Part shown: positions 1 to 46,840 of the stretch, piece after piece
Position numbering within the stretch: the first letter of the stretch is position 1
Layout: each line of letters opens with the position of its first letter
From: a virus
IMG/VR virus record: IMGVR_UViG_3300033143_002990
Location: 1-46,840 of that record
Length of the DNA stretch: 46,840 nucleotides
Strand: one strand, 5' to 3'
Notes under the pieces: generated by a model
Databases searched by the model: none
What the model saw: only the letters and a program-made list of their open reading frames with translations
What the model was told of the DNA's origin: nothing
Made by a program: the position numbers and the translations under genes

Positions 1-15
1 GGCGCGGGGCAGACT
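1..15. repeat. Terminal direct repeat, left copy
   Basis: The first 15 bases (GGCGCGGGGCAGACT) are identical to bases 46826-46840. A short exact overlap of this kind usually marks a circular assembly or a circularly permuted, terminally redundant genome. It is too short to be a packaged terminal repeat by itself. Confidence 0.9.
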
Positions 16-219
16 CCCAAGAGACCACACGTTGGCCACAGTACCTTTTTCTATACGTTGTGTGTTGCCTCGGTGGGCTAGTCCTAGGGGTTGTGTGATG
101 ATTGGCTCGGCTGGCGCATTGTTATTATGCTATCCGTGGAAGTTCAAAGTTAGCAAACGTAACGTGTTGTATAGGCTTGGCGATGCTTAGCGTTATAGCT
201 TTTGAATTTTCGTGAACCA

Positions 220-245
220 TGAACATTTTGAACATTTATTACAAA
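220..245 (+). repeat. 26-bp iteron-like repeat, copy 1
   Basis: This is a tandem of two TGAACATTT units followed by ATTACAAA. It is identical over 26 bp to 397-422, with 177 bp between the starts of the two copies. Confidence 0.85.
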
Positions 246-396
246 TACGAGTCGTGGATGGCCTTGGATTAGCCCGCTGTTACGTTGTAAAGAATGTTAT
301 ATAATATCTTACAAAAACAACACACACACGGAACTCTGCACATATTTTACATGGGGTCGTTAGTAAATGTGTTTATATATAGGTCCTCTAAACCCC

Positions 397-422
397 TGAA
401 CATTTTGAACATTTATTACAAA
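397..422 (+). repeat. 26-bp iteron-like repeat, copy 2
   Basis: Exact second copy of 220-245. A partial unit in reverse orientation (AAAATGTTC) occurs at 497-505. Four exact TGAACATTT units in one intergenic region are characteristic of initiator or regulator binding sites. Confidence 0.85.
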
Positions 423-463
423 AGTTGTAAGCGTTGTGCTGTTGTATCTTTACGCCATCGGAT

Positions 464-494
464 TTTGTAAAAAAATAGGCGAATTTGTAAAAAA
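464..494 (+). repeat. Paired TTTGTAAAAAA repeat at 20-bp spacing
   Basis: TTTGTAAAAAA occurs at 464-474 and again at 484-494, two helical turns apart. Further TTGTAA or TTACAA words lie at 239-244, 285-290, 309-314, 416-421 and 425-430, so the motif is concentrated in this intergenic region. Confidence 0.6.
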
Positions 495-639
495 GTAAAA
501 TGTTCGTCTAGCCTAACACTATACATTATGCTGGGTCGGTAGATATTGGTTGGCTGTTGACTTTTTGTGGTGGCGCCTATATCATATATCTTATTAGTAT
601 GCTTTTTACATATCTAGGGTCGGGCAGGGCCTATTTTGT

Positions 640-711
640 GGGCGTGAGCAGGGCAGACCGGGCGGCGAAAGTCGTGTGGTAACGGGGGTTCGATTCCCCC
701 CACGTCCACCA
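640..711 (+). ncRNA. 72-nt tRNA-like RNA with alanine identity elements and no canonical anticodon arm
   Basis: Bases 640-646 (GGGCGTG) pair with 701-707 (CACGTCC) as a 7-bp acceptor stem, followed by discriminator A708 and an encoded CCA (709-711). A perfect T-arm lies at 684-700: GGGGG, loop TTCGATT, CCCCC. Acceptor pair 3 is G642:T705, the G3:U70 wobble that with A73 marks tRNA-Ala and tmRNA for alanyl-tRNA synthetase. The 37 bases between the acceptor strand and T-arm cannot form normal D and anticodon arms. Instead 657-666 and 671-680 form a long helix with one G:G mismatch and a GAAA tetraloop (667-670). The layout resembles the tRNA-like domain of tmRNA without its mRNA-like region. 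A T-run (713-720) follows. Expression is not shown. Confidence 0.6.
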
Positions 712-775
712 CTTTTTTTTAGCTGCCCGTCTATATAGCATACCTCGCCACAATCAGGCCGAATAAACGCATAAT

Positions 776-833
776 AAAAAACAGTAAAAAAACATAGAAA
801 ACTATTTGACAAGGTATGACAATGTGCTAATAT
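776..833 (+). promoter_or_regulatory. Early promoter P1 (sigma70-type, A-rich upstream block)
   Basis: The -35 box is TTGACA (806-811), the spacer is 16 bp and the -10 box is TAATAT (828-833). An A-rich block containing AACAGTAAAAA and ACATAGAAAAC (776-802) lies directly upstream like an UP element. The same block, spacer and downstream hairpin occur at 9886-9943 and 12762-12819. It should drive the gene at 881 and those downstream. Confidence 0.75.
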
Positions 834-842
834 ATGAATGTA

Positions 843-855
843 GCGCATGGGGCGC
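843..855 (+). promoter_or_regulatory. 5'-leader hairpin with ATGGG loop, copy 1
   Basis: GCGC (843-846) pairs with GCGC (852-855) around an ATGGG loop. It begins 9 nt after the -10 box of P1, so it would sit at the very 5' end of the transcript, about 15 nt before the ribosome binding site of the gene at 881. Confidence 0.6.
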
Positions 856-880
856 ACGAGAAACGAAGGAGCAACAAATC

Positions 881-1051
881 ATGGCTAGCAAAAAAAGAAC
901 TACTTTAAAACGACTCCAAAATAGTGGCGTGGTTTGTTGTAATATCTGTGTTCTTTGCCTTAAACAATTTAGCTGCCAAGAGAAAATTGATAGAGACGAA
1001 GTTGCATGGAAGAAAATAGTCAAGCGATATAAAAAAGAGAAGCGCAGTTAG
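881..1051 (+). CDS. Small basic cysteine-rich protein, unknown function
   Basis: 56 residues, starting at an ATG placed 8 nt after a strong AAGGAG site. An upstream in-frame start near 806 falls inside promoter P1 and is rejected. The protein has lysine-rich ends (MASKKRTTLKR and KRYKKEKRS) around a short hydrophobic cysteine cluster (CCNICVLCLKQFSC), which could bind a metal ion. It is the first gene behind P1, so it is probably made very early. Small basic proteins in this position often bind host polymerase or nucleic acid, but no family is recognised. Confidence 0.7.
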   Translation: MASKKRTTLKRLQNSGVVCCNICVLCLKQFSCQEKIDRDEVAWKKIVKRYKKEKRS

Positions 1052-1093
1052 GCGCAGACGTCCGGGTATAAAGAAACGAAGGAGTAGCAAATC

Positions 1094-1621
1094 ATGAGAA
1101 ACGTAAAAATAGGCGAGACTTACAAACTGAAGGTTGGCGTAAACGCGGTGGATGTAAAGATTGCGCGGAGCATCGCTGGGGGCTGGGAAGCCATCAGCAT
1201 TAAATCCGGCAAAACAATTACCATCAAGAATGCCAAGAGGCTGAGCGCTACAAAGAAGTCAGCTCCATCTAAAACGAAGGCCGTCGTTAAGAAGCCAGAT
1301 GTAAAGAAGAAGCCTGCCGCTAAGGCCGCTGCCAAGCCGAGGGCGCCAAAAGCGAAAGCACCAGTAGCAAAGAATGACAAGAAGATGAGCCTTCTTGATG
1401 CTGCCGCTTTTGTGTTATCTGTCGGACCAGACGACCACTCTAGCGACCGCATGGGCTGCCGCCAGATTGTAGAGCTTGCCGCCAAGCGCAATCTTTGGAA
1501 GCCGGGCAAGGGCCTTACTCCGGAGAGAACGCTATACTCCGCAATCTTGCGCGAAATCACAACCAAGGGCGCTGAGTCGCGATTCGTAAAGGTAGAGCGC
1601 GGGATGTTTGCCTTAGCCTAA
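1094..1621 (+). CDS. HARE-HTH-like winged-helix protein with basic linker
   Basis: 175 residues behind an AAGGAG site. Three parts are visible: an N-terminal small beta-rich segment (about 1-50); a lysine/alanine/proline-rich linker (about 52-95) resembling histone H1 tails; and a C-terminal helical domain (about 97-175) beginning MSLLDAAAFVL, with a DRMGCRQIVELAAKRNLW core and a terminal SRFVKVERGMFAL strand. That C-terminal pattern matches the HARE-HTH fold found in RNA polymerase delta subunit and chromatin factors. A nucleoid-like or transcription-modulating DNA-binding role is inferred. Confidence 0.7.
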   Translation: MRNVKIGETYKLKVGVNAVDVKIARSIAGGWEAISIKSGKTITIKNAKRLSATKKSAPSKTKAVVKKPDVKKKPAAKAAAKPRAPKAKAPVAKNDKKMSLLDAAAFVLSVGPDDHSSDRMGCRQIVELAAKRNLWKPGKGLTPERTLYSAILREITTKGAESRFVKVERGMFALA

Positions 1622-1644
1622 CTGGCACAGTAGGGGAGCAACAG

Positions 1645-1902
1645 ATGAACACACGACAGCAGCTATTTATCAATCTAAGAGAGGCCAAGGCGGCACACGA
1701 GACCGCTCGGGCCGCCTGCGCAAACGAGCTAAGCGTCCATAAAAACCGGATGGCTTGGATTGACGCCGGCCGCGAAGTAGACCGCTGCTGGGACGCAATA
1801 ATTGAGTTTGAGGAGGAGTCAGATAGCGGGATTAAGCTTTATCCGCATCAGAAACAAATGATAGAAGAGCTGCGAGGCCATATTAACGCGGAGGGTAAAT
1901 AA
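1645..1902 (+). CDS. Unknown 85-residue helical protein
   Basis: It starts at ATG after GGGGAG. The sequence is largely helical with heptad-like spacing (FINLREAKAAHETARAACANE, then IDAGREVDRCWDAIIEFEEE) and is probably a small coiled coil. No family is recognised. It sits 23 nt after the HARE-HTH gene, in the same transcript, and its stop codon is followed at once by the structured intergenic region beginning at 1903. Confidence 0.7.
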   Translation: MNTRQQLFINLREAKAAHETARAACANELSVHKNRMAWIDAGREVDRCWDAIIEFEEESDSGIKLYPHQKQMIEELRGHINAEGK

Positions 1903-2211
1903 ATGGTCTTGGCCGGCTGCTAGACCATCAAATAAACAGGAGGCCGGGCCTTATAGGTGGCTATTCGGGTAAGAGGAAACGCCACAAAAAGACGCAGCTG
2001 TGATTCCAGATCAAACACAGCCTAATAAAGTAACTTGGGCCGGAGAATGCGATGGCGCCAGCCGGCTAATAAGCGGGGCGTAATGAGTGCTGCAAGTCCT
2101 CTAAGCAGCCGATAAATAAAGGGGGATGGGGTGGCTCGCGCCGCTAGCAGGTAGAGCCACCCCTTGCATACAAATCAGACCGCAATTTTGCGGATAGAAA
2201 GGTAGGAAAAG
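1903..2211 (+). ncRNA. Structured intergenic RNA with a series of hairpins
   Basis: There is no normal gene in this 309-base gap. Successive inverted repeats are: 1903-1909/1922-1928 (7 bp), 1957-1961/1981-1985, 1997-2002/2016-2021 (6 bp), 2039-2043/2062-2066, 2089-2093/2105-2109, 2128-2137/2154-2163 (10 bp, perfect) and 2180-2185/2188-2193. Several are followed by AATAAA or TAATAAG linkers. GCCGGC occurs both in the first loop and in the fifth stem, which would allow long-range pairing. Mini-frames also exist (1903-1923, six codons; 1957-2025, 22 codons ending TAATAA; 2052-2069, five codons). It may be a non-coding RNA, a leader or a set of mRNA-stabilising hairpins; the role is unknown. Confidence 0.45.
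2128..2163 (+). promoter_or_regulatory. Strong 10-bp hairpin in the 1903-2211 structured region
   Basis: GGGGTGGCTC (2128-2137) pairs perfectly with GAGCCACCCC (2154-2163) around a 16-nt loop. No T-run follows (TTGCATAC), so it is not a typical intrinsic terminator; an mRNA-processing or stability element is more likely. Confidence 0.6.
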
Positions 2212-2400
2212 ATGGACGAGAAAAAAATTGTTGTAGCCTTTACGATTGGCGAAAAGGTATCTATCGGAAACGGTATTGCCGCAAAGGTTGAGGGGGTTTT
2301 CATTGACGAACACGGGGCGACGTATCGTTGCGCTTGGTTCGACAACAACCAACAACGCCAGTCGGAGTATATTCCTCTTGACGAGATTAAGGTCTGTTAG
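2212..2400 (+). CDS. Small beta-barrel-like protein, unknown function
   Basis: 62 residues, starting at ATG after a GGTAGGA site, with a CCGCA/TGCGG hairpin just upstream (2180-2193). The pattern (FTIGEKVSIGNG, AAKVEGVFID, ATYRCAWFDNN, SEYIPLDEIKV) alternates strands in the manner of small SH3/KOW-like phage proteins that describe a fluid property such as length or modification. No catalytic residues are seen and no function is assigned. Confidence 0.65.
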   Translation: MDEKKIVVAFTIGEKVSIGNGIAAKVEGVFIDEHGATYRCAWFDNNQQRQSEYIPLDEIKVC

Positions 2401-2405
2401 CCGAA

Positions 2406-2443
2406 ACGCCCTCCGGGGCGTCTGACCGGGAGTTGTCCCCCGG
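2406..2443 (+). promoter_or_regulatory. Two hairpins in the leader of the 2478 gene
   Basis: ACGCCC (2406-2411) pairs with GGGCGT (2416-2421), then CCGGG (2426-2430) pairs with CCCGG (2439-2443). They lie between the stop of the previous gene and the AAGGAG site (2466-2471). Hairpins in this position recur in the early region. Confidence 0.5.
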
Positions 2444-2477
2444 CATTGATGAGGCAGACAAAACGAAGGAGAAGCAG

Positions 2478-3539
2478 ATGAGCAAAGATTGCAAAAAAGA
2501 AGACAACACATCTCGCGGGCCTAGTGGTGCTATGCACCAACTTGACGGAGCTGATTGCGATGCTGAATGCAACGCGTGTAGCGAACCGTTTTGTACAAAG
2601 TGCAACAACTGGATGGACGAGCGAGTGTGTAAGGATGGCTGCACCTGTATATGCCACGCCGAGCTTTCCCAAGAACTAGGTACTGCCAGAGTGCTTGGTG
2701 GCAATACAAAAAAGAGCCTGTCAAATGGGGCAATAACTGGGGTTCCGGTCGACATTTCGCCAGATGATGCACTGGCGCTTGCAGGGATAACCGAGGAAAT
2801 AGCCGCCGGGCCGTCACATAAAAAGCGCGTGTTTATCTGCTCTCCATACGCCGCTGCCGACGTAGATGGTATCAAGGCCAATAAGCGCTTCGCTGAATAC
2901 CTGTGCGAGCTTGCTATCAAGCAGGGCCTTGCGCCTTACGCCCCGCACCTTTACTTGCCAAGCGTTCTAGACGATACGGTCCCCGGGCAGCGAACAACAG
3001 GCATTGAGTGCGGGATTTCATTCTTGGCCGCCTGTGACATTCTTTGGTTCGCGTCTCCGAACACCTTTATTTCAGATGGGATGGGAATAGAGATGACGGA
3101 AGCCAAGAAGCTCGGGATTGACATTGAGCGCATTGTTGTTCATCGCGACGTTATCGCTCAGATTTATTACAAGCCGGTCACATCGATTGCGGAGCTAGAA
3201 CGCGAGCCCCAGAAGGCTGAGGCAAAAACGGTAGAAGAGATTCTTAGTATGAAGAGGCCTTCAGAGTTGACGAAAGATTGGTTTGACTGGGCCGAGCCAT
3301 ATCTTGCCACGATCGATTCGCTCTTCCCTATTTTTAGCCGCGCATTCGCTGTCGTCTACTGTCGCGAGATTGACCGCTACATGCCACAACCGCTACGTCA
3401 CAAAAAGATAATCGCCGGGCTGCGTCTTTTGGCGGACACAGCAGTGCAGATTAATCAGCGTGCGGAATCTTTACTCCAGAAGGAGCACGAGATGTGCCGG
3501 CCGTCCAAGTTTTATAGAATGAAGGAAGATAAACAATAA
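2478..3539 (+). CDS. DUF4406/nucleoside deoxyribosyltransferase-like protein with N-terminal zinc-finger-like domain
   Basis: 353 residues. The ATG at 2478 follows AAGGAGAAGC and is preferred over an in-frame TTG at 2433 inside a hairpin. The N-terminus (about 27-61) is a cysteine/histidine cluster (CNACSEPFCTKCNNW ... CKDGCTCICH), probably zinc-binding. The middle (about 115-230) begins KKRVFICSPYAA and contains a CDILWF strand and a GMGIEMTEAKKLG helix, the pattern of phage DUF4406 proteins related to nucleoside 2-deoxyribosyltransferases. The C-terminal ~95 residues are helical and unassigned. A role in nucleotide or nucleic-acid modification is possible but unproven. Confidence 0.65.
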   Translation: MSKDCKKEDNTSRGPSGAMHQLDGADCDAECNACSEPFCTKCNNWMDERVCKDGCTCICHAELSQELGTARVLGGNTKKSLSNGAITGVPVDISPDDALALAGITEEIAAGPSHKKRVFICSPYAAADVDGIKANKRFAEYLCELAIKQGLAPYAPHLYLPSVLDDTVPGQRTTGIECGISFLAACDILWFASPNTFISDGMGIEMTEAKKLGIDIERIVVHRDVIAQIYYKPVTSIAELEREPQKAEAKTVEEILSMKRPSELTKDWFDWAEPYLATIDSLFPIFSRAFAVVYCREIDRYMPQPLRHKKIIAGLRLLADTAVQINQRAESLLQKEHEMCRPSKFYRMKEDKQ

Positions 3540-3541
3540 CC

Positions 3542-3556
3542 AGCGCCGAAGGCGCT
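3542..3556 (+). promoter_or_regulatory. Leader hairpin before the SMC-like gene
   Basis: AGCGCC (3542-3547) pairs with GGCGCT (3551-3556) around GAA. The hairpin ends 9 nt before the GAGGAG site of the gene at 3577. No T-run follows, so it is not a terminator. Confidence 0.6.
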
Positions 3557-3576
3557 TAGGAAACGAGGAGAAACAG

Positions 3577-4968
3577 ATGAAAAATATGCACTTGATTGGG
3601 ATGCGCGTCAGTAACTTCCTGCGCGTTGAGTCGTTTGATTACCAGTTCGACGGGAAGAGCGTCAAGCTGGCCGGCAAAAACGGAGCGGGCAAAACGTCAC
3701 TACTTCATGCTATCTGGGCAGCGTGTCACGGGAAAAAGGCTGTGCCTAAAGACCCGCGCCATAATGGCGAGAAAACGGGCGAGATTGTTTTGGACTTGGG
3801 CGAGCTTACTATCAAGCGGACGTTCACCGAGAAAAATACTTACCTGACGGTGACAACGAAGGATGGCCTCAAGCCAAAGAATCCACAGGTTCTGCTCGAC
3901 CGGCTCGTGGGAACAATCGCGCTTGACCCACACGCGTTTATGGAGCTGGCCCCAAAGCCCCAGATGGAGAAGGCCGCAACAATCGCCGGCGTCGCAGACA
4001 AGATTGAGAAGGTCGATGCCCTGCTCGCTACGGTAGAAGAAGACCGCCGGTTCGCCAACAGACAGGCTAGGGACTTGTCCGGGGCGCTGAATGCTATGCC
4101 GGAGCCGGAGTGCGACGGGACGGTTCAGGATACAGAAGGGCTCGAGAAACAGATAGACGACGCCCGGGCCGCAAACGACGCAGTTTCTGATGCGGACAAA
4201 TCGCTCGAATATATCAACAGCGGCATTGACGACATTAAGCAGTTTGTTAAGGCAACAAAGCGCGAGCTAACAGAGCTTGCTGAAAAGCTGGCGAAGGCAA
4301 AAGAGGACCAGTCCGACGCAAAGAGGGCAAAGACGGCCGCTGCCGCCAAGGTCAAGAAGATTGGCTCGGTCGACGACATTCGCGCAGAGCTTGAGACTAT
4401 TAGGGCGAGCAACGAGGCCGTGAGGCAAGACGAGGTTAGTCGCAGCCTATACGACCAGAAGCACGAAGAATACGCCGAGGCAAAAAAAGCGGCTGATGCG
4501 CTAGACGAGCGAGTCAAGAAGGGCCGCGCAAAACGCGAGGACATTATTAAAAACGCCAACCTGCCAGTTGACGGTATCGACTTCTCTGAGGACGGGCTTG
4601 TTTACAACGGCCACCCATTCACGCAGGCCTCCCACGCCGAGCAGCTTCGGGTATCCATTGGAATCCTCATGGCGCAGAACCCGGGGCTCCGGCTGCTGAC
4701 TATCAAAGACGCGTCGCTAATGGATGCCGACTCGTGGAAGGTAGTTGAGAAGCTCGGTAAGGAGTACAAGTTTCAGGTCATCTACGAGGTCGTCTCGGAC
4801 AAGGCAAAGGCCAAGGACTCCGGCCTATTTATTGCCGACGGCGCGCTGACACATGTCGATGGCAAAAAGGTGGAGGCGAAGAAAAAGGACGAAGACGAGC
4901 GTGGATGGAAAGACGGAGAAGAGTGGCACGAAGGCGCGGACGGGTCAGACGGAGAGCTTCTATTTTAA
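3577..4968 (+). CDS. SMC/Rad50-like ATPase with coiled coil
   Basis: 463 residues. The N-terminal half-domain has a Walker A motif GKNGAGKTS near residue 33, after a strand pattern (MRVSNFLRVESFDYQFDGK) typical of RecF/SbcC/Rad50 ATPases. Residues of about 165-330 form a long charged coiled coil rich in Ala, Glu and Lys. The C-terminal half has ASHAEQLRVSIGILMA where the ABC signature would be, and LRLLTIKDASLMD at the Walker B position, with an Asp but a weak acidic pair. It is about half the size of SbcC and has no zinc hook. A role in DNA end processing or replication-recombination is inferred. It starts after GAGGAG. Confidence 0.8.
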   Translation: MKNMHLIGMRVSNFLRVESFDYQFDGKSVKLAGKNGAGKTSLLHAIWAACHGKKAVPKDPRHNGEKTGEIVLDLGELTIKRTFTEKNTYLTVTTKDGLKPKNPQVLLDRLVGTIALDPHAFMELAPKPQMEKAATIAGVADKIEKVDALLATVEEDRRFANRQARDLSGALNAMPEPECDGTVQDTEGLEKQIDDARAANDAVSDADKSLEYINSGIDDIKQFVKATKRELTELAEKLAKAKEDQSDAKRAKTAAAAKVKKIGSVDDIRAELETIRASNEAVRQDEVSRSLYDQKHEEYAEAKKAADALDERVKKGRAKREDIIKNANLPVDGIDFSEDGLVYNGHPFTQASHAEQLRVSIGILMAQNPGLRLLTIKDASLMDADSWKVVEKLGKEYKFQVIYEVVSDKAKAKDSGLFIADGALTHVDGKKVEAKKKDEDERGWKDGEEWHEGADGSDGELLF

Positions 4969-4986
4969 AGGAAACGAGGATTTATA

Positions 4987-5196
4987 ATGTCACGCCGCTG
5001 GCCAAGATATCCTGACGCACCAATCGTTGTTGATGTAAATGTAGGCCCGAAGGAAGAGGGGCATTACATGGATTGTGCGTGTGGGGCATTGATGCGATTC
5101 GTTAGAGTTAAAATGAGCCAATCGCCAACGATTGATTTTTGCGATGAATGCGGACAGCACTATTTAATACAGATGATAGAGAACGAAGGGAAGTAA
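4987..5196 (+). CDS. Small zinc-ribbon protein
   Basis: 69 residues, ATG after CGAGGA. Two cysteine pairs (CACGALMRF and FCDECGQHY) about 30 residues apart form a plausible zinc ribbon. No enzymatic motif is seen. It lies 18 nt after the SMC-like gene and just before another small CxxC protein, in a run of small early genes of unknown role. Confidence 0.65.
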   Translation: MSRRWPRYPDAPIVVDVNVGPKEEGHYMDCACGALMRFVRVKMSQSPTIDFCDECGQHYLIQMIENEGK

Positions 5197-5198
5197 GC

Positions 5199-5444
5199 AT
5201 GGCTGGAAAATTACCACTATGTGCTAGCTGCGGGAAATCCGTAGTTAGGAAATCGAGAGTGAAAATTGTGATGGGAAATCTTCGTGGCGCACCATTTCTT
5301 GTCTGGCACAACGGGGATTGTTTTCGGAACGATAGCACCGCGCAGGAATTGATGGACAACCTAGACGTCGGCAATGACCATGTAGAACACGGCGCAGTGG
5401 TTGTTGTAACTGCTCGCGGCGATGGGAGAATCGGCAATGGCTAA
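5199..5444 (+). CDS. Small CxxC protein, unknown function
   Basis: 81 residues. The chosen ATG at 5199 follows CGAAGGGA and lies two bases after the stop of the previous gene; a longer frame from 5148 would overlap it and lacks a ribosome site. The motif LCASCGKSVVRKS gives one metal-type cysteine pair, with a further Cys at WHNGDCF. The C-terminus is valine-rich. Unknown role. Confidence 0.6.
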   Translation: MAGKLPLCASCGKSVVRKSRVKIVMGNLRGAPFLVWHNGDCFRNDSTAQELMDNLDVGNDHVEHGAVVVVTARGDGRIGNG

Positions 5445-5664
5445 GGAAACACATCATAAATTGATTAAAGGCGCACCGCAAGATGAATGCGAACATGCAG
5501 TAATCAAAACGGATGACGGGAAAACGCGAGTCGGCGAGAGATTTTACAATGGTGTAGGTTTTCGCTGGTCGACTATGCATGACTACTACTGCAACTCTGA
5601 AATCCTAGCCCACTACCCACTAGATGATATTATTAAAGCAGGAGAGGAGTTTAGTTGTGAGTAG
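5437..5664 (+). CDS. Unknown 75-residue acidic protein
   Basis: The start ATG (MAKETHHK) lies 8 nt after GGGAGA and overlaps the previous gene by 8 nt; an in-frame ATG at 5422 is an alternative. The protein contains FRWSTMHDYYCNSEILAHYPLDD, suggestive of a small globular fold, but no family is recognised. Confidence 0.6.
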   Translation: MAKETHHKLIKGAPQDECEHAVIKTDDGKTRVGERFYNGVGFRWSTMHDYYCNSEILAHYPLDDIIKAGEEFSCE

Positions 5665-6034
5665 ACACAAAATATGCAAAGATTGCAGGATGTGCAATAA
5701 AGAGTACCTCGAGTCTCACGGGCTTAGGCGTAATGTTGACGAAAACAACCACCCAACAGAATATTGCGCAATACCCATAGACGATTGTATACACCACAAA
5801 CAAAACCCTAAGCATGATATTGAAATGGCAGACGGATTGTTACCGCCACCTGAAGGTGATGGCTATTTTATTGTTAAGCTGAAAAACAATACATTTATGG
5901 CCGTGAGCATTGGATGCTACACGCCTGACGGATACCCGTATTATTTTAGAGATGGTTCAAGTCTACGGGTAGGTGATTCAATCCTAGATGAAGTGGTTGC
6001 ATGGGCAAAATTACCTTTTGCAGCGTTTAGATAA
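5657..6034 (+). CDS. Cysteine-rich protein of unknown function
   Basis: 125 residues from a GTG at 5657 that follows GGAGAGGAG; an upstream ATG at 5624 lies deep in the previous gene. The N-terminal half holds KICKDCRMCNKEY and later CAIPIDDCIHH, a likely metal-binding module. The C-terminal half (FIVKLKNNTFMAVSIGCYTPDGYPYYFRDG) resembles phage proteins that end in a small beta domain describing an in-line query site. No function is assigned. Confidence 0.6.
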   Translation: MSRHKICKDCRMCNKEYLESHGLRRNVDENNHPTEYCAIPIDDCIHHKQNPKHDIEMADGLLPPPEGDGYFIVKLKNNTFMAVSIGCYTPDGYPYYFRDGSSLRVGDSILDEVVAWAKLPFAAFR

Positions 6035-6045
6035 GGAGTCCACTA

Positions 6046-6381
6046 ATGGCTAAAAACTGCAGCTGCTACAAGACGGTTAGTATTGGTGGCGATTTGGTTC
6101 GCGTACCTAACTGCGACAACTGGATGAGCGTTAAAGATACGTGGAAATGTACCTGCGGCGAGAATCCGGCTGTCCGCGACAATCTATGGGGCCACGAGAT
6201 GGGGCCGCCTACGCCGCCCCAGTCGCCGAGACGGATAAAGGTGGACTACAAGCCACCCCCACCACTAAGACAGGTTGAAGGGTTCTCTGAAAGAGAGGCC
6301 AATCTAATAGGGATAGTATTTGGGTATGTGTTGGGGATCGCCATCTTTATATCGGTGTCTAAATTTCTAGATTGGCTATAG
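6046..6381 (+). CDS. Small membrane-anchored protein with cysteine-rich N-terminus
   Basis: 111 residues, ATG after AAGGAG. The N-terminus has NCSCYKT, PNCDNW and WKCTCGEN cysteine motifs. The middle is proline-rich (PPTPPQSPRR, KPPPPLRQ). The C-terminus has one transmembrane segment (LIGIVFGYVLGIAIFISV) ending at WL. It is tail-anchored by appearance. The function is unknown; interaction with the host membrane is possible. Confidence 0.65.
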   Translation: MAKNCSCYKTVSIGGDLVRVPNCDNWMSVKDTWKCTCGENPAVRDNLWGHEMGPPTPPQSPRRIKVDYKPPPPLRQVEGFSEREANLIGIVFGYVLGIAIFISVSKFLDWL

Positions 6382-6398
6382 AGAAGGAGCTATTGAAT

Positions 6399-6809
6399 AT
6401 GAAGGTCCACTTATTTTCAGACGATGGTCATCACGGCGAGGATATTATAACCGTCATTTCGCGGTTTGAGCTATTAAATCACAAGCTAGAAAGCTCTGGC
6501 CGCGAGAGAATTCTCGTAGACATGCACGCTACAACACTGCCAACGTTTGATGAGCAGGGCGTTAAATACGATGTGCTTCTTTTTGACTGGGGCGGGATGT
6601 CGTTCGGTAATTCAATGCTTGAACACTTCAGTAACAGATTTATTAGATGTGCAGAGGACCGCCCGAGCAGTTATTTTGTAATCATATCAAGCATGACAAA
6701 AGATGCTATTGACGAAGCAGAAGAGGAACTCCAGTTATATCTTCCGAATGTTTACTACTCGCTGGATGAATTTTGCGGCGCGATTGAACGAGGAGAAGTA
6801 GATGTCTAA
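6399..6809 (+). CDS. Unknown protein, first gene of a coupled nuclease/Spo11-like cassette
   Basis: 136 residues. The ATG at 6399 follows GAAGGAG; an in-frame TTG at 6372 is rejected. Alternating hydrophobic strands and helices (MKVHLFSDDG, KYDVLLFDWGG, SYFVIISSM, NVYYSLDEFCGAI) suggest a receiver-like or Rossmann-like alpha/beta fold, without a complete phospho-acceptor pattern. Its last eight bases overlap the start of the next gene, and the next two junctions overlap by eight bases too, so the four genes are probably translated together. Confidence 0.65.
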   Translation: MKVHLFSDDGHHGEDIITVISRFELLNHKLESSGRERILVDMHATTLPTFDEQGVKYDVLLFDWGGMSFGNSMLEHFSNRFIRCAEDRPSSYFVIISSMTKDAIDEAEEELQLYLPNVYYSLDEFCGAIERGEVDV

Positions 6810-7593
6810 CGCTGTATTAAATGATAAGACCATAAGGGAGGCCCTCCACAAGACCTTTCTTAAAACACACGAACTGACGGGCAATAGGCGCAACGTAAAC
6901 GAGCTTACTATTGCCACCGGAGTTAACGACGGAGGCTGCGCCGTTGCCGACATCGTCCAGCTTGGAATTGACGGCGACGATGTTATTTTTAGCGGGATAG
7001 AAATAAAGGGCGAAACAGATACGCTAGTCCGGCTCCCGGGACAAATAAAAGCCTACGAAGAAGCCTTCTTCTGGAATACCTTGGTTTTAACCGAGAATCA
7101 TTATGAGAAGGCACGCAAAATAATCCCCGGAACTTGGCGCATTATAATTGCCAAGCGCGATAAGCAGGAGGTTGTTTTTGAGGAAAGCTGGCGAGGACTC
7201 CCAAACAATAAACACAGAATGCGGACTCTTTTAGAATTTATCTGGGCGACTGAAATAGCAAAAGAACTAAGGCGTCACAAAATCAAACCGTCGAGCAAGA
7301 CGCCAAACATCAACAAAATGTGCCGGGCATTTGGTGAAACCCATATAATTAAGTTTGTAATAAGCACCCTGATTGCAAGGCATGAGTGGAAGCGCCACAA
7401 ATATGAGCGTGAATATATGGACGAACAGAAGTCATTTGATAGCATAGTCCAGTGCGCTAGTTATGCTGAGAAACGAAGGCACGCCAACTGGGAATGGCGA
7501 TGGCCGCACGATACAGAAGAATGTATCTATTGCCAAAATAGAGACATGTGTACAGAAATAATAAAAGACGAGCTGGAGGATAACAATGTCTAA
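6802..7593 (+). CDS. sce7726/MmcB-like PD-(D/E)XK nuclease
   Basis: 263 residues. The signature VADIVQL followed about 15 residues later by IEIKGE (near residue 67), then LPGQIKAYEEAF and WRIIIAKRD, matches the restriction-endonuclease-like core of the sce7726/MmcB DNA-repair-associated family. The C-terminus contains CIYCQNRDMC, a possible zinc or iron-sulfur site. The gene overlaps the previous and next by eight bases each (ATGTCTAA). Substrate is unknown; DNA cleavage or repair is inferred from the family. Confidence 0.7.
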   Translation: MSNAVLNDKTIREALHKTFLKTHELTGNRRNVNELTIATGVNDGGCAVADIVQLGIDGDDVIFSGIEIKGETDTLVRLPGQIKAYEEAFFWNTLVLTENHYEKARKIIPGTWRIIIAKRDKQEVVFEESWRGLPNNKHRMRTLLEFIWATEIAKELRRHKIKPSSKTPNINKMCRAFGETHIIKFVISTLIARHEWKRHKYEREYMDEQKSFDSIVQCASYAEKRRHANWEWRWPHDTEECIYCQNRDMCTEIIKDELEDNNV

Positions 7594-8155
7594 GCCAGAG
7601 AGATACGCCGTCAGAAATAGGGACTATCCGATACTCCAAAACGATAATGGCGAGAAGTTGTGCCGCTGGTGTCAATGCGTGTTGACCGGAAGGCGCCGGG
7701 CGTATTGTAGCGATAAGTGCAGGGACGAGGTAAATATCCGGTGCGGAGATGGTTTGCTATATTATGTTTATGCTCGCGATAAAGGAATTTGCACTCACTG
7801 TGGAATGGATGTTGGAAGCGAGGAGTCCAGACTTAAAAGCCAAACAAGAAGCATCTGGCGCAATATACATGGAGTCGAATTCCACGAGCCTAGCGCGTCC
7901 AGAATGCTAGCACTATCAAGCTTTAGTGGTGGAAGGAAAACGATGCTAGACAACGCAATGAAGAGTATCGCACACAAAATACGCAATGAATATTTGATAA
8001 CAAATACATATATGTCGTGGTGGTCGGCGCATCATGTTATCGCGGTTAAAGATGGTGGCGGTTGTTGTGGGATTGAAAATATAATTACGCTTTGCGTAAA
8101 GTGCCATAAGGACGTTCACGCAGGAAGAATACAATTAAGGAGTAACAATGCCTAA
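7586..8155 (+). CDS. HNH endonuclease with N-terminal zinc-binding motif
   Basis: 189 residues. The C-terminal part has the HNH pattern: SAHHVIAVKDGG, then CGIENIITLC and VKCHKDVHAG, giving the HH, N and H residues plus structural CxxC zinc ligands. A second cysteine cluster (CRWCQCVLTG ... YCSDKC) lies near residues 26-45, and CTHCG near residue 72. It could be a homing-type or a nicking/packaging nuclease. The position between the sce7726-like nuclease and the Spo11-like gene, with 8-base overlaps on both sides, argues for a shared DNA-processing task rather than a free homing endonuclease. Confidence 0.75.
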   Translation: MSKPERYAVRNRDYPILQNDNGEKLCRWCQCVLTGRRRAYCSDKCRDEVNIRCGDGLLYYVYARDKGICTHCGMDVGSEESRLKSQTRSIWRNIHGVEFHEPSASRMLALSSFSGGRKTMLDNAMKSIAHKIRNEYLITNTYMSWWSAHHVIAVKDGGGCCGIENIITLCVKCHKDVHAGRIQLRSNNA

Positions 8156-9035
8156 GAAACAATACGCGGTTAAAAGACTATCAGAAAAGCGCCTCAAGAT
8201 TATAGCGATTGCGAACCAGATAATCGATGAGTACAGGGGACTTGGACTGAACCTAACCTTGCGCCAGCTATACTATCAGTTTGTCGCCCGCGACCTGATT
8301 CCAAACGACAACGCTAGCTATAAGCGGCTGGGCAAGACTATCAGTGATGGGCGTCGGCTGGGGCTGGTAGATTGGAGCGCTATAGAAGACCGGACGCGCA
8401 ACCTGAAGGGCCGGACGACTTGGGATAGCATCGCCCAGATTATGGACGCGACAATCGATTCCTACCATAAGGATATGTGGGCCGAGCAAGATACGCGTGT
8501 TGAGCTGTGGGTTGAGAAGGAGGCGTTGGCTGGCGTGTTTGATAGGGTTTGCCATGAATACAGCGTGCCTATTATGGCATGCCGTGGGTACATGTCCGAT
8601 TCAGAGATGTGGAACGCGGCACAACGTATACTTGCCCGCGCTAGCAATTATGGAAACATAACGCTCATCCTCCATTTTGGAGACCACGACCCCAGCGGTA
8701 TTGATATGACACGCGATATAGAAGACCGTCTGCATTTGTTCGGGGCAGGACAATATCTTGACGTCAGGCGCATCGCCCTTAACGAGGACCAAATCCAAGA
8801 ATACAATCCGCCACCAAACCCAGCGAAGGTCACCGACTCGCGGGCCAAGGAATACATCAAGAAATACGGCGACCAAAGCTGGGAGCTTGATGCCCTCGAT
8901 CCAACTACGCTTCAGAATCTGGCGGAGGACCATATTGCAAACGTTATTGATACGGGCCAGTGGGAGATAGACGAGGAAATCATCAATGGCGAGAAAGATA
9001 CTATCCGCGAATTTGTAGATTCGCTTGAGCAGTAA
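8148..9035 (+). CDS. Spo11/Topo VI-A-like TOPRIM protein (Mini-A type)
   Basis: 295 residues. The N-terminal region has LTLRQLYYQFVARDLI (near residue 37), which matches the winged-helix segment of topoisomerase VI subunit A and Spo11 where the catalytic tyrosine sits in a R-x-[IL]-YY motif. A TOPRIM domain follows: WVEKEAL (Glu near residue 122) and LILHFGDHDPSGIDM (DxD near residue 178). Stand-alone A-subunit relatives on mobile elements have been described as Mini-A. No B (GHKL ATPase) subunit is seen. It may cut or bind DNA with nucleases encoded just upstream. The start overlaps the HNH gene by eight bases. Confidence 0.8.
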   Translation: MPKKQYAVKRLSEKRLKIIAIANQIIDEYRGLGLNLTLRQLYYQFVARDLIPNDNASYKRLGKTISDGRRLGLVDWSAIEDRTRNLKGRTTWDSIAQIMDATIDSYHKDMWAEQDTRVELWVEKEALAGVFDRVCHEYSVPIMACRGYMSDSEMWNAAQRILARASNYGNITLILHFGDHDPSGIDMTRDIEDRLHLFGAGQYLDVRRIALNEDQIQEYNPPPNPAKVTDSRAKEYIKKYGDQSWELDALDPTTLQNLAEDHIANVIDTGQWEIDEEIINGEKDTIREFVDSLEQ

Positions 9036-9065
9036 ATAGGATTTGCTAACGCAAGAAAGGGATCA

Positions 9066-9245
9066 ATGATGGATTATCAAAAACAGAAAGAAGAATCCAG
9101 ACCTATAGACGAGCCAGTGGTGAAGGACGTTTCTGTCGACGAAGTTATGCAGCGAATTGAAAAGCTCGAGGCCAAGACACACCAGCTGGAACTAACCGTT
9201 GCAAGGCTGAAGAAGCAGGCGCGTGGGAAAAGGTCAGCCAGATGA
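9066..9245 (+). CDS. Small coiled-coil protein, unknown function
   Basis: 59 residues, starting ATGATG after AAAGGG. Residues of about 22-52 form a coiled coil (VMQRIEKLEAKTHQLELTV) and the C-terminus is basic (KKQARGKRSAR). Its stop overlaps the next start as ATGA, showing translational coupling. It may be an oligomerising nucleic-acid-binding peptide; no family is recognised. Confidence 0.6.
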   Translation: MMDYQKQKEESRPIDEPVVKDVSVDEVMQRIEKLEAKTHQLELTVARLKKQARGKRSAR

Positions 9246-9502
9246 TTCGGTGGAAAAAATCCAAGGGCAAAAAAAGAGAAGATGATTCTTATGTCGCTAG
9301 GCTTCCAAAAAACTGCTTTGGTGGATTGGCGCGGTATTATATAGGCCACTCCATCAATAACCTATGGACAGCATCGTTTATGGTAGGCGGCGCATGTTAT
9401 TACGTATCATCAAGGCTGCCTCTAAAAGATGCCAAGGCTTGGTGTAAGAGAAATCTCTCAATAGTGACGGATAGATTAATGAATTGTGAGTGGGCCAGAT
9501 GA
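9242..9502 (+). CDS. Unknown 86-residue basic protein
   Basis: The ATG is part of an ATGA overlap with the preceding stop. The N-terminus is lysine-rich (RWKKSKGKKRED), and the rest (FGGLARYYIGHSINNLWTASF, SSRLPLKDAKAWCKR) looks like a small alpha/beta domain. The next gene again begins in an ATGA overlap. Unknown role. Confidence 0.6.
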   Translation: MIRWKKSKGKKREDDSYVARLPKNCFGGLARYYIGHSINNLWTASFMVGGACYYVSSRLPLKDAKAWCKRNLSIVTDRLMNCEWAR

Positions 9503-9897
9503 AACATAAATCAGTCAAACTTAGAACGATAGGTCGCAGGTCGCGGCACAAGCAGTTGATGGCCGTTGCCAACCATATGATGAACGGAGACAACGCTGTC
9601 TATCTCCACAGCGTTTACGGTTACAACAACGCAGAGCAGTGGACTATCTGCGGCTGCCTGCGTGATATTTATTTAACATGGCGCAAGGGACACGGCTTTT
9701 ATTTAAGCAGGGCCATTGGAGGATATGACGCAATCGACGTTCAGCTGAATATGCTCTTCTTCCCAGCTGCGCGCGCTCGCGATATTCAGCTGGTAGACCG
9801 CCACGACGACATTAGCGTTTATATAGACGAGACCGTCTTGGTTACCGCCGCACAAAGGGTATATAACCGTATTGTGGAGCTTGATAAAAAACAGTAA
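9499..9897 (+). CDS. Unknown 132-residue protein
   Basis: It starts in an ATGA overlap at 9499; a GTG nine bases earlier is less likely. The N-terminus is basic (KHKSVKLRTIGRRSRHK). The last codons (LDKKQ, stop) are read through the A-rich upstream block of promoter P2, so coding and promoter sequence overlap here. No family is recognised. Confidence 0.6.
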   Translation: MKHKSVKLRTIGRRSRHKQLMAVANHMMNGDNAVYLHSVYGYNNAEQWTICGCLRDIYLTWRKGHGFYLSRAIGGYDAIDVQLNMLFFPAARARDIQLVDRHDDISVYIDETVLVTAAQRVYNRIVELDKKQ

Positions 9898-9943
9898 AAA
9901 ACTATAATTTATTACTTGCGCCGGTCGAGAGAGGTTGTAGTAT
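9886..9943 (+). promoter_or_regulatory. Early promoter P2 (same architecture as P1)
   Basis: A-rich block with AACAGTAAAAA (9886-9902), -35 TTGCGC (9916-9921), 16-bp spacer and -10 TAGTAT (9938-9943). The -35 box is weaker than in P1. It drives the operon beginning at 9989. Confidence 0.65.
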
Positions 9944-9952
9944 TCGTGTGTA

Positions 9953-9965
9953 GCGCATGGGGCGC
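9953..9965 (+). promoter_or_regulatory. 5'-leader hairpin with ATGGG loop, copy 2
   Basis: GCGC (9953-9956) and GCGC (9962-9965) enclose ATGGG, at the same distance from the -10 box (9 nt) as copy 1. The following GAAACGAAGGAGCAACAAAT leader is also shared with the gene at 881. Confidence 0.6.
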
Positions 9966-9988
9966 GACGAGAAACGAAGGAGCAACAA

Positions 9989-10192
9989 ATGTCTAGTATG
10001 AGCTATGTACGCTGGGAAAACACTTATGCGGATTTGGATGATTGCGCTGACTCGCTCGACACGGAAGAAGAAGTTTCAGAGCTAGAAGCACAATACCGAA
10101 TCAAGGTTCTAGCCTTGTGCCAAAGAATGGTTGCAACGGGTAAGGCCGCGCTAAGCGAGGACGAGTGGGCAGAAGTAGAGGCCAACACGTAA
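9989..10192 (+). CDS. Unknown 67-residue acidic protein
   Basis: First gene behind P2; ATG after AAGGAGCAACAA. It is rich in Asp and Glu (YADLDDCADSLDTEEEVSELEA) and helical. Unknown function; such small acidic early proteins often bind host proteins, but this is speculation. Confidence 0.65.
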   Translation: MSSMSYVRWENTYADLDDCADSLDTEEEVSELEAQYRIKVLALCQRMVATGKAALSEDEWAEVEANT

Positions 10193-10221
10193 CACGTCTT
10201 TTATCGCGAGGGAGTTACTAA

Positions 10222-10398
10222 ATGCCAACAAGAGACGAGTTTCAATTCAAATATGACTGCGTTATTCGGATGTGCGACGACGGGTGCTTGGTGGAGGCTT
10301 GGGAAACAATCGAGGAGATGCATACGGAGGCGCAGGGGCCGGATGAAAAAAAGCTGGCCGAAACCGCAGAGGGTTATTTTTTCGAGCAGAATGAATAG
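10222..10398 (+). CDS. Unknown 58-residue acidic protein
   Basis: ATG after GAGGGAG. The protein begins MPTRDEFQFKYDC, contains VEAWETIEEMHTEA and is acidic and helical overall. It lies 29 nt after the previous gene and 9 nt before the next. No family is recognised. Confidence 0.55.
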   Translation: MPTRDEFQFKYDCVIRMCDDGCLVEAWETIEEMHTEAQGPDEKKLAETAEGYFFEQNE

Positions 10399-10407
10399 GA
10401 GACCGCC

Positions 10408-10716
10408 GTGTCACTAACAATACTTAGAAGCGTCGAAGAGACATCAAACGTTATACAGGGAAGCTACTGCGTAACATCCAAAGAGCGAGCCTATGCGGCC
10501 GCACATTGTAACTGCGGAAACATAGCATACGGCGCCGTGTATCTCCGGGACGACCCAGCGCTGCTTGAATGTCCGCATTGTGGGACTGGCATTCATTGTC
10601 GGCTTGACGGATTGGTCCTGCCGCCGGAGGACTACAAGGTCACCCGCGATATGGCTGCCGACCTAGAACAGCAGATGAACCGGCAGCACTCCGGCGGGAG
10701 CGTTGACCCCCGATGA
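10408..10716 (+). CDS. Zinc-ribbon protein, unknown function
   Basis: 102 residues from a GTG start after AGGAGACC. A zinc ribbon is formed by AHCNCGNIAYG and LECPHCGTGIHC. The C-terminus is helical (MAADLEQQMNRQ). It ends in an ATGA overlap with a 26-residue membrane peptide. Unknown role. Confidence 0.65.
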   Translation: MSLTILRSVEETSNVIQGSYCVTSKERAYAAAHCNCGNIAYGAVYLRDDPALLECPHCGTGIHCRLDGLVLPPEDYKVTRDMAADLEQQMNRQHSGGSVDPR

Positions 10717-10793
10717 TATATCCAATTGGACTAATGCTGGGGGCCATCCTCGGCTCTATAATTATGTTGTGGAAAATTAAGGACCTAAAATGA
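10713..10793 (+). CDS. 26-residue single-pass membrane peptide
   Basis: The peptide begins MIYPIGLMLGAILGSIIML and ends WKIKDLK: a hydrophobic segment of about 18 residues followed by a short charged tail, so a single transmembrane helix with a positive-inside end. It starts in an ATGA overlap with the previous stop and ends in another ATGA overlap with the methyltransferase start. Coupling on both sides makes a real gene likely in spite of its size. Confidence 0.6.
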   Translation: MIYPIGLMLGAILGSIIMLWKIKDLK

Positions 10794-11719
10794 GACCACC
10801 CGTTAGCTATTACGGCGGCAAGCAGCGTATGGCCGCAAATATTATCCCGCTGATTCCACGCCATACAGTCTACGTTGAACCGTTCTGCGGTGGCGCAGCG
10901 ATTATGTTTATGAAGCCGACGCCGGATATAGAAAACTCCAACAATTACACCGAGGCTATCAACGACATTGATGGCCGGCTGGTGAATTTCTACCGTCAGC
11001 TTCGCGACAACGGGGACGAGCTGGTCCGCCAGATGGAACTAACTCCGTATTCCGAGGAAGAGCACCGGATTGCAAAAGACCTCGACTGCGAAGATAAAGT
11101 TGAAGCCGCCCGTCGGTATTGGCTCAACGTTCAGCAGAGCTTTGCACACAAAATAAGCGCAGGCTGGGGCCGGTCGGTATTTGGAAACGTCGGAGCTACC
11201 TTTGCAAACAAGGTGGCCCGCCTGCCACAATACCTAGCCCGAATGCGCAAGGTAATCATAGCAAACACGGACGCGGTTAAATTTATTGAGCAGTTTGATT
11301 CGCCGCACACCCTCTTCTATTGCGACCCACCTTACCCGGGAACAGACCAAGGACAATACAAGGGTTACACCGTCAAGGAGTTTCAGCGGCTGGTAGAAAC
11401 GCTCTCTAATATACAGGGCTCGTTTATTCTGTCGAATTACGACCAGCCAGCGATTGATATTCCGGACGACTGGGAGCGTCACGAGTTCTCCGCCTATTGT
11501 AGCGCGCACGGACGCGTCGGCAACGACCGAAGCGAGCACTGCGAGGACGACCGCGAAGCGCGCGAGCGCACAGAAGTTGTATGGCGAAAACTAAGCACCG
11601 TTGCTGTCCGGTCTGACGTCCAGAAGCTATATAACACTGGCGCGTATAACTGCTTCACCGGAGACGGCTACAAGCCAGCAGACGAAGGGCCGACATTAAT
11701 ACAAGAGGGTTTGTTTTAG
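10790..11719 (+). CDS. dam: D12-class DNA adenine-N6 methyltransferase
   Basis: 309 residues. N-terminal PPVSYYGGKQRMA (SAM-binding region), motif I VEPFCGGAAIMF and catalytic motif IV FYCDPPYPGT identify a Dam-type D12 adenine methyltransferase; the length is close to the usual 270-300. Such enzymes often methylate GATC, but specificity cannot be read with certainty. The genome itself has very few GATC sites. The start lies in an ATGA overlap. Likely function is protection of phage DNA from restriction or regulation of DNA transactions. Confidence 0.88.
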   Translation: MRPPVSYYGGKQRMAANIIPLIPRHTVYVEPFCGGAAIMFMKPTPDIENSNNYTEAINDIDGRLVNFYRQLRDNGDELVRQMELTPYSEEEHRIAKDLDCEDKVEAARRYWLNVQQSFAHKISAGWGRSVFGNVGATFANKVARLPQYLARMRKVIIANTDAVKFIEQFDSPHTLFYCDPPYPGTDQGQYKGYTVKEFQRLVETLSNIQGSFILSNYDQPAIDIPDDWERHEFSAYCSAHGRVGNDRSEHCEDDREARERTEVVWRKLSTVAVRSDVQKLYNTGAYNCFTGDGYKPADEGPTLIQEGLF

Positions 11720-11731
11720 TTAGGAATAGGC

Positions 11732-12283
11732 GTGCAGAAGAGCATTAATACAAAGATGGAAAATTATATAGCGTTTGATGCTGGACTTTGGGGTAATCAG
11801 GTCCGGCAATGGACGTCTATCAGCTTATGGTTTAAAGAGGCTATATCGGTGCGCGGGGCTAAGTATATGATACGAAGCAAAACGCCGGGACAGCTGTTAA
11901 ATACTAAGCCGATGGGCGTCGGGCGTTTAATGAAGGAGTGGACTGCCAATGGCTATTCCCACACAAATTATTATATCAACGAGTGTATTGACAACACTGG
12001 GGTAATATTAAACGCAGAGGTGATGCGTGGGCCGCGAGGCTTAGATATTATGTATTCAACCCACGCCGGGACAATGCGAGATGGGATGTGTAACGGGTGG
12101 TGTCGCGTCACCGGGCTGGCCGCAAAGCTGCTTCTACAATCTACCCTTTGCGACAAGGGCTATGCGCGGCTTAAATCAATATTGGAAGACTATCCGGGGC
12201 ATATCGTTGAGCTGACGGTCTGTCGCCAGTCAATAGGCTTGCTTGGATGGCGGACTATGATTTGGGAAGTTAGAAACTACTAA
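11732..12283 (+). CDS. Unknown 183-residue protein
   Basis: It starts at GTG after GGAATAGG; an in-frame ATG at 11756 (MENYIAF) is an alternative. The sequence has mixed alpha/beta character with NTKPMGVGRLMKEWTANGY and ILNAEVMRGPRGLDIMYS as distinctive blocks and a TLCDKGYARLKSILEDYPG helix near the end. No catalytic motif or family is recognised. Confidence 0.6.
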   Translation: MQKSINTKMENYIAFDAGLWGNQVRQWTSISLWFKEAISVRGAKYMIRSKTPGQLLNTKPMGVGRLMKEWTANGYSHTNYYINECIDNTGVILNAEVMRGPRGLDIMYSTHAGTMRDGMCNGWCRVTGLAAKLLLQSTLCDKGYARLKSILEDYPGHIVELTVCRQSIGLLGWRTMIWEVRNY

Positions 12284-12292
12284 GGAGGTCGC

Positions 12293-12496
12293 GTGTCTGC
12301 GTTTATAGAGTTTACAAATACGTGCGGAGAGCGCATAGCAATAAGAAAGAGCATCATCGTTGCGGTGCGGCGCGATTGTGACAAGGGGGTCGCAATCATT
12401 ACGGACGGCAGCGAAGGAGAAGACCCGGCCAATGGTGAATACCACGCCGTTAAAAACAAGACGTTTAACGCAATAGTAAAGGAGCTGAATAAATGA
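12293..12496 (+). CDS. Small beta-rich protein (FlbD-like pattern), unknown function
   Basis: 67 residues from GTG after an ideal AAGGAGG. The layout FIEFTNTCGERIAIRKSIIV ... GVAIITDG ... YHAVKNKTFNAIVKELN resembles small FlbD-type or phage beta-sheet proteins. It overlaps the next gene by four bases (ATGA). Confidence 0.6.
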   Translation: MSAFIEFTNTCGERIAIRKSIIVAVRRDCDKGVAIITDGSEGEDPANGEYHAVKNKTFNAIVKELNK

Positions 12497-12783
12497 AGGT
12501 TGAATATATAGCAGACTTTCGGGCTACACACGTGAATTTTCATCACAGAATTACATCAGAGATTAGCGCAGAAGATTTAATTCGCCAATGTAACGATTAT
12601 TTTGTTTCTCAAATGCTCCCGCCATTCGCACGATGGGTTCTCCTCCATAAACAAGACGGGACTCTTTGCTATACGTGTCCGCCGACTGGGGAGGCAAGGG
12701 TTACAATAAGAAGATATGTTAGACAGACGCTACTCGAGGAACTGACGCCGCTTAGGCCAATAAAAAACAGTAAAAAAACATAG
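12493..12783 (+). CDS. Unknown 96-residue protein
   Basis: It begins in an ATGA overlap. Contains SAEDLIRQCNDYFVSQMLPP and CYTCPPTGEARVTIRRYVR. The C-terminal codons (PIKNSKKT) are read from the A-rich block of promoter P3, so this gene end is constrained by the promoter, as with the gene before P2. No family is recognised. Confidence 0.55.
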   Translation: MKVEYIADFRATHVNFHHRITSEISAEDLIRQCNDYFVSQMLPPFARWVLLHKQDGTLCYTCPPTGEARVTIRRYVRQTLLEELTPLRPIKNSKKT

Positions 12784-12819
12784 AAAACAACTTGCAATAT
12801 TTTAGGCCCACGCTAATAT
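12762..12819 (+). promoter_or_regulatory. Early promoter P3 (same architecture as P1)
   Basis: A-rich block with AACAGTAAAAA and ACATAGAAAAC (12762-12788) nearly identical to P1, -35 TTGCAA (12792-12797), 16-bp spacer and -10 TAATAT (12814-12819). It drives the small gene at 12862 and possibly the replication operon. Confidence 0.7.
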
Positions 12820-12826
12820 GTATACA

Positions 12827-12841
12827 CCTGCATGGGGCAGG
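12827..12841 (+). promoter_or_regulatory. 5'-leader hairpin with ATGGG loop, copy 3
   Basis: CCTGC (12827-12831) pairs with GCAGG (12837-12841) around ATGGG. The stem differs from copies 1 and 2 on both sides, so base pairing is kept by compensatory change while the loop is unchanged. Confidence 0.65.
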
Positions 12842-12861
12842 CAAGAAAGAGGAGGAACGAG

Positions 12862-13047
12862 ATGAACGATTCAGAACGAGTAAAAAAGATTTACGCCGAG
12901 GCGACCGATTTGCTTTTTGACCTAGAGGTCAAGCAGACCATCGACCGAGGCGAGTTTGATGCGCGGATAATTAAGTGCATCAGCGGGCTTGATGCCATAG
13001 GCGGCAATGAGGCCGACTTGGCGATTCTTTGTATTGAGGAATTTTAG
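12862..13047 (+). CDS. Unknown 61-residue protein
   Basis: ATG after GGAGGAACG. Helical and acidic (NDSERVKKIYAEATDLLFDL, then RIIKCISGLDAIGGNEADLA). An earlier in-frame ATG at 12832 is the one inside the leader hairpin loop and lacks a ribosome site. It is the only gene between P3 and the hairpin/terminator at 13063. Confidence 0.6.
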   Translation: MNDSERVKKIYAEATDLLFDLEVKQTIDRGEFDARIIKCISGLDAIGGNEADLAILCIEEF

Positions 13048-13062
13048 GGGAGGGACTGGGAC

Positions 13063-13087
13063 GGGGGCGAAAGCCCCCTCCTTTTTT
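13063..13087 (+). terminator. Intrinsic terminator-like hairpin in the thyX leader
   Basis: GGGGGC (13063-13068) and GCCCCC (13073-13078) with a GAAA loop, then TCC and six T. The downstream CCTCC (13077-13081) can alternatively pair with the thyX ribosome site GGAGG (13090-13094), so the two structures are mutually exclusive. It may terminate, attenuate or gate thyX expression. Confidence 0.65.
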
Positions 13088-13098
13088 CTGGAGGAACG

Positions 13099-13818
13099 AT
13101 GAAGGAAGAACATAGGGAGCAGCTTCATGTTGTAGAACCGAGCTATACGTTCGCCGGCGCGACGCATTGTGCCGAGGCGCTAATTGAATACGCCGGCCGC
13201 ACGTGCTATAAGTCTGGCGACAAAATAGCCGAAGGAACCGCGAGCGAGTTTATTCAACGCTTAATTAAGATGGGCCACGAGTCTGTTATAGAACATGCAA
13301 CGGCAACCGTGCGCTATATTGGTTCTCGCGCAATGTCCCACCAGCTGGTTCGTCACCGCTTGGCCGCCTATTCACAGGAATCGCAGCGTTATTGTGATTA
13401 CAAGGGCGCCGGGCTTGGCGTTGTTGCACCACCGCAACTAGGAATTGCCCCGGGCCATTATGTAAAGGTCGGCCCTAAAGACTGGCGGATTAAAAACGGA
13501 GTCGTTCTTGCGCCGACTGGTCTTGACCAAGTTGCCGGCAAGTGGATGAGCCACACATCAAACGCGCATCGTAATTACATTATGTGGCGCAGCAACGGAC
13601 TCAAGCCTGAAGACGCTCGCTTTATCTTGCCCGGAGGAACAGCAACCACGGTCGTTGTTTCTATGAACTTCAGAACTTGGCGCCATGTGATTAAGCATCG
13701 CGCTCTAAATCCGCGCGCCCAGTGGGAAATCAGACAGATTACAACGGCGCTCCTGCACGACTTTGCGCGCAGGTGGCCAGCCGTATTTGGAGACTTGCTA
13801 TGCCAACAAAAAGATTAG
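13099..13818 (+). CDS. thyX: FAD-dependent thymidylate synthase
   Basis: 239 residues. The ThyX signature RHRx7S is seen as RHRLAAYSQES followed by QRY (near residue 85). Preceding GHESVIEHATATVRY and the C-terminal FRTWRHVIKHRAL with ARFILPGGT are also ThyX landmarks. The enzyme converts dUMP to dTMP using methylenetetrahydrofolate and FADH2, feeding phage DNA synthesis. Start after GGAGGAACG. It overlaps the next gene by 19 bases. Confidence 0.93.
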   Translation: MKEEHREQLHVVEPSYTFAGATHCAEALIEYAGRTCYKSGDKIAEGTASEFIQRLIKMGHESVIEHATATVRYIGSRAMSHQLVRHRLAAYSQESQRYCDYKGAGLGVVAPPQLGIAPGHYVKVGPKDWRIKNGVVLAPTGLDQVAGKWMSHTSNAHRNYIMWRSNGLKPEDARFILPGGTATTVVVSMNFRTWRHVIKHRALNPRAQWEIRQITTALLHDFARRWPAVFGDLLCQQKD

Positions 13819-14144
13819 TTACAGCCGACAAGGCGTTGAACCCAACGCTAACCGATGAGATTATTGACGAGGTATACAATCAGCACAACGCCCCGTTGAT
13901 GGAGTGCATTACCGGCGCCCCAACGCTCATGAGTTATAAAGCATTTGCTCGCGAGATTGAGCTCGAGGTACTAACGCGCTTAAAGAAGCGGCTGGGCCTT
14001 GCAGATGGGCCGCCAAAGCCAGAACACAAGGTTGCGCTGATAGCACACCCCCAAGAACGGGACCCCGGTAATCGCCACCCGCGTACACAGCGAGGTGGAC
14101 TTCTTTCAAGTATCCGGAGCGCCAATACCGGCCTCAAAAATTAA
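13800..14144 (+). CDS. Unknown protein with probable +1 frameshift to 14202
   Basis: 114 residues as read in one frame. The N-terminal ~80 residues (LTDEIIDEVYNQHNAPLMEC, FAREIELEVLTRLKKRLGL) look like an ordinary protein, but the last ~28 after HPQERD look like out-of-frame sequence. In the +1 frame, directly downstream of the five-C run 14048-14052, the codons read KNGTPVIATRVHSEVDFF and SKIKKHLPIELEGLFNG, ending at 14202. Skipping one C would give a natural 133-residue protein. This may be a programmed +1 slip at CCC-C or a single-base sequence error. Function is unknown. Confidence 0.6.
   Translation: MPTKRLVTADKALNPTLTDEIIDEVYNQHNAPLMECITGAPTLMSYKAFAREIELEVLTRLKKRLGLADGPPKPEHKVALIAHPQERDPGNRHPRTQRGGLLSSIRSANTGLKN
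14048..14052 (+). other. Candidate +1 frameshift site or indel (C5 run)
   Basis: Five C inside CAC-CCC-CAA. A +1 step here joins the first frame to the protein-like +1 frame, which has a stop just upstream (TAG 14041-14043) and so cannot be an independent gene with a standard start codon. Confidence 0.5.
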
Positions 14145-14179
14145 GAAGCATCTACCTATAGAACTGGAAGGTCTGTTCA

Positions 14180-14392
14180 ATGGCGAAAAAAGCGACGACT
14201 AAAAAGACAACGAAGAAGAAGCGCATCGGGCGCCCAAAGGGAAAAAAGCGCGTGACGATTGAGTGCAGCCTAACAAAAGAGTGCGCCGCATTCGTCCACG
14301 GAAAAATTGACAACCTTGTGGCTTCTGGCCAGAGCCCGTCTCGTGCCGCAGCAGCAGGCTTGCTGTTACAAAAAGGAGCAACCCGTGGTTAA
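14180..14392 (+). CDS. AT-hook small DNA-binding protein
   Basis: 70 residues. The N-terminus is strongly basic and carries an AT-hook (KKRIGRPKGKKR). The C-terminal half (LTKECAAFVHGKIDNLVAS, then SPSRAAAAGLLLQKG) resembles a ribbon-helix-helix or short helical dimerisation unit. Start after GGAAGG. It overlaps the sliding clamp gene by eight bases. A DNA-binding regulator or replication accessory is likely. Confidence 0.7.
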   Translation: MAKKATTKKTTKKKRIGRPKGKKRVTIECSLTKECAAFVHGKIDNLVASGQSPSRAAAAGLLLQKGATRG

Positions 14393-15530
14393 GATACAAG
14401 CGACAGATTTCAAGGCGGCGTTGGCCGCCATACAGCCAGCGATTGGTACCAACAAGATTATAGACCTCTATGAATATATAATTATGGAGGAGTGTGACGA
14501 CGCCAGTAGCGTGCGGCTTCGGGCCAAATCAGACGGGATTCAAATTCAGTCCGTTATTCCTGCCAGCAAGCGAGGCAATAGTGACCTGCCCCTGATGCTC
14601 CACGGAACTAAGCTCGTTGCGATACTTAAGAATACAGACGACGACGACGTTGTCGAAATCAAGGCCGACAAAGTAATCTCTATTCGCGCCGGTGGAGCGC
14701 ACTATCGGCTGCTGCGCCGAGAGTGCGACACCTTCCCAGACCCGGTCAATACCAAGATTAAAGATAAGATTGAGGTTTCGGCCGCAGCTTTTGGCGACGC
14801 AATTGGCAAGGTCGCGGGATACGCAGACAACGTAGATGGGCGTTATATGACCCGGGCCATCAAACTTTCGGTAGTCAAGGGTCGCCTTGAATTTGTAGGC
14901 CTCAACAATCACAGGGGCGCCGTCTGTAGTATTGATATAACGAAGAAGCAGGGCAGCATCAGACAGACGATACTGGTTCTTCCGGCCAACCTGATGGCCG
15001 TTGTGTCTGCCGCGCCAGAAGATTCTGAGCTGGTTATAATGTCCTCAAGTAAATGTCTGACAATTACATTCAACAGCACGGCTATGGCCCTGACGGCGCT
15101 AGACGGTTCTTTCGCCGACATTCACCGGCTAACGCCAGCGGTAAACGACGGATTTAGACGAGTTAAGTTATTCTCTACGCCGACTATTCGGGCTATCAAG
15201 CAGGCCTCAATCGTTACGTCAAAAATATCTCGAGCTGTAACATTTGTCGTTAGTAAAGGAGAGACGACAATAAAAGCGACAGACTCTACAACCGGAGCAG
15301 CAGAGGTAGTTGTCGAAAGCGATGGCGAGAGCGAGTTTGAGTTTTCTGTAAACCCAGACTATATAACAGCCCTGCTGTCTGTGGTTGAAGACCCAACAAT
15401 ACAACAGGACGACCGCATTGGCGCCGTCTTGTATTGTGCCGACGAAAACCACGAGGTTATTATTAGTCCTGTCCGAATAACAGAAAAAGATGCCGACAAC
15501 GAATCTAAAGGAGAAGAGGGTGGGGTTTAA
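14385..15530 (+). CDS. dnaN: DNA polymerase III beta-like sliding clamp
   Basis: 381 residues from GTG after AAAAGGAGCAACCC. The length and three-repeat beta-strand layout match bacterial DnaN (about 366). Recognisable blocks include FKAALAAIQPAIG, LMLHGTKLVAILKN, LPANLMAVVSAAPEDSELV and the C-terminal VNPDYITALLSVV followed by a CADENHEVIISPVRI end strand. It would encircle DNA and tether a polymerase. No DNA polymerase is encoded in the genome, so it may replace or compete with the host clamp. Assignment rests on pattern, not alignment. Confidence 0.75.
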   Translation: MVKIQATDFKAALAAIQPAIGTNKIIDLYEYIIMEECDDASSVRLRAKSDGIQIQSVIPASKRGNSDLPLMLHGTKLVAILKNTDDDDVVEIKADKVISIRAGGAHYRLLRRECDTFPDPVNTKIKDKIEVSAAAFGDAIGKVAGYADNVDGRYMTRAIKLSVVKGRLEFVGLNNHRGAVCSIDITKKQGSIRQTILVLPANLMAVVSAAPEDSELVIMSSSKCLTITFNSTAMALTALDGSFADIHRLTPAVNDGFRRVKLFSTPTIRAIKQASIVTSKISRAVTFVVSKGETTIKATDSTTGAAEVVVESDGESEFEFSVNPDYITALLSVVEDPTIQQDDRIGAVLYCADENHEVIISPVRITEKDADNESKGEEGGV

Positions 15531-15816
15531 CGGAGACGCACAGCACGACGCGCTTCAGCACTGGAAGGCCGACGTTCGTGACCTAGCTAAGATGCTGAAT
15601 GAACAAATGGGACCGGCGGATAGCGTTAAGAAAATCAGGCGCTATTTATTACTGGCCACCACGGAGGCGACCGGAATATCAAGCGGGGATATAGAACACG
15701 AGTTAGAAACGAACCGCCGCAATGAGATGGTAAAAGAAGACAACGACGAGTTTGATTTTATAGACGTCTGTAATATGGACGAATTTGAAGGGGACAAAAC
15801 ATGCCACAGCCAGTAA
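15520..15816 (+). CDS. Unknown 98-residue acidic protein
   Basis: GTG at 15520 follows AAAGGAGAAGAG and overlaps the clamp gene by 11 bases; an ATG at 15490 is an alternative without a site. The protein is helical with a strongly acidic C-terminal tail (VKEDNDEFDFIDVC, DEFEGDK). Location between clamp and exonuclease suggests a replication or recombination accessory. Confidence 0.6.
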   Translation: MGFNGDAQHDALQHWKADVRDLAKMLNEQMGPADSVKKIRRYLLLATTEATGISSGDIEHELETNRRNEMVKEDNDEFDFIDVCNMDEFEGDKTCHSQ

Positions 15817-16793
15817 CGGGAACAATAAGCGGCAGCCGCGCAGCAACAGTGCTTGGCGTCAACGAGTGGTCGAGCCAAGTTGAGGTCTGGCAGAAAATTA
15901 TGGAAGAGCGCCAGCCCGGCTTCAACGCGGAGCGAGGGATGGAGCTGCCAACGTTTGAACCGAGCGCTCCGATGCGCTGGGGAACCGCGTTTGAGTCCGC
16001 GCTCATTGCGTGCGTTCAAGACGAAACCGGCGAGAAGATAGGGTCGCGGGAGAAAGTTTGCAAGGCCTCTCACTTCGGCATTCCGTTGTCCTGCCATCTT
16101 GACGGCAAAACGGATGTGAAGAGGATATACGAGGGCAAGACAACATCGGCGTTTGTTTATAGGCTAAAATGGACCGAGTCTGTAATGCCGCGCACGTACT
16201 ACCTTCAGGTTCAGCATAATATTTATGTTGCTGGCGCCGACTCGGCCCTTGTCGCCGTTCTTGTTTTCCCGGAGGCGGTTACATACTACGAGCAGCAGGG
16301 ATGGACTATTGACGGGAAGATGCTGCGGCACAAAGACAAGAAACCACGCAGCCTCTTAAGCTTTGCTCGCTTCTTGCATGATATGGGCTATCTGCACACT
16401 TATAACGTACAGCGCAACGACGAGATGATTGAAACAATGCTGCTCGGCTACAATGACTTCTGGAGCTTTGTTAAGACAGAAGAGACTCCGACGCCGACAA
16501 ACATAAAAGACATTAACCGGCTATGCCCGGAGCCAAAGGTCGAGCTGCTTATTGATACGCCGGAGGCAATTGGTCTATTCACCGAATATTCCGAGGTTAA
16601 AGAAAAGCTCGGGAAAAAGGGCGAGCTTTCAATGAAGGCTGAGGAACTAAAGCTGGCCATATTAAACATGGCCCGCAAGGCCGGAATGGACAACAACTCT
16701 GACACGGTAGGCTTTACGTTTAAAGGACCGGACGGCAAAACGCTCGGCTCCTATAAGAAGTCCAGCCGGGGTTCGTGGACGTTTAGGGCTTGA
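15801..16793 (+). CDS. YqaJ-like recombination exonuclease (lambda Exo fold)
   Basis: 330 residues. N-terminal TISGSRAATVLGVNEW, MRWGTAFESAL (catalytic Glu), CHLDGKTD (Asp), EGKTTSAF (E-x-K) and TYYLQVQHNIYVAGAD follow the order of the YqaJ/lambda Exo PD-(D/E)XK nucleases. It would degrade one strand of duplex ends to feed strand annealing. The Gp3-like protein (17735) is a candidate partner. It overlaps the previous gene by 16 bases. Confidence 0.85.
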   Translation: MPQPVTGTISGSRAATVLGVNEWSSQVEVWQKIMEERQPGFNAERGMELPTFEPSAPMRWGTAFESALIACVQDETGEKIGSREKVCKASHFGIPLSCHLDGKTDVKRIYEGKTTSAFVYRLKWTESVMPRTYYLQVQHNIYVAGADSALVAVLVFPEAVTYYEQQGWTIDGKMLRHKDKKPRSLLSFARFLHDMGYLHTYNVQRNDEMIETMLLGYNDFWSFVKTEETPTPTNIKDINRLCPEPKVELLIDTPEAIGLFTEYSEVKEKLGKKGELSMKAEELKLAILNMARKAGMDNNSDTVGFTFKGPDGKTLGSYKKSSRGSWTFRA

Positions 16794-16799
16794 TTTAAT

Positions 16800-16827
16800 A
16801 GCGGGCTATTGGTAACCTGCTTTTTTT
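16800..16827 (+). terminator. Rho-independent terminator after the exonuclease gene
   Basis: AGCGGG (16800-16805) pairs with CCTGCT (16816-16821, one G:T), loop of 10 nt, overlapping a run of seven T (16821-16827). It closes the thyX-clamp-exonuclease operon; downstream genes need read-through or their own promoter. Confidence 0.7.
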
Positions 16828-16860
16828 GGGGTCTCATTAACTATTTTTAGGGAGAAACAG

Positions 16861-17268
16861 ATGGAATTTTTGAACTCAAACTTGGGTCTCATGCTCATCG
16901 TATTGTTTGGCCTCGCATTTGTCGCGCTGATTGTCAAATGGAAGCCAAAGCTAGCAAAATACAAAGGCCGCTGCGTTGCAGCCATCAAGTGGGCTGAAAA
17001 TATTATCCCAGACGGAACGCCGAACAAAAGTCTCCGCCGGTTAGACGCCGCGCTTGATTTTATGATTAAGGTTATTGAGTCCCGCGAAGGTAGAAAACCA
17101 AACGCCAAGATAATTGACGACATTAAAGACACGCTATGTTTGGTTCACAATCAGCTCGAGGCGGACGGCGTGCTGGCCAAGAAAAAAACAAAGCCGGCCA
17201 CAGACGTTGTAGCTGTAGAAAACGGTGGCCACGCAGTAACCGCCGACGATGACGGTGGCGCAGAATAA
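16861..17268 (+). CDS. Membrane-anchored protein, holin candidate
   Basis: 135 residues, ATG after AGGGAGAAAC. One N-terminal transmembrane segment (LGLMLIVLFGLAFVALIV) is followed by a basic stretch and a cytoplasmic helical region (CVAAIKWAENIIPDG, RLDAALDFMIKVIE). The overall plan resembles small phage holins with one transmembrane helix plus coiled tail. It is followed directly by a tiny hydrophobic protein and a lipoprotein, which would fit a lysis cluster, but no endolysin is beside it. Holin is inference. Confidence 0.6.
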   Translation: MEFLNSNLGLMLIVLFGLAFVALIVKWKPKLAKYKGRCVAAIKWAENIIPDGTPNKSLRRLDAALDFMIKVIESREGRKPNAKIIDDIKDTLCLVHNQLEADGVLAKKKTKPATDVVAVENGGHAVTADDDGGAE

Positions 17269-17405
17269 TGGCTGCCATTATTGAGGCAATCCTAAAGGCT
17301 CTAATATCAATACTCACTGGGGCCGCGAACAAAGAGCCGGTGGTCGGACGACCGCTAGATGATGTTCGCGCGGAGTTAGAGAAACGTTTACCGAAAGGCT
17401 TTTAA
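17268..17405 (+). CDS. 45-residue protein with amphipathic N-terminal helix
   Basis: The start overlaps the previous stop (TAATG). The N-terminal helix AAIIEAILKALISILTGAA is amphipathic or membrane-active in type, and the C-terminus RPLDDVRAELEKRLPKGF is a charged helix. Its place between a membrane protein and a lipoprotein suggests a lysis or membrane function. Confidence 0.6.
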   Translation: MAAIIEAILKALISILTGAANKEPVVGRPLDDVRAELEKRLPKGF

Positions 17406-17406
17406 C

Positions 17407-17625
17407 ATGCGATATATTCTTGCGCTGCTGCTGTGTTTTGCTTTTTCCGGTTGTTACAAGACCGTTTATGTACCAGCGGGCGCACCGGTGAAGCTGCGCG
17501 AGACTATTCGCAACGTTAAAGTCTGGGTTGTTGATGATAAAGGGGATATAGTACCCGGCCGCATAGACATCAAAGAGGGCTGGGTTGCTATGTATCGAGA
17601 AAAGGGTTTAAGGCGGGGCGACTAG
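17407..17625 (+). CDS. Small outer-membrane-type lipoprotein
   Basis: 72 residues. Signal peptide MRYILALLLCFAF followed by lipobox FSGC; the mature protein begins at the Cys near residue 16. The remainder (VPAGAPVKLRETIRNVKVWV) recalls small phage lipoproteins near lysis genes. A spanin-like role is possible, though no inner-membrane spanin partner is clear. It indicates a Gram-negative host. Confidence 0.7.
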   Translation: MRYILALLLCFAFSGCYKTVYVPAGAPVKLRETIRNVKVWVVDDKGDIVPGRIDIKEGWVAMYREKGLRRGD

Positions 17626-17631
17626 GACCCC

Positions 17632-17769
17632 ATGCCGAATGATAAATTGCCAACAAAACCAAGGACACTAGTCCGCGTTTCTCCGCAATCTATCGGCGTC
17701 GAACCCGCCTTAGCCTTTCAAATACGGGGGACTCATGGCTATCAACGGAATCAAACGAGGAATATTTAA
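17632..17769 (+). CDS. Possible small ORF of 45 codons
   Basis: Begins MPNDKLPTKPRTLVRVSP. It would fill the gap between the lipoprotein and the Gp3-like gene and overlaps the latter by 35 bases. The ribosome site is weak, so this is a tentative gene. Confidence 0.3.
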   Translation: MPNDKLPTKPRTLVRVSPQSIGVEPALAFQIRGTHGYQRNQTRNI

Positions 17770-18703
17770 GCGCCTACCAGAGGTCGGTAAAATAAAGATT
17801 GGACGCAAAGGCACTGCGCAAAAGAAGGACGGGTCAGGGACATATCGATCTGCAGAGAGGCTAGACCACTTTGTAATTACGACGCTCGACCGGGACGAAA
17901 AAGACCCGAACAAAAACTTTCTGCCAAACGCAGAGATACACGAGAAAATCGGCGAGAAGCCCAAGGAGATTGAGGTCACGCTTCCTTTCGACGACCCGAG
18001 CTTAATTCTCGTCACCGAGTTCCAGTACTATCACAACGGGGACAAGCTTTGCCACGGCGACGGTGAATGCGCGGAGCGGACTCTTAACAACGGAACGATT
18101 AAAGAGATTGAGTGCGACCCCGAGACGTGCAAGTATGCGAATCTAGACAGGAACCGGTGCCTGCCGTCCGGAATACTAAACGTGTTCTTAGACGCCGACA
18201 TCAATATTGGCGGGCTATATAAGCACCGCACCCATTCTTGGAATGCAATCTCTGGCATGATGCAGTTCCTAGAATCTACAGCCGAGCTGACGAACGGCCG
18301 CTTGCGTGGACTTCCACTTATTCTGCGCGTTCTCTCAAAGCCGCACCCAACATACGGGACGGTGCGCTTTGTTTCTATGTTCCTCAACGGGGCGAAGTTT
18401 AAAGACATCATGGAGTATGCGTTGGCCGAGACTCGAATACGTCGCGAGCTCAATCTAGACGTTAAACTCATAGAGCAAAAGGCAAAGGCGTCCGGCGTTT
18501 TAGAGGACAACGACGACCCGATGGACGTCCAATCGGAATACTACAACGAAAAAACGGTCGAGATGGAACAGACCGAAGATGCACAGGGAGCGATGGCGCA
18601 GGCTAGCGAGCCCAAGACTATTGACGCAGATGTTCAGCCGAACAAGCCGACAGAGCAGCCGCCGGAAGACGAGAACAATCCGGAGGTGGACGACATATTT
18701 TAG
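17735..18703 (+). CDS. Gp3-like (recombination directionality factor family) protein with SSB-like acidic tail
   Basis: 322 residues. The N-terminal region (GKIKIGRKG, ERLDHFVITTLDRDEK, VTLPFDDPSLILVTEFQYY) and cysteine cluster (CHGDGEC ... CDPETC ... NRC, about 106-145) fit the Gp3-like family, often annotated as recombination directionality factors. There is no integrase here, so that role is unlikely. The last ~60 residues are acidic and disordered and end EVDDIF, like the protein-binding tip of SSB. Next to exonuclease and primase, a single-strand-binding or annealing function is more plausible. Confidence 0.6.
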   Translation: MAINGIKRGIFKRLPEVGKIKIGRKGTAQKKDGSGTYRSAERLDHFVITTLDRDEKDPNKNFLPNAEIHEKIGEKPKEIEVTLPFDDPSLILVTEFQYYHNGDKLCHGDGECAERTLNNGTIKEIECDPETCKYANLDRNRCLPSGILNVFLDADINIGGLYKHRTHSWNAISGMMQFLESTAELTNGRLRGLPLILRVLSKPHPTYGTVRFVSMFLNGAKFKDIMEYALAETRIRRELNLDVKLIEQKAKASGVLEDNDDPMDVQSEYYNEKTVEMEQTEDAQGAMAQASEPKTIDADVQPNKPTEQPPEDENNPEVDDIF

Positions 18704-18704
18704 A

Positions 18705-18719
18705 CTCGCATGGGGCGAG
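18705..18719 (+). promoter_or_regulatory. Leader hairpin with ATGGG loop, copy 4
   Basis: CTCGC (18705-18709) pairs with GCGAG (18715-18719) around ATGGG. The third distinct stem with the same loop. It lies inside an operon, with no P1-type promoter upstream, immediately before the GAGGAG site of the primase gene. Confidence 0.65.
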
Positions 18720-18730
18720 AGGAGAAACAT

Positions 18731-21301
18731 TTGTCTGAAGATAGACCAGACCTGCGCACATACTTGACGGCCGCAGGAGTAGAAATTTTTAGCGTTGGCA
18801 ATCTTGAAAAATGCCACTGTCCGAATCCATCCCACGGAGATGAAGACCCGTCTGGCGTTATTTACGACGACATTATCCACTGCCCGGTTTGCCCGGGCAA
18901 CTGGGACGTCTACGATACAGCAGGTCTGCTTAATGGCGTCACCAACTTTAAGGAGAAGAAGGCGGCTGTAACCAAAGCTCTGGGTGGCGCGCCGGTGATA
19001 ACAAAAAAACGTGCAAAGAAAAAGAAAAAGCCGAAGATAACGCCGCACCCGCTCGAGGTTAAAGAAGCCCGCAAGGTTTACAATAAAACAGACCTAATGA
19101 AGTTTGGATATGGGAAAGAGCTCACTGGAGCTTGGCTTTATAAGAACGATGAGGGCCTCGTTCACGCGGTTGACGTGCGCTTTGAAACCCCGGGCGAAAA
19201 GAAGAAGGTCATCACGTTTTCGCTAGACTCAAAAACTAAAAAGCTTGTAACCACAGACCTGCCAATGTTCGTTTACAATAAAGACCTTCTGCTAAAACAC
19301 CCGAAGATGAAGGTTCTAATCGTAGAGGGCGCAAAAAACGTTGAGGCCGCAATGCCGCTGGTCGAATTTGACCTATTGCCTATTAGCTGGAACGGAGGCT
19401 CGGGGAAGGCTGGGCTTGTAGACTGGAGCTTCCTAGAGACCCGCGACGTTATTATATACCCAGACGACGACGATGGCGGAGCCAAGGCCGCAAAGGTTCT
19501 CGCAGAGGCTACTGGTGGGAAGGTTGCCGAGATTGTTTCGGAGATTCGAAACATAAAGAGCAAGGGCGGCGACATTGTAGAAGAGCTGGAACTTTATACC
19601 CACGCCCAGATAGCTAGCCGGTTGCTGGGCAAAAATGACAAAGCGAAGCCCAAAAAGAAGAAACAGCCGGCGTTACCCCCTCCGCCACTTTTAGATGATG
19701 AAGACGGCAGCTTCCCGTTTAGAATTCTGGGAACAGACGCCAAGGGAAAGGCCTATTTTCTAGACCGCCACCAACGAGTCTATGCGGTCAACCTAGACTC
19801 CATTAATAAATCAAAAATGCTCAAGCTGGCCCCGCTATCATTCTGGAGCGACGGGGGCAAGAAGCTTTCAAACAAAGACTGGCTGTGGCGCCAAGACGAG
19901 TTAATAGAAGCAGCCGGCCTAATAGATTATGACCCAGATGTAATTCGCGGAAGAGGCGCTTGGCGCGAGCCAGAGCCGGACAATAGAATCTGCTTTCACG
20001 ACGGAAAGGAAACATTCGGCGAGCACGCAGATGACCGCGTCTTTTTGCGGAAAAAGCGCCTCTCCATCAAACTTGATGCCGAGGACGCAACAAAGGAGGA
20101 GCTGAGGGCTATATTCGACGCGGTCAAGTCCCTTAGCTTAAAGGAGCCGATTGACATTATACGGATACTGGCGTGGTCTGTGCTGTCCCGGTTCGCAGGC
20201 GCGTGTCGCTGGCGAACGCAGTTGTTTCTAACCGGCGCATCATCATCCGGCAAAAGCTCAATAGAAAACTATGTCGTTAAGCCAATTGCCAAGCCATACC
20301 GCTTCAACGGCGGCAAGACGTCTGCGGCCGGATTAATCCAAGACCTCTATAACGACTCCGGCGGAGTTGTGATAGAGGAGGCCGACGGGGATACAGACAA
20401 AAAGAAGATGTATATTGAGGACCTGATGTCTATTATGCGCCAGTCCACAAGCGACGACACTCCAAAGTCCGCAATGGGAACGGCAGACCAATCTGGCGTC
20501 AGTTATACAACGCGCTGCATGTTTTTATTCGTGGCCATATCGTCCGAGCTATCAAGCGTCGCCGATGAAAACAGGCTGACGATGGTTCGAACAGAGCGCC
20601 CAAAAAAGGGTGGCAAGGCTTGGCGGGATATACGCGACGGGCTCACCAAGGCTATCAATAAAGATGTGTGCTACAAGCTCGGGGCTATGATGTGGCGCGC
20701 GCTTCCCAACATAGACGAGCTGTCGGACAGAATAGCGACGATTATGCAGGAGATATTAGAGGTTCCACATCGCTATGCAATCTCTGAGGGGACGCTGGCC
20801 GCCGTGTGGTTCACCGTCTACAGACTGAACCCGAACCCAACCGACCGCGTAATTATGGATTACCTAGACAAGCATTACGTGAAGGTTGAGCGCGACCGCG
20901 ACGAGGCCGACGAGATGCTGAATCAAATACTGGAGCATACGTTGCTGGCGCCATTTGAGGGAGGAACTCGCAGCTTCTCTATCGGCGAGCTTTTTAATAT
21001 TTGTCGCACCGGTCAGATCGTTGTCGACGAAGAGGCTGCGGCCGCTCCGCCGCATACGATTAGAGACTTCAAGCGAACCATATCTAACGCCGGCGTGTTT
21101 GTAACCAAGGATGGCCAGTTAGCTATAGCGAACAACCACCAAGCGCTCAAAAGCTGTCTGCGGCGCGGATACGGATACAACCGAACCCTAAGCCGCCACG
21201 AGAAATGCGTGGCCCAGAAGAATGTCAGATTTGTAGACAAGCCGCGCTGGTGTTCGGTCTTTGATTACGACCCGGACGCGGAGGGCGACGATGAAGCTTA
21301 G
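18731..21301 (+). CDS. Primase-helicase (zinc finger, TOPRIM, helicase domain)
   Basis: 856 residues from TTG at 18731, 7 nt after GAGAGGAG; the in-frame ATG at 18710 is the loop of the leader hairpin and lacks a ribosome site. The N-terminal CHC2-type zinc finger is CHCPNPSHGDEDPS ... HCPVCPG (about 28-55). A lysine-rich linker follows. TOPRIM is seen as KVLIVEGAKNVE (near 197) and VIIYPDDDDGG (near 241). The C-terminal P-loop domain has Walker A TGASSSGKSS (near 501) and a GGVVIEEADGD Walker B-like block (near 546). It primes and unwinds phage DNA. Confidence 0.85.
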   Translation: MSEDRPDLRTYLTAAGVEIFSVGNLEKCHCPNPSHGDEDPSGVIYDDIIHCPVCPGNWDVYDTAGLLNGVTNFKEKKAAVTKALGGAPVITKKRAKKKKKPKITPHPLEVKEARKVYNKTDLMKFGYGKELTGAWLYKNDEGLVHAVDVRFETPGEKKKVITFSLDSKTKKLVTTDLPMFVYNKDLLLKHPKMKVLIVEGAKNVEAAMPLVEFDLLPISWNGGSGKAGLVDWSFLETRDVIIYPDDDDGGAKAAKVLAEATGGKVAEIVSEIRNIKSKGGDIVEELELYTHAQIASRLLGKNDKAKPKKKKQPALPPPPLLDDEDGSFPFRILGTDAKGKAYFLDRHQRVYAVNLDSINKSKMLKLAPLSFWSDGGKKLSNKDWLWRQDELIEAAGLIDYDPDVIRGRGAWREPEPDNRICFHDGKETFGEHADDRVFLRKKRLSIKLDAEDATKEELRAIFDAVKSLSLKEPIDIIRILAWSVLSRFAGACRWRTQLFLTGASSSGKSSIENYVVKPIAKPYRFNGGKTSAAGLIQDLYNDSGGVVIEEADGDTDKKKMYIEDLMSIMRQSTSDDTPKSAMGTADQSGVSYTTRCMFLFVAISSELSSVADENRLTMVRTERPKKGGKAWRDIRDGLTKAINKDVCYKLGAMMWRALPNIDELSDRIATIMQEILEVPHRYAISEGTLAAVWFTVYRLNPNPTDRVIMDYLDKHYVKVERDRDEADEMLNQILEHTLLAPFEGGTRSFSIGELFNICRTGQIVVDEEAAAAPPHTIRDFKRTISNAGVFVTKDGQLAIANNHQALKSCLRRGYGYNRTLSRHEKCVAQKNVRFVDKPRWCSVFDYDPDAEGDDEA

Positions 21302-22811
21302 AGACTACCAAGTTGACGCCGTAAACAACGTGCGCGAGGCGTTGCGCAACAACGACCGCGTGTGCCTGATGCTGCCAACCGGTGCAGGCAAGACGGTCGC
21401 GTTTATTGATATGGTACACAAGGCGCTAGCGCGGGAGAACGATTCGTGGATTATAGTCCCTCTAAAGGAGCTTATTCGACAAACCTCCAACCAGCTTACA
21501 AAGCGCGGCATATCGCACGGCCTGATTACTGCCAATCACGAAGAGTCGCCAGCCTACAAGGTCCACGTTGTTAGCAAAAGCACGCTGACGCGACGATGGA
21601 ACGGGAAGATTAAGAAATGGCCGAAGATTATAATTATCGACGAGGCCCACCAGAATTATAAGTTTCAGATTGACCTGCTCGAAAAGGCTCCTCCGGGGAC
21701 AAAGATAATAGGGATTACGGCAACGCCAGAGCGACTATCCGGCGAAGGGCTCTCGGATATTTATCAGGTGCTTATCCCCGGGCCATCGATTAAAGACTTG
21801 ATAGATATGGGCTATCTGTCGCAGCTTGTTTTATACGCGCCACCGCTCGAAGGACTAGAGGGCCTTAGTCGACGCGGCACTGAATATAACGCCAAGGAAC
21901 TACAGGCTCTGTTTAAGAACCGGGCTATCTACGCAAAGGTGATAGACACATATCGGGAGTTGGTCGACGGAAAGCCGACGCTGGTCTTTTGTCGCGACGT
22001 AGCCTCGGCCGAGCAGTGGGCCGCAACGTTTAACGCCGCAGGATATAGGGCCGCAAACATAGACGGTAGCATGAACGACGCCCGGCGTCGCGAGATTTTT
22101 GACGCAATGGAAAACGGCGAGCTTGACGTTATAACCAGCGTCGAGCTAATAACGTGTGGCTACGATTGCCCCAAAATAGAGTGCGTGATTAAGCTGCGGC
22201 CGACGCTATCTAAGGCGCTTAACTCACAAATGGACGGGCGCGGGTTCCGTATCTACCCGGGAAAAAAGACGCTCTACTCACTAGACTTCGTCAACAACAT
22301 AGCAACACATGGCCACCCGCTTGGCGACTATGAGTGGAACTTCCACGGGAAAAAGAAGCGCAAGAAGAAGGGCAAGAGCGCCGCCATTATGAATCTGTGC
22401 GGAAAATGCTTTATTTATTTTACAGAGGACGTCTGCCCTAAATGCAAAATTCCACGCGACGTTAAGAAGTTTGCCGGGCTTGTTGAGCTAGACGGCCGCC
22501 TCGAGAAACAGGAAGGGCCGATTGCGGTGGCCGACCGAACGCCGGAAGAGAGAGCAGCATATATGGGCAGCGTTTCGGCGATTAAGGCCAAGTATAAGGA
22601 GGCCGTGGCCCGCTGTCTACCGTCTAGAGACGCCGTTTCGGAGCTATGTGCGCTAGCAAAGGACGCTGGCCGGCACATAATGTGGGTTTACCACGAACTC
22701 AATAATAGCCGCAAAATAAACGACGAGTTATTGTTGGCCATACGAGACGCCAACGGATACCACGAGAAGTGGGTTCAATATCAAAGGACTAGCCTACTGA
22801 AGCGAGTATAA
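21291..22811 (+). CDS. Superfamily 2 DEAD/DEAH-type helicase with zinc finger
   Basis: 506 residues from ATG at 21291, overlapping the primase end by 11 bases. Motif I MLPTGAGKTVAF (near 25), motif II IIIDEAHQNY (near 115), motif III ITATPER, motif IV TLVFCRDVASAE, and motif VI MDGRGFRIYPGKK give a complete SF2 helicase. A CGKCFIYFTEDVCPKCK zinc ribbon (near 370) and helical C-terminus follow. Similar proteins remodel forks or recombination intermediates in phages. Confidence 0.88.
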   Translation: MKLRDYQVDAVNNVREALRNNDRVCLMLPTGAGKTVAFIDMVHKALARENDSWIIVPLKELIRQTSNQLTKRGISHGLITANHEESPAYKVHVVSKSTLTRRWNGKIKKWPKIIIIDEAHQNYKFQIDLLEKAPPGTKIIGITATPERLSGEGLSDIYQVLIPGPSIKDLIDMGYLSQLVLYAPPLEGLEGLSRRGTEYNAKELQALFKNRAIYAKVIDTYRELVDGKPTLVFCRDVASAEQWAATFNAAGYRAANIDGSMNDARRREIFDAMENGELDVITSVELITCGYDCPKIECVIKLRPTLSKALNSQMDGRGFRIYPGKKTLYSLDFVNNIATHGHPLGDYEWNFHGKKKRKKKGKSAAIMNLCGKCFIYFTEDVCPKCKIPRDVKKFAGLVELDGRLEKQEGPIAVADRTPEERAAYMGSVSAIKAKYKEAVARCLPSRDAVSELCALAKDAGRHIMWVYHELNNSRKINDELLLAIRDANGYHEKWVQYQRTSLLKRV

Positions 22812-22823
22812 GAGGAGGATACA

Positions 22824-23144
22824 ATGCACGAAATGAAACTTCACGCGGAGCCATTCAGCCGAATGTATGCGGGTAAAAAGAACACCGAAATACGGCTGAA
22901 CGACAAGAAACGTCAAGCTGTTAGTGTTGGCGACACTATTTTATTTGTAAATCCGCTTATGCGTGGGGAGTGGACAAGGCGCACCGTAATCAAGATTGAC
23001 CACTTTAGATATTTAACCACGCTCTTGGCGTCTGGTATCGCCTCTGTTGAAGATATAACCCTAGCACATAATATATATGCCCAAGATTCGCGATATCGTT
23101 ACGGATTCGTTGTGTTTACTTTAGTGGCCAAAGCTGGTCAATAG
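22824..23144 (+). CDS. ASCH/PUA-like domain protein
   Basis: 106 residues, ATG after AGAGGAGG. EMKLHAEPFSRMYAGKKNTEIRLND and the VSVGDTILF strand match the ASCH (DUF3850-like) fold, which binds RNA or modified nucleotides. Last gene of the rightward arm; its 3' end overlaps the 3' end of the convergent leftward nuclease gene by 29 bases, with no terminator between. Confidence 0.75.
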   Translation: MHEMKLHAEPFSRMYAGKKNTEIRLNDKKRQAVSVGDTILFVNPLMRGEWTRRTVIKIDHFRYLTTLLASGIASVEDITLAHNIYAQDSRYRYGFVVFTLVAKAGQ

Positions 23145-23460
23145 TAATCTCGCCGGAGTCCTCAACTAAAAATATAACGTATTTAAGGTCTAGCTCGCGG
23201 ACGAGATTCATAAAGTTCTTCTGCTTTTTATTTTGCCGCTTGTGGCCGCTGGTCTTAACCTCCCACAGCTCAACCTTGCCGCCCGGGCCGAACACGTAGA
23301 AGTCTGGTCCACCACCGATACTAGGCACGCCATATTTAACATGCTCTGCGCTTGCGTAGCCTGTCGAATTTTTTAATGGCCGCCAGTCCGGACGATTGCG
23401 CCGGAACCAATCGATGAGGACGTTACAAGCCTCTGTGTGGCGAATTTGTGCGTCAGGCAT
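23116..23460 (-). CDS. VRR-NUC domain nuclease
   Basis: 114 residues. GGGPDFYVFGPGGKVELWEVKT gives the D and E-x-K of a PD-(D/E)XK core, followed by the KRQNKKQKNF helix typical of VRR-NUC proteins. It is the last gene of the late operon and overlaps the preceding gene by 8 bases. Virus-type VRR-NUC enzymes cleave branched DNA; late timing suggests debranching before packaging or host DNA breakdown. Confidence 0.82.
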   Translation of the reverse strand: MPDAQIRHTEACNVLIDWFRRNRPDWRPLKNSTGYASAEHVKYGVPSIGGGPDFYVFGPGGKVELWEVKTSGHKRQNKKQKNFMNLVRELDLKYVIFLVEDSGEITIDQLWPLK

Positions 23461-24178
23461 ACTTTATAGCCAGCATCGCGTCTTTTTCCGCTAGGAACGC
23501 CTGTGCCGCGCCCAGTGGGTCTGCATCGTTGTCGATTTCGGCTGCTATTTTAACCATGTATCCTTTGCGCTCCGCAGAGCTTGCCGCCATACGCTGCTCC
23601 GCCGACATAGAGCCGATAATAGCCGCATCTACCTCGGCGACACCAAGCCCCGTTATTATCGGGCCAGCGGCCACCTCGCCAAGCGTCACGAGTGTCTTTG
23701 TTACCCCGGCATCTGCGTATTTTTTGCCGCGATCATCTTGAATCGATTCACCGCTGCGCTGGAGAAGATGGCCATCTTTTAAAGACGCCATGGACGCTTC
23801 TAGTGGGGCTGCGACCTCGTCGCTCACCATTTCTTCGCCATCTCGCGGGGTAAAATATAGCACGGTGGCCACCCGTGCCGCAGAGATAACAGCGTTAATC
23901 GCCACCAATGCTTCGTCGCGAGTTGTTCTAGCCGCGTCGATGGACTCTCTGAAAGATACATCGTCGCCGTCTATACGCGATGCCTGTAACTCTAGTTTAT
24001 AGAGTAACGCTATTTTTTCGCGCAGGGATTGTTCCGAATCGACAAATGCCTGCCGCTCCGCGCTAGCGTTGACTATATCGTTGATTGCGTTTTGAGTTGA
24101 TACCGGATCAACAACTGGCTCGGAGAATCCGTGGATGATACTGTACCCGTCGATGTCTTTTGAGATTACCGTTTTCAT
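23453..24178 (-). CDS. Unknown late protein next to tail fibre (fibre assembly candidate)
   Basis: 241 residues, ATG after AGGGGAG. Largely helical and acidic (INDIVNASAERQAFVDSEQSL, LGEVAAGPIITGLGVAEVD). It follows the collar-domain fibre gene where fibre-assembly chaperones are normally found, but the sequence does not show a known chaperone motif. Function by position only. Confidence 0.6.
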   Translation of the reverse strand: MKTVISKDIDGYSIIHGFSEPVVDPVSTQNAINDIVNASAERQAFVDSEQSLREKIALLYKLELQASRIDGDDVSFRESIDAARTTRDEALVAINAVISAARVATVLYFTPRDGEEMVSDEVAAPLEASMASLKDGHLLQRSGESIQDDRGKKYADAGVTKTLVTLGEVAAGPIITGLGVAEVDAAIIGSMSAEQRMAASSAERKGYMVKIAAEIDNDADPLGAAQAFLAEKDAMLAIKYA

Positions 24179-24192
24179 ATTACTCCCCTTTT

Positions 24193-24945
24193 TTAATATC
24201 GAACAACATATTTAGTCGCTCTGTTTTTTGGTCTTGTTTCAATTGCAGTTCGCGGCGTAATAGCTGACGCATCGGCTATTGGATCGGTAACTGTTGCAGC
24301 GCTGTTGTCACTATTTGTCCCACCAGACCCAGCCAAGGAGTTTCCTGTGTGTGCATTTGTCGCATGATGATGCCCCTGAAACGCATCTTGCTGTATATCA
24401 AACAGCCACCGCCCGGAGTCCGGATCGATAGTCCCAGACGGGTCTATGCATCTCGGAAAATATCCGCGATAATCTGGGAGGATTAGATAGTCGCCTACTA
24501 TGTTTCTAACCGCGCCTCCAGCATCGTCCGCCCTGTAAAAACCGCTGGCGGTTGGGTTTCTTGTATCGCCAACATAACAGGCAGCGTCAATGTCTGGATA
24601 GTTAGTCCGCAAGATGCCTTGCCCGTGAACATATAGTACCCTTGCGTTTGCGGTCGCTGGGTCGTCTGCTCTGTTCCACTCAAACACAGAACCAACCGGC
24701 GACATTATCCGCGCAAGCGCATCTAATATCTGCGACGCATCTTCAGTCTCTGGATTCCCATCCGGAGTTGTCCCAGCCTGCTTCAATGCCGCTTGTATCC
24801 ATCCCCAGTTGAAGTCGTCAATAGCTGCCGCATTGTATTCTGTCCCGTCGAGTAGCGTCGGCCCGCTGGCGTCCTTGGCAGAAAACCCATAAGGAGGACT
24901 TCCATTGTACTCGCCGCTTGTGATGATTGTAGGAATTGTTCTCAT
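24193..24945 (-). CDS. Tail fibre protein with collar-type C-terminus
   Basis: 250 residues, ATG after AAGGAG. N-terminal baseplate-like segment, then GSVFEWNRADDP and YLILPDYRGYFPRCIDPSG, the pattern of phage tail collar domains. QGHHHATNAHTG carries an HxH motif that in trimeric fibre tips binds metal, and the end IETRPKNRATKYVVRY is the conserved collar-domain terminus. It should form the short receptor-contacting fibre. Confidence 0.8.
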   Translation of the reverse strand: MRTIPTIITSGEYNGSPPYGFSAKDASGPTLLDGTEYNAAAIDDFNWGWIQAALKQAGTTPDGNPETEDASQILDALARIMSPVGSVFEWNRADDPATANARVLYVHGQGILRTNYPDIDAACYVGDTRNPTASGFYRADDAGGAVRNIVGDYLILPDYRGYFPRCIDPSGTIDPDSGRWLFDIQQDAFQGHHHATNAHTGNSLAGSGGTNSDNSAATVTDPIADASAITPRTAIETRPKNRATKYVVRY

Positions 24946-24954
24946 GTTTACTCC

Positions 24955-27033
24955 TTATATATAATTAACTACAAGACCTGCCCAAGAATGATATGGCTTT
25001 AATAGGTAAATCAAAAACTCAAACGTAGCGCGTTGCTGTTTGTTTATATTTACGCTGTCAATTTGCGTAATAAATCCTTCTGGGTCTCTTTCGGCGTCTC
25101 CACCGATATAAAACATTTTGTACCAGCTGGTATTTATCACGGATGGCCCAGAAATCTCGACGTCTTTCGGCACAAAACCCTCCACTGTTGCGTCGCCTGT
25201 AACCCTAACATAATTGCGCCCAGATATACCAGTTCCTAAGTAGTTGTTTCCTGAGCCAACAAAGAGCGCGTCATATGACTCATCTGATTTTAGCTCGCTT
25301 CTGTTTAGGCGTATATTCGTGAAGCTTCCGTCTAGCGCCTGTGTATATTGATATGGAAGGTCGCCTTCAGTTAAGCTCTGCCCTGCATAGTAGACGCCCT
25401 GTGTTCCGTCCGTCTTTGTGATTTGAACGACATATAACTCTGAGGTTGGTGCCTCAATGGTTGTTGACGAAATCTCACGCCATACCGCGTTAAGGTTGTT
25501 ATACGAAACCTCTCCAACGCTGGCTATCTGATTGTTTATTGTTGGCCCCGTCATTATTGTATTGTTGTTTGCTATATCCTCGAAAGTCGCAGCATTGTAT
25601 ATCCGCACATAGAGACTGGACGTCCCAAAATAGTTATTATATAGCCTCGTCTTTAGGTTATATTTCTTCCCGGCCTCTAAAACAACCGGATAACTAATCG
25701 TTATTGGTGGCCCAGTCGTGCGCCACCGTATTGCAGAAACAGACCCGGGTGGTGGAGTTGTTGATCCGTATGGAATGCAGTTTTTGTTCCATCCAGACAA
25801 CCCGTCCGATTGTTGTAGCCGATTGTCGTTGTATCCAAGCACTGTAAAACGGGGCATGGCCATAAGACTCACTTGAGTATTATTCATAACTGCAATGACC
25901 TCTATTGGCATGAGCGCCTTGTCATAAATACGCACATCATCAATAAGGCCAGGAAAGAAGAAATCTGGATTACCTTCTGTGTTTCCTGCACCTATGCGAA
26001 TCGGGAAGCTTGGATTTGGTTCGTAGCCACTAGGATTTGTGCCAGTGCCAAACTCAACCCCATTCACATACATCCTCATGGTCGTTCCGTCATAGGTTCC
26101 TGTTATGTGTGCCCAAGTGTTCAGCACAACTGCCGGGCCGTCAAGATGCAGAAAATAAGCACCAGTACCAAGCCAAAAACCCCATTGGTTGGAAGCAGTT
26201 GCATACAATATATAACCTTGATTATTGCCTCGGCTAGTGATAACGCTTCGATAGGTACCTGTTCCTCCAGTTACCTTGGCCCATACTGAAAAGCTGAATA
26301 TGCCAGTATTGAGTGATGCAGAGTACGGCGCCTCGACGTAATCGGAGGAGCCATTTAAAGATATAGCTCCATCAATCTGGCCGTTAGGATCCCATGTCGC
26401 GCCAGTTACTATGCCATCATGCCCATTACCAGACGAATCTGTGCCGTCCCCGTCAAACTTCCAGTGGGCAGCCAAGTTAGATACATCGGACTCCCCCTGT
26501 CCTTGCGGCGGTATAATTGGAAGCTCTGGGGTTTGGGTTGTGGTATCATATCTACCAGCAACAGCGTTTTGATTGCCCGCAACCATGCGCCCTGCGACGG
26601 CCAACCACTTATTGCGTTCTGTATAAGAAACCGTCCCGACCAAAAGCTTCTCCGGCGTGATAAACAATGACGGATCGGAAGCTGGATCGTTTTCGTGAAC
26701 TTGAACGCCAAATCCAGCGGCATTTAAGACAGACTCTAGGTTCGGTTGTGTCCCGTCGGACACTAGCTTTTCAAATGCATCTAATAAGTCGCGACGCGCT
26801 TGGTCGCTTAAGTCTAGCCTCTTTATATAGCCCAAATCATATTCTAGGTCGTCAAGTATGGTTGTCGTTTTTGGGTCTCTGAAGTTTTTGATTTCTCTAA
26901 TGTGCGTTAAGATTTCATCAAAATAATCAGCTATCCCGTCAAGAAGCGAATCAATGTCACCGCCGCATTTTGGATTCCATGCAGACCCAGATGGCCATAG
27001 CGCATCAATGACAGCACGACTTATTTTAGACAT
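24955..27033 (-). CDS. Mu gp48-like (DUF2313) baseplate protein with inserted LamG lectin domain
   Basis: 692 residues from ATG at 27033 after GCGGGGG. Residues 1-150 (ALWPSGSAWNP, DLEYDLGYIKRLDLSDQARR, LESVLNAAGFGVQVHEN) match YmfQ/Mu gp48. A LamG/concanavalin-like domain (about 185-375) runs from LAAHWKFDGDGTDSSGNGHDG through FSFSVWAKVTGG and WAHITGTYDG to GLIDDVRIYDKAL. A further beta domain follows. The final residues (QRATFEFLIYLLKPYHSW) resemble the C-terminal end of gp48, so the lectin part seems inserted, not appended. Mu gp48 is only about 190 residues. Confidence 0.8.
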   Translation of the reverse strand: MSKISRAVIDALWPSGSAWNPKCGGDIDSLLDGIADYFDEILTHIREIKNFRDPKTTTILDDLEYDLGYIKRLDLSDQARRDLLDAFEKLVSDGTQPNLESVLNAAGFGVQVHENDPASDPSLFITPEKLLVGTVSYTERNKWLAVAGRMVAGNQNAVAGRYDTTTQTPELPIIPPQGQGESDVSNLAAHWKFDGDGTDSSGNGHDGIVTGATWDPNGQIDGAISLNGSSDYVEAPYSASLNTGIFSFSVWAKVTGGTGTYRSVITSRGNNQGYILYATASNQWGFWLGTGAYFLHLDGPAVVLNTWAHITGTYDGTTMRMYVNGVEFGTGTNPSGYEPNPSFPIRIGAGNTEGNPDFFFPGLIDDVRIYDKALMPIEVIAVMNNTQVSLMAMPRFTVLGYNDNRLQQSDGLSGWNKNCIPYGSTTPPPGSVSAIRWRTTGPPITISYPVVLEAGKKYNLKTRLYNNYFGTSSLYVRIYNAATFEDIANNNTIMTGPTINNQIASVGEVSYNNLNAVWREISSTTIEAPTSELYVVQITKTDGTQGVYYAGQSLTEGDLPYQYTQALDGSFTNIRLNRSELKSDESYDALFVGSGNNYLGTGISGRNYVRVTGDATVEGFVPKDVEISGPSVINTSWYKMFYIGGDAERDPEGFITQIDSVNINKQQRATFEFLIYLLKPYHSWAGLVVNYI

Positions 27034-28177
27034 ATGCAACCCCCGCTAGTTTTAATAATTCGCCTTGCCCTAAAATATACAAAGCTATCGTAGTATCTAC
27101 TGTTAGACCAAATGTTGCAAGCTCTACTGTTCCGCCTGCGGCCCCGACAACATCATTCGCTATGTTTCCAATACTTGGATTTGATACTATATCGTCTTTA
27201 TCGACCGCAGAATCAACTCCGATGATATATGGACGAACCGAATCAAAATAGGCATTGTATGCAGCCTCCAGCTCGGTCTTGACAGCATCAAGTCTTGTCG
27301 GGTCGATGGATATGTTTCCTATTGTAATATATATATTAGTCCGAGATATGCTCACGACATCTAGCGTAGTATCCCCAATCCCAAGCGGGCGACGGCCAGA
27401 ACCATCAGGTGCAAAACTTACAGATTCCCGCACCGAGTTAAGAAGCTCCGGCGGAGCTATTCCGTCTGGATCTACATCGGACGTTGCCTCAACGTATAGT
27501 GTTCTATATGGCTCTATGGTTGATGCATACGGATAAACTCGACGGACGCCTTCGACTTCCTCGCCCCATCGCCTATAGTCAGCTGGAACTCCTCCACCAC
27601 TAACTGTACGGTAAGCTGATGTTGTGCGAGCCCGTAAGTCATCGTCAGATTCTTCGTCCGCTCCAGATGATAGCCCGACGGTAATAACTGCTTGTTGTGC
27701 GACCCCGGGCAGCGGAGATTCTATAGACATAATCCCGCCAATGCTTAGGTTGCCGATTGCCCCGGGCTCTATTGCGGTAACATTGACGTCCGCAAATCCG
27801 CCAGAACCAATAGCGACTTCATTTACAGAATATCGCACATTGTTTGCCTCGCCAACAAATACGCTTGTGATATTTATGACCGCGCCCTCTTCGGCATCGA
27901 TGCGTATTGTATATGCCGCGCTCTCCGCGCCTTTTCTGGCAAGGCCCTCTTTAGCCGCATGCTCGTCTAGACGGTAGCCTGTCGCCGTTAGCGGAGAGCT
28001 TTGACGCGCCTCATCAACAATGGCCTTATATAAGCCGGTGCCTTGTCCCGCCAAAACACGCGACAATACGTTTAGAAACGAACGCTCATCCGTTGGGGCC
28101 GTTTGGCCTATATTTGTCTCGAGGTCTGTCAGCGCCGTTGCGTAAAGCTGCGCGGTTGTCGGTGTATCAATAGCCAT
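27026..28177 (-). CDS. Baseplate J-like wedge protein (Mu gp47)
   Basis: 383 residues, ATG (MAIDTPTT) overlapping the previous stop. SSGADEESDDDLRARTTSAYRTVSGGG and the following WGEEVEGVRRVYPYAS are the hallmark of Baseplate J (gpJ/gp47). It builds the wedge ring around the spike. Upstream in-frame starts near 28207 lie in the preceding gene. Confidence 0.9.
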   Translation of the reverse strand: MAIDTPTTAQLYATALTDLETNIGQTAPTDERSFLNVLSRVLAGQGTGLYKAIVDEARQSSPLTATGYRLDEHAAKEGLARKGAESAAYTIRIDAEEGAVINITSVFVGEANNVRYSVNEVAIGSGGFADVNVTAIEPGAIGNLSIGGIMSIESPLPGVAQQAVITVGLSSGADEESDDDLRARTTSAYRTVSGGGVPADYRRWGEEVEGVRRVYPYASTIEPYRTLYVEATSDVDPDGIAPPELLNSVRESVSFAPDGSGRRPLGIGDTTLDVVSISRTNIYITIGNISIDPTRLDAVKTELEAAYNAYFDSVRPYIIGVDSAVDKDDIVSNPSIGNIANDVVGAAGGTVELATFGLTVDTTIALYILGQGELLKLAGVAYV

Positions 28178-29223
28178 TATTCTTCCTTCTTTGATTGCTG
28201 TTCCCAAAGGCTCCCATATTTAGAAAGGGCCAGCGCCATAGGCGTCCCGCTCGGGGGGGAAATGGTAACGCTCATATCCAGACGCTGGCCCGAAATGTTT
28301 TTAACTTCTGCCCGAACATCTCCAAACGATGGGAACTTCAATGCTCTCTCCGCTTCTTTGCGCGTTGTCTCTAGTGTTCTTAATGTAATAGGCCCATGGG
28401 CTTGCGCCTCAAAATCTGAACCTATATTGCCTCCGAGCGATTTACCCCACCACCCATTGCGTGTGAATAAAGATATAAGCGCTTTATTGGCAAGCCCCTT
28501 ATCCATTTTTGGCTGGCCATCTACAAAATCAATATCAGCTCCGTCTGGCGTCATTGTAATCTGAGGGTCGCCGATAAATTTATCTGGGTCAACTTTGCCG
28601 CTATATATTCCTGTTGAATACGCCTCAAACGGCAGTGCCCGAACTTGCTCCGGCGTTAGCGCAAAATCATATACTCTAATGTCCGCTATGTTCCCGTTTA
28701 CATTGCGAATGATAATGCCGTCCCAGTCTTCATTGACGTTCTTCATCATCTTCTGTGCCAGAACGGTGTCGTCTCTATAGAAAGTGGCTAGTGCGTCTGG
28801 GACGCCCCATGTACCCTTTTCTATAGTAAATGTATACTTGTGCCATTCGCCCAAAAGAATAACAGGAACATCAAAATCTGCAGGAATAAAACGCTCGTCA
28901 TCTGCCCTGTCAACGCCACAGTAGACATTATCCCCACCTTGATATACCCCAAAGAAAAAAGCTTCCCATGCTTCGTCTGCACCTAGCTCTAAACCATATA
29001 TCAATGGCTTCATCCAAAAAGATACAGTGAACCCGTTGGGATTGAATCCGCCTTGTAATGCATTGAATCTTCCACTCCCGGGAAATTCTAACGATTTAAT
29101 TAACCAGTCTCCCGGCACATCGTCAGAATAAAATGCACCCCCAAGAATTACGCCATGGGTGTTGTTGCCGGACGAATCAAGAGCGTTGTCGTTAAATCTA
29201 TAATGGTATCTCTTCTGTATCAT
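28177..29223 (-). CDS. LamG-like domain fused to Mu gp46-like baseplate protein
   Basis: 348 residues. The first ~205 residues form a LamG-like jelly roll (RFNDNALDSSGNNTHGVILGG, FTVSFWMKP, WHKYTFTIEKG, IADIRVYDFALTPEQVRAL). Residues of about 210-348 (TMTPDGADIDFVDGQPKMD, ALISLFTRNGWWGKSLG, TLRTLETTRKEAERAL) match the phage GP46 family, which in Mu is a protein of about 145 residues. The lectin-like unit is therefore an N-terminal addition to a baseplate component; carbohydrate binding at the host surface is inferred. Confidence 0.8.
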   Translation of the reverse strand: MIQKRYHYRFNDNALDSSGNNTHGVILGGAFYSDDVPGDWLIKSLEFPGSGRFNALQGGFNPNGFTVSFWMKPLIYGLELGADEAWEAFFFGVYQGGDNVYCGVDRADDERFIPADFDVPVILLGEWHKYTFTIEKGTWGVPDALATFYRDDTVLAQKMMKNVNEDWDGIIIRNVNGNIADIRVYDFALTPEQVRALPFEAYSTGIYSGKVDPDKFIGDPQITMTPDGADIDFVDGQPKMDKGLANKALISLFTRNGWWGKSLGGNIGSDFEAQAHGPITLRTLETTRKEAERALKFPSFGDVRAEVKNISGQRLDMSVTISPPSGTPMALALSKYGSLWEQQSKKEE

Positions 29224-29702
29224 ATCGTTTTCAACCTATCCTTCTTCGATGCGGCGATGCTTGCCGATGATAGAATACTAGGTGGATTGCCTGGGCCAGA
29301 GTGAACATGTGTATTGTGGTCAAGCACTAGCGTGTCAAATCCGGCTGCGGCTGCGGTGTAGCCGATAAGATTGTCGCCCTCTCCGTTAAATATTAGGCTG
29401 CCGTCGTTTGCTATTTTGATGCTAGACGCCCTGCCTTGACTATATAGCAATCGCTCTCCGTTTTGTAGTCCCGGGGCGATACCCAATCCATCATATGACG
29501 CCACCGCAATCTTCCAATTCTTCTCGTCTCCAAGAATGGCCACAATAGAACCTATTGTCGGCAGGTGGTTGTCTCCTGCCCGAGTCATATATTCAACAGT
29601 CTGCAAGTCGTCTGCTTTGTTTATGGCACAAGTAAGCATCACGACAGTGCCAATACCATCGCGGTTCGTTCCGATGTTAATCCCTCGTACTATGCCAGTC
29701 AT
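29220..29702 (-). CDS. Baseplate spike protein (Mu gp45/gpV-like)
   Basis: 160 residues. The N-terminal OB-like part (GIVRGINIGTNRDG, HLPTIGSIVAILGD) and a beta-helix part end in LDHNTHVHSGPG, with the HxH metal-binding motif of membrane-piercing spike tips. It lies between the gp44-like hub and gp46-like protein, overlapping both by four bases, as in Mu. Confidence 0.85.
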   Translation of the reverse strand: MTGIVRGINIGTNRDGIGTVVMLTCAINKADDLQTVEYMTRAGDNHLPTIGSIVAILGDEKNWKIAVASYDGLGIAPGLQNGERLLYSQGRASSIKIANDGSLIFNGEGDNLIGYTAAAAGFDTLVLDHNTHVHSGPGNPPSILSSASIAASKKDRLKTI

Positions 29703-31009
29703 ATCCAGTCCCTCGGTAACCTTACAGGATCGCCGGAAAACGATTCAGGCAATACTAGACTTAGCTTAGTCGTTCTCCCGCCGACTTCATATCCATATCT
29801 TACACTGCGAATCAAAAAAGTATGGCCATTTGGAATGCTGAGCGTTGGACTTGTTACATCAACAACCGTGTTCACATCCCAAAGGACACTGTTCGGATTG
29901 TACCATCCAGATACTGTAACCTCTAGCTTTATTGTATCTGCGTATTGTTTAGACAACCGCCACTTTGCCGCTTGAAGAAGTCCACCGACATTTGTCTCGT
30001 TTGCCTTAAACACCATCGCCTTGCTTTTTGGGATGTTTGGATCCATGACGGTCGCGCTGCTTGCAGGACTACCGGGGCTTCCGCCAAGCGCTGTAATTTG
30101 ACTAAACAGTCCACGATTTGAAAACGTCCCCTGAAATCCTTTTGTGAGCAAATGTCCCTCTGTTAGAGACCCGGCATATGTTTCATTCACAAGACCAATC
30201 CTTGTGTCCACATTGGCCCGCCTAAATAAGATGTTGCCAGTCGCGTCCGAACTCATAAGAAGGCGACGCTGGCTGGCAAGCGAATCCAGATGTTTAAAGA
30301 CCTTGTCTGCAACGTCGCCGGTGACCTTATCAAATGGTGGGTCTTCAATGCCGGGCGCAAACCTTGGCAAGATTCCAAATGGGCGCAATACATGGTTGGC
30401 CCGTGCGCTGAGCGTGACATTACTAGCCGTGTATGGCGGGAGCATCGTAGAATCAACAATGTCTGATGCTGGCGAGTTTATTGTCATGTCCATAGTAACG
30501 CCGCCGACTGTTCCTGCTGGCCGTCGCGTTTGGGTCCACCCATTCAATATTAGCTTGCGGCCTATAAATACCTGTGCGCGATTAAACTTAAGCGGGACAC
30601 AGATTTTGTCTATATTTTTATCTTCGCCCGGGCTCCAGTGGAATCGGAACGCGCACTCGTTTACAACTTTGTCGAGCGATAGCAGTACGTTTGCAGACAA
30701 TACCGGGATGTTGGTGCCTTCAATTATAACAGTCAATTCATCTTCTTCTGGTTGTAATTTATTTATTGCCTCTATTGATTTTGATGCGGTATCCAATATC
30801 GGAGAGCTTGGTATTGCGATGATGTCAAAACGCGCATATATTTCTGGCCGACCGGACGCATCTCGTTTTGTCCGCTCGTTTAATACGCCGGTTGTTTGTT
30901 CTAATATGCCGACAATCTGTCCATACGCGGCTATCTCGATTGAGTCGAGAGTGTCCCCATCTTGGACTTGATACATAGTATTCGGCGTTGGTCGCGGTTT
31001 TTTAGACAT
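29699..31009 (-). CDS. Baseplate hub protein (Mu gp44/P-like) with N-terminal LysM
   Basis: 436 residues. Residues of about 10-75 are a LysM-type motif (MYQVQDGDTLDSIEIAAYG ... YARFDIIAIPSS), then a hub with ELTVIIEGTNIPVLSANVLLS and FIGRKLILNGWTQTRRP, as in Mu P and T4 gp27. A LysM at the front is not part of Mu P and may bind peptidoglycan or the tail tip; in many phages this domain is instead on a separate small protein. Confidence 0.82.
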   Translation of the reverse strand: MSKKPRPTPNTMYQVQDGDTLDSIEIAAYGQIVGILEQTTGVLNERTKRDASGRPEIYARFDIIAIPSSPILDTASKSIEAINKLQPEEDELTVIIEGTNIPVLSANVLLSLDKVVNECAFRFHWSPGEDKNIDKICVPLKFNRAQVFIGRKLILNGWTQTRRPAGTVGGVTMDMTINSPASDIVDSTMLPPYTASNVTLSARANHVLRPFGILPRFAPGIEDPPFDKVTGDVADKVFKHLDSLASQRRLLMSSDATGNILFRRANVDTRIGLVNETYAGSLTEGHLLTKGFQGTFSNRGLFSQITALGGSPGSPASSATVMDPNIPKSKAMVFKANETNVGGLLQAAKWRLSKQYADTIKLEVTVSGWYNPNSVLWDVNTVVDVTSPTLSIPNGHTFLIRSVRYGYEVGGRTTKLSLVLPESFSGDPVRLPRDWI

Positions 31010-32252
31010 AGAACAATGCCTCCGCCCCAGCTCGCATTAGCAAAACATCGTCGCCAGTTAATCCGTTTGTCTCTATAAAGAAATCAAGGTGTTCATCAGC
31101 GAGTCCAAGCGAACCATAATATTCAACAACAAGATCTAGCGGCGACCGGTCTTCTAATAGCGTTATTTTTTTCTCTGTCTTTAATCCAGTTATGGAATTT
31201 AGAAGCGATACTATTATCGCGGTCGCGCCATTTATTAAGTTGGTGTAATTTTCAGCCTGCGTTACATATTGATTTTTAATCAGGCTGTCGGAAAACAACT
31301 CCTGCTCCGCATCTGCTTTGCTAATCATAAGATTAAGCATATCGGTCACTGAATCGATTGCATACATCGCCTGCTGTTTTGTTTCGTATTCAGCAACAGC
31401 CGCCGAGATTAATAGCCCAGAAAATGCAGCCGATGCAAACAATTCAGATGTTAGCGCAGAGTTTTTACCCTCTGGTGTTGCCGCGCTCAGTTCAATATCT
31501 GTAAAGTTGTCGATGGCGGACTTATATCCATCAATCTGTATACTAATGTCATTGGCAACCGACGCAGGAAGCGTTACTAGCAATTCGACCTGACTTGCTA
31601 TTGTTTGAATGTCTAACCTCGGCGCAGACATTAGGCCGATAAGCTGGTTTTGCATATTGATTGATGTTGATATAAAGTCTCCGCCAACGAGAGGCTTCAG
31701 ATATTTATCATATCCTGTTATTTTTGAATTTGTCGCGTTTTTGATAGCCGAGATTTCGCTTGCAGAATTCTGGGTCGGCTTGAATTGGTCTCTATTAGAT
31801 GTCGCCCGCCCTTGGGCGAGTGGGTTCACTGAGTCGCGCACGCTAGCGCTGTCTGATCCGCCGATTTGGATAAATGGTTCAACCCAATCCGTCGTGCATT
31901 CTGTTATTTCACCACTAGTAACTGGCGCTCTTTTCCTGCTAACAGACAACAGCGTCAATTCTAACTTACCATCAACCGGATGGTCAACAACCCACTTCCC
32001 CTGCCGGTCGCAGGCGTCGAAAAAGAGCCTTGATTGAATGTCGTTATCTGCTCCGGTGAAATATATAGTGATGTTGTGCCGCGATCCAGCTGCGCCCATG
32101 TGCTGCGCCCTTGTGCCGATGGCCTTGGGATAATTGAATAGTCCGACAAGCATTTCTTTTGTTACCTCGTCGCCTACCCAGCTGGCTTTAAACTCAACCC
32201 CGTGCGGGGCGGTTAGTGTGATGTTTTTTTGTAGCCTATCTGCCCAGCTCAT
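31002..32252 (-). CDS. DNA circularisation N-terminal family protein (Mu gp43/N)
   Basis: 416 residues. MSWADRLQKNITLTAPHGVEF and RSRLFFDAC-like surroundings (QSRLFFDACDRQGKWVVDHP) match the DNA_circ_N family, a tail/baseplate component in Mu-like phages despite its name. Remaining helical regions (SKADAEQELFSDSLIKNQYV) are less conserved. It overlaps the tape measure gene by four bases. Confidence 0.85.
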   Translation of the reverse strand: MSWADRLQKNITLTAPHGVEFKASWVGDEVTKEMLVGLFNYPKAIGTRAQHMGAAGSRHNITIYFTGADNDIQSRLFFDACDRQGKWVVDHPVDGKLELTLLSVSRKRAPVTSGEITECTTDWVEPFIQIGGSDSASVRDSVNPLAQGRATSNRDQFKPTQNSASEISAIKNATNSKITGYDKYLKPLVGGDFISTSINMQNQLIGLMSAPRLDIQTIASQVELLVTLPASVANDISIQIDGYKSAIDNFTDIELSAATPEGKNSALTSELFASAAFSGLLISAAVAEYETKQQAMYAIDSVTDMLNLMISKADAEQELFSDSLIKNQYVTQAENYTNLINGATAIIVSLLNSITGLKTEKKITLLEDRSPLDLVVEYYGSLGLADEHLDFFIETNGLTGDDVLLMRAGAEALFYV

Positions 32253-33712
32253 ATTGCGGCCCCTAACAGGTTGACATCAATATCTGGTGCACCGGTTGTT
32301 GTCGCGCTAACGGTTGACCCATCTGGTGCGCCTGCTACGTTGAGCTGCCCGTTAAAGTTTATCTGCTGGGCAGCAACGGCGCTCTTGTTTGGAGCACTTG
32401 GCTTGTTGCTTAGCTTGTCCTGAATAAAATTCCCGCTTTCATTTATCTTTGCCTTTACTGACTCGTTAAATCCGTCTATTTCTTTTGACATCGCATTAAA
32501 CGTATTCCCAACAGATCCGGGCAGAAAAGATAGCACATTAATCATTGATGATATAGCACTAAGCGCTAGACTTATCGGCGCCAAAAATGCAATCGTGATG
32601 ATTGACCCAGCTATCTTAAACGCATTCCCTACCCCGCCAACTTTGACAGCAAGCATAACAAATCCGGCAATTGCGAGTTTAAGAATAAAGGTAAGAATGC
32701 CTAGTGGCGATGCATTAATTAAAAATGTTGTAAATGCGAACACGCCATTAAACACGCTAGTCGCCAAAGAGAGCGCAGCGATGCCTGATACGGTTATCAA
32801 TATGGCTGGTCCCCATTCAATAAAGAACGGAACAATGACCTTGAGAACTCCAAGTATTCCATCGAACACCGATTTGATGCGCTGGCCAATCAATCCCTTG
32901 TTTGCAGAAACCCAAGCCACAACAGATTCAGAGACTTTGATTAAGTCGTTAATGAGCGGCTTTAGCACGGGCAATAACTGCTCGCCAATGGTGGCCTTCG
33001 CGATATTTATCTTGTCACTAAGCGTCGACAATTTACCGCTAAGCGTCTCCGACGCGATAGCCATCCCCTTATAAAATATCCCGCCCTTACTGGTCATGGT
33101 TTCAAACGCGCCTTCTAGGTCTTTGTTTGTTAGCTTGCTTTGACTTGACATCTTTAATATTTCAGTAGTTGTTTTGCCTAGATTTTTACCTAGCACCTGC
33201 AGGATAGGAATACCAGCCTCGCTTATCATGTTAAGCGATTCCATGTCTGGCTTGCCCTTGAGCGATGCCTTTGCGTAGCCACGAATGATGCGCTCTAGTT
33301 TTTGAGCGTTGCCACCAGCTGTATCGCCAAGCATCCTGAATGTCTTGATTGCTTTTTGCCCGTCGCCATTCATTATAGGAAGCAGCTGGCCAACTGCTCC
33401 GGCTATATTGTCGAATTGGAATGGGGTTGTCGCGGCGGTTGTGTTTATTAAATCAACCATATCTGCCGCAGCCTTGGCTCCCTTCATTATGGGAGTAAAT
33501 GCGGCCTTGGCATCTTCGACTCGGCGTGTTTCGTCAATGACCGAACCGATTTGTGATCGTAAAAATCCAAGGCCACGAGTGATTGCCCCAGCCCCGAGAA
33601 TGGCCCCGAGCGTTGAACCAAAAACGGACACGCTCTTCCCCATCTTCTTCATTTTAGGAGAAACGCGGTCTCTAGCGTTAAATGTCGTCCATATAGAAAG
33701 GTTTGCGGGCAT
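32249..33712 (-). CDS. Tail tape measure protein
   Basis: 487 residues. The N-terminus (WTTFNARDRVSPKMKKMGKS, TTPFQFDNIAGAVGQLL, ISEAGIPILQVLGKN, GAFETMTSKGGIFYKGM) is typical of TP901-like tape measures. Four or five hydrophobic segments follow (ILITVSGIAALSLA, TFILKLAIAGFVMLAV, ITIAFLAPISLALSAI). At about 0.15 nm per residue it predicts a short tail of about 70 nm. Confidence 0.9.
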   Translation of the reverse strand: MPANLSIWTTFNARDRVSPKMKKMGKSVSVFGSTLGAILGAGAITRGLGFLRSQIGSVIDETRRVEDAKAAFTPIMKGAKAAADMVDLINTTAATTPFQFDNIAGAVGQLLPIMNGDGQKAIKTFRMLGDTAGGNAQKLERIIRGYAKASLKGKPDMESLNMISEAGIPILQVLGKNLGKTTTEILKMSSQSKLTNKDLEGAFETMTSKGGIFYKGMAIASETLSGKLSTLSDKINIAKATIGEQLLPVLKPLINDLIKVSESVVAWVSANKGLIGQRIKSVFDGILGVLKVIVPFFIEWGPAILITVSGIAALSLATSVFNGVFAFTTFLINASPLGILTFILKLAIAGFVMLAVKVGGVGNAFKIAGSIITIAFLAPISLALSAISSMINVLSFLPGSVGNTFNAMSKEIDGFNESVKAKINESGNFIQDKLSNKPSAPNKSAVAAQQINFNGQLNVAGAPDGSTVSATTTGAPDIDVNLLGAAI

Positions 33713-33715
33713 ATC

Positions 33716-33880
33716 TCAATCCTTTGTGTTCAACGCTTCTTCCTCGGCGGCGGCCATCAGTTCGTGCCCATCATTCCAAAAGCATAGTTCGGCGCGGGAC
33801 ATTGCATTTATCTCTGAAGGGGATGCGCCCCTATAGAAAATATTGTATGCCCACTGCCGCGCCGTCTCTACTTCTATTCT
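33716..33880 (-). CDS. -1 frameshift extension of the tail assembly chaperone (Mu gp41/gp42-like pair)
   Basis: 54 codons with no own start, running from the slippery site to a TGA four bases before the tape measure ATG. The translation begins RIEVETARQWAYNIFYRGA and includes PSEINAMSRAELCFWNDGHE, the W/Y-rich pattern of the shifted T part of chaperone pairs. Fusion after the Leu codon of TTT-TTA gives a 237-residue product with 54 new residues. Confidence 0.8.
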   Translation of the reverse strand, partial: RIEVETARQWAYNIFYRGASPSEINAMSRAELCFWNDGHELMAAAEEEALNTKD

Positions 33881-34428
33881 AAAAAATAGTTACCTATAAT
33901 CAGCGCAACGTTGCGGTCAACCGCCTTGAGCTTATAAATATCATCCTCGGTCAGTCCTACCGATTGAGCGATAGTCATAAACGTCCGCTCTTCAGGCGTT
34001 GGGTCATAGCTCTTGGCCCTAAGCGTTGCGATTAATATCTTGGCGTTGATTGGCAAATACTTAAGCTGCTTCCCCGTAACCTTGTTCGGAGCCTTGAGGT
34101 TTTGAATAATATATTCGTCCTCAAACTCAAGCACGCCCAACCGAACATAATCGTGAACACGGTTGAGTATTGCCCCAAGGGCCTCTCTCGCATTCTTTCC
34201 ATCCGCAAGGTTTACGTCAATATCGCGAGCCGCCAATGCGTGCAGAAGCGCCACCTTCGCGTCGTGGGCGCTCAGGACGTATTTAGCTTCCTTCACGCTA
34301 CTAATAGACCACTTGTCTGCAAGGCTCGCGCCTGCGTCGCGCTCCTTGACCAAGTCGTCGACTGACTTTTCCTTTGGGACTGGTGCTGGCTCTGGCGTTC
34401 CGTTTGGTACCTCGAATGCGTCACTCAT
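33874..34428 (-). CDS. Tail assembly chaperone, zero-frame product (Mu gp41-like)
   Basis: 184 residues, located between tail tube and tape measure. Proline-rich acidic N-terminus (PNGTPEPAPVPKEKSVDD), then helices (AKVALLHALAARDIDVNLAD, LGAILNRVHDYVRLGVLEFE), ending NYFLE at the slippery site. Together with its -1 extension it should coat the tape measure during tail assembly. Confidence 0.82.
   Translation of the reverse strand: MSDAFEVPNGTPEPAPVPKEKSVDDLVKERDAGASLADKWSISSVKEAKYVLSAHDAKVALLHALAARDIDVNLADGKNAREALGAILNRVHDYVRLGVLEFEDEYIIQNLKAPNKVTGKQLKYLPINAKILIATLRAKSYDPTPEERTFMTIAQSVGLTEDDIYKLKAVDRNVALIIGNYFLE
33880..33886 (-). promoter_or_regulatory. Programmed -1 frameshift slippery heptamer T-TTT-TTA
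   Basis: On the minus strand the zero-frame codons are TAT TTT TTA GAA TAG, so the heptamer T TTT TTA is two codons before the stop. A slip to TTT TTT moves into the long open -1 frame. This is a classic efficient site in the classic position between tube and tape measure genes. Confidence 0.8.
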
Positions 34429-34447
34429 AAAACCCCCCTAAATTGGT

Positions 34448-34819
34448 TTATTGTGCTTTGATGAACTTAAATGGTCCACCAACTGGTATGGCCGTAATTT
34501 CTGCGGTTCCGTCCGCCGAGTTCATAGGCCCGACATTGATACGCGCTGGGCCTCTATGTGACGAGCCATCGGCATAAACAACGCTTGTCGGATGCGGGCC
34601 TGTCAACACAAGCCCCTCTGCAAGCGCATGCTCTTCAGGCGTAACGCGAACCTTGATGCTTTCAATTTGGCCGGTGGCGGTTGTGATTTGCACCTCGTTG
34701 CCGCCGGATGTCGGAAGCCCCTCCACCGTATAGTTTGGCGTCTTACTAACGCTTGTATCCTCTGGAATACGAAACGGGAATCCTGCGTGGTTGAACTCTC
34801 TGATTGTTCCTACTGCCAT
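34448..34819 (-). CDS. Tail tube protein
   Basis: 123 residues, ATG after AAAGGAG, immediately downstream of the sheath gene. Beta-rich (TIREFNHAGFPFRIPED, YTVEGLPTSGGNEVQIT, RINVGPMNSADGTAEIT), compatible with the Mu gp40/P2 FII-like tube fold. Mainly positional assignment with compatible size. Confidence 0.75.
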   Translation of the reverse strand: MAVGTIREFNHAGFPFRIPEDTSVSKTPNYTVEGLPTSGGNEVQITTATGQIESIKVRVTPEEHALAEGLVLTGPHPTSVVYADGSSHRGPARINVGPMNSADGTAEITAIPVGGPFKFIKAQ

Positions 34820-34834
34820 ATCAAGCTCCTTTTT

Positions 34835-36391
34835 TTATACTGCCCCTGCTAGCGACGTATCCATCTTAACGGTGACGTCGGTAATATCGCCAACGCCAGA
34901 GAACCGAACCTCCATCTCGGCATCAAAGCCGCTTCCGTTCTCTCTCAAAACAACCGCGCCCGGCTTCGCCAGAGCGTCAATCGTATAATCAGCATCAAAT
35001 ATCCAAGCCCGCTCTTCGAATGCGGACGCTATAGAAATAAGCTCGTCGAGGAAAAGGCTGACGCTCTTTGCCTTTTTGCGGCTTGCTACATTTTTAACTC
35101 GCAAAACATCTTTGACAATCGACGTGCCAGTCCAGCGTTCCGTCCTAAATCGACGGCTAATGGTATCGAGCATGTTTTGAATAATGGCGATGTTGCGCAT
35201 CGACCGATACGCGTTGCTCTTAACAGGAACTTCAATTGGCCTAAAGAACGATACCACATTCTGGAGCAATACAGTATTGTCCTCCACCATTGTCGGGCTA
35301 ATGCCAGACTTTACAGCCAAGTCGCGGACGTCATAATCTTTAGTCCATCGGTCTGCTGCTGCGCCGGGATGGAATCCGTACAGTTTGCGGTTGGTATATG
35401 GCTCCTCTGCCCGATACGAGCTGACGTGTTCCATGTCGCCAATAGCTGCGGCTGCAAATTCTGCTGGATGCGATAGCGACCCGGGGATACATAGAACGCC
35501 CTGCGAACGGTCGTTCTTGCGCTGGTCGCTAATCACAATTAGCGCATCAAGCCCATCCATCTCGGGAGCATTATCGCCAAAGAGGGCGCGGAATGGACGC
35601 TTCACAGTCTTGCTATAAAGCCCGACCGGCGTGTTGCCTTGGCCGACATAGTTCGCAATCGCGTCAAGCGTTGTTGCATCGGAACCATACCCTGAGGCGC
35701 AAATCGCAGTATAGTGGTCTTCATTTGCGGCATCGCCCGTGCCAAGGTCGTCAAGGACTGTTTGGATTATCGGAACTCCATTGCCGCCTGTCATTTCTAC
35801 AATGGCCAGCCCAACGCCAAACGGAAGCGTCTCGCCCTTTCGGTTGTTCACGCTTAGGCTTATATCATTACCAAAAGGCCCTTTGCTTTTTGATGTGAAG
35901 TTCACCTGCGACAAAACCGCCCCGTCGACCTCCGCAGTTATGGGGAGGTTCGGATACTTCTGTATCGCGGCAACAACCGCCGTTGCTATTTCGTCTGGCG
36001 TTGCACCGACAGAAATTGCAACCGGCACTCTATCATTAGAAATATAGAGGGCGAGTGTGCCAGCTAGAACGGCAGCCGATGTTGCAAAATCAATCGACCC
36101 ATCCGCTGCATCCCCAGCAGCCTCTTGCTGTTGGATGAACTCGATGGCAGTGCCATGAGCAAAATTGAAAAGCGCAATGGCCTTGCGGTGTAGCATATAG
36201 CCCACGCCAGTTAGCGCGGCGACCTCCTCTGCACTGCGAACAGCGGTGCGTTCATTCCCGTTAACATATGCGGGGTCGCCCGTGCCAATCAATAATATCT
36301 TCCGAGCCAGAATCTCCGACTCAGCCTGAAGCGGCACATTGACTACGCTTGCTGCATTGGCGGCTGCTATTGAGTTTTCATTGATTGTCAT
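34835..36391 (-). CDS. Contractile tail sheath protein (Mu gpL-like)
   Basis: 518 residues, ATG after AAGGAG. VPLQAESEILARKILLIGTG near the start, GATPDEIATAVVAAIQKYPN, FTSKSKGPFGNDISLSV and a C-terminal domain (NMLDTISRRFRTERWTGTSI, EVRFSGVGDITDVTVKMD) follow the tail sheath family. It polymerises around the tube and contracts at infection. Confidence 0.9.
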   Translation of the reverse strand: MTINENSIAAANAASVVNVPLQAESEILARKILLIGTGDPAYVNGNERTAVRSAEEVAALTGVGYMLHRKAIALFNFAHGTAIEFIQQQEAAGDAADGSIDFATSAAVLAGTLALYISNDRVPVAISVGATPDEIATAVVAAIQKYPNLPITAEVDGAVLSQVNFTSKSKGPFGNDISLSVNNRKGETLPFGVGLAIVEMTGGNGVPIIQTVLDDLGTGDAANEDHYTAICASGYGSDATTLDAIANYVGQGNTPVGLYSKTVKRPFRALFGDNAPEMDGLDALIVISDQRKNDRSQGVLCIPGSLSHPAEFAAAAIGDMEHVSSYRAEEPYTNRKLYGFHPGAAADRWTKDYDVRDLAVKSGISPTMVEDNTVLLQNVVSFFRPIEVPVKSNAYRSMRNIAIIQNMLDTISRRFRTERWTGTSIVKDVLRVKNVASRKKAKSVSLFLDELISIASAFEERAWIFDADYTIDALAKPGAVVLRENGSGFDAEMEVRFSGVGDITDVTVKMDTSLAGAV

Positions 36392-36408
36392 CTTGCTCTC
36401 CTTTATTC

Positions 36409-37029
36409 CTATATATCAGAAACATGACCAGTAGTATGCTCCAACTTGTCCCCCACATCAAGGTTAATATCTACACTTCCGCCGGGCTGGCCCTCAAGAC
36501 CTCCAACCGCCTCCTCCATTACACATGTAAAGAGCGCCCATCCTGTAAGAACAAGCAGCCCTCCGGCCTGCATGGGCCTGTCTTTATCAAAATTCGAGAT
36601 TTTCCTATTTACAACAGTCCCGATGGGAAGATTCAAATCATAATATTCTGCGTCCATTAGGATGTTAAATACCCTGCTGAATAATTCGTCCAATGCGGCA
36701 GACGCGTCTGCCGTTTGTCTCGGGGCCGCCAACAACGCCGCCGCCAACTCCGCATCGGTCGCGCCCGGGTCGTGTATTACAAACAGGTTGCTCTTCGCTG
36801 GCATTACAATCCGATGTTCTATTCTGAATGTTGCCTCGTGCTGGTATGGCCCAGCCAATGCCGCGCCAGCTTTTGGAAAGACGCCACGCTCGTAAAAAAT
36901 AGTGATATTTGGCTTTGTAACCTTATCCGCACCAACAGTTTCTCCAACGCCGTGTGTAACAGTAAACTCGTTCTCTGAATTGTTGTTGAGCAGCTCGATT
37001 ATTTTACCTAGTACCGTTTCAAAAATCAT
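36409..37029 (-). CDS. Tail terminator/neck protein (Mu gp37-like)
   Basis: 206 residues. EFTVTHGVGETVGADKVTKP, TIFYERGVFP, EATFRIEHRIVMPAK and ALDELFSRVFNILMDAEYYD, with a KISNFDKDRPMQAGGLLVLTGW strand pair, resemble the DUF1834 (Mu gp37) family upstream of the sheath. It likely caps the tail or joins it to the head. Confidence 0.7.
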   Translation of the reverse strand: MIFETVLGKIIELLNNNSENEFTVTHGVGETVGADKVTKPNITIFYERGVFPKAGAALAGPYQHEATFRIEHRIVMPAKSNLFVIHDPGATDAELAAALLAAPRQTADASAALDELFSRVFNILMDAEYYDLNLPIGTVVNRKISNFDKDRPMQAGGLLVLTGWALFTCVMEEAVGGLEGQPGGSVDINLDVGDKLEHTTGHVSDI

Positions 37030-37715
37030 AATGTAACCAGCTCCTTTGGATAGAGCTGAATCGTGCCCAGCGAAGAACCGCCATCTGGCGCCTGAACGTT
37101 GTTGAGTCCAAACGTGACAAGCGGGGCCGATGGGGATGGCTCAATTGGCATCTTAATTACCCATCGCTCGCCCTTTTTAGGAACTCGCACAAGGCTGAGC
37201 AATGACATTGTAACTATTGGCTCCTCCAACACAACCGGCTCACCGGTCGTGAGGCTGATTTCTATTTTGCCATATTGAGTCATTAGAGCCTTGAGCGGAG
37301 CGCCGGTCTTGGCGTGAGTCTTTAGCCAGATGCCGCCCGGCGTTAGCAACTCGACTGGCATTCCAAAATACTCAATTGAAAGCTCGTCGTTGTTTTCTAC
37401 TATCATATCGCGGATGTTCTTTTCCGCTTCTTGTTCCGTTGTTGCTGAAGTCGGACTACTAAAAGCATCCCCCTGCTCCATCATAACACCAGCAAGCTGG
37501 GACACGGCCATGAATTGATACTGGCCATCGCCCGGGCTAATAACAACGTTGCCGTCGCCGATTATATAGTCGTCCGCAAGAACCCAATCGCCGCTGTCAT
37601 ATTTGCGGTAAAAAACAAACGTCCAATATGTAACATCCTGCGCGGTAATATATACCGTATGGACTCCGCCGGAAGATTCAATATTGGTGATGGTTGGGGC
37701 CTTTGGAATTGCCAC
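37026..37715 (-). CDS. Unknown neck protein with Ig/FN3-like N-terminus
   Basis: 229 residues. Residues 1-80 (MAIPKAPTITNIESSGGVHT, YWTFVFYRKYDSGDWV, QYQFMAVSQLAG) read as a fibronectin-III-like sandwich. The C-terminal part (YFGMPVELLTPGGIWLKTH, YGKIEISLTTGEPVVLEEP) resembles head-tail joining proteins. Position between capsid and gp37-like genes favours a connector. It overlaps the next gene by four bases. Confidence 0.55.
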   Translation of the reverse strand: MAIPKAPTITNIESSGGVHTVYITAQDVTYWTFVFYRKYDSGDWVLADDYIIGDGNVVISPGDGQYQFMAVSQLAGVMMEQGDAFSSPTSATTEQEAEKNIRDMIVENNDELSIEYFGMPVELLTPGGIWLKTHAKTGAPLKALMTQYGKIEISLTTGEPVVLEEPIVTMSLLSLVRVPKKGERWVIKMPIEPSPSAPLVTFGLNNVQAPDGGSSLGTIQLYPKELVTL

Positions 37716-37717
37716 GT

Positions 37718-38014
37718 TTATTTCTCCGCAGATAAATACTTAATGCCAAGGCTCTTCTCAATACGGTCAAGGCTACACTGAACATGCTTTATTTCTGATT
37801 CTATAACCGCCTGCCCGGTGCGAATCGTAGAAATGTCTGAAAAGTGGCGACCCTTTAGCTCTGATATTTCAGCCGTAACATGGTCGCGCCGCTTTTCTAT
37901 CTTTGCAGAGTTTTCTTTTATTCCAATGTTTAGTGCGGCATATAAGAGGCCGCATACGGTGATGAGGGCGCCGATTACAATAACTAAAAATTGTGTCTTC
38001 TCTTTGGTGGCCAT
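37718..38014 (-). CDS. Single-pass membrane protein with coiled coil (lysis-accessory candidate)
   Basis: 98 residues from ATG at 38014 after AAGGAG. Transmembrane segment FLVIVIGALITVCGLLYAAL near the N-terminus, then a coiled coil (ENSAKIEKRRDHVTAEISEL, IESEIKHVQCSLDRIEKSLG). The plan recalls XhlA-type haemolysin or i-spanin proteins. Being alone among virion genes and directly behind a terminator is unusual. Confidence 0.65.
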   Translation of the reverse strand: MATKEKTQFLVIVIGALITVCGLLYAALNIGIKENSAKIEKRRDHVTAEISELKGRHFSDISTIRTGQAVIESEIKHVQCSLDRIEKSLGIKYLSAEK

Positions 38015-38027
38015 GTGCACTCCTTGT

Positions 38028-38064
38028 AAAAAAACGGGCCGGCCAATCTACATGACCGACCCGT
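38028..38064 (-). terminator. Rho-independent terminator within the late region
   Basis: On the minus strand ACGGGTCGG (38064-38056) pairs with CCGGCCCGT (38042-38034) with one G:T, followed by seven T (38034-38028). It separates the head module from the neck/tail module, so tail genes need partial read-through or another promoter. Confidence 0.8.
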
Positions 38065-38087
38065 CTATTCTTGTATTGGCGTCCAGC

Positions 38088-38498
38088 TTATTTGGCTGGG
38101 TTGGCCGTTTCGTCGTCGCTTGCGGTTTTTACTACGCCGTCTGGGTCGACCGGCGTCTTGCCGCCTGTTTCTGCCTTGGCCTCCGCCGCTGCCTTGGCCT
38201 CAGCCGCTGCCTTGGCCTCCGCCGCTGCCTTGGCCTCCGCCGCTGCCTTGGCCTCAGCCGCTGCCTTGGCCTCCGCCGCTGCCTTGGCCTCCGCCGCTGC
38301 CTTGGCCTCCGGAGAGCCCTTCGGGTGCTTTGGCGCAGCCTTTTCGTCAAGGTCTTTGATAAGCCCGTCCTTCTTGAACGCCGCCTGCTGCTTCTTGTTC
38401 AGCGCCTTGGCCGGGATGACCTCGCCCTTCTTGACAAAAATTTTCTTCTTGCCAATAAATATTTTGAGTGACCCTTCGCCATTCCATACTAGTTGCAT
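38088..38498 (-). CDS. Protein with alanine/lysine/glutamate hexapeptide repeats, unknown function
   Basis: 136 residues, ATG after GGGGGACG. Residues 1-55 (MQLVWNGEGSLKIFIGKKKI, VIPAKALNKKQQAAF) are a small ordered domain. About 62-110 are near-perfect AEAKAA hexapeptide repeats encoded by an 18-bp tandem repeat, giving a long charged helix. The tail is Asp/Gly/Thr-rich. It sits just after the major capsid gene, the place of head-completion or connector proteins. Confidence 0.65.
   Translation of the reverse strand: MQLVWNGEGSLKIFIGKKKIFVKKGEVIPAKALNKKQQAAFKKDGLIKDLDEKAAPKHPKGSPEAKAAAEAKAAAEAKAAAEAKAAAEAKAAAEAKAAAEAKAAAEAKAETGGKTPVDPDGVVKTASDDETANPAK
38173..38310. repeat. 18-bp tandem repeat, about 8 units
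   Basis: The word GCCTTGGCCT recurs at 38173, 38191, 38209, 38227, 38245, 38263, 38281 and 38299, exactly every 18 bp. Units differ mainly at one third-codon position (CTCC or CTCA), which keeps the encoded hexapeptide. Unit number probably varies between isolates. Confidence 0.95.
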
Positions 38499-38536
38499 AC
38501 GTCCCCCGTCCTCTTTCTTTTCTGGCTAGCCAGTTA

Positions 38537-39742
38537 TTAGGCCAGCAGTGTGTGTCCGCGCGCAATCGCGTCCGTGTGCGTTGTGATAAGAATCGGAGCA
38601 ACCTGCGTGCGGAGCGTCACAACCTTCTCGTTCTCGCTGTAATACGCGCTGAAGTAGAACCCGCTCATTGGAAGCGGACGCGTCTTGCTGATGTTTGCCG
38701 GCATCGGCGCGGACTTCGGGTCGAACCCAAATGTCTCGCGGTACAGCGAGTCGCGAGTTGGAGTCGAAGGCAAAAGCTCCGGGGGTCCGAGGTATAGGTC
38801 GCAGCGCGCGCCAGAGTTGGCCACAATGACCTCGTCCTCTGGCATGTACTTTGTGCTTACGCCAACGCCCGGTGGAACCCAGCGAGCATTGTAGGAGAAA
38901 ATCTCCAAGTCGTACTTGCCGGCGATTACGATGCGGCCCCAGTGCTTAGCTCCGTTGGCTACCATCTCGGAGAACACAGCTGGCGTTGTCAAGCCGGTGC
39001 CAATCTGCACAAGCTGATAGCGGCGAATGTCTGCGCGCTCTTTAACCTCTGCGTTCCTAATGAGCGCGTCGAGCGCACGGTCGCCCATTAGGATGAAGTC
39101 TGGGTCTAGGAACCCGTTTTCGAGAACCTTCTCGCACAGGTCCTCGATGTCGCCAATAATGTCGGCGCCAACTTCGTTCCACTTCGTTACCGGAGTGAAG
39201 GTGTTGTCTACATTCCGACCGGTGTCGTAGATGTAGTTAGGGTCTACCGTACCCTCAACCGCGACGTGCTTGCCGGTGCGGTATGCGTCGGACGCAAGGC
39301 CCTCGACACGGCGGTGGCAAAGGCGAACTTGCTCGTCGTGATGGTCCCGGGCCATCAGCTGCATCCTGCGCTTGCGGGATAGCTGTGACTCAGAAGACTC
39401 GCCCGGGCGACGAAGCTCGAGCTGGTCTGCGCTGATTGGAGTCTCCTCTTCAATTAGCGGGAACGTTCGGACGATTGTCTCAAAGTTGTCGCCAACCGGA
39501 CGAGGGTTGTCGGTGCGCTGACCGACCTCTCCGCGCTTCACGAGCTGTGCGGCCTCGCGATTGCCGTGCAAGATGTCAATCTTGACGGCGCTTCGGTCTT
39601 TCGAGAAGATGGTGCGCCCCGGCGCCTTCCCAAACAAAGACATAAACGCCGCCGTTGAATACATCGTCTTGCGAGTATCCAGTAGGCCCGCGTTCACGCG
39701 TGTATACAGGTCAGTCTCTAGCGGCGTGCTCTGGTTAGCCAT
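38537..39742 (-). CDS. Major capsid protein (lambda gpE family)
   Basis: 401 residues, ATG after AAGGAG. GVSTKYMPEDEVIVAN, SGFYFSAYYSENEKVVTLRT, and the final VAPILITTHTDAIARG follow the phage capsid E pattern; RRPGESSESQLSRKRRMQLMA is the long helix region. It lies next to a gpD-like decoration protein and a protease, as in lambda-like head modules. Confidence 0.9.
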   Translation of the reverse strand: MANQSTPLETDLYTRVNAGLLDTRKTMYSTAAFMSLFGKAPGRTIFSKDRSAVKIDILHGNREAAQLVKRGEVGQRTDNPRPVGDNFETIVRTFPLIEEETPISADQLELRRPGESSESQLSRKRRMQLMARDHHDEQVRLCHRRVEGLASDAYRTGKHVAVEGTVDPNYIYDTGRNVDNTFTPVTKWNEVGADIIGDIEDLCEKVLENGFLDPDFILMGDRALDALIRNAEVKERADIRRYQLVQIGTGLTTPAVFSEMVANGAKHWGRIVIAGKYDLEIFSYNARWVPPGVGVSTKYMPEDEVIVANSGARCDLYLGPPELLPSTPTRDSLYRETFGFDPKSAPMPANISKTRPLPMSGFYFSAYYSENEKVVTLRTQVAPILITTHTDAIARGHTLLA

Positions 39743-39777
39743 GTCTAAAACTCCTTACCCTTTGGGTTCTGGTGTGC

Positions 39778-40209
39778 TTAAGCTGTCATCGACCTTGTAG
39801 GAATCAGGTAGATGCTGCGGGCGATTAGGTCGTCCTCCACAGTATGGGTATTGACGCCGTCAACAATAACGTCGTCCTTCGCGCGCCCGTTTTCAAATAC
39901 AACCCGCGATTCGTCAAGCTGGACGTCGCCAATCACAACCTCTGCCTTTGGAATAGAGGCTGCCGCAATGTCTGCGAAGGCAATGTCTGGCCCAAGGTAA
40001 ACGGCAGACGCCTTGGATGCCCCGGTTGTCAGCGCCAGCTCGCGCAGCGGTGTATATTCATCATCTGCCGCAACGTGTGCCAATACCGTGCCGTGAAGCA
40101 GGTCTGTTGTTCGGCCGGGAAGTTGTGCAAGCGTAACCTGCCTCTTCATCGACCAACCGCCAATAACCGTGCTGCGTGTGCTCAAGTTTGCATTGTTCTG
40201 TACTGCCAT
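39778..40209 (-). CDS. Head decoration protein (lambda gpD-like)
   Basis: 143 residues, ATG after GAGGGAG. Beta-rich with HGTVLAHVAADDEYTPL, ASKASAVYLGPD and DDLIARSIYLIPTR, the layout of HDPD-type decoration proteins that stabilise the expanded capsid at three-fold positions. Position just upstream of the capsid gene matches the lambda gene order. Confidence 0.82.
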   Translation of the reverse strand: MAVQNNANLSTRSTVIGGWSMKRQVTLAQLPGRTTDLLHGTVLAHVAADDEYTPLRELALTTGASKASAVYLGPDIAFADIAAASIPKAEVVIGDVQLDESRVVFENGRAKDDVIVDGVNTHTVEDDLIARSIYLIPTRSMTA

Positions 40210-40271
40210 GAGTGTCTCCCTCGTTCTTTATTGACGACCGGCCCCTTAATCGCGGCCAGACTTATATGCCA

Positions 40272-41351
40272 TTACTGGTCGTTAGACAAATCCTTGACTA
40301 GCGCGTCTGCGTCGGCCTCGGACGATACAACGCCCTTGTTTCCGCCGTCAGAGCCGAGCTGCCCCGGGACGCCGTCAACCGACGCTTTAGATTCGGCCTT
40401 CGCGTCTGCGGACTTGGCGCGCTCCGCTGTCATGTCTTCTTGCGTTACAAGCGCGAGGAACACCTCTTTAGCCATCTCCCCAGAGAGGGTTTTGACCGCC
40501 TGTTTCTTAAACACGGCGTCATACGCGTCGCTGGCAAGTACCGGCGATACAGCCTTAACGAGCTCATCAAGCTCCTTCTTTGCCGCGTCTTTTGCTTCCT
40601 TCTTGGCTACCGCAACGGCAGTCTCGATGGCGGCCTTGTACTCTGCTGCCGCGACAGCGTCTTTTGCGAGCAATTCTTTTAGCGTCATGTCTTGACCCTC
40701 CTCGGTCGTTGTATTGTCTGGTTCTTCCTTTGCCGGGACCCGAACAAGATCCGGCGCTTTAAAGCCGAATGGCTCAAGTGATTTTGTTAGTATTGGCGCG
40801 CTAATCCGCATGCTTTTTAACGCCAAAGTTAGTGCGTCTTGGTTCGCCGGGACTGGAACGGAAGAAAACTCTAGCATCTCCCACTCTTCTATGTTCCAGC
40901 CGCCCGTGTTGCGACCATCTTTGTCTTTTATCCACTCCCACTTGAGCGGAATAAAGCCAACAGACCAAGCATTCAGAACGCCTATTTTTACCAACGCCCA
41001 GACCTCGCGGGCCAGCTCCGTCTCCTTGTGGAAGCGCGGCCTAGCAACAACTGCCCCGTCTTGCGTAATCGTTTTTTGGCTGCGGCCAATTGGCAGCGCG
41101 CTGTGTGAGTTGTGTCCATATAGCACGGTTGGGTTTCGTCTGTAGTTTTTAAGCTTTGCACCCTTGGGGTTCAAAACGTCGCCATACCGGTCGACAGAGT
41201 CCGTAGATACGACAACAGTTAATTCTCTTTTTTCTTCGTCGAGTTCCGCCATCTTTGACGGCTTCGCGCCCTTCATGACGAGAACGCCGCCCTGAGTTGC
41301 CTCAAAGGCGCCGCCTTCTCTTACAAAGTCATTGAGTGTTGTTTCGCTCAT
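40272..41351 (-). CDS. Prohead protease fused to scaffold-like C-terminus
   Basis: 359 residues, ATG after AAAGGA. N-terminal HK97-type protease: VVVSTDSVDRYGDVLNPKG, NPTVLYGHNSHSALPIG (catalytic His), NAWSVGFIPLKWEW (catalytic Ser) and LEFSSVPVPANQDAL. The region beyond residue ~215 is a charged helical stretch (LKELLAKDAVAAAEYKAAIE, AKDAAKKELDELVKAVSPVL) suited to internal scaffolding that is degraded during maturation. No separate scaffold gene is seen. Lambda itself uses a different (ClpP-like) protease. Confidence 0.88.
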   Translation of the reverse strand: MSETTLNDFVREGGAFEATQGGVLVMKGAKPSKMAELDEEKRELTVVVSTDSVDRYGDVLNPKGAKLKNYRRNPTVLYGHNSHSALPIGRSQKTITQDGAVVARPRFHKETELAREVWALVKIGVLNAWSVGFIPLKWEWIKDKDGRNTGGWNIEEWEMLEFSSVPVPANQDALTLALKSMRISAPILTKSLEPFGFKAPDLVRVPAKEEPDNTTTEEGQDMTLKELLAKDAVAAAEYKAAIETAVAVAKKEAKDAAKKELDELVKAVSPVLASDAYDAVFKKQAVKTLSGEMAKEVFLALVTQEDMTAERAKSADAKAESKASVDGVPGQLGSDGGNKGVVSSEADADALVKDLSNDQ

Positions 41352-41426
41352 TCGTTCCTTTGCGCCCCCCAGCTAAAACAAAATACTAAACTTGTTGTGG
41401 TCAATCAAGCGGTATTTTGAGAAATA

Positions 41427-43037
41427 TCAATCTTTATCACCCTCGGCCTTGTCGTCTTCTTCGCCGGGGGCCTCTTTGGTTTCAGCGACACCATTCCAAG
41501 GCGCGCCCGGCATCTCTGCAAAGTCGACGCGGTTTTTGCGAATGTTTGTCTTGATATCTGACCCGTTAAGATCGCGGGCCTCCCGCTGCAAGCTTGTTAG
41601 ACTCATTTTCGCATATATCTCGCGGGCCTTTGCGTCCCGGAGCGGGTCTATGTTTGGAATAGACTCGCCAACCCATTGACACGATGACCAAGCGCGACGA
41701 AGCAGCGGGTCTTTCCAGCCCGGAGCGGATATGCGCCCGGCGGCAATCTCCTCCGCAAGCCAAGCTCCATAGGTCGGGGTGTTAAACTTAACACCAACGT
41801 CCGTGCGCATTTTGTTTATGTGGACCCATATTTGTTTTAGCGTTCCGCGACTCGCAGAATAACTACTGCTAAATTTCTTCTCTATGAATTCAACAGACGA
41901 GCCGGCGGCAGCGGCCAGGTTATCAAAAACCGCGCCGCTAAACGCCTTGTAGTCGTCGGCGGGAGCCTCGGTCTTGTGCATAACTATTTTATCGCCGCGC
42001 TTATTGTTTACAAGAACAACATCGCCAACACCAAGCTGAACCTTTTTGTTGTTGGTAAAGGTTAGTGGGTCGATTGCGGCCTGCTGTGCGGCCTGTTTTT
42101 GGGCCTCTCCCGACAATCCACCTAATGCGAGTATCTCGTCCGCGCCCATCCCCTCCCACGGGTGGCCTGACGTCTGTTGCATGTTCTCCGTGGACATCAT
42201 TATTGCCGACTGGTTGATTGCCTTGCGGAGCATCGTTGCGTCAAGCATCGTTAGGTCGGCCAGCGTTTGTAGCAACACGGCCAGCTTAGAGAATCCTCTA
42301 CCCTGACCGCCATATTCTTTGTTATAGCCGTGAATCATAAGCGGTCGGCCAGACTTCCTGCCCCACTTCGGTATTTTCTTCTCGATGAAATAGCCCGGCT
42401 TCACTGGGTCGGCAATCCATACCTTGTACCCTATCTCGCGGCCGTTTTTGTCCCGAACGATTCCATCGTCTTGATAAAGCTGGGCGTAAGTTGACGTCAC
42501 GGCGTTGCCGCGTATTTGGTTGGCATCCATGATATTAAACATTAGCGGAGAGATTAGCCTCTTGCTCGACGAATAAGCGTATGTTGAAAAGCTCTCGCCG
42601 TCCCTGTCGTAACATAGCATCCAAAGCTGCTGGGTCTGGTTATAGTTCATTGTGCCGTCTACGCTTTGCTCCGGGTCGTTAGCAAACAACTCCCAACGGC
42701 GCTCAACATCGGCAGCCCACGCTTCCATCTCCTCGTGACTTCTGCCAAGAAGCTCCGCCACCGGAGTTGCCTCAAGCTTGAGCCCAACACCAATGGTCGC
42801 CTCAACCATATTGTCGATTAATGCGCGCGCGCGCAGGCTTTCCATGTGCGCCCGGCGAGTATTCATCCGCGTCTCTCGATGATAGATAACCTTGTCGGTT
42901 CCGCTATACGGAAGCCCGTCCTCGAACAGCGCGCCGCCGCCATCGCCGCCAATTACATGATAGTCTAGACCTTGATTCATTGGCGCGGACTTTGTTTTTG
43001 TCCCACGCCGGAGCCAGCGCTTAAATCCCTCGAACAT
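41427..43037 (-). CDS. Portal protein (lambda gpB family)
   Basis: 536 residues, near lambda's 533. YHRETRMNTRRAHMESLRAR, VEATIGVGLKLEATP, WELFANDPEQSVDG, GKRSA-type surroundings (SGRPLMIHGYNKEYGGQGRG), ASRGTLKQIWVHINKMR and YGAWLAEEIAAGRISAPGW match the lambda portal family. The C-terminus is acidic. The start overlaps the preceding stop (TAAATG). Confidence 0.9.
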   Translation of the reverse strand: MFEGFKRWLRRGTKTKSAPMNQGLDYHVIGGDGGGALFEDGLPYSGTDKVIYHRETRMNTRRAHMESLRARALIDNMVEATIGVGLKLEATPVAELLGRSHEEMEAWAADVERRWELFANDPEQSVDGTMNYNQTQQLWMLCYDRDGESFSTYAYSSSKRLISPLMFNIMDANQIRGNAVTSTYAQLYQDDGIVRDKNGREIGYKVWIADPVKPGYFIEKKIPKWGRKSGRPLMIHGYNKEYGGQGRGFSKLAVLLQTLADLTMLDATMLRKAINQSAIMMSTENMQQTSGHPWEGMGADEILALGGLSGEAQKQAAQQAAIDPLTFTNNKKVQLGVGDVVLVNNKRGDKIVMHKTEAPADDYKAFSGAVFDNLAAAAGSSVEFIEKKFSSSYSASRGTLKQIWVHINKMRTDVGVKFNTPTYGAWLAEEIAAGRISAPGWKDPLLRRAWSSCQWVGESIPNIDPLRDAKAREIYAKMSLTSLQREARDLNGSDIKTNIRKNRVDFAEMPGAPWNGVAETKEAPGEEDDKAEGDKD

Positions 43038-43310
43038 TTACCACCGCCTTACTCTGGCGTGCAATACCCGGCCGCCGTTAAGGTCTAATATCAACTCCTC
43101 CTCGCGCTCGCGAAGGTCTTTTTGCATTGCCCGAAGCTCGCTTAGCGACCTCCGTTTGGTCTCGTGGGCGCCATCTGCACCAGTTGACATTTTGAATGAC
43201 TCAACGTCGCCCTTGACGCCAAGTGCAATCTTGATGGCCGCGCGGATTTCTATAAGCTCCTCTTGAACCTCGGCGAGCTCTTCTTCTTTTTGTTGGCGAA
43301 TTGCGCTCAT
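43038..43310 (-). CDS. gpW/DUF6148-like head-tail joining protein
   Basis: 90 residues. Helical N-terminus (QQKEEELAEVQEELIEIRAA), then an AIKIALGVKGDVESFKMSTG hairpin and RSLSELRAMQKDLREREEEL helix, the usual pattern of the small gpW-type proteins between terminase and portal. The ribosome site (GGAAGGGG) is rather distant. Confidence 0.7.
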   Translation of the reverse strand: MSAIRQQKEEELAEVQEELIEIRAAIKIALGVKGDVESFKMSTGADGAHETKRRSLSELRAMQKDLREREEELILDLNGGRVLHARVRRW

Positions 43311-43353
43311 GCTGAAAATATACCCCTTCCCAGACGTCTAATAAAGCGGTTTT

Positions 43354-44085
43354 TTAAGTTTTCGGTACGAATGGCTTTGTTAACTTGTTAAAATGGGTTT
43401 GATAAAACTGGGCCGTTGTCCTCTTATTAACAGCCTCCTCTACCGCTGGCCGCATCCATTCGACGCGGCTAATTCTGATATTCTTTCGAGATTCGTCTTT
43501 AATCATTTTAATCGGCCTGATTTTATTTCGCCCGCGCCCAACTCGTCGACCAAAAAACACATATACGCCAGCCTTCAGATTGTGGGTGCTTTTAGTTATT
43601 CTAAACGCACCCTTGTAATTTGCTTTGTCCAGCCTGCGTATATGCCAAAGCTCCCTGCCGGGCATGATACGAACAATCTCGCCAAGCGCATCAAATCTAT
43701 ATTTCCTTTTCACCGATTTGGAAAAGTCCCCACCACGGGAGAATGCGGTCGGGATAGAATAGCCGCGAATCTCGCCGCCCTCTTCTTGTTCTTTTAGCCC
43801 AATAAATGGTGAGCTTCTTTTGCCCCATGTTTCCCTTGCGCCCATAATCGATTGCATAGACGTCGTGTCGCGACCCTTGGCCCACGTGATACGCAGGGAG
43901 CTTGCTAGGAAGTTTGCCCGCCGGATAATATACCAGCGCGGCAGCGTCGCCGTCTTGGCCCGCGCACGGGTTGCACGTGCTTGGTCATTTAGCACTCCGC
44001 GAACTATTGCCGCCTGCTGTGACGGACGCTGTATTTTCAGCTCTTTCGCGAATTGGCGCAGCTGCCTATCGTCAACGCTTATCAT
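43354..44085 (-). CDS. Putative minor virion protein between terminase and portal genes (tail Z-like)
   Basis: 243 residues. ATG at 44085 (MISVDDRQ) lies 8 nt after AAGGA; an ATG at 44094 is an alternative. The sequence is very basic (QARATRARAKTATLPRWYII, KYRFDALGEIVRIMPGRELW, RRVGRGRNKIRPIKMIKDES). RWYIIRRANFLASSLRI and a VYVFFGRR core resemble prophage minor tail protein Z/neck proteins. Assignment is weak. Confidence 0.6.
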   Translation of the reverse strand: MISVDDRQLRQFAKELKIQRPSQQAAIVRGVLNDQARATRARAKTATLPRWYIIRRANFLASSLRITWAKGRDTTSMQSIMGARETWGKRSSPFIGLKEQEEGGEIRGYSIPTAFSRGGDFSKSVKRKYRFDALGEIVRIMPGRELWHIRRLDKANYKGAFRITKSTHNLKAGVYVFFGRRVGRGRNKIRPIKMIKDESRKNIRISRVEWMRPAVEEAVNKRTTAQFYQTHFNKLTKPFVPKT

Positions 44086-46129
44086 CAATAGCATCCTTCA
44101 TCTCGCGCAGACGCGCTTGGTGCATCGCCCCGATTACGGCGCGGACGGTATACCGCTCCTCCGCATAAGTCTTGGTCTTGCCGGCCAGCACCATCTTGGC
44201 CCGGGCCGTATTCACAACCGACTCCAAGAACTCGTCGGCGGCGCACCACGCATACACCTTGCAGTCGAGGGCTTCGTTGTTTCTATTCTTGGCCTTGTGA
44301 AAGCTAAGGTCTTTGCGCTGCTCCTCCGCCGTCAACATCTCAAAATAGTGGTCCGGGTAGTCTCGCGGATGGTCTGGGAACTTCGCCCGCTGGTCAGCCT
44401 CCTGCGACCGGGGAACGCGCAGGCTATCATAAATAACTCGCTTGTAATAATTGGTCGACACGTCCACGCACTTCTGCCCAGCCTGCATCTTGGCGGTAAA
44501 GCGCGTAAACGACTTAACGCTCATCTCGTCGCCGCGCTTCTTGTCTTTTTTGAGCGCCTGAAAGCCCTTGACCGGAACCAGAAACGGATACCTCATACAA
44601 AATTCATATACAGCCTGCGTCCGAAGCCCGTCGCCGGAGTCTATAAATATCCGTTTAACCGGAACAAACGTGCCGTCCATCCGCCTATATTTCAGCTGCG
44701 AGTCTTCTATCCACTTCAGCATCTTAGCCCAAGCGCCAGAGCTGGGATCGTTTGTGTGGCCATAGAAGACCTTATATTCTATCGACCAAGTCTTCAGGTC
44801 AAGTCCGGTGCCAAGCATCTCTATCTCGAGACGTGGCAGCGATGCCTTCCACGGGTCTTTTCCTTCGCTCATCATTTGTGCGACCGTATTGTCTATTTGC
44901 TTATCAGAATACGTGGAATATATCTGCTTCCCCTGCTGGACGTCTGCGCCGCCCGTAATAAACAAAACCTCGTCCGGAGGCTCGCACGACTTATAGCTGC
45001 CGCGATGTTCTATTGCCTTCTCCATAGAAACGCGCAAGCCCGTTTCTTTGTACGTCAGTCCCTGTACTAGGTTTCTGAAGTTTTGCGCGGCAAGCGGGGA
45101 CGAATGTGATTTGATAAACTCCTGCGCTACCTGAAGCCAAGTCATAAGCGGTGAATACAAAGCACTCAGATGGAAGCTTGCGATGTGGTCAAACTCCGGC
45201 TCCTTTTGCGGCACCCATATCCCGCCCCGCAGCATGTAAGGCTTCTTCGTTTCTTGTATACAGGCCCCGCAGTGCTCGCATACATAATAGACCTCGTTGT
45301 TGCGTATTCGCCCGGAACTCGTCGACCATGTAATGCCCCCGGTGTCGCCGCTGTCTATCTTTAGCAGCTGGCGCTTGTTACATTCTGGACACGGCACCCA
45401 GTACTGGCGCATGTCGCCTTCTTCATAAAGCTCCGCAATCTTAGAATAGCCCTCTATTGTCGGCGTGCTTGATACATATATCTTTTTCAAGTTGTGCCAC
45501 GCCTGCGCACGCTTTTTAACAATATCAAATGGGTTGCCTTCATTTTTAAGATTCTCAACCCAGCGGTCTACCTCTTCGCAAACAACAATCCGCTTCGTTT
45601 CGGACGCCAGCTGCGACGCGCTCTGGGCGCTAGCAACGTCTAGCGTTCCTCCGTCAAAGGTCTTGGAGTATATTTTGTCGCCGCTCCGGCGCGTATCAAG
45701 ATGGCTTGAGTCCCGCAGCTCCAGACCCATGCTTTTAATGCGCGGCATCATTCTCTTCTTGAGCCACTTGCTTCCTGCGTCGAGCGTTGCGGTGGCACAA
45801 ATAATTTCAGAAGGAACCTCAGACATAAAATACGCACAAAATATCTCGCCAATTGTTGTCTTGGATATTTGAGCGCCGGACTGAAACACCACCTGATTGA
45901 TTGGCGACTCAGGACTAAGGCACGCCAAAATTTCTTCACAGTATGGCGACCGAGACATCTTAAACTTCGCACCCTCAAGCGGGCCGATTGGAATAATAGA
46001 ACCCTCTGCGTATTCGACTAAGCTCTGCTTGCGAGCCCGCGTCGGTCGCGCGGCAACCATTGAGGAAAGCCACGCATAGTCGCTGACCTCTGGCGCCAGC
46101 TTTATGTCACTCGCCTGATTGCTGTTCAA
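44072..46129 (-). CDS. Terminase large subunit (GpA family)
   Basis: 685 residues. ATPase: VVFQSGAQISKTTIGEIFCAY (Walker A variant typical of GpA), KRIVVCEEVDRW (Walker B). Zinc-type CPECNKRQLLK ... CEHCGACI lies in the middle, and the nuclease half has RIFIDSGDGLRTQAVYEFC and DHYFEMLTAEEQ. It cuts and translocates DNA into proheads. It overlaps the small terminase by 23 bases. Confidence 0.92.
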   Translation of the reverse strand: MNSNQASDIKLAPEVSDYAWLSSMVAARPTRARKQSLVEYAEGSIIPIGPLEGAKFKMSRSPYCEEILACLSPESPINQVVFQSGAQISKTTIGEIFCAYFMSEVPSEIICATATLDAGSKWLKKRMMPRIKSMGLELRDSSHLDTRRSGDKIYSKTFDGGTLDVASAQSASQLASETKRIVVCEEVDRWVENLKNEGNPFDIVKKRAQAWHNLKKIYVSSTPTIEGYSKIAELYEEGDMRQYWVPCPECNKRQLLKIDSGDTGGITWSTSSGRIRNNEVYYVCEHCGACIQETKKPYMLRGGIWVPQKEPEFDHIASFHLSALYSPLMTWLQVAQEFIKSHSSPLAAQNFRNLVQGLTYKETGLRVSMEKAIEHRGSYKSCEPPDEVLFITGGADVQQGKQIYSTYSDKQIDNTVAQMMSEGKDPWKASLPRLEIEMLGTGLDLKTWSIEYKVFYGHTNDPSSGAWAKMLKWIEDSQLKYRRMDGTFVPVKRIFIDSGDGLRTQAVYEFCMRYPFLVPVKGFQALKKDKKRGDEMSVKSFTRFTAKMQAGQKCVDVSTNYYKRVIYDSLRVPRSQEADQRAKFPDHPRDYPDHYFEMLTAEEQRKDLSFHKAKNRNNEALDCKVYAWCAADEFLESVVNTARAKMVLAGKTKTYAEERYTVRAVIGAMHQARLREMKDAIDDKR

Positions 46130-46742
46130 TGTTCTTCAGCTCCTTGGCAAAGTCGTTTTTGGTCGTATCCGTGATATTTAGAATCCCGTCTAAAAATTCG
46201 GTATAGTGTTCCGGGAGTAGCTTGCCGGCCTCAAGAATGTTCTCCCCAAGGTCTTTGAGACCAGTGTTTCCATACCGCTCAAACGCAGCAAGCATTCGGT
46301 CGAAGAAGTGGAACAGTCGATAAACCGGCTCGCGGCCAATAAGCTCCGCGCGGAATTTGAGGTTCTTCAGACGCGCCTCCATCGCCTGCTCCTCGGCCCG
46401 GAGCATCTTTGCTACGCTCGTCCGCTCGGCGATACTATCTGCGCTGCTCTTGAACGCGTCGGTCTCGCCCTGCGTCTCGTCCTCAAATTCATCTCGGGTG
46501 GCCAGACCACCTTGTTTCTTAACCGGCAGCCCCTGCGCTTTATTGCGGCGCCTATTGTTAAGCTCCTCGGTGGTCCGACCATAGCCTGCTTTGTATTGAG
46601 CTGATTTATATGCGTCAACATCGATGCGGCCGCACTTGCCATGCGGCACAAGGTCAAGCGAACCAGAATCGATGGCCTTGTGAATAGCTTTATTTGTTAC
46701 GCCGCACAATCTGGCGAATTCACTCTTCTTCAATAAGCGCAT
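46107..46742 (-). CDS. Terminase small subunit (Nu1-like)
   Basis: 211 residues from ATG at 46742 (MRLLKKSEF); an in-frame TTG at 46760 is less likely. The N-terminus is a MerR/Nu1-type winged helix (KSEFARLCGVTNKAIHKAI, GRIDVDAYKSAQY). A central helical region (AKMLRAEEQAMEARLKNLKF, AELIGREPVYRLFHFFDRML) and acidic tail fit Nu1-type small terminases. First gene of the late operon. Confidence 0.82.
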   Translation of the reverse strand: MRLLKKSEFARLCGVTNKAIHKAIDSGSLDLVPHGKCGRIDVDAYKSAQYKAGYGRTTEELNNRRRNKAQGLPVKKQGGLATRDEFEDETQGETDAFKSSADSIAERTSVAKMLRAEEQAMEARLKNLKFRAELIGREPVYRLFHFFDRMLAAFERYGNTGLKDLGENILEAGKLLPEHYTEFLDGILNITDTTKNDFAKELKNIEQQSGE

Positions 46743-46825
46743 GTCCAAGTAGTACCACAAAGCTGGGCCGATGGCTAGTGGAAATGGGACCCAATCTCCG
46801 GGCTTGCGAACAATCTGAACGCGGG
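46743..46825. other. Short non-coding end before the late operon
   Basis: Upstream of the small terminase gene on the minus strand. No convincing -35/-10 pair was visible here or in the first 120 bases of the window read leftward, so the late promoter may need a phage activator or lie further inside 120-639. Confidence 0.4.
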
Positions 46826-46840
46826 GGCGCGGGGCAGACT
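46826..46840. repeat. Terminal direct repeat, right copy
   Basis: Exact copy of bases 1-15. If the ends are joined, the late operon (starting at 46742, leftward) and the early operon (starting at 881, rightward) diverge from one continuous non-coding region of nearly 1 kb. Confidence 0.9.

Follow-up and report, generated by a model that had tools for sequence, protein, structure and literature searches.

A 72-nt tmRNA-like RNA without a tag message in a contractile-tailed phage, and its relatives in other phages

In tmRNA, the third acceptor pair is a completely conserved G-U that serves as the signal for alanyl-tRNA synthetase (AlaRS), SmpB binds the tRNA-like domain (TLD), where it stands in for the anticodon half that tmRNA lacks, and the D-arm region touches SmpB (PMC3985003). 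The closest described system is that of mycobacteriophage DS6A, whose tmRNA is called "TLD only" in passages of two published sources; according to the same passages, a DS6A-like molecule is a strong inhibitor of tmRNA regardless of its ability to accept alanine, perhaps by titrating SmpB (PMC4131195; PMC11915505). Tag-less mitochondrial tmRNAs co-occur with SmpB and are presumed to be still useful (PMC11915505). Genes for tmRNA are favoured integration sites (PMC4131195).

The window analysed here is a whole virus record of 46,840 bases. The phage is contractile-tailed, and its proteins include a tail sheath, a portal, a large terminase, a primase and a topoisomerase. The element at positions 640-711 resembles the DS6A type in being a phage-encoded RNA with little beyond the tRNA-like domain of tmRNA, one short helix and no tag. 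TLD-only tmRNA is already known as a kind, and the view that the class was unprecedented does not hold, because the DS6A molecule came before. The DS6A tmRNA reportedly goes back to Mao et al. 2009 and is said to be filed in the tmRNA database under the class "Standard, no CDS". Compared by description rather than by alignment, the window element differs from DS6A in its degenerate D-loop motif, its GGGCGTG acceptor and its GAAA-capped helix, and it belongs to a different phage, a contractile-tailed one. With full tmRNA (Rfam family RF00023) the element shares a G3:U70 acceptor, A73, CCA, the T-arm and a helix that replaces the anticodon arm, but mRNA-like domain, resume codon, tag and pseudoknots are all missing from it, and it measures 72 nt as against about 300-400. 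Tag-less mitochondrial tmRNAs and those of Mallomonadaceae plastids (the latter about 65 bp) likewise have no tag reading frame; unlike the window element they are organellar, the mitochondrial ones are mostly permuted, and they are thought to rescue rather than to inhibit. An engineered TLD with SmpB (PDB 2CZJ), in which the 5' 25 and 3' 34 residues are joined by UUCG (PMC3985003), is also closed by a tetraloop, although it is a laboratory construct, whereas the window carries a natural version with a GAAA cap and an altered D-loop. In the open-access literature we found no report of a broad occurrence of TLD-only tmRNAs in phages or of the divergent D-loop variant, either of which may be published outside it.

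Anatomy of the element and its relationship to tmRNA

The element and its parts are as follows.

640-711 (+): TLD-only tmRNA-like RNA, the whole element, 72 nt including the encoded CCA
640-646 (+): acceptor stem, 5' strand GGGCGTG, with G3 at 642; the 7-mer plus A also occurs in a full-length phage tmRNA (L005) and in the GGGCGTG subtype
647-656 (+): D-loop equivalent AGCAGGGCAG, with GG 4 nt past the acceptor, as in relatives
657-680 (+): central helix (H2 equivalent) from folding, nine pairs and one G.G mismatch, GAAA tetraloop at 667-670
684-700 (+): T-arm GGGGG-TTCGATT-CCCCC, perfect 5 bp, stem 684-688/696-700, loop 689-695
701-711 (+): acceptor stem, 3' strand CACGTCC with U70 at 705, then A73 at 708 and CCA at 709-711
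682-711 (+): 30 nt identical to the 3' end of the L005 phage tmRNA (L005 827-856), from sequence comparison

Direct reading gave the layout GGGCGTG-AGCAGGGCAG-ACCGGGCGGC-GAAA-GTCGTGTGGT-AAC-GGGGG-TTCGATT-CCCCC-CACGTCC-ACCA, in which AAC precedes the T-arm and 640-646 pairs with 701-707 over 7 bp, G642:U705 being the G3:U70 pair. The central helix, 657-666/671-680, was obtained both by free folding and by folding with the two stems imposed, and it stands in the place of the anticodon arm and the mRNA-like domain; the z score of the fold was -2.2 for the whole segment and -2.1 for the middle region alone. Free folding lengthened the acceptor by two further pairs (638-639 with 708-709), and the mature 5' end is therefore only presumed to lie at 640. 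The tmRNA motif GGnnTCGAC is degenerate: where tmRNA has the SmpB-contacting D-loop motif GGNUUCGAC, positions 651-658 read GGGCAGAC, with GG and GAC retained and the middle altered. The tRNA-Ala features D-arm, anticodon arm and T8 were absent from 640-711 (position 8 is A), as was an mRNA-like domain with a tag reading frame. ARAGORN called neither a tRNA nor a tmRNA at 640-711, which fits the missing anticodon arm; at permissive settings it returned hundreds of spurious tRNAs. Sequence reading and folding thus bore out the original prediction of a 7-bp acceptor with G3:U70, A73 and CCA, a T-arm that pairs perfectly and a helix capped by GAAA, and its statement that D and anticodon arms are lacking agrees with both the folding and the silence of ARAGORN. 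In a pattern scan of both strands of the window, 640-711 was the sole site of tRNA-like size with a perfect acceptor and T-arm, while 300 first-order shuffles of the window contained 0.03 such sites each on average and none with G3:U70 and A73.

Search with a tmRNA model, which had been proposed as a check, returned RF00023 as the best Rfam match for 638-713, aligned from the first to the last model position (1-374) with the message domain skipped, at 32.2 bits (E 3.6e-12), a score below the curated gathering cut-off of 47. Families of the same clan scored below tmRNA, lower-scoring same-clan matches being omitted from the output. L005, to which the last 30 nt are identical, is a full-length phage tmRNA with the same acceptor, GGGCGTG/CACGTCC. 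Besides the acceptor with G3:U70 and A73, the window element shares with tmRNA the 5-bp T-arm with a loop of the form TTCGANT and the 3' end. Taken together, the comparison with Rfam, the 30 identical nt along with the shared acceptor, and the lack of tRNA arms give good support to 640-711 being best read as a tmRNA cut to its tRNA-like domain, without the tag message. Among the possibilities raised by the original prediction, a reduced tmRNA is therefore the one that gained ground, from these matches and from the many TLD-only relatives.

TLD-only relatives in phages

At least 80 distinct TLD-only elements, 50-109 nt long and with few exceptions viral, came out of pattern scans. By acceptor they form the subtypes GGGGGTG and GGGCGTG, of which the second includes the window element. 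Simple patterns thus returned at least 80 distinct tag-less elements, as compared with nine unpermuted tag-less genes among the 97,179 of the 2025 tmRNA database. Scanning viral sequences for a short tmRNA-type 3' end recovered TLD-only elements whose D-loop carries the complete tmRNA motif, and a more specific pattern, in which position 3 and the 3' acceptor strand were free but acceptor positions 4-7 were set along with the D-loop motif and a portion of the T-arm, matched at least 120 viral contigs. Among the matches listed, about 70 elements had seven acceptor pairs (six in one) and five T-stem pairs, and 41 were non-redundant. In the alignment of these 41 GGGGGTG-type sequences the central helix (columns 23-29/50-56) varied on both sides at every pair, with 91% of cells pairing, and the covariation score of the whole structure was 0.57, against 0.12 in shuffles and a maximum of about 0.10 in slid controls. 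The 3:70 pair was G:U in all 41, and the acceptor pairing percentage is a lower bound because MAFFT partly misaligned the acceptor columns. These alignment data indicate that the structure of GGGGGTG-type elements is under selection. Most members of this type that measure 80-84 nt also carry, in the central helix, an inner motif like AAAGCCGCAYGCGGA (for example L055 2847-2929 and L070 5905-5987), which is a conserved internal loop.

The GGGCGTG subtype, recovered by a scan with the window's own acceptor in the pattern, comprised 24 distinct members of 50-109 nt. Their D-loops mostly start like AAATGG, and TCGAC was missing in 23 of the 24; the window element fits this branch, with GG 4 nt after the acceptor and AAC before the T-arm. 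Extreme 50-nt forms, made up of acceptor, short loop and T-arm with no central helix, were seen at L301 9217-9266 and in L296.

G3:U70 was present over varied stems in 75 of 82 filtered elements, a set that includes a few chance hits and to which some patterns favouring G3:U70 contributed. Three related elements had A3:U70 instead. In two other phage contigs (L004 and L006) lies a short element, identical in both, that has the T-arm and the 3' acceptor strand of the window element together with A3:U70. The reading of G3:U70 as an alanine signal is strengthened, since the pair is invariant across different acceptor stems. Named isolates also carry elements, with stems outside the patterns: the Streptomyces phages LuckySocke (GGGTCTG) and Shaeky (GGGGTAG) and the Microbacterium phage Gack (GGGCCTG). 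All three elements have G3:U70 and lie among tRNA genes, at sites that carry no annotated feature, and they open the function of such RNAs to direct test.

In 30 element-bearing records, which may be fragments, the RF00023 matches were only 17-106 nt long, so that no full tmRNA is seen beside the element in any of them. Only two of the at least 80 collected elements were bacterial, in a Mycobacterium bin and in Cellulomonas massiliensis, and when the same kind of pattern was run on 84,980 species genomes of bacteria and archaea, these two were the only clear matches, so that the class is strongly linked to phages. The Cellulomonas massiliensis element, at 779-861 of a chromosome contig (L256), is probably a prophage or a remnant of one. 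Caulobacter phage CcrBL9, Xanthomonas phage XacN1 and Pseudomonas phage SM1 were rejected as TLD-only candidates, because what matched there was the 3' part of a permuted or longer tmRNA call. ARAGORN usually misses the collected elements, and Rfam finds only a part of them.

A custom model of the other TLD-only elements (R1), built without the window element, scored 37.7 bits (E 3e-7) at 640-711, and the next site in the window reached 12.4 bits. Clear members scored 45-87 and the best tRNA call, a tRNA-Ala, 35.8, so R1 alone is not decisive for the window element.

Candidate function and alternative readings

The published DS6A precedent makes a decoy reading plausible, and by this analogy we consider it reasonably probable that 640-711 encodes a TLD-only tmRNA that competes with host tmRNA and lowers trans-translation in infection, competition with host tmRNA being its most likely activity. 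The steps that we infer, from transcription through processing, charging and SmpB binding to inhibition, would run as follows: RNase P would probably trim the 5' end, AlaRS would probably charge the RNA with alanine via G3:U70 and A73, EF-Tu and perhaps also SmpB would bind the charged molecule, and this would rival host tmRNA for SmpB and stalled ribosomes, with reduced trans-translation as the outcome. Because the SmpB-contact D-loop motif is degenerate in the window, as in 23 of the 24 GGGCGTG-type members, SmpB binding by the window RNA may be weak, and titration of SmpB is for the same reason less certain here than for the GGGGGTG type. Tentatively, TLD-only tmRNAs could form a widespread phage class that disarms host ribosome rescue, with the GGGCGTG type as a distinct branch that does without the SmpB-contact D-loop motif and acts via alanine charging and EF-Tu or the ribosome. 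If inhibitory like the DS6A-like molecule, they would place in the hands of many phages an RNA weapon against a near-universal bacterial rescue system.

A structure and a G3:U70 pair held by selection across phages would also suit a minimal rescue helper, in which the phage TLD and host SmpB free ribosomes stalled on broken mRNA with no tag added, as has likewise been proposed for the tag-less mitochondrial tmRNAs that co-occur with SmpB (PMC11915505). This is unlikely, however, given that the phage precedent is reported as an inhibitor and that the phage record has no SmpB gene. The retention of acceptor, T-arm and G3:U70 in a GGGCGTG subtype that is mostly without the SmpB-contact D-loop motif fits a role free of SmpB, and the alanine-charged RNA might then have another client, as an EF-Tu decoy, as an aminoacyl donor for a tRNA-dependent enzyme or as a packaging signal; nevertheless, the window proteins that were scanned included no recognisable tRNA-dependent enzyme linked to the element, and we give such a client little credence. 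The origin or packaging element that had been suggested at the outset found no support.

It is more doubtful still that the locus is an attP site or a leftover, that is, the 3' end of a host tmRNA that a temperate ancestor picked up and that has no function as RNA. Integration is known to favour tmRNA genes (PMC4131195), the window's 3' end shares its 30-nt identity with a tmRNA 3' end, and in Mycobacterium phage Shandong1 (L373) a tmRNA 3' fragment at 1501-1543, likely an attP in ssrA, lies about 90 nt upstream of the tyrosine integrase gene. In the window's record, on the other hand, tyrosine integrase (PF00589) gave no match, in a search whose controls matched in all 14 genomes, and there is none next to the element. 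An attP needs the 3' part only, yet here the acceptor also has its 5' strand, which is paired and correctly positioned, as in many relatives, and the central helix covaries in the other (GGGGGTG) subtype; the missing integrase and the intact 5' half thus disfavour this reading. Least probable is that a tRNA-Ala gene has shrunk or degenerated and lost its anticodon arm, for despite the alanine-type acceptor with G3:U70 and A73 and the tRNA calls that score up to 35.8 bits on R1, tmRNA is the best Rfam family with same-clan families lower, the 3' identity is to a tmRNA, position 8 is A rather than T and the D-arm is missing.

Genomic setting of the element

The TLD-only tmRNA-like element is flanked by the following signals.

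557-585 (+): promoter-like site TTGACT-17-TATCAT, candidate promoter of the element; three such sites in the region against 1.2 expected
713-720 (+): run of eight T directly 3' of the element, a possible terminator, from sequence reading
806-833: promoter-like sequence 3' of the element

The region 1-880 at the upstream end holds no convincing gene, and a promoter-like site follows the element at 806-833. The promoter-like site at 557-585 and the T-run would point, weakly, to a separate transcript of 640-711. A T-run terminator was rejected as a trait of the family, since it occurred in 11 of 80 elements, compared with 13.4% by chance.

A protein search found no relatives of the ORF at 1094-1621. 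Relatives of the tail sheath were confined to one contig, a fragment 99.9% identical, in which the 640-711 element was not found, and the nine contigs related by topoisomerase had only that gene in common and were without the element.

The 28 nt at 773-800, just before the promoter-like sequence at 806-833, recur exactly at 12759-12786, and 18 nt of them at 9884-9901, all on the + strand, which suggests an upstream element shared by early promoters. A 29-nt direct repeat, CCATGAACATTTTGAACATTTATTACAAA, occupies 217-245 and 394-422 in the non-coding left end of the window. A type II hammerhead ribozyme at 2399-2463 (+), with a score of 50.1 bits that exceeds Rfam's cut-off, lies just upstream of a gene that starts near 2479 and has a nucleoside deoxyribosyltransferase-like domain.
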